DNA from: Ignavibacteriales bacterium
GTDB lineage: Bacteria > Bacteroidota > Ignavibacteria > Ignavibacteriales > Melioribacteraceae
Assembly (NCBI GenBank): GCA_021740915.1
Contig: JAIOYW010000001.1
Span: 124,001-188,000 of the forward strand
Length of the DNA: 64,000 nt
Direction of reading: 5' to 3'
The translations under genes were made by a program, and so were the position numbers. This document shows, in pieces, positions 1 to 64,000 of the stretch; position 1 is the first letter of the stretch; every line of letters begins with the position of its first letter. A model generated the notes under the pieces. It ran no database searches. It was not told the origin of the DNA and saw only the letters and a list, made by a program, of their open reading frames with translations.

Positions 1-399
1 ATCGCTTCCCGAAAAAATATCTGTGATCTAATCCCCGCCGGGTTATTCAAAAAAGTAATCGAGAATCATAAGAGGTTAAGAAACGCCGATAATTTTTGTT
101 ACTCGTGTTTCCTGAATGAAGAATTTGTTGAGAGTGAGTTTGAAAATGACTCTGAATTAATAAAAAACAAAATTCTTGACCAGATAAAAATCCTCAGACA
201 GGAAATTATCTATTCGTCAATACACAAGTGGAGATTTTCGAGAGTATCTAAACCAGATAATGATCCTTTTTTGAGATTAAACCCGAATAGTGAAATATTT
301 CTCCTTGGTGATGCTTTCGGAACAGGAACAGCGTTTTCCGCTCTAACCAATGCGATAAGATTAGGCGAAATTATCAATTCTGAGATCGAGAAAAAATGA
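1..399 (+). CDS. FAD-dependent amine oxidase / renalase-like oxidoreductase, C-terminal part (5' end outside window)
   Basis: The frame is open from base 1 to a TGA at 397-399, giving the last 132 residues of a protein that starts outside the window. The tail carries HKWRFSR and then EIFLLGDAFGTGTAFSALTN. In renalase-like and other flavin amine oxidases a conserved WR(Y/F) segment is followed by a (L/V)xGDxF motif, which binds the FAD ribityl/pyrophosphate near the C-terminus. The N-terminal dinucleotide-binding GxGxxG is not in view, so substrate and exact family remain open. The stop overlaps the start of the next gene (ATGA), which suggests translational coupling with the HisH-like protein. 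Family assignment is inference from the tail only. Confidence 0.6.
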   Translation: MASRKNICDLIPAGLFKKVIENHKRLRNADNFCYSCFLNEEFVESEFENDSELIKNKILDQIKILRQEIIYSSIHKWRFSRVSKPDNDPFLRLNPNSEIFLLGDAFGTGTAFSALTNAIRLGEIINSEIEKK

Positions 400-965
400 T
401 TGCAATCCTGAATTATTCAAGTACTACTGCCCAAAATATCAGGACAATTCTGGCAAAAAACGGCTTAGATTCAATTATTACTTTATCTGAGATGGAAATA
501 TGTAAAGCCGAAAAAATTATTCTGCCCGATACTGAAAGCATTGAACACGCGCTTAAGAAATTAAGGATAACTAATCTGCTTAATTTGCTTAAAATATTAA
601 AAAAGCCAGTCCTCGGAATTTTATCAGGATCAATGATCATGTGTGACGAAATAGATCAGTTAGTAATGCAGGGAATAGGTTTGATTCACCGAAAAGGCAA
701 CGGGGTAGTTAATTACAACTTTTCTCCAAATGAGATTGACACTGGCAATACACCTTTATTAACAGGATACGATAAGCAATTATTTCAGGTCTCAAAATAC
801 TGTGGGTTTATTGAAGCAGGAATTGGAACCGGCTCAAGAATATATTATGACAAAATCTGGTATTCAATGACAATTGAAGAACACAACGCATATGCATTAT
901 TCGCAAATGATCAAAATGATTATTTAGTGGATACTGTTGTGAAGAATTTTGGACTTAGAGTATAG
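396..965 (+). CDS. HisH-like class I glutamine amidotransferase homologue lacking the catalytic triad
   Basis: The 189 residues match the size and layout of HisH, the glutaminase subunit of imidazole glycerol phosphate synthase. It opens with MIAILNYSS (HisH: MIAIIDYG), has IILPDTESIEHAL where HisH has the LPGVGAF segment, and GILSGSM at 74-80 where HisH has the nucleophile elbow GICLGMQ. The nucleophile cysteine is replaced by Leu76 (Ser77 is adjacent). The HPE segment that supplies the catalytic His and Glu reads A-N-D at about 170-172. Glutamine hydrolysis by the usual mechanism therefore looks impossible. No hisF or other his gene is in the window. The ATG overlaps the stop of the preceding flavoprotein gene. 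It may be a regulatory or structural pseudoenzyme, or a decaying paralogue; the intact frame argues against recent decay. Confidence 0.6.
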   Translation: MIAILNYSSTTAQNIRTILAKNGLDSIITLSEMEICKAEKIILPDTESIEHALKKLRITNLLNLLKILKKPVLGILSGSMIMCDEIDQLVMQGIGLIHRKGNGVVNYNFSPNEIDTGNTPLLTGYDKQLFQVSKYCGFIEAGIGTGSRIYYDKIWYSMTIEEHNAYALFANDQNDYLVDTVVKNFGLRV

Positions 966-995
966 TTAATAAATTTGATAAATAAACTTATCCTG

Positions 996-1035
996 ATTTT
1001 AGAGACCGCACATTGGTATATGCGGTCTCTAAAAT
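996..1035. terminator. Bidirectional terminator hairpin between convergent genes
   Basis: A perfect 15-bp inverted repeat (996-1010 with 1021-1035) encloses a 10-nt loop. The stem core is AGAGACCGCA/TGCGGTCTCT, and the outer part is A/T, which supplies a short U-run on either strand. It lies between the stop of the HisH-like gene (+) and the stop of the YbjQ gene (-), the expected place for a shared terminator. Confidence 0.75.
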
Positions 1036-1065
1036 AGCGAATAAGTTAGACAGAAGCCTTAACGA

Positions 1066-1389
1066 TCATTCCGATAATACTACGGCAGTCCCGCTTGCCG
1101 AGACCATGAGCATACTTCCACCCTGACCAACAGTCTCGTAATCAAGATCAACCCCAATTACTGCATTGGCACCTTGCAATCTTGCTTCATCTATCATTTC
1201 TGAGACTGCAATATTTTTAGCATTACGAAGTTCTTTTTCATAGGCCTCAGACCTGCCTCCAACAATGTCGCGAATTCCAGCAAAAAGATCTTTAAAAATA
1301 TTTGCTCCAAGTATTGCTTCTCCCGTTACCAGTCCGATATATTTTACGACCTTTTTACCCTCAACCGTGTTCGTTGTGGTTATAAGCAT
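1066..1389 (-). CDS. YbjQ/UPF0145 family heavy-metal-binding-like protein
   Basis: This 107-residue protein fits the YbjQ (UPF0145) family in length and sequence. It has the N-terminal [11 protein letters not shown], the central [20 protein letters not shown] with [11 protein letters not shown], and the C-terminal [20 protein letters not shown]. Known members form pentameric rings, and the molecular role is not settled; the name 'heavy metal binding' comes from domain similarity. Start choice is good: a GGAGG lies 4 nt before the ATG on the minus strand. It is a single-gene unit, divergent from alr across about 118 bp and convergent with the HisH-like gene. Confidence 0.85.
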
Positions 1390-1507
1390 ATTTCCTCCAA
1401 TATTTTTGGTTAATTAATTCTTTCACAATAAAAAAAGTTCTGATTTCTTCAATAAAAAACATTTAAATATCTGTAAATTAAAGGATTATAAAAAATAATT
1501 ACTTATT

Positions 1508-2608
1508 ATGTACCGAATTACTTTTGCCGAGATCAATCTGGATGCCCTCTGTCATAATTATTCGCAGCTCAAAAAAATGAGCGGAAGCGAAAAATTAATG
1601 GCTGTTGTGAAGGCTGATTCATATGGTCATGGAATGATTGAATGTGTTAGGGCTTTGGAGAGCATTAACGCTGATTATTATGGAGTTGCTCTTTTAGAAG
1701 AAGCAGTTGAGTTAAGGGAATCGGGAGTTACAGAGAAACCAATCCTTTGTTTTGCACCTTTTAATCCTTCGTTTGCAACGATTTACAAAAGTCTTTCAAT
1801 AGATGCAACCATTTCGTCACCGGAAGAGTTAAAAAAAATAGTTGATCTGCCAACAGTAGATCAGCCCGGACTTCATATAAAAATCGATACTGGAATGGGA
1901 AGGCTTGGGCTCAGATGGAATCTTGCTGCGGAGTTGATTAAGGGTCTGTCATCAAATTTGAAAATAAATGGGATTTATACTCATTTTGCTGGTTCTGATG
2001 AAAAGGATAGATCATTTGCGCTTGAACAACTGAGTCGATTTGAAGTCGTTATAAATGACCTTCGCAACTCTGATATAGATCCCGGATTAATCCATTGTGC
2101 CAATAGCGGTGCAATCCTGAATGTTAATGGTGCAGGGTTTCACATGTCCAGGGCAGGAATTTCTTTATATGGTTATTTACCATCCAGTCAATTGGAAGTT
2201 CAAGCACAGCTAAAACCAGTGATGAGTCTTAAGTCTCAAATCTCAAATACAAAGCAAGCTTTTTCCGGAGATACAATAAGTTATGGTATGAAATACAAAG
2301 TTGGAGGCGATTGTTTTATATCTACAATTCCCATTGGCTATGCAGATGGATTACCGAGGCTGCTTTCCGGTAGTTTTAATGTTATGATCGATGGTAATTT
2401 TTATCCCCAGGTTGGCAGAGTTACTATGGATAGAATTATGATCAATACTGGTGAAGAATATTTTGCACCAGGGACAGAGGTCATTCTTCTGGGTATGAGT
2501 CTTGATAAGAAAATTGATGCCTGGGATTGGTCTGAGATAATTGGCACTATTCCTTATGAAATAACATGTGGAATAAGTAAACGGGTTCCAAGGAAATATA
2601 TTAAATGA
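1508..2608 (+). CDS. alr: Alanine racemase (PLP-dependent)
   Basis: Interconverts L- and D-alanine for peptidoglycan precursors in the cytoplasm. At 366 residues it has normal length. The PLP lysine is Lys35 in VVKADSYGHG, and the second catalytic base, tyrosine, lies in the ISYGMKYK segment at about residue 260. The family motifs DTGMGRLG and MDR are also present. It reads from an ATG after an AT-rich divergent spacer and heads a plus-strand run. Its stop overlaps the next start (ATGA at 2605-2608). It contains only the racemase domain, with no fused MurF as in some Bacteroidota. Confidence 0.95.
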   Translation: MYRITFAEINLDALCHNYSQLKKMSGSEKLMAVVKADSYGHGMIECVRALESINADYYGVALLEEAVELRESGVTEKPILCFAPFNPSFATIYKSLSIDATISSPEELKKIVDLPTVDQPGLHIKIDTGMGRLGLRWNLAAELIKGLSSNLKINGIYTHFAGSDEKDRSFALEQLSRFEVVINDLRNSDIDPGLIHCANSGAILNVNGAGFHMSRAGISLYGYLPSSQLEVQAQLKPVMSLKSQISNTKQAFSGDTISYGMKYKVGGDCFISTIPIGYADGLPRLLSGSFNVMIDGNFYPQVGRVTMDRIMINTGEEYFAPGTEVILLGMSLDKKIDAWDWSEIIGTIPYEITCGISKRVPRKYIK

Positions 2609-3447
2609 CAGTATCATTAACGAACAAATTTGCGGCTTCAGTTATTGAGCTTGCTGCCGAAAACATTCGTCAAAGACCAAACAAATCTGCAATCACCAAA
2701 ATGTTTGTTGATTTTTTTTATTCTTCAAACGATTTAACGCGTGATCTGCAAAAGTTAAAATCGAATACTGAATTTGCCAGGTTTGCCATTCGAATCTCAG
2801 AAATTGTCAGCTATCTTAATTCAAGTGAAATAAGTTTTTTAGTAATAAACAGTTATTTCAGGGACTCAGCACTTAAACTTGCTCCTGTTCTAAGTGAAAT
2901 AATTGACCGGATTGAAGCGGAACGCCTCAGAACCATATTAAATGCTATCAAAGATAATGTGGAAACCCACGAATACAAACCAACCGTGCAGGAAGATGAT
3001 TATCCTGTAAATGATTCACAAAGCCTTTCGAAAATTGCTTTCCTCAAAAAACTTCCTGCTATTTTAAGTGAACCTAATGAAGAAGAGACTAATATTATAA
3101 GGGAGATAGCGATAATCGTTAAAGCTACAAATGAATTCCTGGATACACTTCGCCCCGGGGATTCGGCTGATTATAAAAAGTATTCAGAATTAATGAGGAG
3201 ATGCAGCTTTCTCACAACAATAATCGGATTTGATATTTCTTCAAGAAAAGCTATATTACTGCGAAAAGGTCTCGAGAAGTGTTCGTCAGGTGAAATTAAA
3301 ATTACAGATGAAATTATCCGGCAAATGAAATCGTGTCTGATTATTATTATTGCTCTGTCGCGCGGCAAAAAAATTGACCTAGATCAGTATTTCAACAGGG
3401 CGAAAGAATTACAGGTGATTATTGAAAAATCAATCGGAGAGAAATGA
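2605..3447 (+). CDS. Conserved-looking protein of unknown function, alpha-helical
   Basis: I do not recognise this 280-residue protein. It has no signal peptide, no membrane segment and no metal or nucleotide motif that I can see. The sequence is rich in Leu, Ile, Glu, Lys and Ser and reads as helical repeats, for example EIVSYLNSSEISFLVINSYF and RTILNAIKDNVETHEYK. A charged linker at about 120-140 (PTVQEDDYPVND) probably separates two helical halves. It overlaps alr upstream and the guanylyltransferase downstream by 4 nt each (ATGA junctions), so it is almost certainly expressed with both. A scaffold or regulatory role in cell-envelope sugar or amino acid metabolism would be a guess from context. 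Confidence 0.8.
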   Translation: MTVSLTNKFAASVIELAAENIRQRPNKSAITKMFVDFFYSSNDLTRDLQKLKSNTEFARFAIRISEIVSYLNSSEISFLVINSYFRDSALKLAPVLSEIIDRIEAERLRTILNAIKDNVETHEYKPTVQEDDYPVNDSQSLSKIAFLKKLPAILSEPNEEETNIIREIAIIVKATNEFLDTLRPGDSADYKKYSELMRRCSFLTTIIGFDISSRKAILLRKGLEKCSSGEIKITDEIIRQMKSCLIIIIALSRGKKIDLDQYFNRAKELQVIIEKSIGEK

Positions 3448-4511
3448 AAAAAGCTGCCGTAATTCTGGCGGGCGGGATTGGACGCCGTTTTTGGCCTGAA
3501 ACAAGGGAAAATAAGCCCAAACACCTATTAAAGATTACTCCAGAAAGCAATTTGCTGCAAAAAACATGTGAGCGTACTCGAAGATTGTTTAATGACGAGG
3601 ATATTTATATTATTGTTGCTGAAAACACTGTTGAATCGGCAATGACCTCACTTCCCTGGCTAAATCCAGAGAACATTATCGCAGAACCCTTCGGCAAGGA
3701 TACTTTGCATGCAATAATTCTCGCTCTTTCGAAACTCAATTATTTATTTCCGGAAAACGAACTAACTTTTATTCCTTCAGACCACTTTATACATGACGAA
3801 AAAGTTTGGGTTGAAGATATACGATCTGCATGCCGTTATCTTGAGGAATATGATGGGCTAATAACTATTGGAATTAAACCAACCTATCCCGAAACTTCAT
3901 ACGGTTATATCCAGATTGATGAATCTGGAATGACAGAAAAATTTTTTAAGGCAATGATATTCGCTGAAAAACCTCCGGTTTCGGCGGCTCAGGGATTTAT
4001 TCTTTCAGGCGACTTCAGATGGCATAGTGGTATTCTCATAGCAAAAGGAAACACACTATTTTCAGAAATTGTAAAATATAACCCTGAGTTTAAAGATGAG
4101 ATACTTCAGATTTCAGGATCAGTCGGTGAAGCAGGGTTCAATTCAAAACTTAAACATTACTACTCGCTTGCCAGAAAAATATCGGTTGATTACAGCGTGC
4201 TTGAAAAATCCGATAAAGTATATGTTTATGAGGGTCAGTTTCTGTGGTCAGACATTGCAACTTGGAACTCAATACACGATTTTTCGGAAAAGGATTTGCA
4301 TGGTAATGCTATAAGAGGGGAATGCTATCTTGAAAATTCATCCGGCAATTTCATTTCTGCCGGAGACAGATTTTATGCATTGATTGGTATTGAAGAATTG
4401 ATAATTATTGACTCAAAAGACTCCGTGCTAATCTGTAACAAGAAGGACATACAGAAAGTAAATCATATCGTGGATTTTCTTAGGATGAATGGAAAAAGCG
4501 AATTATATTAA
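3444..4511 (+). CDS. manC: Mannose-1-phosphate guanylyltransferase (GDP-mannose pyrophosphorylase)
   Basis: Makes GDP-mannose from mannose 1-phosphate and GTP, feeding envelope polysaccharide or glycoprotein synthesis. The nucleotidyltransferase signature LAGGIGRRFWPETRENKPKH starts at residue 8. FIPSDHF (about 113) is the metal-binding D/H region, and FAEKPP and FRWHSGI are typical of the sugar-phosphate site. At 355 residues it is the single-domain form, with no fused phosphomannose isomerase cupin domain. It starts inside the previous gene's stop codon and is followed 5 nt later by the RpiB-like gene. The activity class is secure; mannose rather than another hexose phosphate is inferred from family resemblance. 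Confidence 0.88.
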   Translation: MKKAAVILAGGIGRRFWPETRENKPKHLLKITPESNLLQKTCERTRRLFNDEDIYIIVAENTVESAMTSLPWLNPENIIAEPFGKDTLHAIILALSKLNYLFPENELTFIPSDHFIHDEKVWVEDIRSACRYLEEYDGLITIGIKPTYPETSYGYIQIDESGMTEKFFKAMIFAEKPPVSAAQGFILSGDFRWHSGILIAKGNTLFSEIVKYNPEFKDEILQISGSVGEAGFNSKLKHYYSLARKISVDYSVLEKSDKVYVYEGQFLWSDIATWNSIHDFSEKDLHGNAIRGECYLENSSGNFISAGDRFYALIGIEELIIIDSKDSVLICNKKDIQKVNHIVDFLRMNGKSELY

Positions 4512-4516
4512 GAATT

Positions 4517-5155
4517 ATGAAAAAAAAGCTTATAACTGAATCTGAGATCAGAGAAATTATTAAAAGCGGAAGTAATGAAGTACTGGTTCCGCATAAAACG
4601 ATTTTTACACCCTTAGCACTTGACCTGATGAAACATTCTGGTATTAAGATAATTTTTAGTGATACTACTCCCGGAACAACAGTTTCTAATGAAATTGTTT
4701 TCAAGACAATAGCAATAGCATCAGATCACACTGGCTTTCATCTTAAAGGAAAAATAGTAAAAGAGTTATCTGACTCAGGATATCATATTATCGACGTTGG
4801 AACGAACAGCGATAAATCATGTGATTATCCAGATTTTGCGATTGCCTCGGCGCTGAAAGTTGCTTCCGGAGAATGTGACGGAGCAGTGATACTCGATGCT
4901 ACCGGAATACCGAGTTCCCTTACGGCAAATAAAGTCCCAGGTATCAGAGCTGCTACTTGTTATAATGAATTTAGCGCCAGAAGTTCAAGGGAGCACAATA
5001 ATTCGAATATTATATGTTTGGGAGCACAAAGCCTCGGCGCTACATTGATTTCAGAAATTATAAAGATTTGGTTAAACTCTGTTTTTTTAGGGGGTCGTCA
5101 TCAGCGAAGGCTTGATAAAATAACAGAGATTGAGAAAAAGTTTGTAAAAGGTTAA
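4517..5155 (+). CDS. RpiB/LacAB-family sugar-phosphate isomerase homologue with extra N-terminal domain and altered active site
   Basis: Residues 66-212 are an RpiB fold: ASDHTGFHLKG, SREHNNSN and GGRHQRRLDKI all match ribose-5-phosphate isomerase B. Residues 1-55 form an added segment (ITESEIREIIKSGSNEVLVP, then TPLALDLMKHSGIKI) like the short N-terminal region of some microcompartment-associated proteins such as EutQ. In RpiB the anion hole and base lie in CGTG(I/V)G; here it reads D127-A-T-G-I-P, so the cysteine general base is lost while Thr129 and the REH histidine (His160) remain. Asp127 might take over the base role, or the protein may not be a ribose-5-phosphate isomerase at all. It follows the guanylyltransferase by 5 nt. 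Confidence 0.75.
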   Translation: MKKKLITESEIREIIKSGSNEVLVPHKTIFTPLALDLMKHSGIKIIFSDTTPGTTVSNEIVFKTIAIASDHTGFHLKGKIVKELSDSGYHIIDVGTNSDKSCDYPDFAIASALKVASGECDGAVILDATGIPSSLTANKVPGIRAATCYNEFSARSSREHNNSNIICLGAQSLGATLISEIIKIWLNSVFLGGRHQRRLDKITEIEKKFVKG

Positions 5156-5202
5156 TAAATTTATTAGAATTACAATTCAAATTATTATTCCCTGAATCCC
5201 AA

Positions 5203-5961
5203 TTGATTGTTTCAAACCCCACAATTAATAGTCTTAAAAAGTTAAAGGACTCAATTTACCTGCTTGAGTGTGTTAGCCCTGAATTGGCTGAAATATCTCA
5301 ACCCGGACAGTTTTTTAATATTAAGATAAACGAGACACTGTTTCCACTATTACGACGACCTTTTAGTATCTGCGACATTCAAGGTGATTCAATCTTTTTT
5401 ATGTTCGAAATTCATGGCGAAGGCACCAGACAGCTCGCTGCAAAGGAAAAAGGAGAAACACTTGATCTTATTGGACCTTTGGGCAACGGTTTTGAGCTTG
5501 AAGGAGATTACAAAACCGCTGTCATAATTGCCGGCGGTATTGGAACAGCTCCTTTCCCTTTGCTGACAAAACGCCTCAAGGGTAAAAAAGAGATATTGAC
5601 TTTTATTGGTGCACGTGATGGTAATTCAGTATCTACATATGGTTTAGAAAACTATTCGATTTCAACAGATGACGGATCAGTCGGTTTTCATGGAACTGTA
5701 TTACAAAATTTCGTCAATTCTTTACCGGATATTGATAAGTCACGTATTAAAGTATTTGCATGTGGTCCTAATGCCATGCTCCGTGAACTGCAGAAAATGG
5801 TCAATCATTACGATCTTGATTGTCAGATTTCAACCGAATGTGCGATGGCTTGTGGATTTGGTATTTGCCAGGGGTGTCCGGTAGAATCACATAACGGTGA
5901 TAAATATTTATTAGTATGTTCAGATGGACCAGTTTTTAACGCCAGAGAAATAAAGTTATGA
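5203..5961 (+). CDS. pyrK: Dihydroorotate dehydrogenase electron-transfer subunit (iron-sulfur flavoprotein)
   Basis: Passes electrons from the PyrD FMN through [2Fe-2S] and FAD to NAD+. The FAD motif is RRPFSICD, the NAD-binding loop is AGGIGTAPF, and the cluster ligands are Cys217, Cys222, Cys225 and Cys239 (C-x4-C-x2-C-x13-C), the PyrK pattern. Length is 252 residues. The start is a TTG at 5203; no ATG or GTG lies close upstream in frame, and family alignment begins right after it. No clear Shine-Dalgarno sequence is seen. It overlaps pyrD by 4 nt (ATGA), so the two subunits are translationally coupled. Confidence 0.92.
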   Translation: MIVSNPTINSLKKLKDSIYLLECVSPELAEISQPGQFFNIKINETLFPLLRRPFSICDIQGDSIFFMFEIHGEGTRQLAAKEKGETLDLIGPLGNGFELEGDYKTAVIIAGGIGTAPFPLLTKRLKGKKEILTFIGARDGNSVSTYGLENYSISTDDGSVGFHGTVLQNFVNSLPDIDKSRIKVFACGPNAMLRELQKMVNHYDLDCQISTECAMACGFGICQGCPVESHNGDKYLLVCSDGPVFNAREIKL

Positions 5962-6878
5962 ATCGGGATTTAGACTTTACTGTAAAAATTGGTAATCTTA
6001 CACTCAAGAATCCAGTTATTCTGGCTTCCGGGACTGCCGGTTATGGTTTTGAAATATCCAAATTTATCGATTTGAGTGAAATTGGGGCAATTGTTACAAA
6101 ATCAATATCTCTTAAGCCAAGGAAAGGCAATCCTCCGCAACGAATTGTCGAAACTCCGTCAGGGATGCTAAATTCTATCGGGCTTGCGAATATTGGGCTG
6201 GATCTTTTTATAAGTGAAAAAATTCCATTCCTGAAATCAACCGGAACCACAATTATTTGTAATATTGCAGCAAGCAGTGTGGAGGAATATAAAGAAGTAG
6301 CGAAAGAGTTGGATTCTGAAGAAGCTATTGCCGCACTTGAGATAAATGTCTCGTGTCCAAATGTAAAAGATGGCGGCTTGATATTTGGAAATGACATCAA
6401 TCTTGTTCGCAAAATTACCGAGGAAGTTAGATGCGTTACAAAAAAGACAATCATAATAAAGCTCTCTCCAAACGTTTCAAAAATTTCTGATTTTGCCCTT
6501 GCAGCAAAAGAAGGTGGTGCGGATGCGGTGTCAGCAATTAATACACTCGTCGGGACAACTTTTGATATCTGGACCCGAAAACCAAAGATAAATATGGTGA
6601 CTGGTGGATTAAGCGGACCGGCCATAAGACCGGTTGCATTGGCAAAAGTATTGGAAATCAGACGGAATGTTGAAATTGATATCATCGGTATTGGCGGCAT
6701 TACTGAGTGGAAAGATGGCATTGAATTTATGATAGCTGGTGCAAATGCTTTTCAGATTGGAACAATTAATTTTGTAAATCCAAAAGCTGCGCCAGAGATC
6801 TTAACTGGTTTGTCAGATTATTGTAACAAAATGAAAATCAAAAAAGTACGTGAATTAACCGGATCCTATATTCTATAA
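5958..6878 (+). CDS. pyrD: Dihydroorotate dehydrogenase, class 1B catalytic subunit
   Basis: Oxidises dihydroorotate to orotate in pyrimidine synthesis, with FMN as cofactor and NAD+ as final acceptor via PyrK. At 306 residues it has class 1B length. The active-site base is Cys133 in EINVSCPNVKDGG, where class 1 enzymes use cysteine and class 2 serine. The FMN/substrate segments IIKLSPNV, SAINTLVGT and GGLSGPAIRP are intact, as is the phosphate-binding GIGGI. Adjacent pyrK confirms the 1B subtype. Confidence 0.95.
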   Translation: MNRDLDFTVKIGNLTLKNPVILASGTAGYGFEISKFIDLSEIGAIVTKSISLKPRKGNPPQRIVETPSGMLNSIGLANIGLDLFISEKIPFLKSTGTTIICNIAASSVEEYKEVAKELDSEEAIAALEINVSCPNVKDGGLIFGNDINLVRKITEEVRCVTKKTIIIKLSPNVSKISDFALAAKEGGADAVSAINTLVGTTFDIWTRKPKINMVTGGLSGPAIRPVALAKVLEIRRNVEIDIIGIGGITEWKDGIEFMIAGANAFQIGTINFVNPKAAPEILTGLSDYCNKMKIKKVRELTGSYIL

Positions 6879-6881
6879 TCA

Positions 6882-8150
6882 ATGGATTATTCCAACTTAC
6901 TTCAAAAACTTTATCAAAAAAAACAGAGCGAAATAAAACTCGGATTAGATCGGGTTCAATCATTTCTGGATATTCTCGGTAATCCGGATAAAACTCTGAA
7001 AGCTTTTCATATTGCCGGAAGCAATGGAAAGGGTAGTGTGAGTGCTTTCATCAGCAGTATTCTTTCGGAAGCTGGTTTCAAGGTCGGACTTTACACTTCA
7101 CCTCATTTTATAAAGTTTAATGAGAGAATCAAAGTTGGCAAGGAAATGATCTGTGATGAATATATTGCAAAATTTCTTTCCAAACATTTGAATTATATTG
7201 ATGAAAAGGGGTTAACATTTTTTGAAATTACTACAGCACTCGCTTTTGAATATTTTGCAAATTCTGATATTGATTTTGTAGTTATCGAAACAGGATTGGG
7301 CGGGAGACTTGATGCAACAAATACTATTAACCCGCTCGCAAGTATAATTACAACTATCAGTCTTGAACATACCAATATTCTTGGTAAGACTTATGGTGAA
7401 ATCGCTGGAGAAAAAGCCGGAATATTCAAAAACGGAATTCCGGTATTCTATGGCTTAATGAATAAATCAGCAGAAAAACGAATCAGATATGAAGCGATTA
7501 GAAAAAATACATCAGATATTTTTAATTTAAAGGACTTTATTATTGACAATGAGGATAATATTGTTGTAAATTTTGATAAATTATCATTAAATTTATTTAC
7601 ATCACCGCTTAAAGGTAAGCATCAGTTTTACAATGCCGCATTAGCATGCCTAAGCGTTTACAAAACTCTTGATATTTATTTTCCTGAAATATACCTCAAT
7701 GGGATTCAAAATGTTGTTAACAATACCGGTATCGAAGGGAGATTCGAAATTTTAAACAAAAATCCGGTTATAATACTTGACTCTGCTCATAATCCGGATG
7801 GGATCAACACTTTTCTCAATACTTTCAAAGAATTTCACTTTAAAGGAAGAATTATTTTACTCATTAGTGCTCTGAAGGATAAAAATTTTGGATTAATGCT
7901 TAAAAAGTTTAATGAGGTGTTCAAGGAAATTTATTTTTTTGAATTGAATAATGAAAGGGCTTTAGCTTACCTCGAAGCAGAAGCCTTTGCCAATTCGATG
8001 GGAATCGAAATTAAACAAGTATTAGTACCAGGGGATTTTATCAACAATTATTTAGTGGAAGAAAAATCATCTATACTTGCCGTTACAGGAAGCATGTATC
8101 TTGTTGGCATCATAAAAGAGTATTTAAGTATAAAAAATCAAATCAATTAA
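6882..8150 (+). CDS. folC: Bifunctional dihydrofolate / folylpolyglutamate synthase
   Basis: Adds glutamate to dihydropteroate and to folates, using ATP. The Mur-ligase-type P-loop AGSNGKGSVS lies at about residues 45-54. ETGLGGRLDATN is the FolC signature, followed by TISLEHTNILG and GEKAGIF, and the C-terminal domain has ILDSAHNPDGI. Length 422 is normal. It begins 3 nt after pyrD and is probably cotranscribed; there is no metabolic need for the link, so this is general growth-gene clustering. Confidence 0.93.
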   Translation: MDYSNLLQKLYQKKQSEIKLGLDRVQSFLDILGNPDKTLKAFHIAGSNGKGSVSAFISSILSEAGFKVGLYTSPHFIKFNERIKVGKEMICDEYIAKFLSKHLNYIDEKGLTFFEITTALAFEYFANSDIDFVVIETGLGGRLDATNTINPLASIITTISLEHTNILGKTYGEIAGEKAGIFKNGIPVFYGLMNKSAEKRIRYEAIRKNTSDIFNLKDFIIDNEDNIVVNFDKLSLNLFTSPLKGKHQFYNAALACLSVYKTLDIYFPEIYLNGIQNVVNNTGIEGRFEILNKNPVIILDSAHNPDGINTFLNTFKEFHFKGRIILLISALKDKNFGLMLKKFNEVFKEIYFFELNNERALAYLEAEAFANSMGIEIKQVLVPGDFINNYLVEEKSSILAVTGSMYLVGIIKEYLSIKNQIN

Positions 8151-8183
8151 CAAAAGGAGTACCCCAAAAGGTAAAAAACGCCG

Positions 8184-9431
8184 ATGGATATTACAGAATT
8201 ACAATCAAAAAAAATAGTTGACCTCTATAAACTCGCCAGAGATTTTAATCTTACCGGTTATAGTGAATTAAGAAAACAAGATCTTATTTTTAAAATATTG
8301 GAAGCACAGACTCAAAAAGACGGCATGACCTTTTCCAAAGGCATACTTGAAGTACTTCCTGATGGATATGGTTTTCTTCGTTCAGCAGACTACAACTATC
8401 TTCCATCTCCCGATGATATTTATGTATCTCCATCTCAGATCAAGCGATTTACGCTCCGTACCGGGGACTCAATAAGCGGGCAGATCAGACCGCCGAAAGA
8501 CGGAGAGAGGTTTTTTGCTCTTTTACGTGTGGAAGCCGTTAATGGGAAAAGTCCGGAAGAGATCAGGGAGAGAACTCTTTTTGATAATCTCACGCCCTTA
8601 TATCCTACAGACAGGGTAAAGCTCGAATCTTCTCCCGGTGAATTTTCAATGAGAATTGTCGATTTACTCTGTCCAATTGGAAAAGGGCAGAGAGGCTTAA
8701 TTGTTTCACCGCCAAAATCCGGAAAGACAATCCTTCTGCAGAAGATTGCGAATTCAATTACAAGGAACCATCCGGAGATAAAACTAATTCTTTTATTGAT
8801 TGATGAACGACCTGAAGAGGTGACTGATATGCAAAGGTCTGTGCAGGCAGAGGTAATAAGTTCAACTTTTGATGAACCTGCTGACAGACACGTTCAGGTT
8901 GCCAATATGGTTATCGAGAAAGCTAAAAGAATGGTTGAAGCTGGCGAGGATGTTGTTATACTTCTGGATAGTATCACTCGTTTAGCACGTGCACATAACA
9001 CTGTTATACCACACTCAGGAAGGATACTTTCAGGAGGTGTTGACGCCAACGCACTGCATAAACCTAAAAGATTCTTCGGCTCTGCAAGAAATATAGAAGA
9101 TGGTGGAAGCCTTACAATCATTGCAACGGCACTTATTGACACTGGAAGCCGAATGGATGAAGTCATTTTTGAAGAATTCAAGGGGACTGGTAATATGGAA
9201 CTTGTCCTCGATAGAGATTTATCTGACCGTCGTGTCTTTCCTGCAATTTCTGTAAATAAATCCGGCACAAGAAAAGAGGAACTTCTGCTCTCAGAAGAAG
9301 TCTTATCTAAAGTCTGGATACTTAGAAAAATCCTCAGCGAACTCGACTCAATTGACGCCATGGAGTTTCTACTCGATAAAATGAGAGGCACAAAAAATAA
9401 TAAAGAATTTCTTGCAAGTATGAATAGTTAA
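8184..9431 (+). CDS. rho: Transcription termination factor Rho
   Basis: A hexameric RNA helicase that ends untranslated transcripts. The 415 residues contain the N-terminal Rho helical domain (1-45), a cold-shock-like RNA-binding domain with [14 protein letters not shown] (from about 53), Walker A PPKSGKT at about 176-182, Walker [17 protein letters not shown], and the ring-interior Q/R loops near [16 protein letters not shown]. There is no long insertion, unlike many Actinobacteria and some Bacteroidota. The upstream spacer is 33 bp, with an AAGGAG too far from the ATG for standard pairing. Confidence 0.97.
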
Positions 9432-9441
9432 TTTGCGTATT

Positions 9442-10683
9442 ATGGGGAAAAGCAAAATCAGGCATATCGGAATTAATGCATTTCTTTATCTCAATATTCT
9501 GCTGAATTTGAATTTATTCGCTCAGAATCAAAATTTAAAAACAGAATTGGTGATTATACCTCAAGATATATCTGTTTCACAAATTAACCTTCTATTCCAG
9601 ATTGATTATCCGAATCTTGTTTTCATTTTGGAAGAAGGGGTATATAAGGCTGGGATCAAGGGTACATTAGAGATTTACTCGGATGATAAACTCATCGAAC
9701 GGAAATCGATTGACAAAAAAATCCGCGAAACTGAATATAGTAAGACAAAAAATGATCTATTCATGCTACAGGGTTTATTTCAGTTTGCAGTACCCCATGG
9801 TGAATATTCATTAAAAGGTGTTTTTGATATTACCAACACAGTCTCAGGATTTAAATACAGTAAAAACCTGATTATCAACGATTCCCTAACCAATCATTAT
9901 TTTATTTCACCTTCTGACAAAATAGATTGTGATCAGAAAAAAAATGGTAATATCGCTATATGTAATGAGATCATTCCTTTTTCAGAAAAGAAGTATGATC
10001 TTTTTATGATCGTACCCAATCAATATCTGAATAATCCTGAGATCAGAATTACTCAGTTTTCCAGTGAGTTGAATCATCACGATTCGATAATCAGACCGGA
10101 CATGTTCCCTGTACTAAGAGAGTGTGACGGGAAAATCGTTTTTGATGAAGCTCCAAACGAGGATTTTTCCATTTTAAGGATTCCCTGGATAAATAGAGAC
10201 CTGACAGAAGGAGCTTTTGAAATTAATCTTGGAGCAGATCAGGAGAAAGAACAGATAGTGCTTCAATGTGAATGGTTCGATGGGCCTTTTTCCTATTTCA
10301 ACAAAGAAAAGGCACTGAAAGTTATTGGGAAAATCTTTAGTGAAAGGGAGATGGAAGAGATCCTTGACTCTGAAGAAAATAATCCGATATATCATTTCTG
10401 GAAGAAAAAAGATCCAACCCCTGGTACCAGTTTTAATGAATTGATGGCCGAATTTTTTTTCAGGGTAGATAAAGCATCCAATGATTTTAAAAATCTTCAG
10501 TTTCCTGACGGTTCTTTAACTGATTTGGGACTTATATACATAAAGTATGGTGATCCTGACCTAATCGAAAAGGGTTTCAGAAAAAGCGTGGCTATACAAA
10601 TATGGCACTATAAAAAACTGAACAAAGAATTTGTCTTTTTTGATAGTTCGGGTGTCGGCAATTATGTTTTCCAGGAAGATTGA
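9442..10683 (+). CDS. GWxTD domain-containing exported protein
   Basis: The C-terminal 90 residues match the GWxTD domain: FWKKKDPTPGTSFNELMAEF, then a variant of the name motif (PDGSLTDLG for GWxTD), then LIYIKYGDPD and a final FVFFD. An N-terminal signal peptide is visible (NAFLYLNILLNLNLFAQ), so the protein is exported. The middle is beta-rich and without motifs I know. I use the ATG at 9442 because it places the signal peptide normally; a TTG lies 9 nt upstream. The function of the domain is not established. It is found mainly in Bacteroidota, Ignavibacteria and Acidobacteria, and in this window it precedes pdxA. Confidence 0.75.
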   Translation: MGKSKIRHIGINAFLYLNILLNLNLFAQNQNLKTELVIIPQDISVSQINLLFQIDYPNLVFILEEGVYKAGIKGTLEIYSDDKLIERKSIDKKIRETEYSKTKNDLFMLQGLFQFAVPHGEYSLKGVFDITNTVSGFKYSKNLIINDSLTNHYFISPSDKIDCDQKKNGNIAICNEIIPFSEKKYDLFMIVPNQYLNNPEIRITQFSSELNHHDSIIRPDMFPVLRECDGKIVFDEAPNEDFSILRIPWINRDLTEGAFEINLGADQEKEQIVLQCEWFDGPFSYFNKEKALKVIGKIFSEREMEEILDSEENNPIYHFWKKKDPTPGTSFNELMAEFFFRVDKASNDFKNLQFPDGSLTDLGLIYIKYGDPDLIEKGFRKSVAIQIWHYKKLNKEFVFFDSSGVGNYVFQED

Positions 10684-11657
10684 TGCGTATTGCATTCAGT
10701 TGCGGAGATACGAATGGTATCGGTCCAGAAATTACTCTTAAATCATTACAAAAACTATCTACAAATACTGACAATTCATACTATCTCAGCATACCCAGAA
10801 ATATTTTTGAAATATACTATTCTTCGCTGCATTGCGATTTTAGGTTTTCAACTGAACAAAACACTGATTCGAAAGTATCAATAAATTTTCAGAAATCAGT
10901 AAAATATCAACCTGGAATTCCAACAGCCGAAAGTGGCTCATCCAGTTTTGAATCACTTGAAAACGCCATTTCAGGAATATTTGCCGACAAAATTCAGGGA
11001 ATGGTCACTGCACCAATATCAAAATATGCCTGGGCAAAAGCAGGTATTAATTTTCCAGGACATACTGAGTATCTTACTGAGAGAGCTGGTATAACTGAAA
11101 ACTTAATGTTTTTTCTATCAGATAATCTTAAGGCTGCACTTGTTTCTATTCATATTCCTTTGAAATCGGTTCCTACTGCTTTATCTTCTAAGAATGTTTC
11201 AAGAAAGATATTCTTATTGTATAACTCACTCAGGAACGATCTGAACATTCATTTACCACGGATCGCTGTGCTTGGTTTGAATCCTCACGCCGGTGAGAGT
11301 GGTCAGCTCGGACGGGAAGAATTGGAAATTATTGAACCAGCAATTACTAATTGCGGTTTACCATCGGTATTCGGGCCGTTTGTTCCTGATGCTTTTTTTG
11401 GTTCGAGAGCTTTCAAAAATTATGATGCCGTTTTAGGAATGTATCATGATCAGATACTTATTCCGTTCAAATTATTAAATTTTGAAACCGGTACAAATTT
11501 TACAGCCGGACTTCCATTTGTCAGAACTTCACCTGATCATGGCACAGCTTATGACATTACAGGGAAAGGTTTGGCTTCTGATACAAGCATCATGACCGCA
11601 CACGATTGGGCGATCAGAATAATAGAAAATAGGGAAAGGTCCCGAATTGCAGAATAG
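10683..11657 (+). CDS. pdxA: 4-hydroxythreonine-4-phosphate dehydrogenase
   Basis: Oxidises 4-phosphohydroxy-L-threonine with NAD+ in the DXP-dependent pyridoxal phosphate pathway. Family motifs seen are GDTNGIGPEI near the N-terminus, VTAPISKYAW, FPGHTEYL, and the three metal-ligand histidine regions GHTE, LNPHAGE and MYHDQ. SPDHGTAYDI closes the active site. The ATG at 10683 shares bases with the upstream stop (TGATG). Length is 324 residues. It is likely part of one unit with the GWxTD gene and the following methyltransferase. Confidence 0.93.
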   Translation: MRIAFSCGDTNGIGPEITLKSLQKLSTNTDNSYYLSIPRNIFEIYYSSLHCDFRFSTEQNTDSKVSINFQKSVKYQPGIPTAESGSSSFESLENAISGIFADKIQGMVTAPISKYAWAKAGINFPGHTEYLTERAGITENLMFFLSDNLKAALVSIHIPLKSVPTALSSKNVSRKIFLLYNSLRNDLNIHLPRIAVLGLNPHAGESGQLGREELEIIEPAITNCGLPSVFGPFVPDAFFGSRAFKNYDAVLGMYHDQILIPFKLLNFETGTNFTAGLPFVRTSPDHGTAYDITGKGLASDTSIMTAHDWAIRIIENRERSRIAE

Positions 11658-12375
11658 GTATAAAGTTACTGCTGCAATTTATAAGGGGCTTATGGACCAT
11701 ATCGACTACAGATTGTGGTCGGATTATTTATACAAAGTTCATATGGTTCATAAAGGGAAAAACATGTCGGCTCTTGAAATTGCATGTGGCCAAGGTGATA
11801 TGGCAGAATTTTTAAGCAAGAAGTTCTCCGTCTATTTTGCGAGTGACCTTTCAAAAGAGATGTTGTTAAGTGCCAAAGTCCCTCATAACGCTTTCGTGTG
11901 TGATATGAGAAATCTCCCTGTCCGATTCATCCCCAATCTGATTCTGATGACGTTTGATTCGATAAATTATTTGCTGAGTTATCGGGATTTAAAAGCTTGT
12001 TTTGATGAGATCAGGTCGCTGATGGATTATAATACAAATTTTATTTTCGACATAAGTCTCGAAAAAAATAGCTTAAAATTCTGGCGAGTTCTTAATAGAA
12101 AAGGCGATTTTAATGGTTACTTTTTCCAGCAGCACAGCAGATACGATGCAAGAAAACATCTACATTTCAACAGATTTGATATTCAGAGCGATGAACTTGG
12201 AAGTATCCGTGAAGAGCACATCCAGCGCATTTATTCTGTTGATGAGATGAAATCTGCACTCAGAGTCTCTGGCTTAGAGATTGTTGGACTTTATGATGGT
12301 TTTTCATTGAAACCATTGAAAAGCGATTCTTTCAGAGCTCAGTTTATTATTAAGGTGAATAATGCTAAAAATTAA
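11647..12375 (+). CDS. Class I SAM-dependent methyltransferase
   Basis: The SAM-binding glycine-rich loop is ALEIACGQGDMAEFL, followed by an acidic strand end (YFASDLSKEML) and VCDMRNLPV, as in small-molecule methyltransferases of the type-11/25 group. The N-terminal YKVTAAIYKGLMDHIDYRLW matches the usual 'Y..iYD.lM..vdY..W' opening, which supports the TTG start at 11647 over the internal ATG at 11692. It overlaps pdxA by 11 nt and the ftsE-like gene by 14 nt. The substrate cannot be read from the sequence. Confidence 0.8.
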   Translation: MQNRYKVTAAIYKGLMDHIDYRLWSDYLYKVHMVHKGKNMSALEIACGQGDMAEFLSKKFSVYFASDLSKEMLLSAKVPHNAFVCDMRNLPVRFIPNLILMTFDSINYLLSYRDLKACFDEIRSLMDYNTNFIFDISLEKNSLKFWRVLNRKGDFNGYFFQQHSRYDARKHLHFNRFDIQSDELGSIREEHIQRIYSVDEMKSALRVSGLEIVGLYDGFSLKPLKSDSFRAQFIIKVNNAKN

Positions 12376-13039
12376 CAATCTGACATTTTATTATAATCAG
12401 AAATTCCCGCTCCTGGAAAATCTAAATTTTAGTATTGACCATGGTGAATTTGTTTATCTGATTGGAAAGAGCGGATCAGGTAAAACGACGCTATTCCAGC
12501 TAATTTATATGAATCTTTTTCCTGTAAGTGGACTGATTGAGATTGGAAATTATTCTTCAGAAACAATGCGGAATAAAGATATTCCTTATTTAAGACGTCA
12601 ACTTGGAATTGTATTTCAGGATTTTAAGTTGCTTGACAATCGAACTGTTTCTGAGAATCTCGAATTCGTATTACGTGTGACTGGAGTCAGGAGAAAGGAG
12701 ATATCGAAGAGAGTTGATGAGGTGCTTGAATCAGTTGGATTGATGGCTAAAAAGAATCAATATCCCGGAAATCTCTCAGGCGGGGAGAAACAAAGAGTTG
12801 CAATCGCAAGAGCATTAATTAATGATCCGCTACTGATATTAGCAGATGAACCAACTGGTAATCTTGACCCTGAAACCTCGGAAGAAATCATTACCACATT
12901 GAAAAATATTAATAAGCGTGGTAAATCAGTGCTGATGGCAACGCATAATTATAATTTACTTGTTGAGGAAAATGCAAGGGTATATAGACTGGCGGCAGGT
13001 AAAATAAACTCTGTTATTGTAAAGAAGAAAAATTCTTAA
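12362..13039 (+). CDS. ftsE: FtsE-like ABC transporter ATP-binding protein
   Basis: A 225-residue ABC ATPase with Walker [11 protein letters not shown]-loop [13 protein letters not shown] (typical of FtsE), signature LSGGEKQR, Walker [13 protein letters not shown] and H-loop MATHNY. FtsE pairs with the membrane protein FtsX to activate peptidoglycan hydrolases at division. No ftsX is in the window: the next gene is adk on the other strand. The LolD/MacB-type ATPases are close relatives, so the symbol is provisional. It overlaps the methyltransferase gene by 14 nt and ends just before a convergent terminator. Confidence 0.78.
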
Positions 13040-13044
13040 ATTAA

Positions 13045-13075
13045 GGCCGGGGTTATCGTTAAATATTACCCGGCC
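13045..13075. terminator. Probable convergent terminator between the ftsE-like gene and adk
   Basis: GGCCGGG (13045-13051) can pair with CCCGGCC (13069-13075) across a 17-nt A/T-rich loop, in the 51 bp between two converging stops. There is no strong U-run on either side, so it may act only weakly. Confidence 0.45.
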
Positions 13076-13090
13076 CTGAAAATTAAAGCA

Positions 13091-13738
13091 TCAATTCAAA
13101 ATTAAATTATTAATTATATCAGCAGAAACTTCAGCAATTTCCTTTGTGCCATCAATTGTAATAATCCTAGTTTTATCAGAATAATATTTCAGAACAGGTT
13201 TTGTTGACTCCTCGAACACCTCGAGTCTGTTTTTAACAACATCAGCCTGATCGTCCTTTCTTTTGATAAGTTGACCTCTGGTGCCGCAAACAGGGCATGT
13301 CTCATTATCATCCATACTATCAAGGTTAACAATCGATTTGCATGCTTCGCAAACCCTCCTTTTTGAGAGCCGGTTAATTATAACATCTTCATTTAAATCA
13401 ATATTAATAATAAATGGTCTTTCAAAGCGGAGTTCTCTGAGAATCTCATCAAGAATTTCTGCCTGTTGAGTAGTTCTGGGAAAACCATCAAGAATGAATC
13501 CAGTCCGGTATTTGAAGTCGCTCAATTCCTCAAGGATAATTTTACCCATTATGTCGTCCGGGACAAGATCACCCCGTTCAACAATTTCTTTTGCCTTCAA
13601 TCCCATTTCGGTTTTATTCTTAACAGCATTTCTAAGGATATCACCTGTAGAGATATGAAGAATCCCATACTTTTCAGCTAATATTTTAGCCTGCGTGCCT
13701 TTTCCAACTCCCGGCGCACCGAAAATTATTATCTGCAT
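13091..13738 (-). CDS. adk: Adenylate kinase
   Basis: Interconverts ATP + AMP and 2 ADP. At 215 residues it is the long form with a zinc LID. The P-loop is GAPGVGKGTQA, the AMP-site segments are STGDILR and GFPRT, and the LID has four cysteines (CEAC and CPVC), expected to bind structural zinc. A GAGG lies 5 nt before the ATG on the minus strand. It is followed on the same strand upstream by tadA, with 13 bp between the two. Confidence 0.96.
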   Translation of the reverse strand: MQIIIFGAPGVGKGTQAKILAEKYGILHISTGDILRNAVKNKTEMGLKAKEIVERGDLVPDDIMGKIILEELSDFKYRTGFILDGFPRTTQQAEILDEILRELRFERPFIINIDLNEDVIINRLSKRRVCEACKSIVNLDSMDDNETCPVCGTRGQLIKRKDDQADVVKNRLEVFEESTKPVLKYYSDKTRIITIDGTKEIAEVSADIINNLILN

Positions 13739-13751
13739 TTTTTCCTCTGTT

Positions 13752-14225
13752 TTACTCCTGATCCGTAGTTCTTCTTTCCACGAAGAATTTTTTTAAGAGA
13801 CTTCCACACTCTTCTTCCATAATGCCGGAAATAACATTTATTTTCCGGTTATAAACATTGTTCTCTATTAAGTTATGAAGAGAACCACACGCACCATATT
13901 TTGGCTCGAAAGCACCAAAATACAAATTTTTAATTCTTGAAAGCAGGATAGCGCCAGCACACATTATACAAGGCTCAACTGTAATGAATATTGAACAATC
14001 ATCCAGATATTTATCATCAACAGAATTACTTGCGGCGGTAATTGAGATGATCTCAGCATGAGCAGTTGGATCTTTGAGTGCCTCAGACCTATTATGCCCC
14101 CTGCCAATTATCCTGCCATCTTTAACAACTACTGCACCGATAGGGATTTCACCGGAATTATAAGCTAATTCTGCCTCATATAAAGCAGCTTTCATGTATT
14201 TAAGTATGTCTTCGTATAAAACCAA
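13752..14225 (-). CDS. tadA: tRNA-specific adenosine deaminase (A34 to inosine)
   Basis: Converts the wobble adenosine of tRNA-Arg(ACG) to inosine. The cytidine-deaminase-type zinc site is present: HAE (His ligand and catalytic Glu) and PCIMCAGA (two Cys ligands). ILSRIKNLYFGAFEPKYGACG and the C-terminal GIMEEECGSLLKKFF also match TadA. The start is uncertain. The frame is open to a TTG at 14291, which would add a hydrophobic stretch unlike TadA. I use the TTG at 14225, which gives the family N-terminus (VLYEDILKYMKAAL) and 157 residues. An ATG at 14195 is the other choice. Confidence 0.88.
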   Translation of the reverse strand: MVLYEDILKYMKAALYEAELAYNSGEIPIGAVVVKDGRIIGRGHNRSEALKDPTAHAEIISITAASNSVDDKYLDDCSIFITVEPCIMCAGAILLSRIKNLYFGAFEPKYGACGSLHNLIENNVYNRKINVISGIMEEECGSLLKKFFVERRTTDQE

Positions 14226-14386
14226 AATGGCAGTGATAAAAGTTATACGCCCTGAAGGAAATATCCCTTCAACACTCAGTATCAAAATCAAATCTTTTCC
14301 ATATGAGCAGCAGACGCAAAAATTATTATTAGTAATACTAATATAAAATTATTGAATTAATCTTAAAGAAATATAAAAAAAAATGA

Positions 14387-14536
14387 TATACAATTTTAGG
14401 AAGAACTATCTCAGTAACGTGGGAACCATTCAATTGGCATCTACCAAGATCACTACAAGGTTATATGTTTTCTCCAGCAGGATTTCCAAATTATGAAATT
14501 CAAAGTCCTTATCTTACATTTAGTGATGTTTATTAA
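14387..14536 (+). pseudogene. Possible gene remnant: 49-codon open frame without a start
   Basis: Between TGA (14384-14386) and TAA (14534-14536) one frame stays open for 49 codons. It reads like real protein, with WEPFNWHLPRSLQGYMF and SPAGFPNYEIQSPYLTFSD, unlike the surrounding AT-rich spacer. No ATG, GTG or TTG precedes the protein-like part; the only ATG is internal. It may be the tail of a gene that lost its front, but chance coding look cannot be excluded at this length. The rest of the 325 bp between tadA and the SnoaL-like gene shows nothing I can name. Confidence 0.3.
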
Positions 14537-14550
14537 ACAGGTTTGATAGA

Positions 14551-15003
14551 ATGGAAAACGAAGAAGTCAGAACAACCTTAAGCCGATTGTTTATTGCTGC
14601 TGATGAGAAAGAATGGAAAACGATTGAGGAATTATTGGATAGGAAAACATATTTTGATTATTCATCGTTTACGAGTGAGGCGCCTTCCTTTAAAACTCCA
14701 GCTGAAGTTATCCAATCTTTTAAAAGAATATTGCCAGGATTTGATATGTCTCATCATCAGATAGGTAATTTTATTATAAACGCAAGTCCTGTTAATGCCT
14801 CTGCAATATGCTATCTGACAGCCCGTTATTTTCTTAAAAATGACTCTGGACAAAATATCTGGACTGTGATCGGTAGTTATGAATTTGAATTGAGAAAAGA
14901 GAATGATTATTGGAAGATAACAAAACTTATTTTTAACCTTAAGTTCACTGATGGGAATGAAGCGCTTTTAAGGATGGCAATAGAAAGAGCCCTTTACAAA
15001 TGA
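14551..15003 (+). CDS. SnoaL-like / NTF2-fold protein
   Basis: A 150-residue single-domain protein. The N-terminal helix pair (RTTLSRLFIAADEKEWKTIE), then the conserved ELLDRKTYFDYSSF strand and the closing NDYWKITKLIFNLKF strand, are the layout of the SnoaL-like family (NTF2 fold, cone-shaped pocket). Members include polyketide cyclases, steroid isomerases and many unassigned proteins, so no reaction can be named. There is no signal peptide. It is a single gene with about 244 bp before zwf. Confidence 0.65.
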   Translation: MENEEVRTTLSRLFIAADEKEWKTIEELLDRKTYFDYSSFTSEAPSFKTPAEVIQSFKRILPGFDMSHHQIGNFIINASPVNASAICYLTARYFLKNDSGQNIWTVIGSYEFELRKENDYWKITKLIFNLKFTDGNEALLRMAIERALYK

Positions 15004-15182
15004 TTCGAAGTACTATTGATTGCAATAATTTTAATACCGGTTCAGCAAATATCCCTCATGCACCATTTTATTTTATATAATAGTATATCTTATCCTTTAT
15101 TATTAGAATAAAAGTTTATATTTTTAGAACAGTATTAATCCAAATGGCTTTATTTTAGATGTAAAGTTATTTATTTTGAATA

Positions 15183-15214
15183 TATAATCTGCTTAAACGC
15201 GGATAGTTTATCCG
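15183..15214 (+). promoter_or_regulatory. Candidate zwf promoter -10 and adjacent small palindrome
   Basis: In the 244-bp spacer before zwf, TATAAT sits at 15183-15188. It is followed by a perfect short palindrome CGGATA-GTT-TATCCG at 15200-15214, 33 nt before the zwf ATG. The palindrome would lie at or just after the transcription start, a usual site for a repressor or a small 5'-UTR hairpin. No good -35 element is seen. Confidence 0.3.
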
Positions 15215-15247
15215 AATTCTAAACAATTTAATTAAAGGATTTGCTAA

Positions 15248-16777
15248 ATGGAGAGAGCATCAGGTCAGATATTGACAATTTTTGGCGCCTCTGGCGATCT
15301 GACAAAAAGGAAATTGCTGCCTGCTATATATGAGTTATTTAATCAGATGGCTTTACCAGAGAATTTTGCAATTCTGGGGATCGGAAGAACGGAATTAACT
15401 GACAAGGAATTCCGAGATCAGATGGAAAATGGTATTCTTGAGTATTCGGAGAATAAGTTGGAGCGAGTTGACAAATATTTTCTGGATAAACTGTTTTATC
15501 TTTCTATAAATACTTCTGATCATAATGATTATGAAAAGATAAAAGTTCGTCTCGCATCACTTGATGATAAATTTAATGCTTCAGGGAATTTTATATATTA
15601 TCTCGCAACCCCACCCAGCTTATATGGACTTATCCCGGAATATCTCGGTGCAGTGGGCTTGAATAAAAATGAGAATCGTGGAGGTTTTCAGCCGCGGTTA
15701 ATCATCGAGAAACCCTTCGGTTATGATTATGAGAGTGCGATTGAATTGAATGAGCGTCTTTTAAGGTATTTTAAGGAAGATCAGATCTACCGGATTGATC
15801 ATTACCTTGGTAAGGAAACTGTCCAAAATGTGCTCGTAACGAGATTTGCAAACGGAATATACGAACCACTCTGGAACAGGAATTATATTCATCATGTGGA
15901 AATCACTTCCGCTGAATCAATCGGTGTTGAAAGCAGAGGGGGATATTATGATTCTTCCGGTGCATTGAGGGATATGATACAAAATCATTTAATGCAGCTT
16001 GTTGGTCTTGTTGCAATGGAACCGCCATCCACTTTTGATTCAAATTCAATAAGAAATGAAGTAGTAAAAGTTTTTCTTGCTCTCAGACAACATAAGCCTG
16101 AAGAAATAAGTAAGTTTACAATACGCGGACAATATCTTTCCAGTAAAATTAAAGGTCGGATTGTTCCTGGCTATCGGGAAGAAAAGGGAGTTCACCCGGA
16201 ATCAAAAACAGAAACATATGCTGCCATGAAATTTTTCATTGACAACTGGAGGTGGGGAGGTGTCCCATTCTACATCAGGTCCGGAAAACGACTTCCAACA
16301 AGAGTTACTGAGATCGTTATTCACTTCAAAAGGACTCCTCATTACCTCTTTAAAGGGCGAACTGTTTCTGAATCATCGAATCAACTGATTATACGGATTC
16401 AGCCCGATGAGGGAATATTAATGAAACTCGGAATGAAGGTGCCTGGCGCTGGTTTTAATGTACAGAATGTAAATATGAGTTTCAGATATGCTGATCTCTC
16501 TAACGTATATTTACCAACGGCATATCAGAGATTACTCAATGATGCTATGTTGGGAGACTCAACATTATATGCAAGGGGTGATGCTGTGCTTGCAGCATGG
16601 ACTTTCGTAAAACCCATTCAGGATGCGTGGGCAAATGATCCTTCTGTTAAAGTTTATGGTTATCCTGCCGGAACATGGGGACCGGAAACCGCTGATGAAC
16701 TTTTTAACAGAAGGGGAATAACCTGGCGTTATCCATGTAAAAACTTAACTGATGACGGAATATTTTGTGAACTTTAA
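15248..16777 (+). CDS. zwf: Glucose-6-phosphate 1-dehydrogenase
   Basis: First step of the oxidative pentose phosphate pathway: glucose 6-phosphate to 6-phosphogluconolactone with NAD(P)+ reduction. The nucleotide-binding motif is FGASGDLTKRKLLPA (from about residue 12). The active-site signature is RIDHYLGKETVQN, holding the substrate-binding Lys and His, and the second lysine segment is EKPFG. Length 509 is normal. The start is an ATG with AAAGGA 8 nt upstream. It abuts pgl directly (stop TAA, then ATG) and heads the pgl/tal-pgi operon. Confidence 0.97.
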   Translation: MERASGQILTIFGASGDLTKRKLLPAIYELFNQMALPENFAILGIGRTELTDKEFRDQMENGILEYSENKLERVDKYFLDKLFYLSINTSDHNDYEKIKVRLASLDDKFNASGNFIYYLATPPSLYGLIPEYLGAVGLNKNENRGGFQPRLIIEKPFGYDYESAIELNERLLRYFKEDQIYRIDHYLGKETVQNVLVTRFANGIYEPLWNRNYIHHVEITSAESIGVESRGGYYDSSGALRDMIQNHLMQLVGLVAMEPPSTFDSNSIRNEVVKVFLALRQHKPEEISKFTIRGQYLSSKIKGRIVPGYREEKGVHPESKTETYAAMKFFIDNWRWGGVPFYIRSGKRLPTRVTEIVIHFKRTPHYLFKGRTVSESSNQLIIRIQPDEGILMKLGMKVPGAGFNVQNVNMSFRYADLSNVYLPTAYQRLLNDAMLGDSTLYARGDAVLAAWTFVKPIQDAWANDPSVKVYGYPAGTWGPETADELFNRRGITWRYPCKNLTDDGIFCEL

Positions 16778-17494
16778 ATGAACAAAAAAATATTTGAAAG
16801 CGCGCAGGATATTGCCCAATATTTTGCTGAATATCTGCTTGGTAAAAGTCTGGAACACAAGCAGTCTGGTAAAGTATTAAATGTTGCATTGAGTGGAGGC
16901 ACTACTCCGAATATCATTTTTAATCTTTTAAGATCAGATTACCGGGATAAAATCGAATGGGATATTATTCATTTTTACTGGGTGGACGAGAGATTCGTTC
17001 CGGTTTCTCATTTCGATAGTAATTTTGGAAATGCAAAAAAAATACTATTTGATTATCTTTTAATGTCAGAAGAAAATTTACATAGCATCAGAACCGATTT
17101 GACTATTGATGAAAGCCTTCACAAATACAAAAATGAGTTAAAGGGATTACCGACAGATGTTTCGGGAAACCCCCTCATTGACATAGTTATTCTCGGAATG
17201 GGAAGCGATGGTCATACAGCATCTATCTTTTCACGTGATTTGAATCTTTTTGATTCTTCTGAACTGTGTGAAAAAGTTCTTCATCCCGATAGCGGTCAAC
17301 AAAGAATTACTATAACGGGGCGAGTAATAAATTCGGCGAAATCGATTTTAATTATTGTCACTGGATACTCGAAGGCTGAGACTCTTAGGACAGTGTTTGA
17401 TGAAAAAAATGAATCATTTCCTATTTCCAAAGTTTCGAATGATGATAAGAAAACAATGTGGCTAGTTGATAAAGAGGCAGCTTCAAAACTTTAA
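16778..17494 (+). CDS. pgl: 6-phosphogluconolactonase
   Basis: Hydrolyses 6-phosphogluconolactone, the product of the preceding enzyme. It belongs to the DevB/SOL type (238 residues, related to glucosamine-6-phosphate deaminase). It has ALSGGTTPNIIFNLL, then the WVDERFVP motif and ILGMGSDGHTASIF with the catalytic His. No gap separates it from zwf, and tal-pgi follows after 26 bp. Confidence 0.93.
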   Translation: MNKKIFESAQDIAQYFAEYLLGKSLEHKQSGKVLNVALSGGTTPNIIFNLLRSDYRDKIEWDIIHFYWVDERFVPVSHFDSNFGNAKKILFDYLLMSEENLHSIRTDLTIDESLHKYKNELKGLPTDVSGNPLIDIVILGMGSDGHTASIFSRDLNLFDSSELCEKVLHPDSGQQRITITGRVINSAKSILIIVTGYSKAETLRTVFDEKNESFPISKVSNDDKKTMWLVDKEAASKL

Positions 17495-17520
17495 TTTTTA
17501 TAAATATTTTTGAGGAAAGA

Positions 17521-20328
17521 ATGTCAAAATTAATTGAACTTTCAGGATTGGGACAATCAGTTTGGTGTGATTTTATCAGCAGGAAATTTATTAACGACGG
17601 GAGTCTTAAAAAACTTATCGATCTGGGATTAAAGGGTGTGACTTCTAATCCGACAATATTTGATAAAGCTATTTCTGGCAGCGAAGATTATGACGAGGAT
17701 ATCAGGGAACTATTAACCAATGACATTGAACTTAATGATATTTACGAAAAAATAGTCATTAAAGATATTGTGCTTGCAGCAAATCTTTTATCTGATGTTT
17801 ATGTGAGCACAGGAGGAGTTGATGGTTATGTAAGTCTTGAAGTAAACCCTTTATTAGCAACAAGGACAAAAGATACGATCAGAGAAGCAGTCAGATTGCA
17901 CAAAATCCTTAACTGCCCCAATATTATGATTAAGGTTCCTGCAACCGAAGAGGGGATTCCTGCTATTGAATTCCTAATTGGCCAGGGTATTAATGTTAAT
18001 GTGACTCTTATTTTCAGTTTGACAAACTATAAGAAAGTAGCCGAGGCATATATTCGTGGACTTGAAAAATTCAGCGCCCGGGGTGGCGATCTCTCAAAAG
18101 TCGCCTCCGTGGCTTCTTTTTTTGTGAGCAGAGTTGATAGCGCAGTAGATAAACAACTTGAAGAAAAGGGGAATTCTGATTTAAAGGGAAAAATCGCAGT
18201 CGCGAATTCCCGCATTGCTTTTAAAATGGGTCAAGAAATATTTTCCGGCCCCAGATGGGAAAAACTAACAGATAAAGGAGCGAGAGTTCAGAGATTACTC
18301 TGGGCAAGCACAGGCACAAAAAACCCGGAATATTCCAAAACCCTGTATGTCGATGAATTAATCGGGCCCGATACTGTCAATACATTGCCTCCTGAAACAA
18401 TAGAGTTTTTTCTACAATCAGGAAAAGCTGAAAGAACAATTGATAAAAATATTTTTACTGCTGAAGAACAAATAAATAAACTTTCCTCGCTTGGCATATC
18501 AATCGAGCAAATCACAGAAAAACTTCAATCTGAGGGTGTGAAATCTTTTTCACAGTCCTTCTATTCTTTAATGGATAATTTACAGAGAAAATCTGATCTC
18601 TTTAGGTTGAAATCAGGTGGATTTTTCATCACAGCAGGCAAACACAGAGAAGTATTTATGCAGGAATTGAACAGTCTTTTCGTCCAGTCTGTCGCTGAAA
18701 GGATATGGAAAAAAGATCATTCCGTTTGGTCAGACAGTCCTGTTGAGATAAGTAATCGTCTCGGCTGGCTTGACTGTTTTGAAATTACAGAGGAACAACT
18801 GCCGTCCGTTAATAAGTTTGTCGAAGAAATAAAATCCGAGGGATTTACCGATTTGCTTTTGCTTGGGATGGGGGGATCAAGTCTTGCTCCCGAGGTTTTT
18901 GGAAAAACATTTACTGGTCATGAGGCAGGACTGAAAATACACATACTGGATTCAACTGACCCTGATATGGTTAGCAGGGTGAGAGATACACTTAATCCTC
19001 TGACTACTCTTTATATGGTCTCAACAAAATCAGGTGGAACTGTAGAAACAATTTCTTTTATGAAGTATTTCTATAATTATATACATAGTAATTTTGGTGC
19101 AGACTTTGCAAAAAATCACTTTGTTGCAATAACAGATCCAGGCAGCGGGCTTGAAGACATCGCAATTAAACTTGGATTCAGGAAAATATTTTTGAACGAT
19201 CCTGAAATTGGCGGGAGATATTCAGCCCTCTCCCTGTTTGGAATTGTGCCAGCTGCATTGGCTGGTATTGATGTGGCACGATTACTCAACGAAGGCAGAA
19301 AAGCTGCAAATAATTCAATAAAAAGCCCATATAAGGTTTATTCTGAAAACAGAGCATCAGTAATTGGTGCGCTGATTGGAGCTTGTGCAAAAGAAAATTC
19401 GGATAAATTGACTTTTATTTTATCTGAATCTGTGAAGCATCTGGGGGTCTGGTTCGAACAACTTATTGCTGAAAGCACCGGTAAAAATGGGGTTGGCATC
19501 CTTCCTGTTGATGGCGAAGATTTACTCGATGTCTCGAAATATCTCGGTGATAGAGTTTTCATCAATCTTTATATGAGAAATGAGGCACATTCAAATAAAA
19601 ATCTGGAGGAATTAATCATCAAGGGGTATCCTGTAATCTCTATACCATTGGACGATATTTATCAGATTGGCGGAGAAATTTTTAGCTGGGAGTTTTCAAC
19701 GGCAATAGCGAGCTGGGTACTAAACATAAATCCTTTTGATCAGCCAAACGTAGAGTCTGCCAAAGTGATCGCCCGTAAGATGGTCAGCGAGTATATTAAT
19801 AATGGGAAAATTGTTAATAACAAATATTTGACAAACACGTTAAATTATTCTATTACAGGCAATTACAGCAATACAATAAAGTCATTTATTGAATCATTAA
19901 TTGGAAATCCCGCTGTGGGAAATAAGAAAAAGTACTTAAGTTTACAAGCATATGTTCCATACGATGAAACTTTTGAAGAATTAATTCGGAAAATAAGAGG
20001 ACACATTGGGAGAAAATATGGTATTGCGACAACTTTTGGTTATGGTCCACGATTTCTGCATTCAACCGGCCAGCTTCACAAGGGAGATTCAGGCAATGGG
20101 ATATTTTTACAAATATTAAGCGAATATGTTAAGGATACCGGAATACCTGAAACGGCTGTAAAATCAGATAGTTCAATCAGTTTTGGAGTACTCAGAAATG
20201 CGCAAAGCCTCGGCGATGCCAGTGCTTTGAAAGAAAATGAAAGAACGATCGAGACTATTTTACTTAAAGGTGACTATGTTGAATCATTCAGGCATTTTAT
20301 GAAGGATATTGGTATAAAGAACATTTAA
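17521..20328 (+). CDS. tal-pgi: Bifunctional transaldolase / glucose-6-phosphate isomerase fusion
   Basis: One 935-residue polypeptide with two enzymes. Residues 1 to about 360 are transaldolase, with GVTSNPTIF and the Schiff-base Lys138 in NIMIKVPATEEG. From about 380 to the end is a glucose-6-phosphate isomerase, with LGMGGSSLAPEVF at about 450 and HLGVWFEQLIAESTGKNG at about 640-655 (the PGI phosphate and substrate signature). Such fusions are known from several bacterial groups. Joined to zwf and pgl, it lets sugar phosphates cycle between fructose 6-phosphate, glucose 6-phosphate and the pentose pool. A GAGG lies about 4 nt before the ATG. Confidence 0.95.
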   Translation: MSKLIELSGLGQSVWCDFISRKFINDGSLKKLIDLGLKGVTSNPTIFDKAISGSEDYDEDIRELLTNDIELNDIYEKIVIKDIVLAANLLSDVYVSTGGVDGYVSLEVNPLLATRTKDTIREAVRLHKILNCPNIMIKVPATEEGIPAIEFLIGQGINVNVTLIFSLTNYKKVAEAYIRGLEKFSARGGDLSKVASVASFFVSRVDSAVDKQLEEKGNSDLKGKIAVANSRIAFKMGQEIFSGPRWEKLTDKGARVQRLLWASTGTKNPEYSKTLYVDELIGPDTVNTLPPETIEFFLQSGKAERTIDKNIFTAEEQINKLSSLGISIEQITEKLQSEGVKSFSQSFYSLMDNLQRKSDLFRLKSGGFFITAGKHREVFMQELNSLFVQSVAERIWKKDHSVWSDSPVEISNRLGWLDCFEITEEQLPSVNKFVEEIKSEGFTDLLLLGMGGSSLAPEVFGKTFTGHEAGLKIHILDSTDPDMVSRVRDTLNPLTTLYMVSTKSGGTVETISFMKYFYNYIHSNFGADFAKNHFVAITDPGSGLEDIAIKLGFRKIFLNDPEIGGRYSALSLFGIVPAALAGIDVARLLNEGRKAANNSIKSPYKVYSENRASVIGALIGACAKENSDKLTFILSESVKHLGVWFEQLIAESTGKNGVGILPVDGEDLLDVSKYLGDRVFINLYMRNEAHSNKNLEELIIKGYPVISIPLDDIYQIGGEIFSWEFSTAIASWVLNINPFDQPNVESAKVIARKMVSEYINNGKIVNNKYLTNTLNYSITGNYSNTIKSFIESLIGNPAVGNKKKYLSLQAYVPYDETFEELIRKIRGHIGRKYGIATTFGYGPRFLHSTGQLHKGDSGNGIFLQILSEYVKDTGIPETAVKSDSSISFGVLRNAQSLGDASALKENERTIETILLKGDYVESFRHFMKDIGIKNI

Positions 20329-20337
20329 TTGATTCAA

Positions 20338-22962
20338 ATGAATAAAGAAAATATCAGATTAGCAGAAGACAAGGCAAAAAAGAAAAGCTGGAAAAAATGG
20401 GGACCCTATCTTAGTGAAAGACAGTGGGGTACAGTAAGAGAGGATTACAGCTTCAATGGTGACGCCTGGAATTATCTAACTTATGAAAAAGCAATTAGTC
20501 AGTCATATCGTTGGGGAGAGGATGGAATTGGCGGTATAAGCGATGAAAAACAACTCCTTAATTTTGCTTTTGGTTTCTGGAACGGTAAAGATGCATTTTT
20601 AAAAGAAAGGCTTTTTGGTCTATCTGGTACAGAAGGAAATCATGGTGAGGATGTAAAAGAATTATATTATTACCTCGATAACCTTCCTACCCACTCATAC
20701 ATGAAAATGCTTTACAAGTATCCTCAGAAAGAATTTCCTTACACACAGCTGAGAGAAAATAATAGAAATCGTGACAGGAAATCGCCTGAATTTGACATTA
20801 TTGATACCGGAATTTTCGATAGGAATGAATACTTTGATCTTTTTCTTGAATATGCAAAGGATGATGAGGAAGATATATGTATAAAAATCACGGCCTTTAA
20901 TAGAGGAGTGCACCCTTCCCAGCTGAATATCATCCCGCAATTATGGTGCAGAAATACATGGGATTGGGGCTATTCGGATGAAAAACCTGAAATAAAACAG
21001 AGAGATGAAAAGTTTTTAGAAATAACACACGAAAGGTTAGGCGCATATTTTCTCTATTTTGAAGGCGATCCCCAGTCTCTTTTTACCGATAATATTTCCA
21101 ATCTGGAAAGACTTTATGATTTCAAATCACAGCAAGGTTATTATAAGGATGCATTTCATGATTATATTGTTCTTGGGAAAGAGGATAAGGTAAATCCGCT
21201 GAAAACCGGTACAAAAGTTGCTTTAAATTATTACGTGTTTTTATTTCCGGATAAACCCTTTACTTGTCGTCTTCGGCTAACAAATAAAAAGAAAAAATCA
21301 CCTTTTCAGGATTTCGATAAAATTTTCAAATTGCGCAAAAATGAATCGGATGAGTTTTACAAAGAGATTCAATCAGGAATAAAGAGTAATGATGAAAAGC
21401 TTGTGCAGCGTCAGGCTTTTGCAGGAATGTTGTGGTCAAAGCAATTTTATTATTTCAATGTTGGGAAATGGCTGAATGGAGATCCAGGACAACCTGTTCC
21501 TCCGGAAACAAGATTAAAAGGCAGGAACTTTGAATGGAATCATCTAAATAATGATGACATAATATCGATGCCAGATAAGTGGGAATACCCTTGGTATGCC
21601 GTCTGGGACCTGGCGTTTCACTGTATTCCTTTAGCAATGATAGATACTGAATTTGCTAAAGAACAGATCATGATCTTCACAAGGGAAAGGTATCAGCATC
21701 CGAACGGGCAATTACCTGCATATGAGTGGAATTTCAGTGATGTTAATCCGCCTGTTCATGCCTGGGCTGCATGGCGCGTTTATAAAATCGACGAGAAACA
21801 CAACGGGAAAGGCGATCTGGATTTTCTCGAAAAAATATTTCTGAAACTTCTGTTGAATTTTACATGGTGGGTGAATAAAAAGGACGCTGAGGGCAGAAAT
21901 ATTTTTCAGGGCGGTTTTCTTGGCATGGATAATATTGGCATATTCGACAGGAGTAGTGTGCTCCCAACCGGAGGTCACCTTGATCAGGCAGATGGAACGA
22001 GTTGGATGGCAATGTATTCACTTAATATGCTCCGAATTAGTCTGGAATTATCATTGCATAAGCCTTTTTATCAGGAGATGTGCTCCAAATTCTTAGCTCA
22101 TTTTTTGTACATTGCCGCTGCAATGACAAAAATCGGTGAGGATGGTGTTGGTCTCTGGGACGAAGATGATCAATTTTATTACGATGCCCTTCACCTCCAA
22201 TCAGGACATTCAATAAAACTTAAAGTCCGTTCGATGGTGGGGCTGGTGCCATTATTTGCCGTTGAAGTGCTTGACCCGGAAATCCTCAAACATGTTCCGG
22301 AATTTGAAAAAGATTTAAAATGGTTCCTCAAGAATAAACCTGAACTCTCGAAACTCGTTTCGAGATGGACTGAGCCAGGGCTGGGTGAAAGACGACTTCT
22401 AAGTTTGCTTCGGGGAAGCAGAATGAAAAAACTGTTAAAACGAATGCTGGATGAGTCTGAATTCCTTTCTGAATATGGAATCAGGTCTCTATCAAAATAT
22501 CATGAATTCAGCCCTTATGTGCTTGAGGCAGAAGGAAACAGATTCGAGGTCAGGTATGTCCCAGGAGAATCAGATTCGGGGATGTTCGGCGGAAATTCAA
22601 ATTGGAGAGGTCCCATCTGGTTTCCTGTAAATTATCTTATTATTGAGAGCCTGCAGAAATTTCATCATTATTATGGCGATGATTTCAAAATTGAATATCC
22701 TGCCGATTCTGGAAATTATTTGACGATTAATGATGTTGCAAATAAACTTTCAGGGCGACTGAAAAAAGTTTTTTTAAAAGATAATCTTGGCAGAAGACCG
22801 ATATATGGGAAAAACGTAAAGTTCCAATCCGACCCATATTTCAAAGACATGATATTATTTTATGAATATTTTGATGGAGATAACGGGCAGGGACTTGGGG
22901 CATCTCATCAGACAGGTTGGACCGGTCTCATTGCAAAACTGATTCAACCCCGCAAAGACTGA
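20338..22962 (+). CDS. GH63/MGH1-like glycoside hydrolase
   Basis: An 874-residue cytosolic protein without a signal peptide. The opening KKWGPYLSERQWGTVREDYS and GDAWNYLTYEKAISQSYRWG, the central PDKWEYPWYAVWDLAFH and the late GNSNWRGPIWFPVNYLI are typical of (alpha/alpha)6-barrel enzymes annotated as 'MGH1-like' or GH63 glucosidases. They act on alpha-linked glucose or mannose in compounds such as glucosylglycerate, trehalose-like sugars or glycans. The gap to tal-pgi is 9 bp, so it is probably in the same operon and supplies hexose to it; that link is inference. I use the ATG at 20338 over a TTG three codons upstream. Confidence 0.8.
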   Translation: MNKENIRLAEDKAKKKSWKKWGPYLSERQWGTVREDYSFNGDAWNYLTYEKAISQSYRWGEDGIGGISDEKQLLNFAFGFWNGKDAFLKERLFGLSGTEGNHGEDVKELYYYLDNLPTHSYMKMLYKYPQKEFPYTQLRENNRNRDRKSPEFDIIDTGIFDRNEYFDLFLEYAKDDEEDICIKITAFNRGVHPSQLNIIPQLWCRNTWDWGYSDEKPEIKQRDEKFLEITHERLGAYFLYFEGDPQSLFTDNISNLERLYDFKSQQGYYKDAFHDYIVLGKEDKVNPLKTGTKVALNYYVFLFPDKPFTCRLRLTNKKKKSPFQDFDKIFKLRKNESDEFYKEIQSGIKSNDEKLVQRQAFAGMLWSKQFYYFNVGKWLNGDPGQPVPPETRLKGRNFEWNHLNNDDIISMPDKWEYPWYAVWDLAFHCIPLAMIDTEFAKEQIMIFTRERYQHPNGQLPAYEWNFSDVNPPVHAWAAWRVYKIDEKHNGKGDLDFLEKIFLKLLLNFTWWVNKKDAEGRNIFQGGFLGMDNIGIFDRSSVLPTGGHLDQADGTSWMAMYSLNMLRISLELSLHKPFYQEMCSKFLAHFLYIAAAMTKIGEDGVGLWDEDDQFYYDALHLQSGHSIKLKVRSMVGLVPLFAVEVLDPEILKHVPEFEKDLKWFLKNKPELSKLVSRWTEPGLGERRLLSLLRGSRMKKLLKRMLDESEFLSEYGIRSLSKYHEFSPYVLEAEGNRFEVRYVPGESDSGMFGGNSNWRGPIWFPVNYLIIESLQKFHHYYGDDFKIEYPADSGNYLTINDVANKLSGRLKKVFLKDNLGRRPIYGKNVKFQSDPYFKDMILFYEYFDGDNGQGLGASHQTGWTGLIAKLIQPRKD

Positions 22963-23049
22963 TGTTTGTTGCGGAATTTTTAGCCTTTTAGAATTTCAGC
23001 AAGTTCAAAAATACTTACGGAAAACCAATAGCCTGAGCAATGAACTGTA

Positions 23050-23949
23050 TTAGATTTGATCATCCCTGCAGGTGTTATTACTGGTATTACTTTCGATTTG
23101 TATTGTCGAATGATGTATGCCAAAGTCGTGGAATAATTCTGATGCTACCCGGTTTAGGAACTGATCTTCAACATGCCCGGAAGGGATGACAAGATGTACC
23201 GTCAATGCGTATTCAGTAGTGCTCATTGCCCATATATGCAAATCGTGTACATCCCCAACTCCGGATAATTCTGATAAATATGTATAAACCTGCTGGTAAT
23301 CAATATTAGCTGGAACAGCATCTATTGACAAATGCAATGAATCTTTCAATAGTCCCCATGTACTAATAGTGATCACCACAACGATTATCAGACTGATTAT
23401 CGGATCAAAAAGAAAAATACCTGTTATATTGATCAATAAGCCAGCAACTACCACACCAAGGGATACTACGGCATCTGAAGCCATATGCAAAAATGCTCCC
23501 TTTATGTTCAGGTCATTTTTTCTTCCGTTAAAAAAAAGCATAGCCGTGACCGTATTTATTACAACTCCAATGCCCGCAACAATCATCATTGTTATACCGC
23601 TGATTGGCTGAGGAGAACCGATTTTATGGATTGACTCAATAAAAATAACACCTAATGCAATCATAAGGATAATTGAGTTAAATAGAGCTGCGAGTATTGT
23701 TGATTTTCTGAATCCATAAGTTCTTGTTTTTGTCACCGGTAGTGCAGATAGATACGAGCCGCCCCAGGCAATAATGAGTCCAAGAATATCTGCAAAATTA
23801 TGTCCCGCATCAGCCAGAAGAGCCATCGAATTGACTGATAATCCAAAAATAACCTCAATGATTATATATAGCATATTCAGAACAATGCCAATCATAAAAG
23901 CTGAATTTATGTTCTGGTTATATATTGTATGAGTATGATTATGTGTCAT
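23050..23949 (-). CDS. Cation diffusion facilitator (CDF) metal exporter
   Basis: A 299-residue membrane protein with six predicted segments and a cytosolic C-terminal domain. The zinc-site pairs are HNFAD in helix 2 and HMASD in helix 5 (H-x3-D both times), as in ZitB/CzcD-type Zn2+/H+ antiporters. The N-terminus is His-rich (MTHNHTHT). The C-terminal domain has VGDVHDLHIWAMS and GIHHSTIQIE, the metal-sensing region of the family. Substrate is most likely Zn2+, possibly Co2+ or Cd2+. It is transcribed alone, behind a region holding an 11-bp inverted repeat (24090-24115). Confidence 0.92.
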   Translation of the reverse strand: MTHNHTHTIYNQNINSAFMIGIVLNMLYIIIEVIFGLSVNSMALLADAGHNFADILGLIIAWGGSYLSALPVTKTRTYGFRKSTILAALFNSIILMIALGVIFIESIHKIGSPQPISGITMMIVAGIGVVINTVTAMLFFNGRKNDLNIKGAFLHMASDAVVSLGVVVAGLLINITGIFLFDPIISLIIVVVITISTWGLLKDSLHLSIDAVPANIDYQQVYTYLSELSGVGDVHDLHIWAMSTTEYALTVHLVIPSGHVEDQFLNRVASELFHDFGIHHSTIQIESNTSNNTCRDDQI

Positions 23950-24089
23950 TTTAAGTTTTTCAGTATGCAGATTCAGAAAAATTATTGTTTTTAGTAAATC
24001 GGGAAAAGCATATCAAAAAATAAGAATAGAAATCAATCATCCAAAATTGATAAAACCCTGAAAAAATAAAAACAATAATGTGTGAAACA

Positions 24090-24115
24090 CAATATTTATT
24101 ATAGAATAAATATTG
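24090..24115. repeat. 11-bp perfect inverted repeat upstream of the CDF exporter gene
   Basis: CAATATTTATT (24090-24100) and AATAAATATTG (24105-24115) are exact reverse complements around a 4-nt loop. The site is about 140 bp upstream of the CDF start. A short TGTG-TGAAA-CACA dyad touches its left end (24080-24091). It is AT-only in the core and not followed by a U-run that would fit a terminator for the tRNA, which has its own. It could be an operator for metal-responsive control. Confidence 0.4.
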
Positions 24116-24162
24116 CAAAGGGATTAAATTATTTCAGAAGCTAAACTATCGTATAAAATAAA

Positions 24163-24194
24163 AAATCCTCATAAGAATTAACTTATGAGGATTT
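24163..24194 (-). terminator. Intrinsic terminator of tRNA-Arg
   Basis: A perfect 13-bp stem (24163-24175 with 24182-24194) encloses a 6-nt loop. On the minus strand it begins 1 nt after the tRNA 3' end and is followed by a run of T residues. It fits a Rho-independent terminator for the tRNA transcript. Confidence 0.8.
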
Positions 24195-24195
24195 G

Positions 24196-24269
24196 TACAC
24201 CCGTAGGGAGTCGAACCCCAAACCTTCTGATCCGTAGTCAGATGCTCTATCCAATTGAGCTACGGGTGC
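24196..24269 (-). tRNA. tRNA-Arg (anticodon ACG)
   Basis: Reading the minus strand gives a complete 74-nt cloverleaf. The acceptor stem is GCACCCG/CGGGTGT with a G-U first pair, the D-stem is GCTC/GAGC, the anticodon stem is TCTGA/TCAGA with loop CTACGGA, the variable loop has 5 nt, the T-arm has TTCGACT, and the discriminator is A. The anticodon is ACG at positions 34-36. CCA is not encoded. A34 must become inosine to read CGU, CGC and CGA codons, the job of the tadA product encoded at 13.8 kb. Confidence 0.95.
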
Positions 24270-24282
24270 AAAAATTAGAACA

Positions 24283-24290
24283 CAAATATA
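24283..24290 (-). promoter_or_regulatory. Bacteroidota-type promoter element (TAnnTTTG) before tRNA-Arg
   Basis: On the minus strand the sequence TATATTTG lies 14 nt before the mature tRNA 5' end. It fits the TAnnTTTG element recognised by the primary sigma factor of Bacteroidota. The spacing leaves a leader of a few bases. No clear TTTG upstream element is seen. Confidence 0.45.
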
Positions 24291-24368
24291 GTAAAAGAAA
24301 TTAAATATTTACAATCTGCAGTAGAGATAATTAGTAATTCAGCAAGACTTAAACAAACTTTATGGAAA

Positions 24369-25628
24369 TTATCTCGACCAGAAACGGTCGCTATTCAATA
24401 ATCCAATTGCTGCTGGCAGCATAATATTGCAGGATAATGATTTACCGATCAGATATTCTCTACTTTCGACTGGTGCCTGATAAACCGGAAAGTCAAATTC
24501 AGGAAATAAAATCCTTATTATTAATCCTAAATCATCCTGGCCCATAAGAAATCTGGGGAAAGTATTGCCATTCGTGCGCATATTCATTTCCTGTGCTTTC
24601 CATATTCCATTTTTATCAGCTCTGAATTGCACAGTAACCGGTCCGTATCCCCCTATCCCGTGAATAGCTTCAACGAATTTAATTGTTAATTTCTCCAGGA
24701 CCGGAGAATTGATCTTCTTAAATCCCATTGTTGCCCCTGAATCATGATCATTTCTGCTTATAAAAATGGGATCGAATGTTCCATCCTCAGCGATGACAGT
24801 ATGACAAGAATGATGGAATACATCAGGGGCATGTGCGAACAATGGTGTCAGATTATCCAACTGATCAAAATAATTAAATAGAGAAGCAGAGTCACCCAAA
24901 TATTCCTGGAAAATATAATTATCTCTTTCAAATATTGTTGTGGCATCCTCTCTTTTTCTGATGAAAAAAACTCCCTTCGAGGCAAATCCTTCTATTGGCT
25001 TTGCAATAAGGGGATAACCATGTTTCAAAATAAAAGCCTCAAGATCCTCGAAGTTAACTGATTGGTCCTTAAAAAAAGTTGCCGCAAAAGGCAGCCCATG
25101 TTGTTGACAGAACTTCCATGTTTCCCATTTGTTCAATGCGATTTTTAATGAATTTACTGAACCATAAGGTATTTTCCCTGGTAAGTCAGGGTAATCTCTC
25201 ATTAAAATAGAAATAATCTCAGTGTCTTCATCTCTACCACTTAAGATCAGATTCGGTTTTTCATTCCGGATGATTTCCTGTGTTTGTTTCTTAAAGTCAA
25301 AAGTATTAGTGTGTGGAACAAGATAACACCTGTCACAGCGGAAGTTATTCGGACTCGATGCGATGCTATTCATGCCGATTAGTTCAACCAGCTCCCGTCT
25401 CCTGAAACCCTGATATTCAAGGACATCGAGTATATTTTGCCCCACTAGACTGCCAACACTCGTGATAAGGATTTTTAATCTCTTATCCTGTTTTGTAAAT
25501 GTATTATTTATCAACTTTAGCCCATAAGCGAATTGTTTGGATATATAAGGAATAGAATGAAACTTTAACAAAATATAAGGGGAACAAGTTTTATTATTGC
25601 TTAAATTTTGCTTTACAAATATATTCAA
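24369..25628 (-). CDS. ATP-grasp domain protein, carbamoyl-phosphate-synthase-like
   Basis: From about residue 51 it has a Rossmann-like pre-ATP-grasp domain (LKILITSVGSLVGQNILDVL). An ATP-grasp core follows: GYPLIAKPIEGFASKGVFFI is the ATP-binding lysine and glycine loop, YIFQEYLG the hinge, and VTVQFRADKNGIWKAQEMNMRTNG the Mg-ligand Glu/Asn pair. Such enzymes join a carboxylate to an amine or thiol through an acyl phosphate; the substrates are unknown here. There is no biosynthetic partner next to it. The N-terminal 50 residues precede the usual start of the fold; a TTG at 25514 would give a better-fitting 381-residue protein. Confidence 0.75.
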   Translation of the reverse strand: MNIFVKQNLSNNKTCSPYILLKFHSIPYISKQFAYGLKLINNTFTKQDKRLKILITSVGSLVGQNILDVLEYQGFRRRELVELIGMNSIASSPNNFRCDRCYLVPHTNTFDFKKQTQEIIRNEKPNLILSGRDEDTEIISILMRDYPDLPGKIPYGSVNSLKIALNKWETWKFCQQHGLPFAATFFKDQSVNFEDLEAFILKHGYPLIAKPIEGFASKGVFFIRKREDATTIFERDNYIFQEYLGDSASLFNYFDQLDNLTPLFAHAPDVFHHSCHTVIAEDGTFDPIFISRNDHDSGATMGFKKINSPVLEKLTIKFVEAIHGIGGYGPVTVQFRADKNGIWKAQEMNMRTNGNTFPRFLMGQDDLGLIIRILFPEFDFPVYQAPVESREYLIGKSLSCNIMLPAAIGLLNSDRFWSR

Positions 25629-26029
25629 AATAAAGAATTGAGTGTCGAAATCAGGGATAATTATCTTTCAAAATCTATATACATTCAGTGAATAAATCAA
25701 TCATGTAAAAATTCAGGTAATCCGAATCAGTTAAGACAGAGATGAATGATATGGATCAAAAATTCGTATGGGTAAGAATAATTTGGTATCAAGTTTGGTT
25801 TCTTCACTCTGGGTTTGGATCGAATTAGTTAAATATCAATCAATTATTATGCGGATAGTTTTCCTATACACCCAGATTTTTTTAAGATTGCAATAGAACA
25901 GAATAATTTGCAGACAGGTTTGAATTCCAGAAAGCCTGATAGTGGGCTAAGTTTGTTATTTTATTTCTTTCTGGATTGGGTGAATTTATTAATTTGTTGT
26001 TTGGAAATTTAGAATTCTAACGGGTAAAA
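25629..26029. other. Gene-free spacer of about 400 bp between divergent genes
   Basis: The spacer separates the ATP-grasp gene (-) and the aminotransferase gene (+). Only very short frames occur, for example a 28-codon one from 25741 with no clear ribosome site. I see no RNA gene, no strong hairpin and no repeat. Promoters for both flanking genes must lie here; none stands out. Confidence 0.5.
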
Positions 26030-27487
26030 ATGAATAGTTTTGAAAAATACCGAAATAATATTGTTGGAATAGAGCAGGAGTTCGAGTCTCCTTATGGTGT
26101 AAAAAGGGTGATCTATGCAGATTGGGTTGCCAGTGGCAGACTATATCGACCAATTGAGGAGAAGATTCTTAATGATATCGGACCTTTTGTCGGTAATACA
26201 CATTCCGAGTCAAGTGTGACCGGCACTTCGATGACACACGCTTATCATGAAGCAAAAAGTATTATCCGAAAACATGTCAATGCTTCCAAGGATGATGTTT
26301 TGATCACAGCGGGTTTCGGAATGACGGCAGTGGTTAACAAGCTGCAGAGAATTTTAGGCCTAAGGATATCCGAAAAATTCAGGAAACGAGTGCATTTGAG
26401 AATCGAAGAACGTCCGGTTGTATTTATTACACATATGGAACATCATTCCAACCAGACATCCTGGTTGGAAACAATCGCTGAGGTTGTGATAATTGAACCC
26501 AGTGAAAATGGGTTGGTTGAACCAGAAAACCTTCGTGAAAAATTACATAAATATAAGGACAGAGCGATTAAAATAGGGTCGTTTACTGCGGCATCTAATG
26601 TCACTGGCATTATTCCCGACTATCATAAACTTGCCCGGATTATGCATGAATATGATGGTGTTTGTTTTGTCGATTTTGCGGCTGCTGCACCTTATGTGGA
26701 CATCAATATGCACCCTTCCGATCCCATGGAAAAGTTGGACGCGATCTTTTTTTCGCCTCATAAATTTCTCGGGGGTCCGGGGACTTCGGGAATACTGATT
26801 TTTGATCATAATCTTTACCAGCTAAAAGTTCCTGATCATCCTGGTGGAGGAACAGTTGACTGGACAAATCCGTGGGGCCAACACAAATATATTGATGATA
26901 TAGAGAGCAGAGAAGATGGAGGTACTCCTGGATTTATTCAGGCAATTAAAAGTGCTCTTTGTATCAAATTAAAGGAGCAAATGGGAGTTGCAAACATTCT
27001 CAGCCAGGAACATTTGCTATTAAATAAAGCAATTCCGCGATTCAAAAAGATGGATGAACTTCATATACTTGCGCAGGATCATGAAAAGAGGCTTGGAATA
27101 ATTTCCTTTTACTCTGAAAATGTCCATTACAACCTTATGGTGAAAATACTGAATGACCGTTATGGTGTTCAGGTAAGGGGAGGGTGTTCCTGTGCTGGAA
27201 CTTATGGGCACTATTTGCTGCATGTTGATCCTACAAGAAGTAAAAGAATAGCAAATAAAATTAATCACGGTGACCTTTCTGAAAAACCCGGCTGGGTTCG
27301 ATTTTCACTTCACCCGACGATGACTGAAAATGAACTCGATTTTGTACTCGATGCTATCGAGGAAATTATTATTAATGCGGATAATTGGAAAAAAGACTAT
27401 AATTATTCTAAGTCCACAAATGAATACTCTCATAAGTCATTAAATAGTTTTATTAATAAAAGGGTCCAGCAGATATTTACTTTTTAA
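26030..27487 (+). CDS. Class V aminotransferase, cysteine desulfurase / selenocysteine lyase-like
   Basis: A PLP enzyme of 485 residues. The PLP lysine is Lys245 in FFSPHKFLGGPGTSG. The N-terminal YADWVASGRLYRPIEEKI and GNTHSESSVTGTSMT, and THMEHHSNQTSW with FVDFAAAAPYVDI, are the hallmarks of SufS/CsdB-like proteins. GGCSCAGTYGH at about 384-394 holds Cys386 and Cys388 near the position of the catalytic cysteine loop. No suf or isc partner is nearby, so a role in cluster assembly is not shown. It may be a desulfurase-like enzyme acting on another amino acid derivative. It is followed by a palindrome and the HD-domain gene. Confidence 0.82.
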   Translation: MNSFEKYRNNIVGIEQEFESPYGVKRVIYADWVASGRLYRPIEEKILNDIGPFVGNTHSESSVTGTSMTHAYHEAKSIIRKHVNASKDDVLITAGFGMTAVVNKLQRILGLRISEKFRKRVHLRIEERPVVFITHMEHHSNQTSWLETIAEVVIIEPSENGLVEPENLREKLHKYKDRAIKIGSFTAASNVTGIIPDYHKLARIMHEYDGVCFVDFAAAAPYVDINMHPSDPMEKLDAIFFSPHKFLGGPGTSGILIFDHNLYQLKVPDHPGGGTVDWTNPWGQHKYIDDIESREDGGTPGFIQAIKSALCIKLKEQMGVANILSQEHLLLNKAIPRFKKMDELHILAQDHEKRLGIISFYSENVHYNLMVKILNDRYGVQVRGGCSCAGTYGHYLLHVDPTRSKRIANKINHGDLSEKPGWVRFSLHPTMTENELDFVLDAIEEIIINADNWKKDYNYSKSTNEYSHKSLNSFINKRVQQIFTF

Positions 27488-27530
27488 TTTATTGTTGTTA
27501 GTATTAATAAATTTGTCGAAAAGTTATTCG

Positions 27531-27549
27531 GTAATGTGACTCACATTAC
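27531..27549. promoter_or_regulatory. 19-nt perfect palindrome, candidate operator
   Basis: GTAATGTGA-C-TCACATTAC is a perfect 9-1-9 palindrome, 54 bp upstream of the HD-domain start and 43 bp after the aminotransferase stop. It has no U-run, so it is not a terminator. The TGTGA...TCACA arms resemble half-sites of the CRP/FNR family, but the spacing is 1 nt rather than 6. A TTTTTTG and a TATTATTG-like sequence between it and the start could be the promoter. The binding protein is unknown. Confidence 0.55.
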
Positions 27550-27603
27550 AAAGAATTTTGATTTTTTGTATTAACTTAGGATATTATTATTGGCGGGGCT
27601 AAG

Positions 27604-28449
27604 ATGTTAAATCTTCAAAAACTGTTTATTGATTTCTTTGTTGAAAGACTTAAGAAATCTTATTATGATACCTATAGCATGATGGAACCGCATTACTCCA
27701 ATATCATTGCTTGGGCAAGTCAGTTATCTTTGGAGAACATAGCCAATACTAATGCCTTATATCACAATGTTGAGCATACGATAATGGTTACCTCGGTCGG
27801 ACAGGAAATACTTAAGGGCAAACACTTACTTGAGGGTGGTGTTTCTCCCAGGGATTGGATGCACTTCACCATTGCACTACTTTGTCATGACATTGGTTTT
27901 GTGCGCGGTATTTGCAGGGCTGATACTGAAGATTATGTTGCTACGGGTATTAAAGATGAAGTACTGAAGTTCGATCATAAAAAAACAGATGCCTCACTGA
28001 TGAAATATCATGTTGACAGAGGCAAACTGTTCGTTCACGAACGTTTCGGTGGTAAATTACTTGTAAACATTGATGCAGATTTAATAAATTCTTATATAGA
28101 GATGACCCGGTTCCCAATTCCAGACGATGGATTTCATGATGATACTCAGACATTTGCTGGACTTGCACGGGCTGCTGATTTTATTGGACAATTAGGAGAT
28201 CCAAATTATTTAAGAAAAATCCCTGCATTATATTATGAACTGCATGAAAATAATGCAGCAGAAAGCCTTGGATACGAACACCCGGGCGAATTACGCGGGA
28301 AATATGCCAAGTTTTATTGGAATGTAGTGACTCCATATATCAAAGAAGGATTAAGATATCTGAATGTCACTCAGGAGGGGAAACAGTGGGTTGCTAGTCT
28401 GCAGTCTCATGTTTTCGATGTTGAACACGGGATAGAAAGCTCGCTCTGA
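27604..28449 (+). CDS. HD-domain metal-dependent phosphohydrolase
   Basis: A 281-residue protein with the HD-superfamily metal motif: YHNVEHTIMVTSVG supplies the first histidines, LLCHDIGFVRG the HD doublet, and LARAADFIGQLGD a late Asp helix. Related proteins hydrolyse nucleotides, cyclic nucleotides or phosphoesters, and the N-terminal helices before the motif recall Npp1- or PDE-like HD proteins. Nothing here fixes the substrate. It is transcribed from its own spacer behind the 19-nt palindrome at 27531, so it is probably regulated separately from the aminotransferase. Confidence 0.8.
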   Translation: MLNLQKLFIDFFVERLKKSYYDTYSMMEPHYSNIIAWASQLSLENIANTNALYHNVEHTIMVTSVGQEILKGKHLLEGGVSPRDWMHFTIALLCHDIGFVRGICRADTEDYVATGIKDEVLKFDHKKTDASLMKYHVDRGKLFVHERFGGKLLVNIDADLINSYIEMTRFPIPDDGFHDDTQTFAGLARAADFIGQLGDPNYLRKIPALYYELHENNAAESLGYEHPGELRGKYAKFYWNVVTPYIKEGLRYLNVTQEGKQWVASLQSHVFDVEHGIESSL

Positions 28450-28495
28450 TCAAATATAAATTTGAAAGAAGTTATAAAATACAGAGGATGCCCTC

Positions 28496-28511
28496 GCAGA
28501 GCAGCCTCTGC
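28496..28511. terminator. Possible terminator hairpin between HD-domain gene and convergent transporter gene
   Basis: GCAGAG (28496-28501) and CTCTGC (28506-28511) form a 6-bp stem with a 4-nt loop, followed on the plus strand by ATTTTAT. An alternative longer stem (CAGAGG at 28482 with CCTCTG at 28505) competes with it. The place, between two converging stops, is right for a terminator. Confidence 0.4.
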
Positions 28512-28527
28512 ATTTTATGAAAATATT

Positions 28528-30021
28528 CTATTCTTTATCACTTACAAAAATCATCATCAGAGCAGCCAGAAAGAAAGATACTCCTCCAGTGACAAGTGCA
28601 AACATTGCATTATCATCAAAAAGATATTTCACAAAGAATCCAAGAATTGCGGCTGCTGTTATTTGTGGAATAACGATGAAAAAATTAAAAATGCCCATAT
28701 AAACACCTAACTTCTTTTGTGGCAGGGAACCAGTAAGAATTGCATATGGCATTGCAAGAATGGAAGCCCAGGCAATACCAATTAATATTTCAGAACTCAA
28801 AAGAACATATTGATTTTTAATAAAATAGAAAGATAATAAACCAATTCCTCCGGCTATAAGGCTAATAGAATGTACAGACTTTCTGCCGATTTTTCCTGCC
28901 AGCCAAACTAATCCAAATGCAACGATTGCTGCGACTCCGTTATAAACGGACATCAGAACTCCAACCCAGTCAGCACCCTGATTATATTCAAATGTTTTTG
29001 GATCAGTTGCATTGAAAACACTTTTTGTCACTGCCGGAGTTGTGTATATCCACATAGCAAAGAGAGCAAACCACGAAAAAAACTGAACATAGGCAAGTCT
29101 TATCATGGTCTGTGGCATATTATAAAGATCAGTCAGGATTTCTGTCAATCCATTTTTCGGTTTAATCCGACCGATAAAAGCAGAGATTATTTGAAGCAAT
29201 CCAAATGCGGCGATAGCAGAAAAAAATATCGTCAATCCATTATCAATAAAAATATATTTTTTAAATACCCAGTAGAGTAAAACGCCAGTAAACAACCAAT
29301 AAAAACCTGCATTTAGGAAATTGTGTTTTTGTGTTTCAGTAACATCCTGATATTCAGTATTTACATCATTATTTTCGTCATCGAAGGAAGCAATTTCTGA
29401 GGGTGAATATTCGCGGGTACGAAAAACTGTCCAGAGTACTGAAAAAAAGAAAACGATGCCCCCTGCATAAAAAGCGTACTTTACAGAAGGAGGAATTTCG
29501 CCTTCGGGCGCAACATTGCTGATCCCAAAAAGATTTGTAAATAGATATGGGAGCAAAGATGCAATAACAGCACCCGTACCGATAAAAAAACTTTGCATTG
29601 AAAAACCAATAGTCCTTTGCTTTGAAGGCAATAAATCACCAACAAACGCTCTAAAGGGTTCCATTGCAATATTTATAGATGCATCCATTATCCAAAGCAT
29701 GCCGGCTGCAATCCATAAAGCCGGGGAATTTGGCATAAAAATTAGCGCGGCTGAAGCGAGAATCGCTCCACCTAAAAAATATGGGCGTCTCCGCCCGAGA
29801 AATGTCCAGGTTCTATCACTCAGATATCCGATAATGGGCTGAATAACTAAACCAGTTATTGGGGCAGCTATCCAGAGGATTGGTATTTCATCAATCTTTG
29901 CCCCTAATGTTTCAAAGATTCGACTTACATTGGCATTTTGAAGAGCAAATCCAAATTGTATTCCAAAAAATCCAAAACTCATATTCCATATCTGCCAGAA
30001 ACCAAGATGAGGTTTTTTCAT
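28528..30021 (-). CDS. MFS transporter of the SLC45/sugar-proton symporter type
   Basis: A polytopic membrane protein with about 12 hydrophobic segments. GYLSDRTWTFLGRRRPYFLGG between helices 2 and 3 is the RxxxxGRRRP loop typical of the SLC45 / plant sucrose transporter group and of bacterial maltose-type symporters. The second-half equivalent is GKIGRKSVHS. Likely cargo is a disaccharide or hexose; which one cannot be read. I use the internal ATG at 30021, which puts the start just before the first helix; the frame is open 12 codons further. It diverges from the polyprenyl synthase gene. Confidence 0.82.
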   Translation of the reverse strand: MKKPHLGFWQIWNMSFGFFGIQFGFALQNANVSRIFETLGAKIDEIPILWIAAPITGLVIQPIIGYLSDRTWTFLGRRRPYFLGGAILASAALIFMPNSPALWIAAGMLWIMDASINIAMEPFRAFVGDLLPSKQRTIGFSMQSFFIGTGAVIASLLPYLFTNLFGISNVAPEGEIPPSVKYAFYAGGIVFFFSVLWTVFRTREYSPSEIASFDDENNDVNTEYQDVTETQKHNFLNAGFYWLFTGVLLYWVFKKYIFIDNGLTIFFSAIAAFGLLQIISAFIGRIKPKNGLTEILTDLYNMPQTMIRLAYVQFFSWFALFAMWIYTTPAVTKSVFNATDPKTFEYNQGADWVGVLMSVYNGVAAIVAFGLVWLAGKIGRKSVHSISLIAGGIGLLSFYFIKNQYVLLSSEILIGIAWASILAMPYAILTGSLPQKKLGVYMGIFNFFIVIPQITAAAILGFFVKYLFDDNAMFALVTGGVSFFLAALMMIFVSDKE

Positions 30022-30158
30022 GAAAACTCCACATTTAGGATTAGGTGTAAATAACAAAACTTGATTATATTTATTAAGTTTGTATTATACTTAAAATATT
30101 GAAAAAAGTGGAATTTATATTCCTTTGGAAAGAAATATATTTTCAAACGGGAGGATAA

Positions 30159-31166
30159 TTGTTAAGCAACTATGCTTCAGATGAATTTCAGAAATACGAA
30201 AGAATCTACGAAAAGGAATTAACGAAAATTGAAGCCGGGTTAAATGAAGTATTTAAAGGAATGAGCCCGCACTCTCTATACGATCCCTGTTTGTATGCTG
30301 TAACAGGCGGCGGAAAGAGGATAAGACCGTTTATGGTTCTGCTTTCGGGAGCAGCCGCCGGCGGTAAATATGAACACGTTTTTAATACTGCATTATCAGT
30401 AGAACTTTTCCATAATTTCACCCTTGTTCATGACGATATTATGGATAATGCGGATAAGAGACGTGGACGAAAAACCGTACACCTAAAGTATGGTGTCAGT
30501 TCTGCTATCCTTTCGGGAGATAACCTAATAGCGGTTGCTTATAAGTATCTTATGAAAGATGTTACCTCAAATCATCAGTATATTTTTAATCTTTTCACTG
30601 ATGCAATTATCGAAGTCTGCGAAGGGCAAAGTCTTGATACTGACTTCGAACGTAAAAAAAATGTCAGTATCGATGAATATAAATTGATGATAAAGAAAAA
30701 AACCGCTATTCTTTTAGAATTGTGCTGTAAACTTGGCAGCGCTGTAGTTGGCGCGGACCAGGGAACGACAGAAGCTTTAGGTGCATATGGGCATAATATA
30801 GGAATGGCTTTCCAGATTCAGGATGATCTTCTTGATATTTTTGGCGATGAAAAACAATTTGGGAAAACAGTTGGACGTGATCTTCTTGAAGGTAAAAAAA
30901 CTTATCTTATTCTTAAGGCGATTGAAAAATCGGATGCAAAAGCAAAAAAAATGCTCAATTTGTTTATAACAAACAAAGGGATTAAGATCGATCAAATATC
31001 AGAATTTAAGGAAATGTATAAACGACTTGGTGTAATAGAGGATGCTGAGAAGGAAATAAAACAATATACAGCACTGGCATTCGAAGCATTAAATAGTATT
31101 AAAGAAGCGGAAGCAAAAAATATCCTGATATGGCTTGGCACTAAATTACTAACGAGAAACAATTAA
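30159..31166 (+). CDS. Polyprenyl diphosphate synthase (trans-isoprenyl type)
   Basis: Condenses isopentenyl diphosphate units to an all-trans allylic diphosphate. Two Asp-rich motifs bind Mg-diphosphate: LVHDDIMDNADKRRGRKTVH and FQIQDDLLDIFGDEKQFGK. Chain length (geranylgeranyl, octaprenyl or similar) is set by residues before the first motif and is not certain here. The start is TTG at 30159 with GGGAGG 4 nt before it. The stop overlaps the ATG of ptsH (TAATG). Confidence 0.9.
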   Translation: MLSNYASDEFQKYERIYEKELTKIEAGLNEVFKGMSPHSLYDPCLYAVTGGGKRIRPFMVLLSGAAAGGKYEHVFNTALSVELFHNFTLVHDDIMDNADKRRGRKTVHLKYGVSSAILSGDNLIAVAYKYLMKDVTSNHQYIFNLFTDAIIEVCEGQSLDTDFERKKNVSIDEYKLMIKKKTAILLELCCKLGSAVVGADQGTTEALGAYGHNIGMAFQIQDDLLDIFGDEKQFGKTVGRDLLEGKKTYLILKAIEKSDAKAKKMLNLFITNKGIKIDQISEFKEMYKRLGVIEDAEKEIKQYTALAFEALNSIKEAEAKNILIWLGTKLLTRNN

Positions 31167-31432
31167 TGGTTACTAAGGAAGTTGCAATTATTAATGATGC
31201 CGGACTTCATACAAGACCAGCAGCAACAATTGTGCGTTTAGCTGCTGGATTCAAGAGTAACTTTATGATCTATAAAGATGGTTTAAGCATCAATGGGAAA
31301 AGCATAATTGGAGTAATGACACTGGCAGCCGCAAAAGGGAGTTCATTGACCCTTGAGTTTGATGGGATAGATGAGAATGAAGCTATGACAACTATCATTG
31401 GCTATTTTGAAAGGGGATTTGACGAGCTTTGA
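31166..31432 (+). CDS. ptsH: Phosphocarrier protein HPr
   Basis: An 88-residue HPr with the phosphorylated His15 in GLHTRPAA and a serine at position 46 in INGKSIIGVM. Ser46 is the residue that HPr kinase/phosphorylase modifies in bacteria with that control system. It takes a phosphoryl group from enzyme I, encoded next with overlapping stop and start codons. No sugar-specific EII gene is in the window. Confidence 0.95.
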   Translation: MVTKEVAIINDAGLHTRPAATIVRLAAGFKSNFMIYKDGLSINGKSIIGVMTLAAAKGSSLTLEFDGIDENEAMTTIIGYFERGFDEL

Positions 31433-33189
31433 AAGAGACTGAGAATTTTAATATTAAATCGGGGATTGCAGCAGCCCCAGGACTTACCATTGCGCGGGCT
31501 TATATATTTTCAAAAGAAAAAGAGGTTGTTAACGATTCATTTATCGTTGACCCGGATGAGGCAATCAGAGACCTTGAAGAGGCTTTGGAGAAATCACGAA
31601 AGGAACTCGAGAAAGTTTTAGCAGTTACTATTGATATTTTGGGCAAAAATCGAGGGGAGATATTTGAAGCCCAGATAATGATCCTTGATGATCCATTTCT
31701 AATAGGGAATATAAAAAAAAGGATAGCAGAAGAGAAGAGAAACCCGGAATTCACAGTTGATACTGAGTTTTCAAAGTATCAGAAAATAATGGCCCGTTCT
31801 GAACAACCATATATGAAGGAGAGAATTCTTGATATCGAGGATATCAAAAACCGGATTATTAAAAATATTCGCAAAAAGAAATGGGTTTCGAGACTGTCTA
31901 ATGATATTATTGTGATTTCTGAATTCCTTACACCAGCGGATACAGTCCTTTTTCTAAAAAATAATGTTCAGGGGTATGTGACAAATTCCGGTGGACTCAC
32001 ATCTCATGCAGCAATACTGGCAAGATCACTGAATATCCCAGCCGTTGTTGGATTACACAATGCAACAACGATTATTAAGAATGACGATTTGATTATTTTG
32101 GATGGCTCGCACGGGCAGGTAATTATCAATCCAGACCAGAATACTCTTGAAAAATACAACAAAAAAATCACACGATTACAAGCATATGGAGAAGATTTAA
32201 AAAAATTACGCGATGAACCTGCTATTACTCTTGATGGCAGACATGTCAAACTAATGGCAAATCTCGATCTGAATGAAGAATTTCATTTCATTACTGAAAA
32301 CGGTGCTGAAGGTATTGGTTTAGTTCGAACTGAACAAATTTTCCAGGGTGACGACACATTTCCAAGCGAAGAGGTTCAGACTGCTGCATACAGAAAACTC
32401 GCTGAAATGACGTATCCGAACAGGGTCATAATTCGAGCCTTTGATGTCGGGGGTGATAAAATGCTCCCGGTTGACCTGAAGGAGCCAAATCCCTTTCTCG
32501 GCTGGCGCGGCATAAGGTTCTTACTCGATAATCCCGGGCTTTTAAAAACTCAAACGAGAGCAGTACTCCGGGCAGCGGTTTTTTCTAATATTTCTTTCAT
32601 GATCCCGATGGTTTCGTCCTTCAGGGAAATAATTGCATTTAAGTCAATAGTAAATGAATGTGAAAATGAGCTGAGGAATGAAGGCAAAGAATTCTACGAA
32701 GGCATTAAATTAGGAATTATGATAGAAGTTCCTTCTGCAGCCGTTATGGCCAAAGAATTTGCTGCTGAAGTTAATTTTGTCAGTATTGGCACGAATGATC
32801 TTATCCAGTATTTACTTGCCGTGGACAGAGGGAATGATATTATTTCTGATCAATATCAGGAATTCCATCCATCTGTTGTAAGATCATTAGCGCATATTAT
32901 CAAGGAAGCCAAATCAAACGAACAATCCTTTGTAAGCATTTGCGGGGAGATGGCAGCCGACCCTTTGGCAGTTCCATTACTGGTTGGATTAGGACTTGAT
33001 TCCCTCAGTGTTTCAGCATCAGCCATCCCCAATATTAAGAAAATAATTAGGTCGCTTAAATATTCTGAGACTATCGAACTCGCTTCAAAATGTCTTGAGT
33101 GTAAAAGAGAAAAAGAAATACGTGATGAAATGCGCAGATTTTTCATGGAAAAATTCCCCGATATTTACGAAGAATTATTTTCAACCTAA
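31429..33189 (+). CDS. ptsI: Phosphoenolpyruvate-protein phosphotransferase (PTS enzyme I)
   Basis: Moves phosphate from phosphoenolpyruvate to its own His and then to HPr. The phosphorylated residue is His193 in GGLTSHAAILARS. The PEP-binding barrel has GIGLVRTEQIF, RAFDVGGDK and IGTNDLIQYLLAVDR, and the C-terminal Cys lies in SICGEMAADP. Length 586 is normal. The TTG start overlaps the stop of ptsH. With no EII in view, the pair may serve regulation or partners elsewhere in the genome. Confidence 0.95.
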   Translation: MKETENFNIKSGIAAAPGLTIARAYIFSKEKEVVNDSFIVDPDEAIRDLEEALEKSRKELEKVLAVTIDILGKNRGEIFEAQIMILDDPFLIGNIKKRIAEEKRNPEFTVDTEFSKYQKIMARSEQPYMKERILDIEDIKNRIIKNIRKKKWVSRLSNDIIVISEFLTPADTVLFLKNNVQGYVTNSGGLTSHAAILARSLNIPAVVGLHNATTIIKNDDLIILDGSHGQVIINPDQNTLEKYNKKITRLQAYGEDLKKLRDEPAITLDGRHVKLMANLDLNEEFHFITENGAEGIGLVRTEQIFQGDDTFPSEEVQTAAYRKLAEMTYPNRVIIRAFDVGGDKMLPVDLKEPNPFLGWRGIRFLLDNPGLLKTQTRAVLRAAVFSNISFMIPMVSSFREIIAFKSIVNECENELRNEGKEFYEGIKLGIMIEVPSAAVMAKEFAAEVNFVSIGTNDLIQYLLAVDRGNDIISDQYQEFHPSVVRSLAHIIKEAKSNEQSFVSICGEMAADPLAVPLLVGLGLDSLSVSASAIPNIKKIIRSLKYSETIELASKCLECKREKEIRDEMRRFFMEKFPDIYEELFST

Positions 33190-33238
33190 TTAATATGCTA
33201 TCTGTCCTAAGAATTATCCTGGTAATCTAAAAACTTTG

Positions 33239-36070
33239 ATGAATATTTTGGGACTAAATATTACCAGGTTTCTAATTTTATTGCTTCTACTTACAGGAAA
33301 CACCTACCCTCAATTATTCTCTTTTGGCAGGAATAAAGTTCAGTATGAAAGTTTTAATTGGAAAATTATAAAGACTGAGCATTTCGATATTTATTATTAT
33401 GATGAATTTGGTGAGATGGCAGAAATCGGCGCGGCCTATGCCGAAGAAGCCTATTCCGAACTGAAAGTTAAGTTTAATCATAATGTCATTAATAGAATAC
33501 CTCTGATTTTTTATAACACACATCTGCATTTTCAACAAACTAACACTTTACCAGGATTTATTCCGGAGGGTGTTGGAGGTTTTTTTGAATTTATCAAAGG
33601 CAGAGTTGTCATACCTTTTCTGGGTTCGCTTGAAGAATTCAGACATGTGATCAGACATGAGCTCGTTCATGTGTTTATGACGAGCAAGTTAATGAATCAG
33701 GTCAGGGATCATCGCTTGATCGAAGAAAAATATCCGCCATTATGGTTTATTGAAGGGCTGGCGGAATTCTGGTCAACTTCCTGGGATTCCAAGGCAGAGA
33801 TGGTTATGCGTGATGCCGTAATAAATGGTTTATTTGTCCCTGTTCATAATATCGATAGAATTTCAGGAAGTTTTCTTATGTACAAAGAGGGCCAAAGTTT
33901 TTTAATTTTTATCAGTGAAGAATATGGGTCAACAAAAGTTTCTGAAATAATTGAGAATTTCTGGAAATTTAAGAAGTTTGAAGATGTTCTCGAATTCACT
34001 CTTGGTGAGAAAATTGCTGAAATCGATAAAAAATGGGAATACTCTTTAAGAAAAAGATATTTTCCGCTGCTGAATAAAAAGAAACCGCATGCTATAGATT
34101 CTAAAAAATTAACAATAGATGGATATAATTTCTCACCTCGAATTATTTCAAATGCAAAAGATTCATCTCTTTTCTATATTGCCAATGTGGATGGATACTC
34201 CTCCATATATAAAATTGAGAATTATTACGAAAAAATATTTGAAGACGAATCAGTTCCAAAACTATTCATACGGGGTGAAAAAACCGCAGTTTTTGAGTCA
34301 TTCCACATTTTTCAACCATCACTCGCTATAAGTCAAAAATATATTGCTTTTGTTTCAAAGAATGAGGGAAGCGACGTTTTGTATATCTGTTCGATCGAAG
34401 ATGGAAATATTCTGACTGAGATTAAGCATAAAAAAATGATCAGTATTAAATCACCTTCTTTTTCGAATGATAATAAAAAACTTGTTTTTAGTGCTATCGA
34501 TAATAAAGGTTTCAGTGATATTTTTCTTTTTTCATTTGCTGACAGCAGCATCCAAAGAATTACAGATGATTATTACGATGATAAAGACCCTGTATTTGAT
34601 CAAAACAACTCTGATATTGTTTTTTCATCCGACCGAACTGAAGGTACACATGCTGGAAAATATAATCTTTTCAGATATGATTATAGTGAAGGGACCTATG
34701 AATATATTACATACGTTGGATACGATATTACGATGCCAAAATTTAGTCCCGACTTTAAGACACTCTTCTGTCTGGCAGAAGTCAATGACATTCAAAATAT
34801 ATGGCGACTTGAAACTGACAGTTTAAGTAATAATAAAATGTGTATGTTCAAAGTAACTGATTTTATAACAACAGTACTCGATTATGATCCTATTAACAAT
34901 GAGGAAATCGTCTATTCAGGATTTGAAGAATTTTCATTCCATTTGTATTATTATAAAAAATCAGGAAGAGATTCTGCTAGAGAAAAGATAGAATTTGAAT
35001 ACTACGGCGCTTTCGGGAAATGGATACCGGAATCAATTAATCTATCTTCGGAGGCGGGTGGACTTGAATATGAAAACGAATACACAATTGATTATGCTGT
35101 CAGCCAGGTTATTACAGACCCGGTATATGGCACCAGGGGCGGAGCACTTTTTACATTAAGTGATCTCCTCGGTGATGACAGATATATGTTTTTGCTATAT
35201 AATACTGCAGAAGTTCAAAGCGAAATTCTCCAAAATTTTAATATTGCTATCACAAGGGTTAATAGTGAAAAAAGATCGAATATTGGTTACGGCATTTTTC
35301 ATTATAACGGAAGAAGGTACGATATTCGGGAATCGGATGAGTTTTTCTATGAGCGAAGTTATGGTGGTTTCTTTTCGCTGATCTATCCACTCTCAGTTTT
35401 CCGGCGCCTGGAAGCCAGTGTATCTATTGCCAATACTGATAAAGAAATGCCTGAAAATCTGTTTATTTCACAGAAATCATTACTACTTTCAAATTCAATA
35501 TCACTAGTTTTTGACAATTCACTCTGGATGCCGACAGGACCTCTTGACGGGACACGTTATAGGGTGTTAATGGGTTATACAACTGATCTGAGGTATAGTA
35601 ATATTAATTATTATTCAATCATCGCAGACTTCCGGCATTATCTGAGAACTTCTTTCAGATCCACGTTGGCACTGAGGACATCAATATATATAAATGACGG
35701 AAAACAACCGCGACGATATTTTGCCGGAGGAAGCTGGGATTTAAGGGGCTGGCCGCGTTGGTCTGTCCGGGGAGAAAAACTTTGGCTTTCTTCTGCTGAA
35801 TTCAGATTTCCAATAATCGATCAAATATATATTAAATTCCCATTTTTTGGTCTAGGAGTCGCAGGTATAAGGGGAGCTTTATTTTTTGATGCAGGAGGAG
35901 CCTGGGATTCTGAATATGATGAAACACTGGGGAGTCTCGGAGGCGGAATTCGTTTGAATCTATTTAACATAATAGCTCTCAGGTATGATGTCGGGAAAAA
36001 AATTGAAAATGATTTCAAAAATTTTCAACCACGACTTTTTTATCAGTTCTTCTTCGGATGGGATTTCTGA
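33239..36070 (+). CDS. Exported hybrid: gluzincin-type peptidase domain, PD40-like propeller and Omp85-like C-terminal barrel
   Basis: A 943-residue protein in three parts. A signal peptide (ITRFLILLLLLTGNTYPQ) is followed by a peptidase-like domain with H140-E-L-V-H144 and WFIEGLAEFWS, whose Glu172 fits the third zinc ligand. The middle (about 270-570) contains repeated strands such as KLVFSAIDNKGFSDIFLFS and DIVFSSDRTEG, typical of PD40/TolB-type beta-propellers. The last 350 residues include RYFAGGSWDLRGWPRW, GALFFDAGGAW and GGGIRLNLF, the pattern of Omp85/surface-antigen barrels, and the protein ends in aromatic F-F-G-W-D-F. I chose the ATG at 33239 over a TTG just before. It probably sits in the outer membrane. 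The following gene starts 1 nt after its stop. Confidence 0.78.
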   Translation: MNILGLNITRFLILLLLLTGNTYPQLFSFGRNKVQYESFNWKIIKTEHFDIYYYDEFGEMAEIGAAYAEEAYSELKVKFNHNVINRIPLIFYNTHLHFQQTNTLPGFIPEGVGGFFEFIKGRVVIPFLGSLEEFRHVIRHELVHVFMTSKLMNQVRDHRLIEEKYPPLWFIEGLAEFWSTSWDSKAEMVMRDAVINGLFVPVHNIDRISGSFLMYKEGQSFLIFISEEYGSTKVSEIIENFWKFKKFEDVLEFTLGEKIAEIDKKWEYSLRKRYFPLLNKKKPHAIDSKKLTIDGYNFSPRIISNAKDSSLFYIANVDGYSSIYKIENYYEKIFEDESVPKLFIRGEKTAVFESFHIFQPSLAISQKYIAFVSKNEGSDVLYICSIEDGNILTEIKHKKMISIKSPSFSNDNKKLVFSAIDNKGFSDIFLFSFADSSIQRITDDYYDDKDPVFDQNNSDIVFSSDRTEGTHAGKYNLFRYDYSEGTYEYITYVGYDITMPKFSPDFKTLFCLAEVNDIQNIWRLETDSLSNNKMCMFKVTDFITTVLDYDPINNEEIVYSGFEEFSFHLYYYKKSGRDSAREKIEFEYYGAFGKWIPESINLSSEAGGLEYENEYTIDYAVSQVITDPVYGTRGGALFTLSDLLGDDRYMFLLYNTAEVQSEILQNFNIAITRVNSEKRSNIGYGIFHYNGRRYDIRESDEFFYERSYGGFFSLIYPLSVFRRLEASVSIANTDKEMPENLFISQKSLLLSNSISLVFDNSLWMPTGPLDGTRYRVLMGYTTDLRYSNINYYSIIADFRHYLRTSFRSTLALRTSIYINDGKQPRRYFAGGSWDLRGWPRWSVRGEKLWLSSAEFRFPIIDQIYIKFPFFGLGVAGIRGALFFDAGGAWDSEYDETLGSLGGGIRLNLFNIIALRYDVGKKIENDFKNFQPRLFYQFFFGWDF

Positions 36071-36071
36071 G

Positions 36072-37199
36072 ATGAAGCAAATTACTATTATCCTGCTAAT
36101 TATTCTCATTACATCCTGCACGAGACAAATCATAATTAATGACATTAATACTAATTCTGAAGGATTATTTCAATTCGGGAAAACCCCGGAACGGGATTTC
36201 TATTTTGATACTGATCTGCCTGATTCACTGATTTTCGAAAAAAAATATTCAATAAGCGGTAGTTTTAATAACTCATCTATGGTTTTTTATGATGAATATG
36301 CGTTTGCAGGCGATCTGTCAGGCAATATCTATGCAATAAACCTTGACACGAAAAAAATCACAGGTACTCAGAATAATAAAGGTGGTGTTTTTGTTTGTCC
36401 GATAATAAACAAGTTGAGATTATTCTATGTAACCGATAACCTCGATTCCCGTAACTCTACATTCTATATGTACGATTTTTATTTGAATATTTATCACGCA
36501 AAAATCGAGATACCCGGTTCATGCAGAAATGAGATGGTTAAAACTAATGATGCAATCTTTCTTCTCTCATCTGACGGCACTCTTTATAAAATCTCACTTA
36601 TGGGCGAAATAATCTGGATAAGAAAAACCAATGCAACCACCTACTGTAATCCGGCTGCCGATGAGAGTAATATTTATTGGGGCAATTCATCCGGGCAAGT
36701 AATCAAAGTTTCATTGAATGACGGTTCAATCCTCGGGCAGACCAAACAATATACGGCCATAGAGGGTGGAATAACAATAAGGGATGGATTAATTTATGTG
36801 GGTGATAATGCCGGCAATTTGTCTTGTTTTAACACAGACCTGCAAAAGATTTGGGAATATCAGACTTCTGCAAAAATCATCTCAAACCCTGCAGTATCCG
36901 ATAGTATAATTATTTTCGGAAACCTGGAAGGCAATATCTATTGCCTTGATAGAAATTTCGGGAAGCTAATTTGGATCTTAAAGACAGGCGGGATTATTAA
37001 TACTACTCCAATTATTTTTAAAAACTTTACTGTCGTTGCCGATCTCAATAAAAAAATCCATTTTATCAAGAATGAGGATGGTAAATTAGAAAAACAGATC
37101 GAGCTTGAAGGGAGATGTAAGTTATCGCCATCATTTTTTAAAGGATCGCTTTTTATAGGATATGATAGAGGAAATCTATTGGAGTTGAAATATGAATAG
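36072..37199 (+). CDS. PQQ-like beta-propeller lipoprotein
   Basis: A lipoprotein: the signal MKQITIILLIILITSC ends in a lipobox cysteine at residue 16. The rest is a repeat protein with blades like FAGDLSGNIYAINLDTKK, YVGDNAGNLSCFNTDLQ and IFGNLEGNIYCLDRNFG, the BamB/PQQ-repeat pattern. BamB is a lipoprotein of the outer-membrane assembly machinery, so an envelope scaffold role is plausible but unproven. The frame is open upstream into the previous gene; the lipoprotein signal fixes the ATG at 36072. It sits 1 nt after the Omp85-like hybrid, which hints at a joint role. Confidence 0.78.
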   Translation: MKQITIILLIILITSCTRQIIINDINTNSEGLFQFGKTPERDFYFDTDLPDSLIFEKKYSISGSFNNSSMVFYDEYAFAGDLSGNIYAINLDTKKITGTQNNKGGVFVCPIINKLRLFYVTDNLDSRNSTFYMYDFYLNIYHAKIEIPGSCRNEMVKTNDAIFLLSSDGTLYKISLMGEIIWIRKTNATTYCNPAADESNIYWGNSSGQVIKVSLNDGSILGQTKQYTAIEGGITIRDGLIYVGDNAGNLSCFNTDLQKIWEYQTSAKIISNPAVSDSIIIFGNLEGNIYCLDRNFGKLIWILKTGGIINTTPIIFKNFTVVADLNKKIHFIKNEDGKLEKQIELEGRCKLSPSFFKGSLFIGYDRGNLLELKYE

Positions 37200-37767
37200 A
37201 TGTCTATTAATTCATATTTTTCTATTACTTACATTTCCCTGGTTTGCGCAGGAAAAGCAGAGACTGACCATTGTAACGGAGAATCCTGAAAATGAAATAG
37301 TTCTAAATGATTCCATCTTTGTGATAGGAACTTTTTCAGGATTTTTCAGTGGGTTAAGTGTGAATGTTAAGGTTTTACCAAAAGGAAAACTCTGGGGGAG
37401 AGGTATCTATGAGGAGAATGTGTTTTTGAATGGAAAAGCAGTAAATAAGTATTATTCTGAAAATAAATTCATAAGTAAAGATATTAACAGTTTTATTTAT
37501 GCCCCGGTAACATTAGAAATACAGAATGAAAAAGAGAGTTTTATCAATACAGAATTATTCCGATATCTTATCGGATCTGCGATTTTGATTGGAACCGGGG
37601 CCGTATATTACAAATTTCAGGCGGATGCGCAATATGAGACCTACAAAAAAACGGGTAATTCTTTGACTCATCAAAGAACCGAAAAATTTGATACAATAAG
37701 CGGAATCTTTTCGGGAGCCCTGCAAATTAATTTTGCACTACTGATCTATTTCTTCCTCACTGAATGA
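37192..37767 (+). CDS. Small exported or membrane protein of unknown function
   Basis: I do not recognise a named family. The 191 residues begin with a signal sequence (CLLIHIFLLLTFPWFAQ). A beta-rich segment (RLTIVTENPENEIVLNDSIF) recalls a PEGA-type domain, which decorates surface proteins. The C-terminus has two hydrophobic stretches (YLIGSAILIGTGAVYY and LQINFALLIYFFL) around a soluble loop with DAQYETYKKTGN. It overlaps the propeller lipoprotein gene by 8 nt and converges on polA. It probably works in the envelope with its two upstream neighbours. Confidence 0.6.
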   Translation: MNRCLLIHIFLLLTFPWFAQEKQRLTIVTENPENEIVLNDSIFVIGTFSGFFSGLSVNVKVLPKGKLWGRGIYEENVFLNGKAVNKYYSENKFISKDINSFIYAPVTLEIQNEKESFINTELFRYLIGSAILIGTGAVYYKFQADAQYETYKKTGNSLTHQRTEKFDTISGIFSGALQINFALLIYFFLTE

Positions 37768-37786
37768 AGCTCTGTCTGAGTTAAAA

Positions 37787-40555
37787 TTAATGAGCTTCGA
37801 GCCAGTTATTTCCAATGCCGGATTCAGTTTTAACAGGGACATTAAGAGGCAATGCGTTTTCCATTATCCTGATAATTTCTGGAGTAATAATATCAATTTC
37901 AGGGATAAATGCATCAAATACAAGTTCATCATGAACCTGAAGTACCATTTTTGATTTGAAAGCATTCGTCTTAAGATAATGAAATATTCTTATCATGGCT
38001 ATTTTTATCATATCTGCAGCTGTTCCCTGGATAGGCATATTAATCGCAACCCGCTCTTCAAATTGCCTGATAACCCTGTTGCCGCTATTAATATTCGGCA
38101 GAAATCTTCTCCGTCCGGTTAGTGTTTCAGAAAATCCCTTCTCCTGAGCCTTCCTCACAGACTGATCCATGAAGTCTTTGACATTAGGGAATGTGCTGAA
38201 ATAAGTATCAATAATTTCCTTCGCATGGGTCTGAGTGATACCGAGTCTTGTTTTTAGTCCAAATGGTCCGATGCCATAAAGTATTCCAAAATTAACTTCT
38301 TTGGCTTTCCTGCGCATATCAGGTGTCACATCTTTGGGATTTACTTTAAATACTTTAGATGCGGTGCTCCTGTGGATATCCTCACCATTCAAAAAAGCAT
38401 CAAGCATATTGGGATCGGAGCAGATACTTGACATAATTCTTAGTTCAATCTGACTGTAATCGAAACTGAGTAGCTTGTGGTTTTTATCTCTGGGTATAAA
38501 AGCTTTTCTGATTTCTTTACCAAAATCTGTTCTGATTGGTATATTCTGCAGGTTTGGGTCGATACTCGATAGTCTGCCCGTAGCCGCAACGGTTTGATTA
38601 AAAGTTGTATGAATCCTTCCGGTACTTGTTTTTATAAGACCCGGAAGAGAATCAGTATATGTGGACTTAAGTTTAGAAACATGCCTGTAATTTAACAGAA
38701 CTTCAATAATATCATGTTCACCCCGAAGGTTTTCAAGAGAACGCGCATCTGTGGAATACCCGGTTTTGGTTTTTTTTGATTTTGATAGTCCCAATTTATC
38801 AAATAATATTTGCTGTAACTGCTGAGTAGAATTAATGTTAAATACTTCACCGGAATAACTGTAGATTTTCTTTGTATTCTCCTCTATTAAAATTTGTAAT
38901 TCTTTGCTCAATTCATTAAGGAATGAGGTATCGATTCTAATTCCTTCTCTTTCCATGTCCTCGAGCACCTCAACAAGGGGAAACTCAATTTCGTATGCAA
39001 CTCTTTCAAGATTATGGTCTTCAAGTTTTTTCTTAAGTACCCTGAAAAGTTTAAATGTAATGTCAGCATCTTCTGAAGAATATTCGCTCAGTTTTTCTAC
39101 ATCAACATCAAATATTTTCTCCGGTGTTTTTTTCGATTCGATCAAATCAAGGAGCGGAATTGTTTTATAGGCAAGATATTTCTTAGCCAAATCATCCATA
39201 CCATGTTTATTGTCCGGATCGATTATATAGCTAGCAAGCATTGTATCAAAATAAAACCCCTTTGTCATGATACCATAATTGCGAAGTACAGCGATGTCGT
39301 ATTTACCGTTTTGACAGACTTTGTGAATTTTGGGATTCTCAAATACTGCCTGAAATATTTTTTTGAATTTTTTAACCGACAAGCGGTTTTCCAAAGACTG
39401 GCTGAAGAGGTCACCTTCATCTCCGAAAGGGTTCAAAGCTACAAAATATGCCTCATTCTCCTCAAAACAGAATGATACACCGGCGATTCTGAGATTAAAA
39501 ATATCGAGAGAATCTGTTTCAGTATCAAACACAAAGAGTTTTGTGTTTAATAGTTTATCCCTTAATTCAAAAGCTTGCTCATCATTAATAATTAATTTAT
39601 AATTTACCTGTTTATTATCAATCGAATTGATGATGGTTGAAGAGGGGACTTCATTTTGGATATTAGCCACACTGGAAGAAGTAAGAATATTCTTAAATCT
39701 TGAAAGTAATGCGCGGAATTCGAGTTGCTCAAAAAAATTAAATAAATTATTATCGATAACGGAATTAAATCTGGCGGATTCTATATTAAAATCAAATTGC
39801 ACATCAGTTTTAATTGTTGCTAATACTTTTGATAAAAATGCATTGTCCTTATTTGCCAGCAGTTTTTTCTTTGTACCCTCCTTATCAATCAGATCAATGT
39901 TATCATAGAGATTTTCTATTGACCCAAATTGTTTTATTAAGGGGACTGCTGTTTTCTCCCCAATCCCGGCTACACCTGGAATATCATCTGATTTATCACC
40001 GACGAGAGCCAGATAATCTATCATATTCGAAGGTGGAAAACCGTAATCGCGAATAACAGAATCGACATCGAGCACATTTAACTCTTCAGAGGATTTTCCC
40101 GGTTTAATAACCTGAATATTTTCATCTATTAACTGAACATAATCTTTATCGGGGGTTACAGCTATACCTAAAAGCGAATCTGAAGCAGTTGTCTTTAAGA
40201 CTGTGCCAATCAGGTCATCCGCTTCATATCCCGGCATAATATAGAGTGGGATATTTAGAAGAGTTATAAGTTCCTTAATTCTGCCAATTTGAGGTATCAT
40301 GTCCTCCGGCATTTTTTCTCTCGATATTTTATACTCCGGATAAATTTCATGCCTGAATGTTTTTTCTTTTGAATCGAAAGCAATCGCTAAATAGTCAGGT
40401 TTCGTATCTTCAATAATTTTAATGAGTTGTGTAACAAATCCAAAAACGGCAGAAGTCGGCTCTCCCGATCTGGTAACAAGTGGTCTGCTGATAAATGCAA
40501 AATAAGCCTTATATGCCAATGCCAAAGCATCAATAACAACAAACTTTTTTTTCAA
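37787..40555 (-). CDS. polA: DNA polymerase I with 5' nuclease and proofreading domains
   Basis: A 922-residue three-domain polymerase. The 5' nuclease (about 1-300) has GYEADDLIGT. The 3'-5' exonuclease (about 325-520) keeps its motifs: FDTETDSLD, N-x3-D in CQNGKYD, and YSSED; proofreading should be active, unlike in Taq. The polymerase domain has motif A DYSQIELRIM, motif B RRKAKEVNFGILYG and motif C VHDELVFD. It starts at a TTG with GGAG 6 nt upstream on the minus strand. It fills gaps in repair and removes Okazaki primers. Confidence 0.97.
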   Translation of the reverse strand: MKKKFVVIDALALAYKAYFAFISRPLVTRSGEPTSAVFGFVTQLIKIIEDTKPDYLAIAFDSKEKTFRHEIYPEYKISREKMPEDMIPQIGRIKELITLLNIPLYIMPGYEADDLIGTVLKTTASDSLLGIAVTPDKDYVQLIDENIQVIKPGKSSEELNVLDVDSVIRDYGFPPSNMIDYLALVGDKSDDIPGVAGIGEKTAVPLIKQFGSIENLYDNIDLIDKEGTKKKLLANKDNAFLSKVLATIKTDVQFDFNIESARFNSVIDNNLFNFFEQLEFRALLSRFKNILTSSSVANIQNEVPSSTIINSIDNKQVNYKLIINDEQAFELRDKLLNTKLFVFDTETDSLDIFNLRIAGVSFCFEENEAYFVALNPFGDEGDLFSQSLENRLSVKKFKKIFQAVFENPKIHKVCQNGKYDIAVLRNYGIMTKGFYFDTMLASYIIDPDNKHGMDDLAKKYLAYKTIPLLDLIESKKTPEKIFDVDVEKLSEYSSEDADITFKLFRVLKKKLEDHNLERVAYEIEFPLVEVLEDMEREGIRIDTSFLNELSKELQILIEENTKKIYSYSGEVFNINSTQQLQQILFDKLGLSKSKKTKTGYSTDARSLENLRGEHDIIEVLLNYRHVSKLKSTYTDSLPGLIKTSTGRIHTTFNQTVAATGRLSSIDPNLQNIPIRTDFGKEIRKAFIPRDKNHKLLSFDYSQIELRIMSSICSDPNMLDAFLNGEDIHRSTASKVFKVNPKDVTPDMRRKAKEVNFGILYGIGPFGLKTRLGITQTHAKEIIDTYFSTFPNVKDFMDQSVRKAQEKGFSETLTGRRRFLPNINSGNRVIRQFEERVAINMPIQGTAADMIKIAMIRIFHYLKTNAFKSKMVLQVHDELVFDAFIPEIDIITPEIIRIMENALPLNVPVKTESGIGNNWLEAH

Positions 40556-40629
40556 ATTAATCTCCGGTAAGGTATTAGTTAATTATGTGCCAATTCTATA
40601 TTTTAAGTATTCAAAAAAATTTGACTGCA

Positions 40630-41643
40630 ATGAAAAAACTGCTCGTATCAAGTCTCGCTATTATATCATTATTTTTATTCTTATCAAACTTACCTGTTGA
40701 AGAATCCTTATTCATTTCAAATTGGAATGTTGAAAATCTATTCGATACTGCCGATGATCCTCTCAAAGATGACAACGATTTTCTTCCGGAAAGCGAAAAA
40801 GTTTGGGATCAATTAAAATATGAAACAAAAATAAAAAACCTGTCAAAAGCTATCGCTGCCTTTAACCGTGAGAATGGGCCCGATATACTTGGACTGGAGG
40901 AGGTTGAAAATGCTGAGGTGGTGAAAGATCTTGCTGCCGAACTTGGTGAAAAGGAGTATGGTTTCGTTCACATGGAATCGCCTGATAACAGGGGTATTGA
41001 TAACGCACTTATATATAAGTCCTCACGTCTGAAAGTGATAAAATATGATGGTTTAAAAGTTGAATTGGAAGATGGTTATCCAACAAGATTAATACTCTGG
41101 GTTAAATTTTTATTCAATGGCAATGCTGAATTAAATGTCTTCGTGAATCACTGGCCTTCAAGAAGGGGAGGTCAAAGCGAAAGTGAATCCGGAAGAATTC
41201 GTGCAGCTAAAACGTTAAGAACTTTTATTGATAATAATCTACAAAAAGATGATGCAATTGTTATTATCGGAGATTTTAATGACGATCCTGTAAATATGTC
41301 AATTGTCAGCGCTCTGAATGCTGTCAGGTTTGATTGTGATAGCCTGAATACTTATACAGATGGACTGTACAATCTCGCCTACAAAAAATTCAAATCAGGT
41401 GAAGGCAGTTACCTTTATAGGGGAAACTGGAACATGCTTGATCAGATTATAGTTTCCGACGAATTGCTTAATGGGAAATACTTTGAATTTCATTGTGATG
41501 ATTTTCAGATACTTAAGCCGGAATTCATTATTACTAAAGATGGCAAATACAAAGGAGCATCTATTCCGACCTTTGGAGGCAGGACATATCTTGGGGGCTT
41601 TAGCGACCACCTGCCGATTGGTGCAAGGTTTATCCTAAAATAA
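40630..41643 (+). CDS. Exported endonuclease/exonuclease/phosphatase-family protein
   Basis: An EEP-fold hydrolase: FISNWNVENLFD, GPDILGLEEVEN (metal-ligand Glu), FVNHWPSRRGG, IIGDFNDDPVN and the terminal FSDHLPIGARF (catalytic Asp-His) are all in place. Related proteins cut DNA/RNA or dephosphorylate lipids and inositols. The signal MKKLLVSSLAIISLFLFLSN implies export, so extracellular nucleic acid or phosphate use is plausible. I chose the ATG at 40630, which gives a clean signal peptide; the frame is open from 40585. The SDR gene follows 1 nt after the stop. Confidence 0.82.
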   Translation: MKKLLVSSLAIISLFLFLSNLPVEESLFISNWNVENLFDTADDPLKDDNDFLPESEKVWDQLKYETKIKNLSKAIAAFNRENGPDILGLEEVENAEVVKDLAAELGEKEYGFVHMESPDNRGIDNALIYKSSRLKVIKYDGLKVELEDGYPTRLILWVKFLFNGNAELNVFVNHWPSRRGGQSESESGRIRAAKTLRTFIDNNLQKDDAIVIIGDFNDDPVNMSIVSALNAVRFDCDSLNTYTDGLYNLAYKKFKSGEGSYLYRGNWNMLDQIIVSDELLNGKYFEFHCDDFQILKPEFIITKDGKYKGASIPTFGGRTYLGGFSDHLPIGARFILK

Positions 41644-41644
41644 T

Positions 41645-42328
41645 ATGTCGAAAATTCTCTTTATTTTTGGCGGTGGAGGGGAATTAGGAATCCCGTTGGT
41701 CAAATATCTTAAAAGATTTGATCTGAGAATTATTCTATTCCTGAGGAATAAAGTTTTCGAACTTCACGAAGGTTATGAGGTTAAAATATTACCAGATTTC
41801 GAAGATGAAAATTCTATCTATAAAGCATTCCTTTCCGTAATTGGTGACGGGTCAGCCGAATACCATCTTCTTTCTATGATTGGTGCCTATGTTGGAGGTA
41901 AACCCCTCCATGATACTGAGCCGGAAGTATTCGACAAATTATTTAAATCGAATTTCACTATAAATTCCATTATTGCAAAAAATTTTATAAAAGCATTAAA
42001 GAACAAAGCAGGAGGGTCAATAACTTTTATCAGCTCATTGACTGCTTCCAATCCATCTCCAGATAAAATTGCTTATGGTGTTTCAAAAAATGCAATTAAT
42101 TATTTGACCAAATCTTTAAGCCTCGAATGTCGTAAACTTGGAATTTCAGTGAATGCTTTATCACCGGGAGTTATTGAAACTCAGCAGAACCGCGAATGGG
42201 TAAATGACTCATCTGATATGATACCACCTGAGATGATTGCCGAATTTTTTAATGCAATAATAAATAATTATAGAATTATTTCGGGAAATATTATTGAACT
42301 CCCTTTCACATTAAAAAACAATGCTTAA
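41645..42328 (+). CDS. Short-chain dehydrogenase/reductase (SDR) family protein
   Basis: A 227-residue Rossmann protein. The nucleotide loop is FGGGGELG (a variant of TGxxxGxG), the active-site Ser is in ITFISSLTAS, and Tyr-x3-Lys is in AYGVSKNA, followed by VNALSPGVIET. The catalytic set is complete. The substrate is unknown. It follows the exported phosphodiesterase-like gene by 1 nt and is probably cotranscribed with it, though their roles do not obviously connect. Confidence 0.82.
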   Translation: MSKILFIFGGGGELGIPLVKYLKRFDLRIILFLRNKVFELHEGYEVKILPDFEDENSIYKAFLSVIGDGSAEYHLLSMIGAYVGGKPLHDTEPEVFDKLFKSNFTINSIIAKNFIKALKNKAGGSITFISSLTASNPSPDKIAYGVSKNAINYLTKSLSLECRKLGISVNALSPGVIETQQNREWVNDSSDMIPPEMIAEFFNAIINNYRIISGNIIELPFTLKNNA

Positions 42329-42351
42329 ATTTGGGTATAAAAAAATAATAT

Positions 42352-42383
42352 ATTGACTTTTTTTTTATAAATCCGTAATGTTG
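42352..42383 (+). promoter_or_regulatory. Candidate promoter for the exbB-exbD-exbD genes
   Basis: TTGACT (42353-42358) and TAATGT (42376-42381) are 17 nt apart. The same bases also fit the Bacteroidota pattern TTG-N20-TAATGTTG with one mismatch to TAnnTTTG. They lie 64 nt before the exbB start, within a 118-bp spacer that also holds a GGAGG close to the ATG. Confidence 0.4.
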
Positions 42384-42446
42384 AATTCAATTTTATCGGA
42401 TTATTTTACAATAGTTTTCATTTATTAATTTCGGAGGAAATCTCAT

Positions 42447-43130
42447 ATGCAGTTTACAGAAATTATAGGGTTCGCGTCCTATATTTTTGCGCAGGCACAG
42501 GAACCAGGTATATTATCTTATCTTCAGACAAAATTTGTTGAAGGTGGCGGATTTATGTGGCCTATCCTTGCAAGTCTTGTTTTGGGTCTTGGATTTGCGT
42601 TTGAAAGATTATGGACACTTTCAAGAGCAAGTATGAATACGAAGAAATTCATCGTTAAAGTTAAAGATGCTCTTGCCAAAGAAGGTGTTGAGGGTGCGAT
42701 GAAAGTATGTGAAAATACAAGAGGTTCTATTGCTTCTGTATTTCATGCAGGTTTGCTCAGAGCAGATGAAGGTGTTGAAGCCGCTGAAAAAGCAATTATG
42801 GCTTATGGCGCAATTGAAATGGGCTTCCTCGAAAGAGGACTTATTTGGATTTCGACATTTATATCCATTGCTCCGATGCTCGGGTTCACAGGAACGGTTC
42901 AGGGAATGATTCAGGCTTTTGACGCTATTGCTGAAGCTGCCCAGATTTCTCCCGGAGTTGTTGCCACAGGTATCTCAGTTGCTCTTTTAACAACACTGTT
43001 CGGTCTTGTTGTGGCAATGATCCTCCAGGTATTTTATAATTATTTCGTCTCAAGAATAGACAGACTCGTTGCAGATATGGAAGAAAGTTCCATTGAACTA
43101 ATCGATGCTCTTTACGAAATGAAAAAATAA
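42447..43130 (+). CDS. exbB: ExbB/TolQ/MotA-family proton channel protein
   Basis: A 227-residue inner-membrane protein with three predicted membrane segments. GGFMWPILASLVLGLGFAFE lies near the N-terminus, and the conserved channel helix pair is WISTFISIAPMLGFTGTVQGM and ISVALLTTLFGLVVAMILQVF. With ExbD partners it turns the proton-motive force into work on a TonB- or TolA-like protein. No tonB or tolA is nearby. A GGAGG lies 8 nt before the ATG. Confidence 0.92.
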   Translation: MQFTEIIGFASYIFAQAQEPGILSYLQTKFVEGGGFMWPILASLVLGLGFAFERLWTLSRASMNTKKFIVKVKDALAKEGVEGAMKVCENTRGSIASVFHAGLLRADEGVEAAEKAIMAYGAIEMGFLERGLIWISTFISIAPMLGFTGTVQGMIQAFDAIAEAAQISPGVVATGISVALLTTLFGLVVAMILQVFYNYFVSRIDRLVADMEESSIELIDALYEMKK

Positions 43131-43148
43131 TTATCAGAGAATACAAAG

Positions 43149-43688
43149 ATGGTAAAAATTAAGAAAAGGAAACTTGGCGGCGCTGAAATACCTACCAGTT
43201 CGATGGCGGATATTTCTTTCCTTCTGCTTCTATTCTTTCTGGTCTCTACGGTTATTGATGTTGATACCGGTATAGGTCTCACACTTCCGGAATACATCCC
43301 CGAAGAGCAACAGGAAGTTGCACCGCTTTCTAAGGACCGTCTTGCTGCTATTCTTATCAATGAAAATGGTGATGTACTCCTGAACAAAGAAATTATTGCT
43401 ATACCTCAGATCAAAGAAAATCTTACTGAACGGATAAGGTCGAAAATTGACCAGCCTAACAATAAGAAACTGGTTGTATCTGTTAAAACTGACAGAAAGA
43501 CTAATTACAATCTTTACATCCAGGCATTAGATCAGGTTAAAGGCGCTTATTTCCAGGTCAGGGAAGAATACGCCCAGACAAGATACGGCAAGAAGATTCT
43601 GGACCTCAACGAAGAAGAAGATAAGGATATGAAAGACAAAATTCCTATGATCATCTCTATCGCCGAGCCGGAAAAAATAGATAAGTAG
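43149..43688 (+). CDS. exbD: ExbD/TolR-family protein, first copy
   Basis: A 179-residue protein with one N-terminal membrane helix after a basic start (KIKKRKLGG): MADISFLLLLFFLVSTVID carries the conserved Asp that takes part in proton transfer. A periplasmic part follows. It ends in a longer C-terminal tail than the next copy. It lies 18 bp after exbB and 10 bp before the second ExbD. Confidence 0.9.
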   Translation: MVKIKKRKLGGAEIPTSSMADISFLLLLFFLVSTVIDVDTGIGLTLPEYIPEEQQEVAPLSKDRLAAILINENGDVLLNKEIIAIPQIKENLTERIRSKIDQPNNKKLVVSVKTDRKTNYNLYIQALDQVKGAYFQVREEYAQTRYGKKILDLNEEEDKDMKDKIPMIISIAEPEKIDK

Positions 43689-43698
43689 AGAGGAAATA

Positions 43699-44112
43699 AT
43701 GAAATTTGAAAAAAAGCGAGCTTCGACGAAGCAAGAGATTCCCACAGCTTCTCTGCCCGACATTATTTTTATGCTTTTACTGTTCTTCATGGTCACCACA
43801 ACCTTGAGAGAAGTTGATGTGCTGGTTCAATACACGCTTCCTGAAGCAAAAGCTATTGAAAAAATAGAGAACAAACGGCTCATCTCATATATCTGGGTTG
43901 GAAAAGATCAGAAAATTCAATTGAACGATAATCTCGTGAAATTGGAGGAGATCCAAAAAATAATGTATGCACGGCGTGTTGCCTTACCAAACGTTATTGT
44001 TTCGATGCGTATTGATAAAGGCTCAGATATGGGAATTGTAACTGATATTCAGCAGGAGTTGCGGAAAGCTGACGCCAGACGAATTAACTACAGCGCACGA
44101 CTGTCTAATTAA
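43699..44112 (+). CDS. exbD: ExbD/TolR-family protein, second copy
   Basis: A 137-residue ExbD homologue with the helix LPDIIFMLLLFFMVTTTLRE, again holding the conserved Asp. The periplasmic part is shorter than in the first copy. Two ExbD proteins with one ExbB are frequent in Bacteroidota-type gene sets; they may form a hetero-dimer in the pore of the ExbB ring. A strong terminator follows 20 bp downstream. Confidence 0.9.
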   Translation: MKFEKKRASTKQEIPTASLPDIIFMLLLFFMVTTTLREVDVLVQYTLPEAKAIEKIENKRLISYIWVGKDQKIQLNDNLVKLEEIQKIMYARRVALPNVIVSMRIDKGSDMGIVTDIQQELRKADARRINYSARLSN

Positions 44113-44132
44113 CTAATGGACAATGAAAATTG

Positions 44133-44160
44133 AAGGCAGGTTTTTACCTGCCTTTTTTTT
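44133..44160 (+). terminator. Rho-independent terminator after the second exbD
   Basis: A 9-bp stem (44133-44141 with 44146-44154, core GGCAGG/CCTGCC) has a 4-nt loop and ends in an unbroken run of T. It closes the ExbB-ExbD-ExbD unit before yqeY. Confidence 0.92.
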
Positions 44161-44171
44161 GGATAATAGTT

Positions 44172-44615
44172 ATGGGATTAAAAGAAATAATTAATGAAGA
44201 CCTGAAAACCGCTTTAAAGAATGGTGAAAAACTCAGGCTCGAAACGATAAGATCAATCCGCGCTCTTATCCTTGAATTTGAAAAAAATGGTTCCGGCAAA
44301 GAACTTGATGAAGCAACAGAAATAGCAATTCTTACCGGGGCAGCAAAAAAACGATCTGAGTCTATTGAGCAATTTCGGAATGCCGGACGAAATGAGCTGG
44401 CTGATAAAGAAGAAGCCGAACTGGCTATTATCAGGAATTATTTGCCGAAGCAACTCAGTCGAGATGAAATTATAGCTGAGATTAAAAAAATTTCTGTTGA
44501 GACAGGCAGCAAAGAATTTCCTAAGATTATGCCATTAGCAGCCAAATCTCTTAAAGGAAGGGCTGACGGAAAAACTGTTAAAGAATTGGTTGAAGACTAT
44601 ATTAAAAACAATTGA
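44172..44615 (+). CDS. yqeY: GatB/YqeY domain-containing protein
   Basis: A 147-residue protein of the YqeY family, related to the tail domain of GatB that binds tRNA. GLKEIINEDLKTALKNGEK, LRLETIRSIRALI and NYLPKQLSRDEI are typical, as is KGRADGKTVKELV. Its exact function is unknown. The frame extends back into the terminator; the ATG at 44172 is the true start by family length. It overlaps the next gene by 4 nt. Confidence 0.9.
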   Translation: MGLKEIINEDLKTALKNGEKLRLETIRSIRALILEFEKNGSGKELDEATEIAILTGAAKKRSESIEQFRNAGRNELADKEEAELAIIRNYLPKQLSRDEIIAEIKKISVETGSKEFPKIMPLAAKSLKGRADGKTVKELVEDYIKNN

Positions 44616-45151
44616 ACGTTTTAGATTATTTCATAATTGGTCTGCTTTCGGTCGGTTTCATCCTTGGTTTCAAAGATGGAATTATCAGAAAAATCATAGG
44701 TCTTACAGGACTTTTTATCGCCATACTTATGAGCTATAAACTATCGAATCCAATTGGAGAAATCCTGAGTGTATCGACCGGAATTGAACAATATCTTTCC
44801 GAGATATTAGCCGGAATAACAATATTCATCAGCATAGTATTTCTTGCTTCGATAATAAAACGTTTAGTTCACCCCTCAGATAAAGTAAACAATCTTCTTA
44901 ATCAAATTCTTGGCGGAATATTTGGTTCCTTACAAATATTCTTTTTTTTGAGCATTATATTTCTAATCCTGAATATTTTTGATGTTCCCTCTGAGGAAAG
45001 TAGAACGAAATCGTTTTTATATAATCCGACTTATTCTGCAATTCCTTCAACCATAAGTTTTATTTTTGGTGAGAGCAACGGTTTTAAAGATATTATAAAA
45101 GAATCGATTGAGAGTAAAGATTCAGGAACTGAAAAACAAGCAATCGAATGA
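44612..45151 (+). CDS. cvpA: CvpA family membrane protein
   Basis: A 179-residue inner-membrane protein with four hydrophobic segments. The N-terminal NVLDYFIIGLLSVGFILGFKDGIIRKI (positions 2-28) matches CvpA (colicin V production protein family), and the second half has SIVFLASIIKRLV. In E. coli CvpA is tied to purF expression and envelope stress; its general function is unclear. The TTG start overlaps the yqeY stop, and the stop overlaps mutS2. The cvpA-mutS2 order is common in many bacteria. Confidence 0.82.
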   Translation: MNVLDYFIIGLLSVGFILGFKDGIIRKIIGLTGLFIAILMSYKLSNPIGEILSVSTGIEQYLSEILAGITIFISIVFLASIIKRLVHPSDKVNNLLNQILGGIFGSLQIFFFLSIIFLILNIFDVPSEESRTKSFLYNPTYSAIPSTISFIFGESNGFKDIIKESIESKDSGTEKQAIE

Positions 45152-47499
45152 ATCTCTCAAGACAAATACGTGATCTTTTAGAATTCGATAAAGTACTGGA
45201 ACTCATCGTTAAATTTTGTAATAGCGATGACGCAAAGACCTTTACCAGAGAATTGCTTCCTTTCGATAATTATTATGAGGCGGCTAAGGAGGGGGAGTAT
45301 GTCAGCACTGCCAAAGACATACTTATTCTGGACAACAGTTTACCAATTGAACATCTTCCTCATCTAAGTGAAACACTATCCAGATCGAGAATTACAGGAG
45401 TGGTCCTTGATGCTGAAGAGATACTTAATGTATATGATCTTGCATGCCAGTCACGTAAATTATTTCATTTTCTTTCGCAGCAGGCGGATGGTAAACCACT
45501 GTTTGATGATTTCAAAGATTCTTTTTTTATTGACAAGAATTTTGAAAAAAGTATATCTGCTGTCATTTCTCCTGAAGGTGAGATATTCGATAATGCCAGC
45601 CCGCAGTTAAGAAAAATCAGAGGAGAAATTCGCGAGAAGAACAATTTTCTCAGAACATTGATTGAGCGAATTTTACGAAAACTTACTGTCGATTCACTTG
45701 TCCAGGAAGAATATGTAACACAAAGGGATGGACGGTTTGTGATTCCTGTAAAATCCGAGCACAAAAGGCATGTGAGGGGTTTTATACATTCTGAATCAGC
45801 TACCGGTCAGACAGTTTATATTGAACCGGAAGAGACACTTGAGTTGAATAATGAGTTACTAAGCCTAAGTTTCGCGGAAAAGCGCGAAATTCATAGGATA
45901 CTGCTGTCCCTGACACAAAGGATAGGCGAATTATCTTATAATCTTTCTTCCGCTCTGCATTCATTAGCAAGAATTGATTCTATCTTTGCACGTGCAGAGT
46001 ATTCGATAGAAGTTGAGGGTGCATTCCCAAGATTCATCGAGGAAGAGCCAATGCAAATAATAAATGGTCGTCATCCTTTGCTGCTTAAGCGGATTGGAAT
46101 AAAAAACACTGTCCCACTCAATCTGAATATTCATAATGAGAAAGTAGTGATAATAACAGGACCAAATGCAGGAGGAAAAACGGTTGTACTAAAAACTGTC
46201 GGTTTGTTATCATTACTTGCCCAGTCTGGAATACATGTACCAATCAATCCAGATTCAAATTTCAGATTCTTTTCATCTATTCACATTGATATTGGTGATA
46301 AACAGTCAATTGAAGATGATTTGAGTACCTTCAGTTCTCATTTGTCCAATATCCGCGACATCACTGATACCTGCGATTCGGGTGCGCTTGTTTTATTGGA
46401 TGAGATTGGCACTGGTACTGATCCTGCGGAAGGTTCATCCATTGCAATATCTGTCCTGGAATTCCTTCGCAATAAGGGTGCTTTCGTGATGGCTACTACT
46501 CATCATGGGATTCTAAAAATTTATGCAGATAATCTCGATGGTTTTATTAATTGTTCGATGGAATTTGATACAGAAAAACTTCAACCAAGCTATTCTTTCA
46601 GGCAGGGCATCCCTGGCTCCAGTTATGCATTCGAGGTTGCCGAGAGAATCGGCCTGAGCAAGGATATTCTTTCAACCGCAAAGGATTATGTCAGTTCTGA
46701 TAAATCTAATGTCGAAGGATTGATTACTGAGCTCGAAGAAAGAACCCGTCTGTTAAAAGAAAAAACCAATCAACTTGAAAGAGAAAAAGCAAAATACGAA
46801 GGGCTTTCGGTTCTTTATCAGAAAAAAAATGAGGAAATAGCCCGACAAAAAAAGGAAATCCTGGAGAAGTCGAAAATTGAATCTCAGGAATTATTAAATG
46901 GCGTTAATCGTCAGATCGAAGAGGCTATCAGAAACATCAAAGAATCCAATGCAGAGAAAGAGGTCGTCCGGACGGAGAGAAAAAAAATTGAGCGGATCAG
47001 AGAAAAGATTGAAACTATACAGAATCCAATTCAAACCACACCGGATCAAAGCAATATTTTCAAAGGTGATCATGTCATGGTTGAAAGCACGTCAACAACT
47101 GGCATTGTTGAAAACATAGATCAGCTTAAAGGAGAAGCAATGATTATTGCAGGTAATCTTAAACTTAGGATTAAAATTTCAAAACTTGTAAAAATTAAAC
47201 CACAAACTATTGTTAAATCACCTGATCAACGAAGGTATGATTTCAGACCAGTTATCGAAAGTTTTAGAATTGATATTCGCGGGAAAAAGCCGGAAGAGGC
47301 TGAATATGAAGTTCTTCGTTTCATTGATGATGCATATGCAGGGGATTTGCCGAGAATTGAAATTTTACACGGAAAAGGATCCGGGGTGCTTAAGTTAATG
47401 GTTACTGAGATATTAAAACATCATGAACACGTAAAAACTTTTTATTATGAAAAAGTTGAATTTGGTGGCGAGGGGATAACAATTGCGGAGATAGCATGA
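45148..47499 (+). CDS. mutS2: MutS2-family ATPase/endonuclease with Smr domain
   Basis: A 783-residue protein. It has the MutS core with Walker A ITGPNAGGKTVVLKT at about 337-351, the LLDEIGTGTDPAEG Walker B, then a long charged coiled coil (about 515-620), and a C-terminal Smr domain (from about 706: IDIRGKKPEEAEYEVLRFID and ILHGKGSGVLK). It lacks the mismatch-reading N-terminal domains of MutS. Known members suppress recombination, or bind collided ribosomes in Bacillus. It starts within the cvpA stop. Confidence 0.95.
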   Translation: MNLSRQIRDLLEFDKVLELIVKFCNSDDAKTFTRELLPFDNYYEAAKEGEYVSTAKDILILDNSLPIEHLPHLSETLSRSRITGVVLDAEEILNVYDLACQSRKLFHFLSQQADGKPLFDDFKDSFFIDKNFEKSISAVISPEGEIFDNASPQLRKIRGEIREKNNFLRTLIERILRKLTVDSLVQEEYVTQRDGRFVIPVKSEHKRHVRGFIHSESATGQTVYIEPEETLELNNELLSLSFAEKREIHRILLSLTQRIGELSYNLSSALHSLARIDSIFARAEYSIEVEGAFPRFIEEEPMQIINGRHPLLLKRIGIKNTVPLNLNIHNEKVVIITGPNAGGKTVVLKTVGLLSLLAQSGIHVPINPDSNFRFFSSIHIDIGDKQSIEDDLSTFSSHLSNIRDITDTCDSGALVLLDEIGTGTDPAEGSSIAISVLEFLRNKGAFVMATTHHGILKIYADNLDGFINCSMEFDTEKLQPSYSFRQGIPGSSYAFEVAERIGLSKDILSTAKDYVSSDKSNVEGLITELEERTRLLKEKTNQLEREKAKYEGLSVLYQKKNEEIARQKKEILEKSKIESQELLNGVNRQIEEAIRNIKESNAEKEVVRTERKKIERIREKIETIQNPIQTTPDQSNIFKGDHVMVESTSTTGIVENIDQLKGEAMIIAGNLKLRIKISKLVKIKPQTIVKSPDQRRYDFRPVIESFRIDIRGKKPEEAEYEVLRFIDDAYAGDLPRIEILHGKGSGVLKLMVTEILKHHEHVKTFYYEKVEFGGEGITIAEIA

Positions 47500-48989
47500 T
47501 TAATAAAGTATTGATCTGTAACCGTGGGGAAATTGCGGTTAGAATAATAAAAGCATGCAGAGAGTGTGGAATAATATCAGCAGCAGTTTATAGTGAAGCT
47601 GATAAAGGCGCCTTGCACGTGAGAGTTGCTGATGAGGCATACTGCATTGGTCCTGCTTCAGCAAAAGAATCCTATCTCAACCATGAAGTACTAATTGAGA
47701 CTGCAAAAAATATTGGAGCAGACGCCATTCATCCGGGTTATGGCTTTCTTTCCGAAAACAGCACTTTTATTAAAAAAGTTGAGGAAAGCGGTATTATCTT
47801 TATTGGCCCTTCATCAAAAAGTGTTTTGCTCATGGGGGATAAAACTGCTGCACGAAGGCTAATGAAGAATTCCGGTGTTCCAATTGTTCCAGGGACAGTT
47901 GAACCTGTTAGTTCAGTAGAAGGGATCAAGGCAGTCATTGCAGAAATCGGATTGCCAGTGATGCTCAAAGCATCGGCAGGCGGCGGTGGCAAAGGGATGC
48001 GGAAAATAAGTGATGAATCGGAAATAGACGATGCTTTCGACCGCGCAAGAAATGAAGCTTTGAAAGCTTTTGGCAATGATGATGTCTATGTTGAAAAGTA
48101 TATAGAAGATCCAAAACATATTGAAGTTCAAATATTGGGAGATAAGTATGGCAATTATGTTCACGTATTTGAGCGAGAATGCTCTATTCAACGACGGCAT
48201 CAGAAAATTATTGAGGAGTCGCCGTCTCCATCCATTAACGAGAAAATAAGAGAAGAAATGACATCTGCTGCGGTTTCGGCGGCAAAGGCTTGTGGATATT
48301 ACAATGCCGGGACTATCGAATTTCTGTACGATAAAAGCGGCGAATTCTATTTTCTTGAGATGAATACAAGAATTCAGGTTGAGCATCCGGTTACTGAAAT
48401 GATTAGCGGCATTGATCTTGTGAAAGAACAATTGAGGATTGCTTCCGGAGAGAGATTATCTGTGGATCAGTGTGATTTAAGTATTTCGGGCCATTCCATT
48501 GAGTGTCGGGTTTATGCTGAAGACCCGGATAATAATTTCGCACCTAGCCTGGGTAAAATTCAGCATCATAGATTACCTTCCGGAGCCGGGATCAGGGTGG
48601 ACAGGGGTATTGATTTTCAATCTGAAGTTTCGATTTATTATGATCCGCTCCTTGCAAAATTAATAACCTGGGGCATAAACAGAGAAGAAGCAAGACAGAG
48701 AATTGTCCGGGCTATAAGGGAATATCAAATTGGGGGTGTAAAAACCAATTTACATTTTTGCAGGTGGATATTAACCCATTCTGATTTTATAAATGGAACT
48801 TTTGATATAAATTTCCTGCAAAAAAAATCCGATCTGATAGAAAGTGGTGACTGGAAAAAATCTGACATCAATGAATTTGAGGAAGCAATTACAATTTTTG
48901 GAGCATTGATAAAATTCCAGAATGAACAATTGAAACCGATGGCAAATGAATGTAAGGGCAAAAATCGCTGGAGACTTGATCGTGATTAA
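47496..48989 (+). CDS. accC: Biotin carboxylase subunit of an acyl-CoA carboxylase
   Basis: Carboxylates biotin with ATP and bicarbonate. It has ICNRGEIAVRIIKACRE at the N-terminus, the glycine-rich KASAGGGGKGM ATP loop, ERECSIQRRHQKIIEESPS, and FLEMNTRIQVEHPVTE with the catalytic Arg/Glu set. Length 497 is longer than E. coli AccC (449), with a C-terminal extension before the carrier gene. The start shares bases with the mutS2 stop. The partner biotin carrier follows directly; no carboxyltransferase gene is in the window. Confidence 0.93.
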   Translation: MINKVLICNRGEIAVRIIKACRECGIISAAVYSEADKGALHVRVADEAYCIGPASAKESYLNHEVLIETAKNIGADAIHPGYGFLSENSTFIKKVEESGIIFIGPSSKSVLLMGDKTAARRLMKNSGVPIVPGTVEPVSSVEGIKAVIAEIGLPVMLKASAGGGGKGMRKISDESEIDDAFDRARNEALKAFGNDDVYVEKYIEDPKHIEVQILGDKYGNYVHVFERECSIQRRHQKIIEESPSPSINEKIREEMTSAAVSAAKACGYYNAGTIEFLYDKSGEFYFLEMNTRIQVEHPVTEMISGIDLVKEQLRIASGERLSVDQCDLSISGHSIECRVYAEDPDNNFAPSLGKIQHHRLPSGAGIRVDRGIDFQSEVSIYYDPLLAKLITWGINREEARQRIVRAIREYQIGGVKTNLHFCRWILTHSDFINGTFDINFLQKKSDLIESGDWKKSDINEFEEAITIFGALIKFQNEQLKPMANECKGKNRWRLDRD

Positions 48990-49485
48990 TAAATACATTG
49001 TTGAAATTGAAAATTCCAAGAAAGAGATTTCTGTATTATCCTCGCATGAAGTCGAGTTGGAAGGTAAAAAATTAACTGTTAATCTCTCAAAATTAAGTGA
49101 TTATTACTATCTTCTGAAAATTGAGAATAAGATTTTTGAAATTATTGTTGCTAAGACAGGGGAAGATAATTATACACTTAATATTGAAGGCAGAATTTTT
49201 GAGATAGGTGTTAAAACCAGGCTTAAAGATATAGCCGAAGAGTACTTGAAAAATAAACAAAAAGAGACAAGACAGGATGAACTTAAAGCACCCATGCCTG
49301 GATTAATAATCAATCTCAAAAAAAATATTGGTGATGGGGTTGTACTTGGCGAATCTTTAATCGTGCTTGAGGCAATGAAGATGGAAAACGATTTAAAATC
49401 ACCTGCAAGCGGTATAATCAAAGAAATATTAGTTAAGAAGGGTGAGGCGGTTGAAAAAAACCAGAGATTGCTCGTTATCGAATAA
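48982..49485 (+). CDS. Biotin carboxyl carrier protein with N-terminal beta domain
   Basis: The C-terminal 75 residues are a biotinyl domain (APMPGLIINLKKNIGD then EAMKMEND, with the biotin Lys133). The first 90 residues are a beta-rich domain (YLLKIENKIFEIIV, YTLNIEGRIFEIGV) like the BT domain that joins the carboxylase and carrier parts in propionyl-CoA carboxylase alpha subunits. So this gene and accC together look like a split alpha subunit. I use the GTG at 48982, which has GGAG 8 nt upstream; an ATG 36 nt earlier overlaps accC by 44 nt. Confidence 0.85.
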   Translation: MINKYIVEIENSKKEISVLSSHEVELEGKKLTVNLSKLSDYYYLLKIENKIFEIIVAKTGEDNYTLNIEGRIFEIGVKTRLKDIAEEYLKNKQKETRQDELKAPMPGLIINLKKNIGDGVVLGESLIVLEAMKMENDLKSPASGIIKEILVKKGEAVEKNQRLLVIE

Positions 49486-49562
49486 AAAAAACCCATTGCA
49501 TTAAAAACACATAATGTATTATATTCTTATGCTAAATTATTTCAATAAATAGGAGATGTACT

Positions 49563-50816
49563 TTGAAAAAACACTACCTGATCCCAGCGGTTCTGATACT
49601 ATTAAGCATCAGATTATCTGCAGGTGGATTTCAAATAAACGAACATGGAGCAAGAGCTATGGCTATGGGTGGAGCATTTACCGCCATCTCCAATGACCTC
49701 TCAACTTTGTTCTATAATCCTGCGGGATTAACTCAGTTATACGGCACACAGTTTAGTGCAGGTGTAACACTTATTAAACCTAATGCCGGTTTTAGAGGAC
49801 CAAATCCTGAAATCACGGAGTATAAGGTTAAAGAAAAATATTTCAACCCAATAAATTTCTACATTTCACATCAGATCTCAGATAATCTCGTTGCAGGTCT
49901 TGGTATTAATAATCCCTATGGTTTGGGTACATTTTGGGATGAAAACTGGGTTGGTAAATATCTGGCGATTGATACCGAAATCCGCACTTTCTTTTTTACC
50001 CCTTCAGTTGCCTATAAGATTTCAGATAATCTTTCGCTTGGTGTAGGTTTCGTTTTTGCCTATGGCGATGTACTGATTGCAAGGAAAACCCCAACTCCAT
50101 TCAATAGTGACGCATTAATCAGTATGGAAGGAGATGGAACAGGGTATGGGTTTACTGCTGGTGTACTTTATAAACCACTTAAAAACCTATCTCTTGGATT
50201 GTCCTACCGAAGTGAAGTTAGTATTGAATTCACTGGAGAAGCTGTCGCCACCGGACATCCGGAACTTATTAACAATAATTTATTGCCAGCGGGAAATATT
50301 ACAGCCCCGCTTTCAACCCCTATGAACCTCACTGTAGGAGCTGCTTATATGCCTTCATCTGACCTAACAATTACTGCTGATTATCAGTACATTGGCTGGT
50401 CAAGCTATGATGTTCTGGAAGTAACTTTCGATAATTATACTTTTGATGATGGAACAAAAACAACTTCAAGTGTGCGGGATTATGAAAATACATATATCGC
50501 TCGTTTAGGTGCTGAATACAATCTGAATTCAACCTTATCCTTACGCGGTGGTTTCCTTTATGATAACAATCCTGTCAAAGATGAAAAAGTTGATCCAACA
50601 CTCCCTGATGCTGATCGTTTAGGTTTTAGTGCTGGTTTTGGTTATTGTCTGACAGACAATTTCAGACTCGATCTCGCTTATCTTTACCTTCGTTTTGCCG
50701 AAAGAAAAATAACTAATTCAGCGGAAAATTATATACCGGATACTGTCACTCCGTTTAACGGCGTATATAATTCAGATGCTCATCTTTTCGGCTTAAGTTT
50801 ATCATATAAAATGTAA
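49563..50816 (+). CDS. OmpP1/FadL-family outer membrane transport protein
   Basis: A 417-residue outer-membrane barrel. After a signal peptide (HYLIPAVLILLSIRLSAG) comes GGFQINEHGARAMAMGGAF, and then SNDLSTLFYNPAGL, the FadL signature with NPAG. The C-terminus ends in alternating aromatic strands (HLFGLSLSYKM). FadL relatives let long-chain fatty acids or aromatic hydrocarbons diffuse through a kinked hatch. The start is TTG with an AGGAG 7 nt upstream. The SGNH lipoprotein gene follows after 21 bp. Confidence 0.9.
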   Translation: MKKHYLIPAVLILLSIRLSAGGFQINEHGARAMAMGGAFTAISNDLSTLFYNPAGLTQLYGTQFSAGVTLIKPNAGFRGPNPEITEYKVKEKYFNPINFYISHQISDNLVAGLGINNPYGLGTFWDENWVGKYLAIDTEIRTFFFTPSVAYKISDNLSLGVGFVFAYGDVLIARKTPTPFNSDALISMEGDGTGYGFTAGVLYKPLKNLSLGLSYRSEVSIEFTGEAVATGHPELINNNLLPAGNITAPLSTPMNLTVGAAYMPSSDLTITADYQYIGWSSYDVLEVTFDNYTFDDGTKTTSSVRDYENTYIARLGAEYNLNSTLSLRGGFLYDNNPVKDEKVDPTLPDADRLGFSAGFGYCLTDNFRLDLAYLYLRFAERKITNSAENYIPDTVTPFNGVYNSDAHLFGLSLSYKM

Positions 50817-50837
50817 TGATGGGGAGAAATAACTGAA

Positions 50838-52292
50838 ATGAGAAATAAATTCATAAAATTAAATTCGTTACTGCTTGCAGTGACACTTCTGTTCTTTGTT
50901 GCTTGCGAAGACAGGACTGAACTTACAGAACCAGGTGCACCTGCATCGGGAAATGCTGATTTTGCGCGTTTCGTTTCAATCGGTAATTCTCTCACAGCCG
51001 GTTACCAAAATGGTTCAGTTTATCAATCAGGGCAGGATTATTCATTCGGTACCCTGATCGCTAAACAAATAAAAACAACTTATGCTCAGGCACTTATCAG
51101 TGATCCCGGGATTCCGAACAGACTGCAGATCAAAGATCTGACTGTTGTCAATGGTGAAGTTGTTGGTGTTTCTTTAGGAGCCAACCCGGATTTGGGAACT
51201 CCTCTCAACAGCGACTATAATCAACCTTTCAACAATCTTGGTATTCCAGGTGCAATATTATACGATATTGCTGACACAAGTGATTTTGCAGCTAAATCAG
51301 TTGCCAGGAATAATCCGTTTTTTAGTATTGTACTGAGATCGAAAGAATTGGGTAAGAGCATCCTTCAGCAGGCATTAATTCAATCACCAACTTTAATGAC
51401 CCTTTGGATTGGTAATAACGATGTACTTGGTTATGCTACATCTGGTGGAACAAGCGGTACAGATGCAACCGGCACATTACCCACTGATAAAAATGTCTTT
51501 GCTTTTCTTTATAATCAGTTAGTTACTGCGTTAGATGCTACGGGAAGAAATATTGTTGTCGGAAATATACCCGATGTAAAATCAATACCATTTTTCAGAA
51601 CGGTTGGTCCGCAATTAGGGGTCGGAATCCAGGCTGCTCAGACCGCTAATCCGGCAATTCTTGGTCTTTTTTATCAGAAAACCGGAGAGACAGTTGCATC
51701 TTCTTTCGCAACACCGGCAACACTTATAAGTGGTGGTGTACTGATAACATTAACTGGCAGCACTTATGCCGGACTCGTAGGCGTTCCCTCCGGAAAATAT
51801 TACCGTGATTACGGCTTAACTCCAGGCCCGGGAATTGATACAACTCAGGTGTTCGGATTGCATCCTCAAAATCCATGGCCAAATCGTTTTATTCTTGATG
51901 CGAACGAAATGGCGGTTGTGGATGATCATACAACTTATTTTAATAATACAATAGCTTCCCTTGTTGCTTCAAAATCCAATTTCGCTCTTGCTGATATGAA
52001 TTCTTTTTTCAATCAAGTTGCTTCTAATGGATATACATCAGATGGAATTTCATTCACCACGGAATTTTTAAGTGGCGGGTTGTTCAGTCTTGATGGAGTG
52101 CACCCAACAAGTCAGGGAAGTGCTGTATTAGCAAATAAATTTATTGAAGTTATTAATTCGAAATTTGGTGCCTCCATACCATATGTAAATGTTGCCTCGG
52201 TGCCTTCAAGCATTCCGCTTGCAAAAATCAATCCGAGAATTAAATATGCACCATTCTTTTTGCATGGATCATTAGATAATTTACCCTTTTAA
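50838..52292 (+). CDS. SGNH/GDSL-type hydrolase lipoprotein
   Basis: A lipoprotein of 484 residues: signal LLAVTLLFFVAC with lipobox Cys23. The SGNH blocks are visible: Ser51 in SIGNSLTAGY (block I), FNNLGIPGA (block II Gly), WIGNND (block III Asn) and DGVHPTSQG with Asp419 and His422 (block V). It should be an esterase or lipase at the cell surface. Its position directly after a FadL-type fatty-acid porin suggests that the two act together on lipids, with the enzyme releasing acids that the porin takes up; this is inference. Confidence 0.87.
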   Translation: MRNKFIKLNSLLLAVTLLFFVACEDRTELTEPGAPASGNADFARFVSIGNSLTAGYQNGSVYQSGQDYSFGTLIAKQIKTTYAQALISDPGIPNRLQIKDLTVVNGEVVGVSLGANPDLGTPLNSDYNQPFNNLGIPGAILYDIADTSDFAAKSVARNNPFFSIVLRSKELGKSILQQALIQSPTLMTLWIGNNDVLGYATSGGTSGTDATGTLPTDKNVFAFLYNQLVTALDATGRNIVVGNIPDVKSIPFFRTVGPQLGVGIQAAQTANPAILGLFYQKTGETVASSFATPATLISGGVLITLTGSTYAGLVGVPSGKYYRDYGLTPGPGIDTTQVFGLHPQNPWPNRFILDANEMAVVDDHTTYFNNTIASLVASKSNFALADMNSFFNQVASNGYTSDGISFTTEFLSGGLFSLDGVHPTSQGSAVLANKFIEVINSKFGASIPYVNVASVPSSIPLAKINPRIKYAPFFLHGSLDNLPF

Positions 52293-52302
52293 TAATTATG
52301 AT

Positions 52303-52327
52303 GAGCTTCCGGCAATGCCGGAAGCTC
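52303..52327. terminator. Strong hairpin without U-run after the SGNH lipoprotein gene
   Basis: An 11-bp perfect stem (52303-52313 with 52317-52327, core CTTCCGGC/GCCGGAAG) with a 3-nt loop, 11 nt after the stop and 10 nt before the next start. No T-run follows, so it may protect mRNA 3' ends, or slow polymerase, rather than terminate. Confidence 0.55.
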
Positions 52328-52336
52328 CAATAAAAT

Positions 52337-52777
52337 ATGAATAAAATAATATTATTAGTATTCAGCCTTTTTCTTTTCGCCTGTTCTGCAAGTGAAGATA
52401 TGCAGGAACAGTCAGATGCAGATGATAATGTCTATGTATTTGATGATGCACAGACTAAACCTGACACAAATGAAACAGTTACATTCGAATTGCCGCCTCC
52501 TGTTGAGGAAGTTCAGGAACCTGAACAACCAACCATTGTTTATGATTATTATGTGCAGGTTGGAGCATTTTCAACAAAGGACAGAGCCGATAAATTTATC
52601 AGTAAAGCTCAGAAACTGACTTCTGAACCATTGAATGTATTCTATGACAATGAAAAGAAATATTTTTTAGTTCAGACTAATCTTCTTTCTGAGAGGGCAC
52701 CGGCGGATATTCTCCTGAAAGAATTATTAAAGCAGGAAGAATTCAAGGATGCTTTCATTAGAAAAGTCAGAAAATGA
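52337..52777 (+). CDS. SPOR-domain lipoprotein
   Basis: A 146-residue lipoprotein: MNKIILLVFSLFLFAC gives a lipobox Cys16. An acidic, proline-rich linker (DEDMQEQ-type start, PPPVEEVQEPEQP) leads to a C-terminal SPOR domain from about residue 73 (YYVQVGAFSTKDRADKFISK and KKYFLVQTNLL). SPOR domains bind denuded glycan strands of septal peptidoglycan, so a division-site location is likely. Its stop overlaps the next start by 4 nt. Confidence 0.82.
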   Translation: MNKIILLVFSLFLFACSASEDMQEQSDADDNVYVFDDAQTKPDTNETVTFELPPPVEEVQEPEQPTIVYDYYVQVGAFSTKDRADKFISKAQKLTSEPLNVFYDNEKKYFLVQTNLLSERAPADILLKELLKQEEFKDAFIRKVRK

Positions 52778-53451
52778 CACCTGATTTACAAAATATACTT
52801 GTCTCGCTGCTCAGCGTTGTCTATGTTTTTGCAGTCGTTGCCATTATGGACAGAGCAGTCAGATCTGGTTTACCGCAGGACATTTCCAGAAAAATTGTTC
52901 ACATCTGTGCCGGTTCCTGGCTGATTTTTTGGTATTTTTTTGACCCTGATGTCACTTCGAGATATTTTAATATTCTCCCTGCAGTTATCTGGTTTATCTT
53001 ACTTTTATTAAAAGGCTTTTTTGCAAAACCTGATGATGAAGCGGTAAAAACAATGACGAGATACGGAGATAAAAGGGAGTTACTTAAAGGTCCGCTTTAT
53101 TTTACATTAATCATGATGAGTATGGGGCTTTTTTATTTCAATACCGAGAAAGCAATTTATGCAATGGGTTTTCTTGGATGGGGTGATGGTATGGCTCCTA
53201 TTATTGGGACACGATTTGGTAAAAATAAATATAGATTTTTTACTGAAAAAAGTCTGGAAGGAAGTCTGTCGTTTTTCATAGCCGGTTCTATTGGAACACT
53301 TTTCTTCTCTTGGTTTCTTCTTGGACATTTCGACCTGACAAAAATACTCCTCATTGGAGCAGGACTTACAATAATTGAAGCGTTGAGTCCAAAAGATCTA
53401 GACAATATAATAATTCCTATTTTTGCTATATTATTGTTGTCCATTATCTGA
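52774..53451 (+). CDS. Phytol/dolichol kinase-like integral membrane protein
   Basis: A 225-residue protein with about six to seven membrane helices. The short signature RKIVHICAGSW, then MGFLGWGDGMAPIIGTRFGK, KSLEGSLSFFIAG and EALSPKDLDNIIIP, match the SEC59/VTE5 group (CTP-dependent dolichol or phytol kinases, related to CdsA). In bacteria such proteins may phosphorylate isoprenoid alcohols; the substrate here is not known. It overlaps the SPOR lipoprotein gene by 4 nt. Confidence 0.78.
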   Translation: MTPDLQNILVSLLSVVYVFAVVAIMDRAVRSGLPQDISRKIVHICAGSWLIFWYFFDPDVTSRYFNILPAVIWFILLLLKGFFAKPDDEAVKTMTRYGDKRELLKGPLYFTLIMMSMGLFYFNTEKAIYAMGFLGWGDGMAPIIGTRFGKNKYRFFTEKSLEGSLSFFIAGSIGTLFFSWFLLGHFDLTKILLIGAGLTIIEALSPKDLDNIIIPIFAILLLSII

Positions 53452-53468
53452 TAAATTAGACTAAAACT

Positions 53469-56087
53469 ATGCATTCTCAAAAATATTTCAGGATTAGATT
53501 AATAATCCTGTCTTTTTTTCTTTCCTGTAACCTGTTCGCACAAATCGAATTTAAAGTTGACTATCAAGAACTAGCTATTATACCCGAAATTACTCCAAGC
53601 GGCATCTATGGCTTGATAAACTGGGGAATTGATAATAATAAACTCTTTATTTTTGATAGAAATAACCGAACAGTCATATATGATTTGCAGAACAAGATAT
53701 CCGTTTCCTCAAATTCCGGGGAAGAATATACGCTTGATGAGAGTTTCGGAATTCACAATTTTTCAAAGTCAGATATACTCTTCAAAAATCCTGATGGCTA
53801 CTATTCCAATCAGAACGATGAATCCCTCAGAATTATCAGAGGGCAGGGTGATGTTAACCTTCAATTCGATGGTCGTGAAATAACAATTAATTATAACTCC
53901 GATTTTGTTGAGCCGATTGGAATAGATTCAGATTCCAGGATTTTCCTTTATTCGGAAAGTATTGTGCGCCATTTTCCACTTGAAGTTATCGGAAATATTT
54001 TGATCCTCAATGAATATGGGGAAATACTTAAAGAATTCCAGGTGCCATTCTATAATTATCTTACGATATCAAAACGTTTCGAAATTGACAGGAACGGGAT
54101 TATTTATCATTTGATAAGCACACCAAATTATTTGGCCTTAAATAAATTTGATCCATGGGCAAATAATGTATTGCAGAAAGAGTATGAAATAAAAAACATT
54201 GCGCCTGTTCACTATTCTGAATATGTGAGCACTGAAGAATATTCTCCGGAATATAAACCTGGTGATGCTGCACTTATTTTTTCAAGCAGAAAAACTGCAT
54301 TATCCCTTGCTGAGGATTATGTTACATATAAATATTTATGTGTTGCTGGAAACCTCGCCCCAAATAACGTAACAGCTCCAGACGGAGATATAGTGAGAAC
54401 TCCTGCATGGCTCATAACCGGATGGAATGGTAAAGTGGCTTATAAATGGGGTGGATTCAACACAATTTCAAGCTATTATTCAGGATTGATAAATAATCGA
54501 TACGCTGGCGATATCAACACCACCGGAGTCTCTTCTTATGCCGTAGGAGTTGATTGTTCCGGATTTGTCAGCAGATGCTGGCAGTTAAGTTATCATTCAT
54601 CAACTAGTATGATGCCTGATATCACGGTACAATATGCATCCTGGAATGATCTTAAACCTGGTGATGCAATCCATAAAATTGGTCATGTGCGATTATTTAT
54701 AAACAGAGAACCGAATGGATCCTTTCGTATTGCCGAGGCATCAGCGCGAGATTGGGCTGTTTCTTACTGGAGTTACACTCCTTCTGACCTTCTTTCCTAC
54801 ACGCCGAGATATTATTCTGGGATGGAAAATTTATATTCAGATGTTGACGTCAAATTGATAAGAGCTCGTTATACTGATGATGGTGATAGTGTAAATCTGA
54901 AATGGTTTTCTGAAATGACAGGAATAAAAGGATTTCGGATTTACTCATCTAATGACGGAAAGAGTTTTAATGCAATTTTTGATGAGAATTCGGTTAATAC
55001 TCCCGAATACTCAATTCCTTCCGGAATCGGAAAGTACTTCAAAATTACTGCAGTTTCAGAGTCGGACGGAGCCGAAAGTTTTTTCTCAAATACTCTTGGT
55101 ATTACCCGGGGGACATCAGAAAGGAAGTGGTTGATAGTTGATGGTTTTGACAGAAATCTTTCCAGCGCAAGTTGGCATGGAAAATCACACAATTTTACAA
55201 TACCATATTTTAAAGTTTTATCCACTGGAAATGAGACCGTGGAGTCAATCCATCACTCCGATTTAACAAATACAGCTTCTGATTATACCGGAATTTACTG
55301 GATTGCAGGTGATGAGAGCACTACGGATACTACATTAAATAATTATGAAAAAGAATTTTTAAGAAATTATCTGCGTAACGGAGGCAATTTATTTATTTCC
55401 GGTAGTGAAATTGGATGGGATCTCTATCAAATGGGAGATAATGACGATAAAGATTTTTACCGGGATTACCTGAAATCAAAATTTGTCTCAGACGATTCAA
55501 ATTCAAAATTGGCCAAGGGTATTATTGGAACACCGTTCGCAGCAGTCAATCTATATTTTGGCCAGATGTATGATGAGGATTTTCCAGATGCAATTGACAC
55601 AGTAAATGGAAGTATTCCGATACTTACTTATTCTACGAATAAAACAGCTGCAATAGCTTATCGGGGTTTATTTCCTCAGGGAAATCTGGACGGGTCTCTC
55701 ATTTACCTTGGATTCCCTCCTGAAACATCAGCAAATGATTCTGCTTTTGCTGAACTGGTTCAAACATCATACAATTACTTTTTGAATATCTCGAAAATTC
55801 CGGAAAGATTACCGACAACTCCGAAAGACTTCGTTCTTTATAATAACTACCCAAATCCTTTTAATCCTGAGACTAACCTTTCGTTTTATCTTAATTCTGC
55901 CCAGACGATAACAATTGATTTATTAACCATGCTTGGTGAGAAAATTAAAACTATTTATGCAGGGACTGTAAAAGAAGGATTCCACAGTTTCAGACTAAGT
56001 AGTTTTGGTCTGAGTTCGGGCATTTATTTCGTAAATTACACTTTAAATAATAAATTTTATTCACAGAAAATAATCCTAACTAAATGA
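53469..56087 (+). CDS. Secreted NlpC/P60-like hydrolase with type IX secretion sorting domain
   Basis: An 872-residue exported protein. Signal RLIILSFFLSCNLFAQ is followed by a beta-propeller-like or unassigned region (to about 270), then an NlpC/P60-like cysteine hydrolase segment with Cys363 in GVDCSGFVSRCW and the His in IHKIGHVRLF. A fibronectin-like part follows (about 460-540), then a region that may be Rossmann-like (WLIVDGFDRN and NGGNLFISGSEIGWDLY). The last 85 residues are a sorting domain with NNYPNPFNPETNLSF, LLTMLGEKI and LSSGIYFVNY. It is probably sent out by the type IX system and may cut peptide bonds in cell-wall material. Confidence 0.82.
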   Translation: MHSQKYFRIRLIILSFFLSCNLFAQIEFKVDYQELAIIPEITPSGIYGLINWGIDNNKLFIFDRNNRTVIYDLQNKISVSSNSGEEYTLDESFGIHNFSKSDILFKNPDGYYSNQNDESLRIIRGQGDVNLQFDGREITINYNSDFVEPIGIDSDSRIFLYSESIVRHFPLEVIGNILILNEYGEILKEFQVPFYNYLTISKRFEIDRNGIIYHLISTPNYLALNKFDPWANNVLQKEYEIKNIAPVHYSEYVSTEEYSPEYKPGDAALIFSSRKTALSLAEDYVTYKYLCVAGNLAPNNVTAPDGDIVRTPAWLITGWNGKVAYKWGGFNTISSYYSGLINNRYAGDINTTGVSSYAVGVDCSGFVSRCWQLSYHSSTSMMPDITVQYASWNDLKPGDAIHKIGHVRLFINREPNGSFRIAEASARDWAVSYWSYTPSDLLSYTPRYYSGMENLYSDVDVKLIRARYTDDGDSVNLKWFSEMTGIKGFRIYSSNDGKSFNAIFDENSVNTPEYSIPSGIGKYFKITAVSESDGAESFFSNTLGITRGTSERKWLIVDGFDRNLSSASWHGKSHNFTIPYFKVLSTGNETVESIHHSDLTNTASDYTGIYWIAGDESTTDTTLNNYEKEFLRNYLRNGGNLFISGSEIGWDLYQMGDNDDKDFYRDYLKSKFVSDDSNSKLAKGIIGTPFAAVNLYFGQMYDEDFPDAIDTVNGSIPILTYSTNKTAAIAYRGLFPQGNLDGSLIYLGFPPETSANDSAFAELVQTSYNYFLNISKIPERLPTTPKDFVLYNNYPNPFNPETNLSFYLNSAQTITIDLLTMLGEKIKTIYAGTVKEGFHSFRLSSFGLSSGIYFVNYTLNNKFYSQKIILTK

Positions 56088-56096
56088 GGTGATAAA

Positions 56097-56531
56097 GTGG
56101 CTTTTTCTCTGAACAAAATCATGTTGATCGGCAATCTCGGGAGAGATGCTGAATTTAGTTTTACCCAAACGACCAATACCCAGATCGGAAAGTTCGCAAT
56201 AGCTACTACTTACAGTTACAAGGGTAAGGACGGGAACTGGGTTGAAGAAACGACCTGGCACAATGTCGTTGTATTTAACCCCTCAGACTTTTATCGTGAT
56301 CAGTTAAAGAAAGGTAAAAGGTTTTTCATCGAGGGAAGATTATCTATACGGGAATACAAGGATAAAGAAGATAAAACTCAAAGATGGACTGAAGTTGTTG
56401 CTGAAAGACTAATCCCTCTGGATCAGCGGGAAGAAAGAGGTGCAAGAATTGCATCTGAAGATAAATCCCCATCTTATGAGGGACAGAATTATCCGCAACA
56501 GACCAATAACGATGATGATTTACCCTTTTAA
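56097..56531 (+). CDS. ssb: Single-stranded DNA-binding protein
   Basis: A 144-residue OB-fold protein: NKIMLIGNLGRDAEF and WHNVVVF are standard, and the tail ends in DDDLPF, the acidic tip that recruits repair proteins. The start is GTG at 56097 with GAGGTGA 4 nt upstream. It is followed after 34 bp by the gldE/corC-like gene. Confidence 0.95.
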   Translation: MAFSLNKIMLIGNLGRDAEFSFTQTTNTQIGKFAIATTYSYKGKDGNWVEETTWHNVVVFNPSDFYRDQLKKGKRFFIEGRLSIREYKDKEDKTQRWTEVVAERLIPLDQREERGARIASEDKSPSYEGQNYPQQTNNDDDLPF

Positions 56532-56565
56532 TCATATGTTTCATAACTGAGGTATTTTTTTATTT

Positions 56566-57873
56566 TTGGAAATTAACTGGCTCTATAACCTAATAACATT
56601 AGCAATACTTTTAGTGCTTTCAGCCTTTTTTTCGGGATCAGAAGTCGCCTTGTTTTCAATTGAAAAAAAAAGGCTGAAAGACATAAAAAAAGACAACGGT
56701 CTCGTTGGAGAATATATTTATGCGCTTCTTGATAACCCCCGCAGGCTGCTGGTGACAATATTGCTCGGCAATACCGCAGTTAATGTTGGAGCATCTATCA
56801 TCGCGGTGAATTTTGCGTTGGATATCGCTCAATTTCACGGACTGGATATAGATTTTATTCTTCTACTCGAAATAATAATTCTGACAATTTTACTGCTCTT
56901 GTTCGGAGAAATCACCCCAAAAATACTCGCAACAAAAAATCCTTTTTTATTTTCAAAAGTAGTGGCTATTCCTCTCTATTGGACTAGTGTTTTAATATAC
57001 CCAGCATCAAAAATATTGTCTGATCTTATAAAGGGTTTTGTTTCAAATTTTTCATATGACAAAACAAAAACAGCATTAAAGGATTCTGAGATAAATGATT
57101 TGGCGGAGATCGGGGTAGAGAAGGGGACTATTGAAGAAAATGAACACGAAATTATTCAGGGATTAGTTGCGTTCAAGCGTATAAGAGTGAGCGAAGTAAT
57201 GACACCACGCGTGGATATTATTGCCGTTAACGAGGACACGAGTTTTGATTCCATGATTGAACTGATCAACGAGTCTGGTCATAGCAGAATTCCTATGTAT
57301 TCAGAGAGTATTGATAATATCAGTGGTATCATTTATGCAAAAGACCTCATTCCATTTATTAAAAGCAGCGGGAACAAAGAAGATTTTTCTTTGAAAAAAT
57401 TGGCAAGAAAAGCATACTTTGTTCCAGGTACAAAAAACATTAACATTCTGATGCAAGAATTTCAGGAAAAAAATCTGCATATCGGAATCGTTGTAGATGA
57501 GTACGGCGGCACATTGGGTTTAATTTCACTTGAAGATATCCTTGAAGAAATTGTAGGTGAAATAAGAGATGAGTATGATGACGAGGAAAATGATATAATA
57601 AAACTGGGAAGCAATACTTTTTCTGTTATTGGGAAAATATCTATCGAAGAACTCAATGAATTGCTTGGCACTGATATAGAATCAGAAAATGATGATTATG
57701 ATACATTGGGCGGATACATTTTTAATATTGCAGGCATCATTCCGAAAGAAGAATTCACATTCAATGACAAAGGCTATTCTTTTACAGTTAAAGAAGTTAG
57801 CAAGCGACGTATCAACCGAGTTCTAATACAAAGGGATCAATCAAAAGAATTTCAGGAGGAAAAAGGTGAATAA
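56566..57873 (+). CDS. CNNM/CorC-family membrane protein (GldE-like)
   Basis: A 435-residue protein with a DUF21/CNNM transmembrane domain (1-190: LSAFFSGSEVALFSIEKKR, LLFGEITPKILA), two CBS domains (about 205-330: VMTPRVDIIAVN, GIVVDEYGGTLGLIS), and a C-terminal CorC/HlyC domain (GSNTFSVIGKISIEEL, DDYDTLGGYIF). The family covers Mg2+ exporters and GldE, a gliding-motility protein; in Flavobacterium gldE also follows ssb, as I recall, so GldE is a fair guess. No gldD is next to it. It starts at a TTG and overlaps the MlaD-like gene by 8 nt. Confidence 0.87.
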   Translation: MEINWLYNLITLAILLVLSAFFSGSEVALFSIEKKRLKDIKKDNGLVGEYIYALLDNPRRLLVTILLGNTAVNVGASIIAVNFALDIAQFHGLDIDFILLLEIIILTILLLLFGEITPKILATKNPFLFSKVVAIPLYWTSVLIYPASKILSDLIKGFVSNFSYDKTKTALKDSEINDLAEIGVEKGTIEENEHEIIQGLVAFKRIRVSEVMTPRVDIIAVNEDTSFDSMIELINESGHSRIPMYSESIDNISGIIYAKDLIPFIKSSGNKEDFSLKKLARKAYFVPGTKNINILMQEFQEKNLHIGIVVDEYGGTLGLISLEDILEEIVGEIRDEYDDEENDIIKLGSNTFSVIGKISIEELNELLGTDIESENDDYDTLGGYIFNIAGIIPKEEFTFNDKGYSFTVKEVSKRRINRVLIQRDQSKEFQEEKGE

Positions 57874-58774
57874 AGAAAGAAAAACAAATTTGAGAGTCGG
57901 GATTGTGGGAGTTCTTGCTTTTATCCTGATGATCTGGATTTTTGGTTGGGCAAAAAACTTTAGTCTGTCTTCTGATTCATTAAAGTTACATATCAGGTTT
58001 GATTCCGTCGCAGGCCTCGAAGAAGGGGACGTCGTTTCAATCAATGGAGTAAGAAAGGGATTTGTGGAAACAATCCGCATTAAGGATGATGGAGTTTATG
58101 TCATCGCAGTTCTGGATAACGACACAAAACTTAAAGCGGATGCTAGTTTTTCAGTAGTAATGCTCGACCTGATGGGCGGGAAAAAAGTTGAGATTGATCA
58201 GGGGACAAGTGAAACACTTCTTGATTTAAAAGATATTCATAATGGAAAATTTGGTGGTGATGTATCAGCTGCAATAACTGCATTGAGTTCGGTTCAGACT
58301 GATATCATTGATATAGTTAAAGAAGTGAAAACGTCCCTTTCAGCGATAAACAGAATTATTTCCGATTCAAGTATCGCCGAAAAACTAAGTGTAAGCTTAT
58401 CCAAGCTTAATAGTGCTCTTGATGAGACAAGAAACCTCATCCGGAACAACAAAGATGATCTAAACACACTTTTGACTTCAACGACCTCAATGACAGACAA
58501 TGTGAATAAATTTCTGACAAAGAATGACGAGGTTATTAATGAGAATCTGAAAAACCTTGATATTCTTATGAAAAACACTAATCAAATAACAGATAAAATC
58601 AAGACAATGATTGAGGAAATCCAGGGTAAAAGGAATAATCTTGGAAAAATCATCTACGATGATGAAATGCTTACTAAACTCCAGACCACTTTGGATAATT
58701 TTAATGAGCTTGCCAAACAGATAAATTCTCAATTAAAGGGAGATGGAATTAAAGTTGATGCGGACATTTTTTAA
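57866..58774 (+). CDS. MlaD-like MCE-domain protein
   Basis: A 302-residue protein anchored by one N-terminal helix (VGIVGVLAFILMIWIFGWA), then an MCE domain (IRFDSVAGLEEGDVVSINGV, RKGFVETIRI). The C-terminal 160 residues are mostly helical (SLSKLNSALDETRNLI, ITDKIKTMIEEI), as in proteins that form MCE hexamer tubes for lipid shuttling. The usual ABC partners (MlaE permease, MlaF ATPase) are not adjacent. The GTG start has AGGAGG 7 nt upstream. It overlaps ggt at its end. Confidence 0.87.
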   Translation: MNKERKTNLRVGIVGVLAFILMIWIFGWAKNFSLSSDSLKLHIRFDSVAGLEEGDVVSINGVRKGFVETIRIKDDGVYVIAVLDNDTKLKADASFSVVMLDLMGGKKVEIDQGTSETLLDLKDIHNGKFGGDVSAAITALSSVQTDIIDIVKEVKTSLSAINRIISDSSIAEKLSVSLSKLNSALDETRNLIRNNKDDLNTLLTSTTSMTDNVNKFLTKNDEVINENLKNLDILMKNTNQITDKIKTMIEEIQGKRNNLGKIIYDDEMLTKLQTTLDNFNELAKQINSQLKGDGIKVDADIF

Positions 58775-60446
58775 AACAATCACACTTGTAGCATTAATAT
58801 ATTTTCAAATTCTATTTGGCGCTTCAAAGGATCCAGTACGCGGCGTGAATGGGATGGTGGTTTCAGCAAGTGATTACGCCTCGGAAATTGGGCTTCAGAT
58901 TTTAATGAAAGGCGGGAACGCAGTTGATGCCGCAGTTGCTACCGGATTTGCACTTTCAGTTTCTTATCCATCTGCCGGGAATATTGGTGGCGGAGGCTTT
59001 TTTGTTATACATTTTTCTGACGGCAAGCAGACTACAATTGACTTTCGTGAAAAAGCTCCGGCTGCTGTACATAAGGATATTTATTTAGATAGTGACGGCA
59101 ATTTTTTACCGGACTTAAGTCAAAAGGGCTGGACATCATCAGGTGTTCCGGGAAGTCCGGCTGGATTGATATTTGCTCACGAAAAGTATGGTTCGTTACC
59201 TTTTGAAGAATTGATTCAGCCTGCAATAGATCTGGCGAGAAATGGAATTATCCTCAGTTACGGAGCAGTTTCATCCTTAAATTCAGTTTATACAGAATTC
59301 CTTAAATATCCAGCTTCTAAAATGATCTTTACTAAAAATGGCGCTAAATATTCTGAAGGCGATACACTTTTTCAAACTGATCTTGCAAAAACACTTGAAT
59401 TCATCAGAGATTTAAAAAAGGATGGCTTCTATAAAGGAAAAACAGCTGATTTGATAGTTAAACAATCAATGGAAAATGGAGGTTATTTAACAAAAGAAGA
59501 TTTGGAAAACTACTCTCCGGTTGAAAGAGTTCCGGTGCGGGGAACTTACCGCGGGTACGATATAATTTCAATGGCACCTCCGTCCTCAGGCGGTGTTGCC
59601 TTAATTGAGGCATTAAATATTCTGGAAAATTATGATCTTAAAAAACTTGGATGGGCTTCAAGCAGTTATATCCATTACATAGTTGAATCTCTCAAACACG
59701 TTTATGCTGATAGAGCTGAGTATTTAGGGGATCCGGATTTTTTTGATGTACCCGCCGATAAGTTGATATCCAAAACTTATTCAAAGGAATTATTTAATTT
59801 AATTGATGAAAAAGCTAAAAGACCTTCAGAAATCTCTCGCTCGACTTTTAATCTTTATGAAAGCCCTCAGACCACTCACTATAGCATTGTTGACAAATTT
59901 GGAAATGCTGTTAGTGCAACTGTAACGTTAAATTCATCGTATGGCAACAAGATTGTTGTGGATGGCGCTGGTTTTATAATGAATAATGAGATGGATGATT
60001 TTAGCTCTAAACCGGGATCACCCAACCAGTTCGGGCTCATTGGTAGTGCAGCAAATAGTATTGAACCAGGCAAACGAATGCTTAGCTCAATGACCCCTAC
60101 CATAATTTTGCAGAATTTAAAACCGGTTCTGATAATTGGTTCTCCAGGTGGTTCCACTATTATCACAACTGTTTTGCAGGTAGTTTTAAATTGTCTTGAT
60201 TTCGGTATGGACATCCAGACAGCTATTGATCTTGGAAGATTCCATAACCAATGGCTGCCGGACAGTATTGATTATGAAGATTTTCTGATTTCGGAAGATG
60301 TGAGGAATAATCTCACAAATAGAGGACATAAATTCGGAAGTAAAACTTCTCTTGGCAGAGCGGAAGGAATACTTTGGGATAGGAAAAATAAAATCTGGAC
60401 CGGTGCCACTGATCCCAGGGGATACGGTAAAGCTGTGGGATATTGA
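58743..60446 (+). CDS. ggt: Gamma-glutamyltransferase / glutathione hydrolase
   Basis: An Ntn hydrolase of about 567 residues with a signal sequence (TITLVALIYFQILFGA), so it acts in the periplasm or outside. It is made as a precursor that cuts itself before the conserved Thr378 (second Thr of QTTHYSIVD), which then becomes the nucleophile. GGNAVDAAVATGFAL and SPGGSTIITTV are standard. It cleaves gamma-glutamyl bonds, for example in glutathione. A second possible start is the ATG at 58758. It overlaps the MlaD-like gene. Confidence 0.93.
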   Translation: MELKLMRTFFKTITLVALIYFQILFGASKDPVRGVNGMVVSASDYASEIGLQILMKGGNAVDAAVATGFALSVSYPSAGNIGGGGFFVIHFSDGKQTTIDFREKAPAAVHKDIYLDSDGNFLPDLSQKGWTSSGVPGSPAGLIFAHEKYGSLPFEELIQPAIDLARNGIILSYGAVSSLNSVYTEFLKYPASKMIFTKNGAKYSEGDTLFQTDLAKTLEFIRDLKKDGFYKGKTADLIVKQSMENGGYLTKEDLENYSPVERVPVRGTYRGYDIISMAPPSSGGVALIEALNILENYDLKKLGWASSSYIHYIVESLKHVYADRAEYLGDPDFFDVPADKLISKTYSKELFNLIDEKAKRPSEISRSTFNLYESPQTTHYSIVDKFGNAVSATVTLNSSYGNKIVVDGAGFIMNNEMDDFSSKPGSPNQFGLIGSAANSIEPGKRMLSSMTPTIILQNLKPVLIIGSPGGSTIITTVLQVVLNCLDFGMDIQTAIDLGRFHNQWLPDSIDYEDFLISEDVRNNLTNRGHKFGSKTSLGRAEGILWDRKNKIWTGATDPRGYGKAVGY

Positions 60447-60820
60447 TGATTCTTGGTTTGGGAACTGATATAATAGAGATATCCAGAATTGAAAAAGTAG
60501 TTTCAAAATTCGGCGATAAATTTCTGGCGAAATTATTTACTTCAAAAGAGATAGAATCCATCCGTGCAAGAAAATACTCTGCTCAGCATATAGCAGGGAG
60601 GTTTGCAGCAAAAGAAGCAATTATTAAAGCTCTTGACCCTGATTGGAATAAAGATTTCACCTGGAAATCGTTGGAAATACTGAACGGACCTTCAGGTGTG
60701 CCAGAAGCTAATACTGTTGGCGATTTTTCAAAAAAAATGCCCGAAAACTCACAAATTCACCTTTCCATCAGCCATTCTGAAAATTACGCAACTGCAGTCG
60801 CAATCCTTGAAACCAGATAA
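60446..60820 (+). CDS. acpS: Holo-[acyl-carrier-protein] synthase
   Basis: Transfers 4'-phosphopantetheine from CoA to acyl carrier protein. GLGTDIIEISRIEK at the start holds the Mg-ligand Asp, and GRFAAKEAIIKAL is the second motif (Glu ligand). Length 124 is normal for AcpS. The ATG at 60446 shares bases with the ggt stop (TGATG). Confidence 0.94.
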   Translation: MILGLGTDIIEISRIEKVVSKFGDKFLAKLFTSKEIESIRARKYSAQHIAGRFAAKEAIIKALDPDWNKDFTWKSLEILNGPSGVPEANTVGDFSKKMPENSQIHLSISHSENYATAVAILETR

Positions 60821-60882
60821 ACTATTTTTAAATATTAATTGTTAAATAATTAGTTTTATTAAATTTTAGATCGGATATAACT

Positions 60883-61974
60883 TTGAATAAAAAACGAGTT
60901 GTAGTTGCAATGAGTGGCGGGGTTGACTCGTCAGTTGCTGCTGCCATGCTCCATGAACAAGGATACGAAATTATCGGGATCACGATGAAAACCTGGGGTT
61001 TTATGGAAGTTGGGGGCGCGCCAAAGCATGAATCGGGATGCTGTAGCCTTGATGCAATTTTTGATGCTAAAAGCGTTGCCAACCTTTTGGGAATACCCCA
61101 TTATACCGTTGATTTCACAGGAGCATTTGAAGAGACAGTAATTAATAATTTTGTAGATGAATACCTTAACGGCAGGACACCTAATCCCTGCGTAGTCTGT
61201 AACAGACTCATCAAATGGGAAGAATTACTTAAAAAGGCGGATGATCTTGATGCATTTTATGTTGCAACCGGTCATTATTCGAACATTGAATACAATAATT
61301 CAGACGGAAGATACATGCTCCGACGCTCAGCCGACCAAAAGAAGGATCAGACTTATGCTCTCTGGGGATTGTCACAGGAAAGCCTTTCCAGAACAATTCT
61401 CCCTCTTGGGAACATGACCAAAAGTGAGGTCAGATTATATGCAGAAAACAATGGGCTGAAAACTGCAAAAAAACCTGACAGTCAAGAGATCTGTTTTGTT
61501 GCTGATAATAATTATGAACGCTTTTTAAGAGAACGAGTGCCAGAATTGATTAATTCCCTACCCAAAGGTGATATGGTTTATAAAGGTGAAGTTATTGGAG
61601 AACACAGAGGCATACCATTTTACACTGTCGGACAGCGCAAAGGATTGGGTATATCAATGGGAAAGCCTGTTTATGTAAAAAAAATAGATCATAATTCCAA
61701 TAGAATTGAAATCGGAGATAAGGATGAGCTTCTCGAAAGAGAATTAACTGCAGTCGATGTAAATTATCTTTCGGTGCCAAAACTTGAAAAGGGAATGACT
61801 GTAAAAGCTAAAATCCGATACGGGGATATTGCAGCTGAAGCTGAAGTAGTTTCCGCTGATGTCAAATCGTTTTCAATTAGATTTTCCTCTCCCAAAAGTG
61901 CTGTTACACCTGGACAGTCAGTAGTACTTTATGATGAAAATTCTTATCTTTTGGCTGGTGGTATTATCAAATAA
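60883..61974 (+). CDS. mnmA: tRNA-specific 2-thiouridylase
   Basis: Adds the 2-thio group to U34 of tRNA-Lys, -Glu and -Gln. It has the PP-loop AMSGGVDSSVAA at residues 9-20, the first catalytic Cys in TPNPCVVCNR and the second Cys in SQEICFVAD. The C-terminal domain has YTVGQRKGLGI. Length is 363. It starts at a TTG. The TAA stop is followed in the same frame by the HNH endonuclease reading frame. Confidence 0.96.
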   Translation: MNKKRVVVAMSGGVDSSVAAAMLHEQGYEIIGITMKTWGFMEVGGAPKHESGCCSLDAIFDAKSVANLLGIPHYTVDFTGAFEETVINNFVDEYLNGRTPNPCVVCNRLIKWEELLKKADDLDAFYVATGHYSNIEYNNSDGRYMLRRSADQKKDQTYALWGLSQESLSRTILPLGNMTKSEVRLYAENNGLKTAKKPDSQEICFVADNNYERFLRERVPELINSLPKGDMVYKGEVIGEHRGIPFYTVGQRKGLGISMGKPVYVKKIDHNSNRIEIGDKDELLERELTAVDVNYLSVPKLEKGMTVKAKIRYGDIAAEAEVVSADVKSFSIRFSSPKSAVTPGQSVVLYDENSYLLAGGIIK

Positions 61975-62049
61975 TTAAATCTCAAGGAAATTAGATTCGA
62001 ACCCGAAGGCAAAATTAAATCCAACCTTAATTCTTTATCCGTTCTTTTA

Positions 62050-62529
62050 TTGAACCAGAGTTATGAACCTCTTTCTATTTGTGGTGTTAAAAAAGCTTTG
62101 ATTCTAATCATCCTGGGAAAGGCGGAGTTGATCTCAACGGTTGAGAACCGTATTTTACAATCAGTAAATCTAATATATCCCTGGCCGAGTGTCATAAGAT
62201 TAAAAAAGTTCATTCACGTCCCATATAACAGGATTATCCTTACCAGAAAAAATATTATTAAAAGGGATGGCCACAGATGTGCTTACTGTAAAAGGGCTGA
62301 TATTTCTCTCACAATTGATCACATACAGCCTAAATCAAGAGGCGGCTCAGATTCTTGGGAAAATCTTGTTGCATGCTGCATACATTGCAATAACAGAAAA
62401 GGAAACAGGACTCCGGAAGAAGCAGGAATGAGATTACTGATAAAACCATATCAACCGGATCATATTATGTTGCTCATCAATAATTCGGAAAAGATATATG
62501 ATTCCTGGAAACCCTTTCTTTTTCAATAA
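62050..62529 (+). CDS. HNH endonuclease family protein
   Basis: A protein with a C-terminal HNH nuclease motif: C-x2-C in HRCAYCKRAD, DHIQPKSRGGSDSWENLV (the His-Asn core) and CIHCNNRKGNRTPEEAG. The N-terminal half (NQSYEPLSICGVKKALILI) matches the usual front part of this family, whose members normally start a few residues earlier (xVLVLNxSYEP). The TTG at 62050 falls inside this conserved part. The frame is open all the way back to the mnmA stop, with no ATG, GTG or other TTG, so the true start may be a rare codon such as ATT. Confidence 0.8.
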   Translation: MNQSYEPLSICGVKKALILIILGKAELISTVENRILQSVNLIYPWPSVIRLKKFIHVPYNRIILTRKNIIKRDGHRCAYCKRADISLTIDHIQPKSRGGSDSWENLVACCIHCNNRKGNRTPEEAGMRLLIKPYQPDHIMLLINNSEKIYDSWKPFLFQ

Positions 62530-62599
62530 GTTCAGACCCTTTCTCTGAATAACATATCCATTTTTATTATCTTTATTGTTTAGATTTTTTAGGAATGTT

Positions 62600-63580
62600 A
62601 TGCCTCAGAAAAGAATACTCAGCGGGATGCGCCCAACCGGAAAACTTCATATCGGCCATTATGTTGGTGCCCTTGAAAACTGGATTGAACTTCAGCATAA
62701 ATATCAAAGCTTTCATCTGATCGCTGACTATCATGTCCTGACCACCAAGACTGACACTTCTTCAATTTATGAAGATTCTATTGAGATGCTGCTTGATTGG
62801 CTTGCTGCGGGTCTTGATCCGGCAATCACCCCGATGTTCCGACAATCTCAGGTTAAAGAGCATACAGAATTATTTATGATTTTCTCAATGCTGATTTCAA
62901 GCGCGCGGCTTGAGCGAAATCCAACTCTGAAAGAACAGGTCAGAGACCTTAATATCGAAAATGTAATTTATGGGCATCTAGGATACCCGGTACTCCAAAC
63001 AGCCGATATCCTGCTTTATAAAGGAGAGGCTGTCCCTGTTGGAGAGGATCAGGTTCCGCATGTTGAAATCTCGAGGGAAATTGCACGCAGGTTTAATAAC
63101 GTATGGGGAGAGGTTTTTCCGGAGCCGGAACCATTATTGACCCGATTTTCTCGTTTACCCGGACTTGACGGGCAGGCGAAAATGAGTAAATCCCTAAATA
63201 ATACAATATTGCTCTCAGAAAAAGCCGAAGATGTTTCATCAAAATTGCGTAAAGCTGTTACAGATCCGCAAAAAGTGAGAAGAAATGATCCGGGGCGTCC
63301 TGAAGTATGTCTGGTATATACTTATCATCAAAAATTCAACGCTGGAGCAACAGAAGAAATTGCAAGTGGGTGCCGTTCTGGTTCTCTTGGTTGTGTTGAC
63401 TGTAAAAACCGATGTGCTTCCTCGTTAAACGAATTTCTTGAACCATTCCGAGAGAGACGCTGTAAATATGAGAATGATATGAATTTAGTTAAAGATATTC
63501 TGCATGATGGAGAACAAAAGGCTTTGCAGGTTGCAAAAGATACAATGAATGAAGTGCACAAGGCAATGAATTTAGGCTGA
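62600..63580 (+). CDS. trpS: Tryptophanyl-tRNA synthetase, with a cysteine motif for an iron-sulfur cluster
   Basis: Charges tRNA-Trp. It is a class I synthetase: HIGH motif GKLHIGHYVGAL and KMSKS motif KMSKSLNN. At 326 residues it has the normal bacterial length. Cys237, Cys258, Cys265 and Cys268 make C-x20-C-x6-C-x2-C, close to the C-x22-C-x6-C-x2-C [4Fe-4S] site known from Thermotoga maritima TrpRS. The ATG at 62600 has an AGGA about 5 nt upstream; the open frame upstream (TTG 62576) adds residues that do not fit the family. The scpA start overlaps its stop. Confidence 0.95.
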   Translation: MPQKRILSGMRPTGKLHIGHYVGALENWIELQHKYQSFHLIADYHVLTTKTDTSSIYEDSIEMLLDWLAAGLDPAITPMFRQSQVKEHTELFMIFSMLISSARLERNPTLKEQVRDLNIENVIYGHLGYPVLQTADILLYKGEAVPVGEDQVPHVEISREIARRFNNVWGEVFPEPEPLLTRFSRLPGLDGQAKMSKSLNNTILLSEKAEDVSSKLRKAVTDPQKVRRNDPGRPEVCLVYTYHQKFNAGATEEIASGCRSGSLGCVDCKNRCASSLNEFLEPFRERRCKYENDMNLVKDILHDGEQKALQVAKDTMNEVHKAMNLG

Positions 63581-64000
63581 TGAGTTTCTACAAGATCCAA
63601 CTTGATGGTTTCGAGGGTCCATTAGATCTTCTCTTATTTTTTATCAAAAGAGATGAACTGGATATTTATGATATTCCAATCTCAAAAATAACCGGAGATT
63701 TTATGGAATATCTTGAGATTATTAAAGATCTGGACCTTGAAATTGCCGGCGAGTTCATTCTGATGGCAGCAACTCTGATGCAAATTAAAGTTAAAATGCT
63801 TCTTCCAAAAGAATTAGACGATAAGGGAGAGGAGATTGATCCCCGGATGGATCTTGTAAATGCATTACTTGAATATAAAAGATACAAAGAGATGGCTGAA
63901 GAATTTATGATTTTTGAAAACAGTCAGCAGAATAAAGCTTTCAGAGGTTACTTTAAGTCAGACCTGAAAGAACATAAAGATGAACTGGGAATTATTCTGA
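63580..64000 (+). CDS. scpA: Segregation and condensation protein A (N-terminal part, runs off the window)
   Basis: The first 140 residues of ScpA, the kleisin that bridges the two heads of the SMC condensin with ScpB. FEGPLDLLLFFIKRDELDIYDIPI is the ScpA N-terminal signature (positions 11-34), followed by AGEFILMAATLMQIKVKMLLP. The ATG shares a base with the trpS stop (TGATG). The gene continues beyond base 64000. Confidence 0.95.
   Translation, partial: MSFYKIQLDGFEGPLDLLLFFIKRDELDIYDIPISKITGDFMEYLEIIKDLDLEIAGEFILMAATLMQIKVKMLLPKELDDKGEEIDPRMDLVNALLEYKRYKEMAEEFMIFENSQQNKAFRGYFKSDLKEHKDELGIIL

Follow-up and report, generated by a model that had tools for sequence, protein, structure and literature searches.

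Could a zinc peptidase, a beta-propeller and an outer-membrane barrel all belong to one protein, and what would such a protein do next to two further envelope genes? Gene A raises this question. It lies in a stretch of 64,000 nucleotides from an Ignavibacteriales bacterium (contig JAIOYW010000001.1; the whole stretch is called the window here). The first-pass annotation had described its product as one chain of three parts and suggested that, with the next two genes, it could be a self-contained device that processes or assembles outer-membrane proteins. The anatomy and the three-gene order held when we compared the locus with its relatives, and the device itself is a reasonable hypothesis. 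The open frame of gene A runs from 33236 to 36070 on the forward strand. A TTG at 33236 stands directly before the ATG at 33239 that had been taken as the start, and this ATG fits the frame, which has 944 codons from the TTG and 943 from the ATG. We counted residues from the TTG (Table 1).

Table 1. Features of gene A and of the two genes that follow it, in window coordinates.
Feature	Coordinates	Strand	Basis
Gene A, three-part protein (gluzincin, TolB-type propeller, Omp85 barrel)	33239..36070	+	Pfam, NCBIfam, homologue profiles
Export-signal-like hydrophobic N-terminus of gene A, residues 2-26	33239..33313	+	read from translation
Gluzincin (Peptidase MA superfamily) domain, about residues 42-275	33359..34060	+	Pfam 136-271; M1 structural alignment
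HELVH, residues 141-145; two likely zinc ligands and likely general base	33656..33670	+	conservation
EGLAE, residues 173-177; E173 likely third zinc ligand	33752..33766	+	conservation
TolB-type beta-propeller of gene A, recognised part residues 349-531	34280..34828	+	NCBIfam, PD40, TolB structures
C-terminal Omp85 barrel domain, about residues 614-944	35075..36067	+	Omp85 profile, BamA structures
LRGW, residues 836-839; likely counterpart of Omp85 L6 VRGF/Y motif	35741..35752	+	conservation
Lipoprotein with a PQQ-type propeller, BamB-like (375 aa; lipobox Cys16)	36072..37199	+	profiles, alignment
191-aa envelope-type protein, conserved C-terminal hydrophobic segments	37192..37767	+	33/42 loci

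Sequence profiles and relatives bore out the single chain. We aligned 48 gene A homologues (alignment A1, which took in five of the 40 fetched gene A neighbourhoods and left out three loci: L035, which is a fragment, L041 and L047). At E≤0.01, Peptidase_MA_2 was found in 48 of these proteins, PD40 in 46 and Omp85 in 27. Full-length homologues occur in many genomes, and on this ground we rejected a frameshift or a misassembled fusion. AlphaFold2 with a two-row alignment (the window protein and its homologue at locus L006) gave a full-chain model of low confidence (pLDDT 33.7, pTM 0.29), in which the barrel part has a pLDDT of about 19-25.

The residues H141, E142, H145 and E173 are invariant in all 48 aligned homologues, as is G174 of the EGLAE motif. 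Peptidase_MA_2 matched residues 136-271 of the whole protein (E=1.9e-6) with 28.3 bits, below the cut-off of 32.4, and a fragment again scored below it with 30.2 bits. HExxH arose in 1.8% of shuffles of the gene A protein, and HExxH followed 20-70 residues later by EGxAE in 0.005%. Conservation and shuffles together rule out HELVH as a chance motif, and the conservation is the stronger argument against chance than the shuffle rate. The gluzincin part modelled alone, again from two rows with L006, reached a pLDDT of 46.1. This low-confidence model aligned with the catalytic domains of M1 aminopeptidases at Z 10.8 and an rmsd of 2.4 Å over 97 residues; the aligned range, model residues 16-147 (protein residues 40-171), stops just short of E173. 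A Foldseek search with the same model gave no match at E≤0.001, and the two-row profile found no relative among solved structures. M1-family enzymes make up most of the best 50 Foldseek matches listed. The M1 alignment supports, at the confidence of the model, the gluzincin fold that had been expected at HELVH. Gene A therefore appears, by profiles and this model, to have what defines a gluzincin, an HExxH with a downstream glutamate ligand in a gluzincin fold, and its conserved residues suggest that it may be active as a peptidase.

The middle of the chain had been read as a TolB/PD40 propeller, and three lines of evidence agree with this. The NCBIfam TolB propeller model matched at 7.6e-20, under its whole-protein cut-off; PD40 scored 20.5 bits on the whole protein (cut-off 20.9, not reached) and 34.0 bits on a fragment, above the cut-off; and solved TolB structures matched at 2.1e-7 with the single sequence and 6.6e-27 by profile. 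The profiles recognise part of the propeller's length.

Omp85 (PF01103, cut-off 24 bits) matched residues 703-929 of the whole protein (1.7e-8, 34.8 bits) and residues 680-941 when the C-terminal 346 residues were scanned (3.1e-9, 37.3 bits), where the match spans profile positions 35-322 of 325. BamA structures matched the gene A family profile at 1.5e-4. In the aligned homologues the arginine of LRGW is conserved in 48/48, its glycine in 47/48, and the last residue is phenylalanine in 48/48. The protein thus has the profile match, the L6 RG motif and the C-terminal aromatic residue that mark the Omp85 superfamily. When the gene A family was compared profile to profile (hhalign) with the BamA of its lineage (alignment A3, 18 of 25 BamA loci taken), the match was weak (probability 0.6%, E 0.1); in a weak alignment the LRGW of gene A stands in register with the LRGY of BamA. 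This weak match and the Omp85 hits in no more than 27 of the 48 homologues count against membership, whereas profiles and motifs support the Omp85-like C-terminus that the first reading had proposed.

Omp85 proteins are usually understood through their POTRA domains, which receive clients in the periplasm. A Pfam scan of the whole gene A protein gave no POTRA match at E≤1, a scan of its whole paralogue B gave none either, fragments of A and of B gave none at E≤10, and POTRA is absent from the 20 families listed for the 48 homologues. Fragments were informative here in that a whole-protein scan can overlook a domain: the Omp85 domain of paralogue B was missed in this way and found by fragment. 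Elsewhere in the window's genome, Omp85 proteins with POTRA domains were found. Gene A consequently lacks the detectable POTRA of BamA- or TamA-type Omp85 proteins and has instead the layout of the WD40-Omp85 subfamily, in which a TolB-like propeller precedes a barrel of Omp85 type and POTRA is lacking.

Gene A is old and common. Within the order, 30 of the 38 genomes have it, its own included; these genomes were drawn automatically and are not independent cases because they are related. Across the phylum, a hand count of the listed matches at E≤1e-120 found it in at least 71 of 296 genomes, and identity among homologues falls to about 40%. We considered gene A as plasmid cargo and rejected this, with one plasmid record (Salinibacter) holding a relative. 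Among IMG/VR contigs, 72 stretches fit a pattern and no relative of gene A was confirmed.

The three-gene order seen in the window is also conserved. In all 30 genomes of the order with gene A, a BamB-like gene lies downstream at a gap of 3-110 bp, and no clear BamB-like orthologue was found in the eight genomes without gene A. One of these eight, G035, encodes an unlinked propeller lipoprotein that scores 114.8 bits with the BamB-like profile. In a wider survey of 42 loci (40 gene A and 20 paralogue B neighbourhoods were picked by hand and are not a random sample), the BamB-like gene stands beside gene A on the same strand in 38, the exceptions being L066, L067, L069 and L006, and a gene of the 191-aa type follows in 33. 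Profile matches in this survey used open frames, and its gaps are approximate because these frames ran from stop to stop. Order is kept here beyond the envelope genes as well: an idsA-like gene (28/42) and a ptsI-like gene (29/42) also lie near gene A.

In the window the ATG of the BamB-like gene begins one base past the stop of gene A. Alignment A6 comprised the window copy and 25 others with a readable start, from 39 profile matches, one of which is an unrelated second match in L068. The lipobox cysteine, Cys16, is invariant in all 26 proteins. PQQ_2 scored 61.6 bits on the window copy (cut-off 27.6), and solved BamB matched the family profile at 2.7e-41. TIGR03300 (BamB) was the NCBIfam model of widest match, hitting 26 of the 26 proteins scanned, and is the best model for the window copy, yet with 83 bits against a curated cut-off of 285.2. 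The partner is thus a lipoprotein with a PQQ-type propeller. In the 191-aa family, a PEGA domain was found in 13 of 32 homologues (alignment A5, 32 of 33 sequences, L080 left out) and was not detected in the window copy.

Paralogue B has the same architecture as gene A, and Peptidase_MA_2 scores 41-44.5 bits on it. In a tree, a single branch separates A from B, and each of the two spans several families. The L006 protein, from a genome with one full-length match, falls beside B, a placement that is unsure because its branch is long (1.63) under a midpoint root. In 35 of 37 genomes B lies close to a TamB-like gene, two genes after it; in the other two, G021 and G031, the two genes are on different contigs. 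The linkage also held in 23 of 23 more distant genomes listed for both proteins, and six more genomes have a strong TamB-like match without B among the matches listed. We call the B neighbour in the window's genome TamB-like because it reaches neither PF04357 nor the curated TamB score: PF04357 (the TamB domain) has no match in this genome at E≤0.01, and ATportTamB matched at 3.3e-12 but with 45 bits against a curated 825. DUF748 and AsmA also matched it, both below cut-off, and it aligned with a more distant TamB-like protein at 1e-8 and 19% identity. TamB-like proteins are 1483-1621 aa long in 14 loci and the N-terminus reads as hydrophobic in translation, in agreement with an AsmA-superfamily protein of about 1500 aa with an N-terminal membrane anchor. 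Besides A and B, the window's genome has two patatin-POTRA-Omp85 genes. The POTRA-bearing Omp85 proteins of this genome could be the partner of TamB instead.

A canonical BamA is encoded separately in 27 of 29 genomes, and we rejected gene A as a replacement for BamA. The two without it are G011 and G030, and G011 gave no match for A, B, the TamB-like protein or BamA at the limits used. Because BamA is also present, a gene A device would be added to BAM and would not replace it.

The domain homologies, the catalytic invariance, the separate BamA, the linkage of B to a TamB-like gene, and the way A and the BamB-like gene adjoin and co-occur are what the analysis shows. From these we propose, with a probability of roughly one half, that gene A belongs to an accessory module for outer-membrane assembly and quality control that works beside canonical BAM, with paralogue B wired to a TamB-like protein instead. 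We infer for this module a periplasmic topology, a peptidase activity, a physical complex, a client class and an insertase activity. The gene A product would be a POTRA-less Omp85-superfamily protein with its barrel in the outer membrane; the zinc peptidase and TolB-type propeller would most likely sit in the periplasm, at the usual place of POTRA, where the BamB-like lipoprotein would probably dock. The third gene would supply a small membrane protein, with a PEGA domain in some genomes. The propellers may hold outer-membrane clients, the gluzincin may trim or degrade those that stall, as BepA does at the E. coli BAM, and the barrel gate may insert or release them. B is plausibly the Omp85 partner of the TamB-like protein. 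As far as sequence can suggest a function, A with the BamB-like protein and B with the TamB-like protein would each form an Omp85 machine that lacks POTRA and carries a tethered protease on its periplasmic side. Whether the phylum runs both as extra machines on one undescribed core, with A matching BAM and B matching TAM but each coupled to a protease that edits or clears waiting clients, is doubtful.

Alternatively, the barrel could have no insertase role and simply anchor a periplasmic peptidase whose substrates are cell-wall or secreted proteins. The strictly conserved catalytic residues and the undetected POTRA fit such an enzyme, and PlpD suggests, in the portion of that report available to us, that the Omp85 scaffold can be reused for novel functions (PMC11116518). 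However, gene A keeps the RG motif and C-terminal phenylalanine typical of Omp85 barrels, and B has a TamB-like gene as its neighbour; the known TamB partners TamA and TamL are described, in the sources as far as available, as Omp85 assembly factors. We regard the anchor explanation as unlikely. Less probable still is that the barrel, in the manner of type V secretion, displays the gluzincin and propeller on the outside of the cell, giving a surface protease with no assembly role. An N-terminal enzyme before a C-terminal Omp85 barrel has long been read in this way for PlpD, according to the part of the paper at hand (PMC4104836), but the periplasm proved to be the sole location of the PlpD enzyme domain (PMC11116518, as excerpted), and the usual partners of A and B are of envelope-biogenesis types. 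The TolB and BamB propellers of E. coli are also periplasmic, an argument tempered by the outward-facing propeller lipoprotein that the available text describes in the Bacteroides BAM (PMC12578637). It is improbable that slow change of gene order alone keeps gene A together with the BamB-like and 191-aa genes, for although the idsA-like and ptsI-like genes stay near A as well, the genes abut or overlap, A has a BamB-like gene beside it in 30 of 38 genomes, neither A nor a clear BamB-like orthologue was found in the other eight (the nearest exception being the unlinked lipoprotein of G035), and the link persists in 38 of 42 loci across the phylum despite the divergence of A.

The linkage of gene A to a BamB-like lipoprotein gene hints, on the module reading, at a machine for outer-membrane assembly or quality control of a kind not yet described. 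The family is widespread and conserved, and in it an active-looking zinc protease and a propeller replace POTRA, tied to a BamB-like or a TamB-like protein. The 'Metallo' subfamily of Heinz and Lithgow reportedly carries PF00149, with a fold other than that of a gluzincin. Their WD40-Omp85 subfamily, described in 2014 as reminiscent of a BamA-BamB fusion, resembles gene A in its TolB-like propeller before an Omp85 barrel and its lack of POTRA; unlike it, as far as the accessible text describes it, gene A has a gluzincin, a separate BamB-like partner and a TamB-linked paralogue (PMC4104836). In the literature we found no description of a peptidase domain or of BamB-like or TamB-like partners for WD40-Omp85-type proteins. 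As with E. coli BamA and BamB, an Omp85 barrel goes with a BamB-type propeller lipoprotein, here encoded side by side, but unlike BamA, gene A has no detected POTRA and carries a peptidase and another propeller in the chain. Paralogue B near its TamB-like gene recalls TAM (TamA or TamL with TamB), whereas B has a gluzincin and propeller in place of a detected POTRA, and TAM is described, in the sources as available, without a propeller partner. BepA is a periplasmic zinc metallopeptidase of family M48 at BAM; it is a separate protein of another peptidase family than gene A and has no barrel. Like PlpD, a patatin-Omp85 protein, gene A places an enzyme domain ahead of an Omp85 barrel in one chain; PlpD differs in its lipase-like domain and its POTRA, and its enzyme domain is periplasmic in the part of the report available (PMC11116518). 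Gene A resembles BepA in its predicted zinc peptidase; BepA acts in outer-membrane protein maturation and degradation according to the accessible text (PMC8423444), and, if the proposed module is real, gene A would be another route coupling proteolysis to outer-membrane assembly.

The product of gene A begins with an export-signal-like N-terminus, and we hold with high confidence to the three-part anatomy that the first-pass annotation had proposed, a gluzincin domain followed by a TolB-type propeller and an Omp85 barrel. Because whole-protein scans can overlook a domain, such as the Omp85 domain of paralogue B (a protein of the same architecture encoded elsewhere in the genome), which was found in its fragment, both A and B were scanned by fragment. 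Peptidase_MA_2 scored 28.3 bits against the whole A protein and 30.2 bits against the fragment alone, below the Pfam cut-off of 32.4, and PD40 scored 34.0 bits on its fragment, above the cut-off of 20.9. Solved TolB structures were matched at 2.1e-7, and Omp85 matched the last 346 residues at 3.1e-9 (37.3 bits, cut-off 24; positions 35-322 of 325). POTRA domains were looked for in A and not found, both with the complete sequence (E<=1) and with its fragments (E<=10).

Positions of gene A, its parts and related loci (residues of A numbered from TTG)
Feature	Position	Strand	Remarks
Gene A frame	window 33236-36070	+	944 residues from TTG; 943 from ATG 33239, the start in the first-pass annotation
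Gluzincin domain of A	residues ~42-275		Peptidase_MA_2 match at 136-271
HELVH	residues 141-145		gluzincin part
EGLAE	residues 173-177		gluzincin part
TolB-type propeller of A	residues 349-531		NCBIfam TolB 7.6e-20
BamB-like gene	window 36072-37199		second gene
Third gene	window 37192-37767		191 aa
B locus, same genome	L091:7451-17249		contig C5; TamB-like gene, RNase R gene, B
Patatin-POTRA-Omp85 proteins, same genome	L122:888-3602; L124:1256-3811		two proteins, PlpD layout

Homology, conservation and gene linkage were observed for A and B. In an alignment of 48 A homologues, which are 29-59% identical to the A protein of the window, H141, E142, H145 and E173 were invariant, the LRGW motif kept its Arg in 48/48 and its Gly in 47/48, and the C-terminal residue was Phe in all 48. 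Pfam searches of these homologues at E<=0.01 returned Peptidase_MA_2 in 48, PD40 in 46 and Omp85 in 27, and the A-family profile matched solved structures of TolB (6.6e-27) and BamA (1.5e-4). When the A protein was shuffled, HExxH alone arose in 1.8% and HExxH with EGxAE 20-70 residues further on in 0.005%.

Structure models built from two-row alignments were of low confidence, with a pLDDT of 33.7 for the full chain, which gave no usable model, and of 46.1 for the gluzincin part. M1 aminopeptidases are gluzincins. Foldseek with the gluzincin model gave no match at E<=0.001; re-examination of its candidates superposed 97 residues of the model (pLDDT 46.1) on M1 aminopeptidase catalytic domains with a Z of 10.8 and an rmsd of 2.4 A, in a range that includes HELVH and stops just short of E173. 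Profiles and motifs are the basis of the predicted barrel. When profiles of the A family and of the lineage's own BamA were compared, the match was weak (E 0.1, probability 0.6%), although LRGW landed on LRGY.

One base separates the stop codon of A from the ATG of the next gene, whose 375-aa product is a lipoprotein (lipobox Cys16) that carries a PQQ-type propeller. BamB was the top NCBIfam model for this protein and matched 26/26 homologues scanned, and we call it BamB-like rather than BamB because it scored 83 bits against a curated cut-off of 285.2. In many relatives (L051, L053-L057, L059-L062 and others) the lipoprotein frame can begin, with MGFL or VGFL, 12 bases before the end of A, which suggests translational coupling there. 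The BamB-like gene lies downstream of A on the same strand, with a 3-110 bp gap, in all 30 A-bearing genomes of the order. Among the eight genomes without A, the BamB-like query gave no match at E<=1e-5 in three and partial matches of 8.7e-9 or weaker in five. The strongest came from genome G035, a 387-aa propeller lipoprotein-like frame scoring 114.8 bits with the BamB-like profile; A-linked frames score 160.8 to 438 bits, all above it, and in the 5.9 kb around it neither A nor the third gene, ptsI or idsA was found. We do not count this frame as an orthologue, although it may be one.

In 42 loci from across the phylum, a profile search showed A adjoined by a same-strand BamB-like gene in 38 and accompanied by the third gene in 33. 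The third-gene product has conserved C-terminal hydrophobic segments; a PEGA domain was present in 13 of 32 homologues and not detected in the window copy. Neither the BamB-like nor the third gene occurred at any of 20 fetched B loci. Upstream of A (window 30159-33189) lie an idsA-like polyprenyl synthetase gene and a PEP-utilising ptsI-like gene, kept near A in 28/42 and 29/42 loci, respectively. Neither looks envelope-type, and their persistence counts against over-reading the conserved neighbourhood of A. Elsewhere in the window, a single frame carries transaldolase and phosphoglucose-isomerase domains (17521-20328), with glucose-6-phosphate dehydrogenase upstream (15248-16777), and an 872-aa protein (53469-56087) bears a Por_Secre_tail C-terminal sorting domain, of a kind known from type-IX secretion.

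A was present in 30 and B in 37 of the 38 genomes of the order, the source genome included. In a draw from the phylum, 177/296 genomes matched the A query at E<=1e-25, a set that covers A, B and some fainter relatives; a hand count among the matches listed gave at least 71/296 with A-grade matches (E<=1e-120). Salinibacter also yielded a match, which together with the Por_Secre_tail domain points to Bacteroidota in a broad sense as the phylum. A single branch of the tree separates A from B, and the duplication looks old because each side spans several families, several of which own both. B retained HExxH and WxxEGxA in 20/20 loci, measured about 1,045-1,163 residues in most of them (one frame, 1,267), and its C-terminal part matched Omp85 at 46.7 bits.

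The arrangement of TamB-like gene, RNase R gene and B is kept across several families. In the source genome the TamB-like protein has 1493 aa and belongs to the AsmA superfamily; we say "TamB-like" because ATportTamB, its top NCBIfam model, matched at 3.3e-12, far below cut-off, and PF04357 was not found anywhere in that genome. In 35/37 genomes of the order, B is preceded at a distance of 2.1-2.4 kb by the TamB-like gene in the same orientation; in the other two the genes are on separate contigs. The distance is 2.2-2.5 kb, again on one strand, in 23/23 further phylum genomes for which matches to both genes were listed. The 20 fetched B loci contained it in 14 cases and RNase R in 15. A pairwise match of the source TamB-like protein to that of a distant family (1e-8, 19% identity, 535 columns), like length, like position and an iterated profile argue for kinship. 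The distant query matched 89/198 genomes, including G062, which has no A or B match among the matches listed, and found nothing within the source family at E<=1e-15. A 218-aa lipoprotein-like gene (L091:6162-6818) follows B, as in 6/20 B loci, and matched no family above a cut-off.

At E<=0.01, nine Omp85 genes were found in the source genome. They include a canonical, POTRA-bearing BamA some 15 kb from the B locus on contig C5, and BamA is a single separate gene in 27/29 genomes; A and B would therefore supplement BAM. Besides the patatin-POTRA-Omp85 proteins, three more have POTRA matches, one below cut-off, and a further 875-aa protein (L126:657-3281), whose N-terminal part is unassigned, has none. 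The TamB-like protein may have Omp85 partners other than B.

The "Metallo" group of the 2014 Omp85 survey is reportedly PF00149. That survey described a "WD40-Omp85" subfamily, whose members carry a TolB-like propeller and lack POTRA, and likened it to a BamA-BamB fusion (passages of PMC4104836), and the main text of that paper has no word beginning "peptidase". Passages on TAM in PMC4494059 (TAM evolution) and PMC12045153 (TamL) name no propeller partner, and no such protein appears in the parts consulted of two 2025 Bacteroidota BAM papers (PMC12611786, PMC12578637) or a 2026 review (PMC13067283). One passage states that the presence of BamB in any Bacteroidota is unclear (PMC12578637). No description of a gluzincin-propeller-Omp85 chain was found in the titles and abstract openings of the papers listed. 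The propeller/no-POTRA type is already known, and the added gluzincin, as predicted here, appears unreported in the literature searched.

For A and B we infer the following topology, activity, complex formation and clients, at a probability of about one half for the functional reading. The barrel of A would sit in the outer membrane, with gluzincin and propeller hanging below it in the periplasm, where the BamB-like lipoprotein would dock; the peptidase would trim or clear stalled clients, and B would act likewise with the TamB-like protein. Our model for the N-terminal topology is PlpD, whose enzyme domain was shown to be periplasmic (passages of PMC11116518), and the proposed peptidase role resembles that of BepA, which is reported to trim or remove stalled LptD (passages of PMC8423444).
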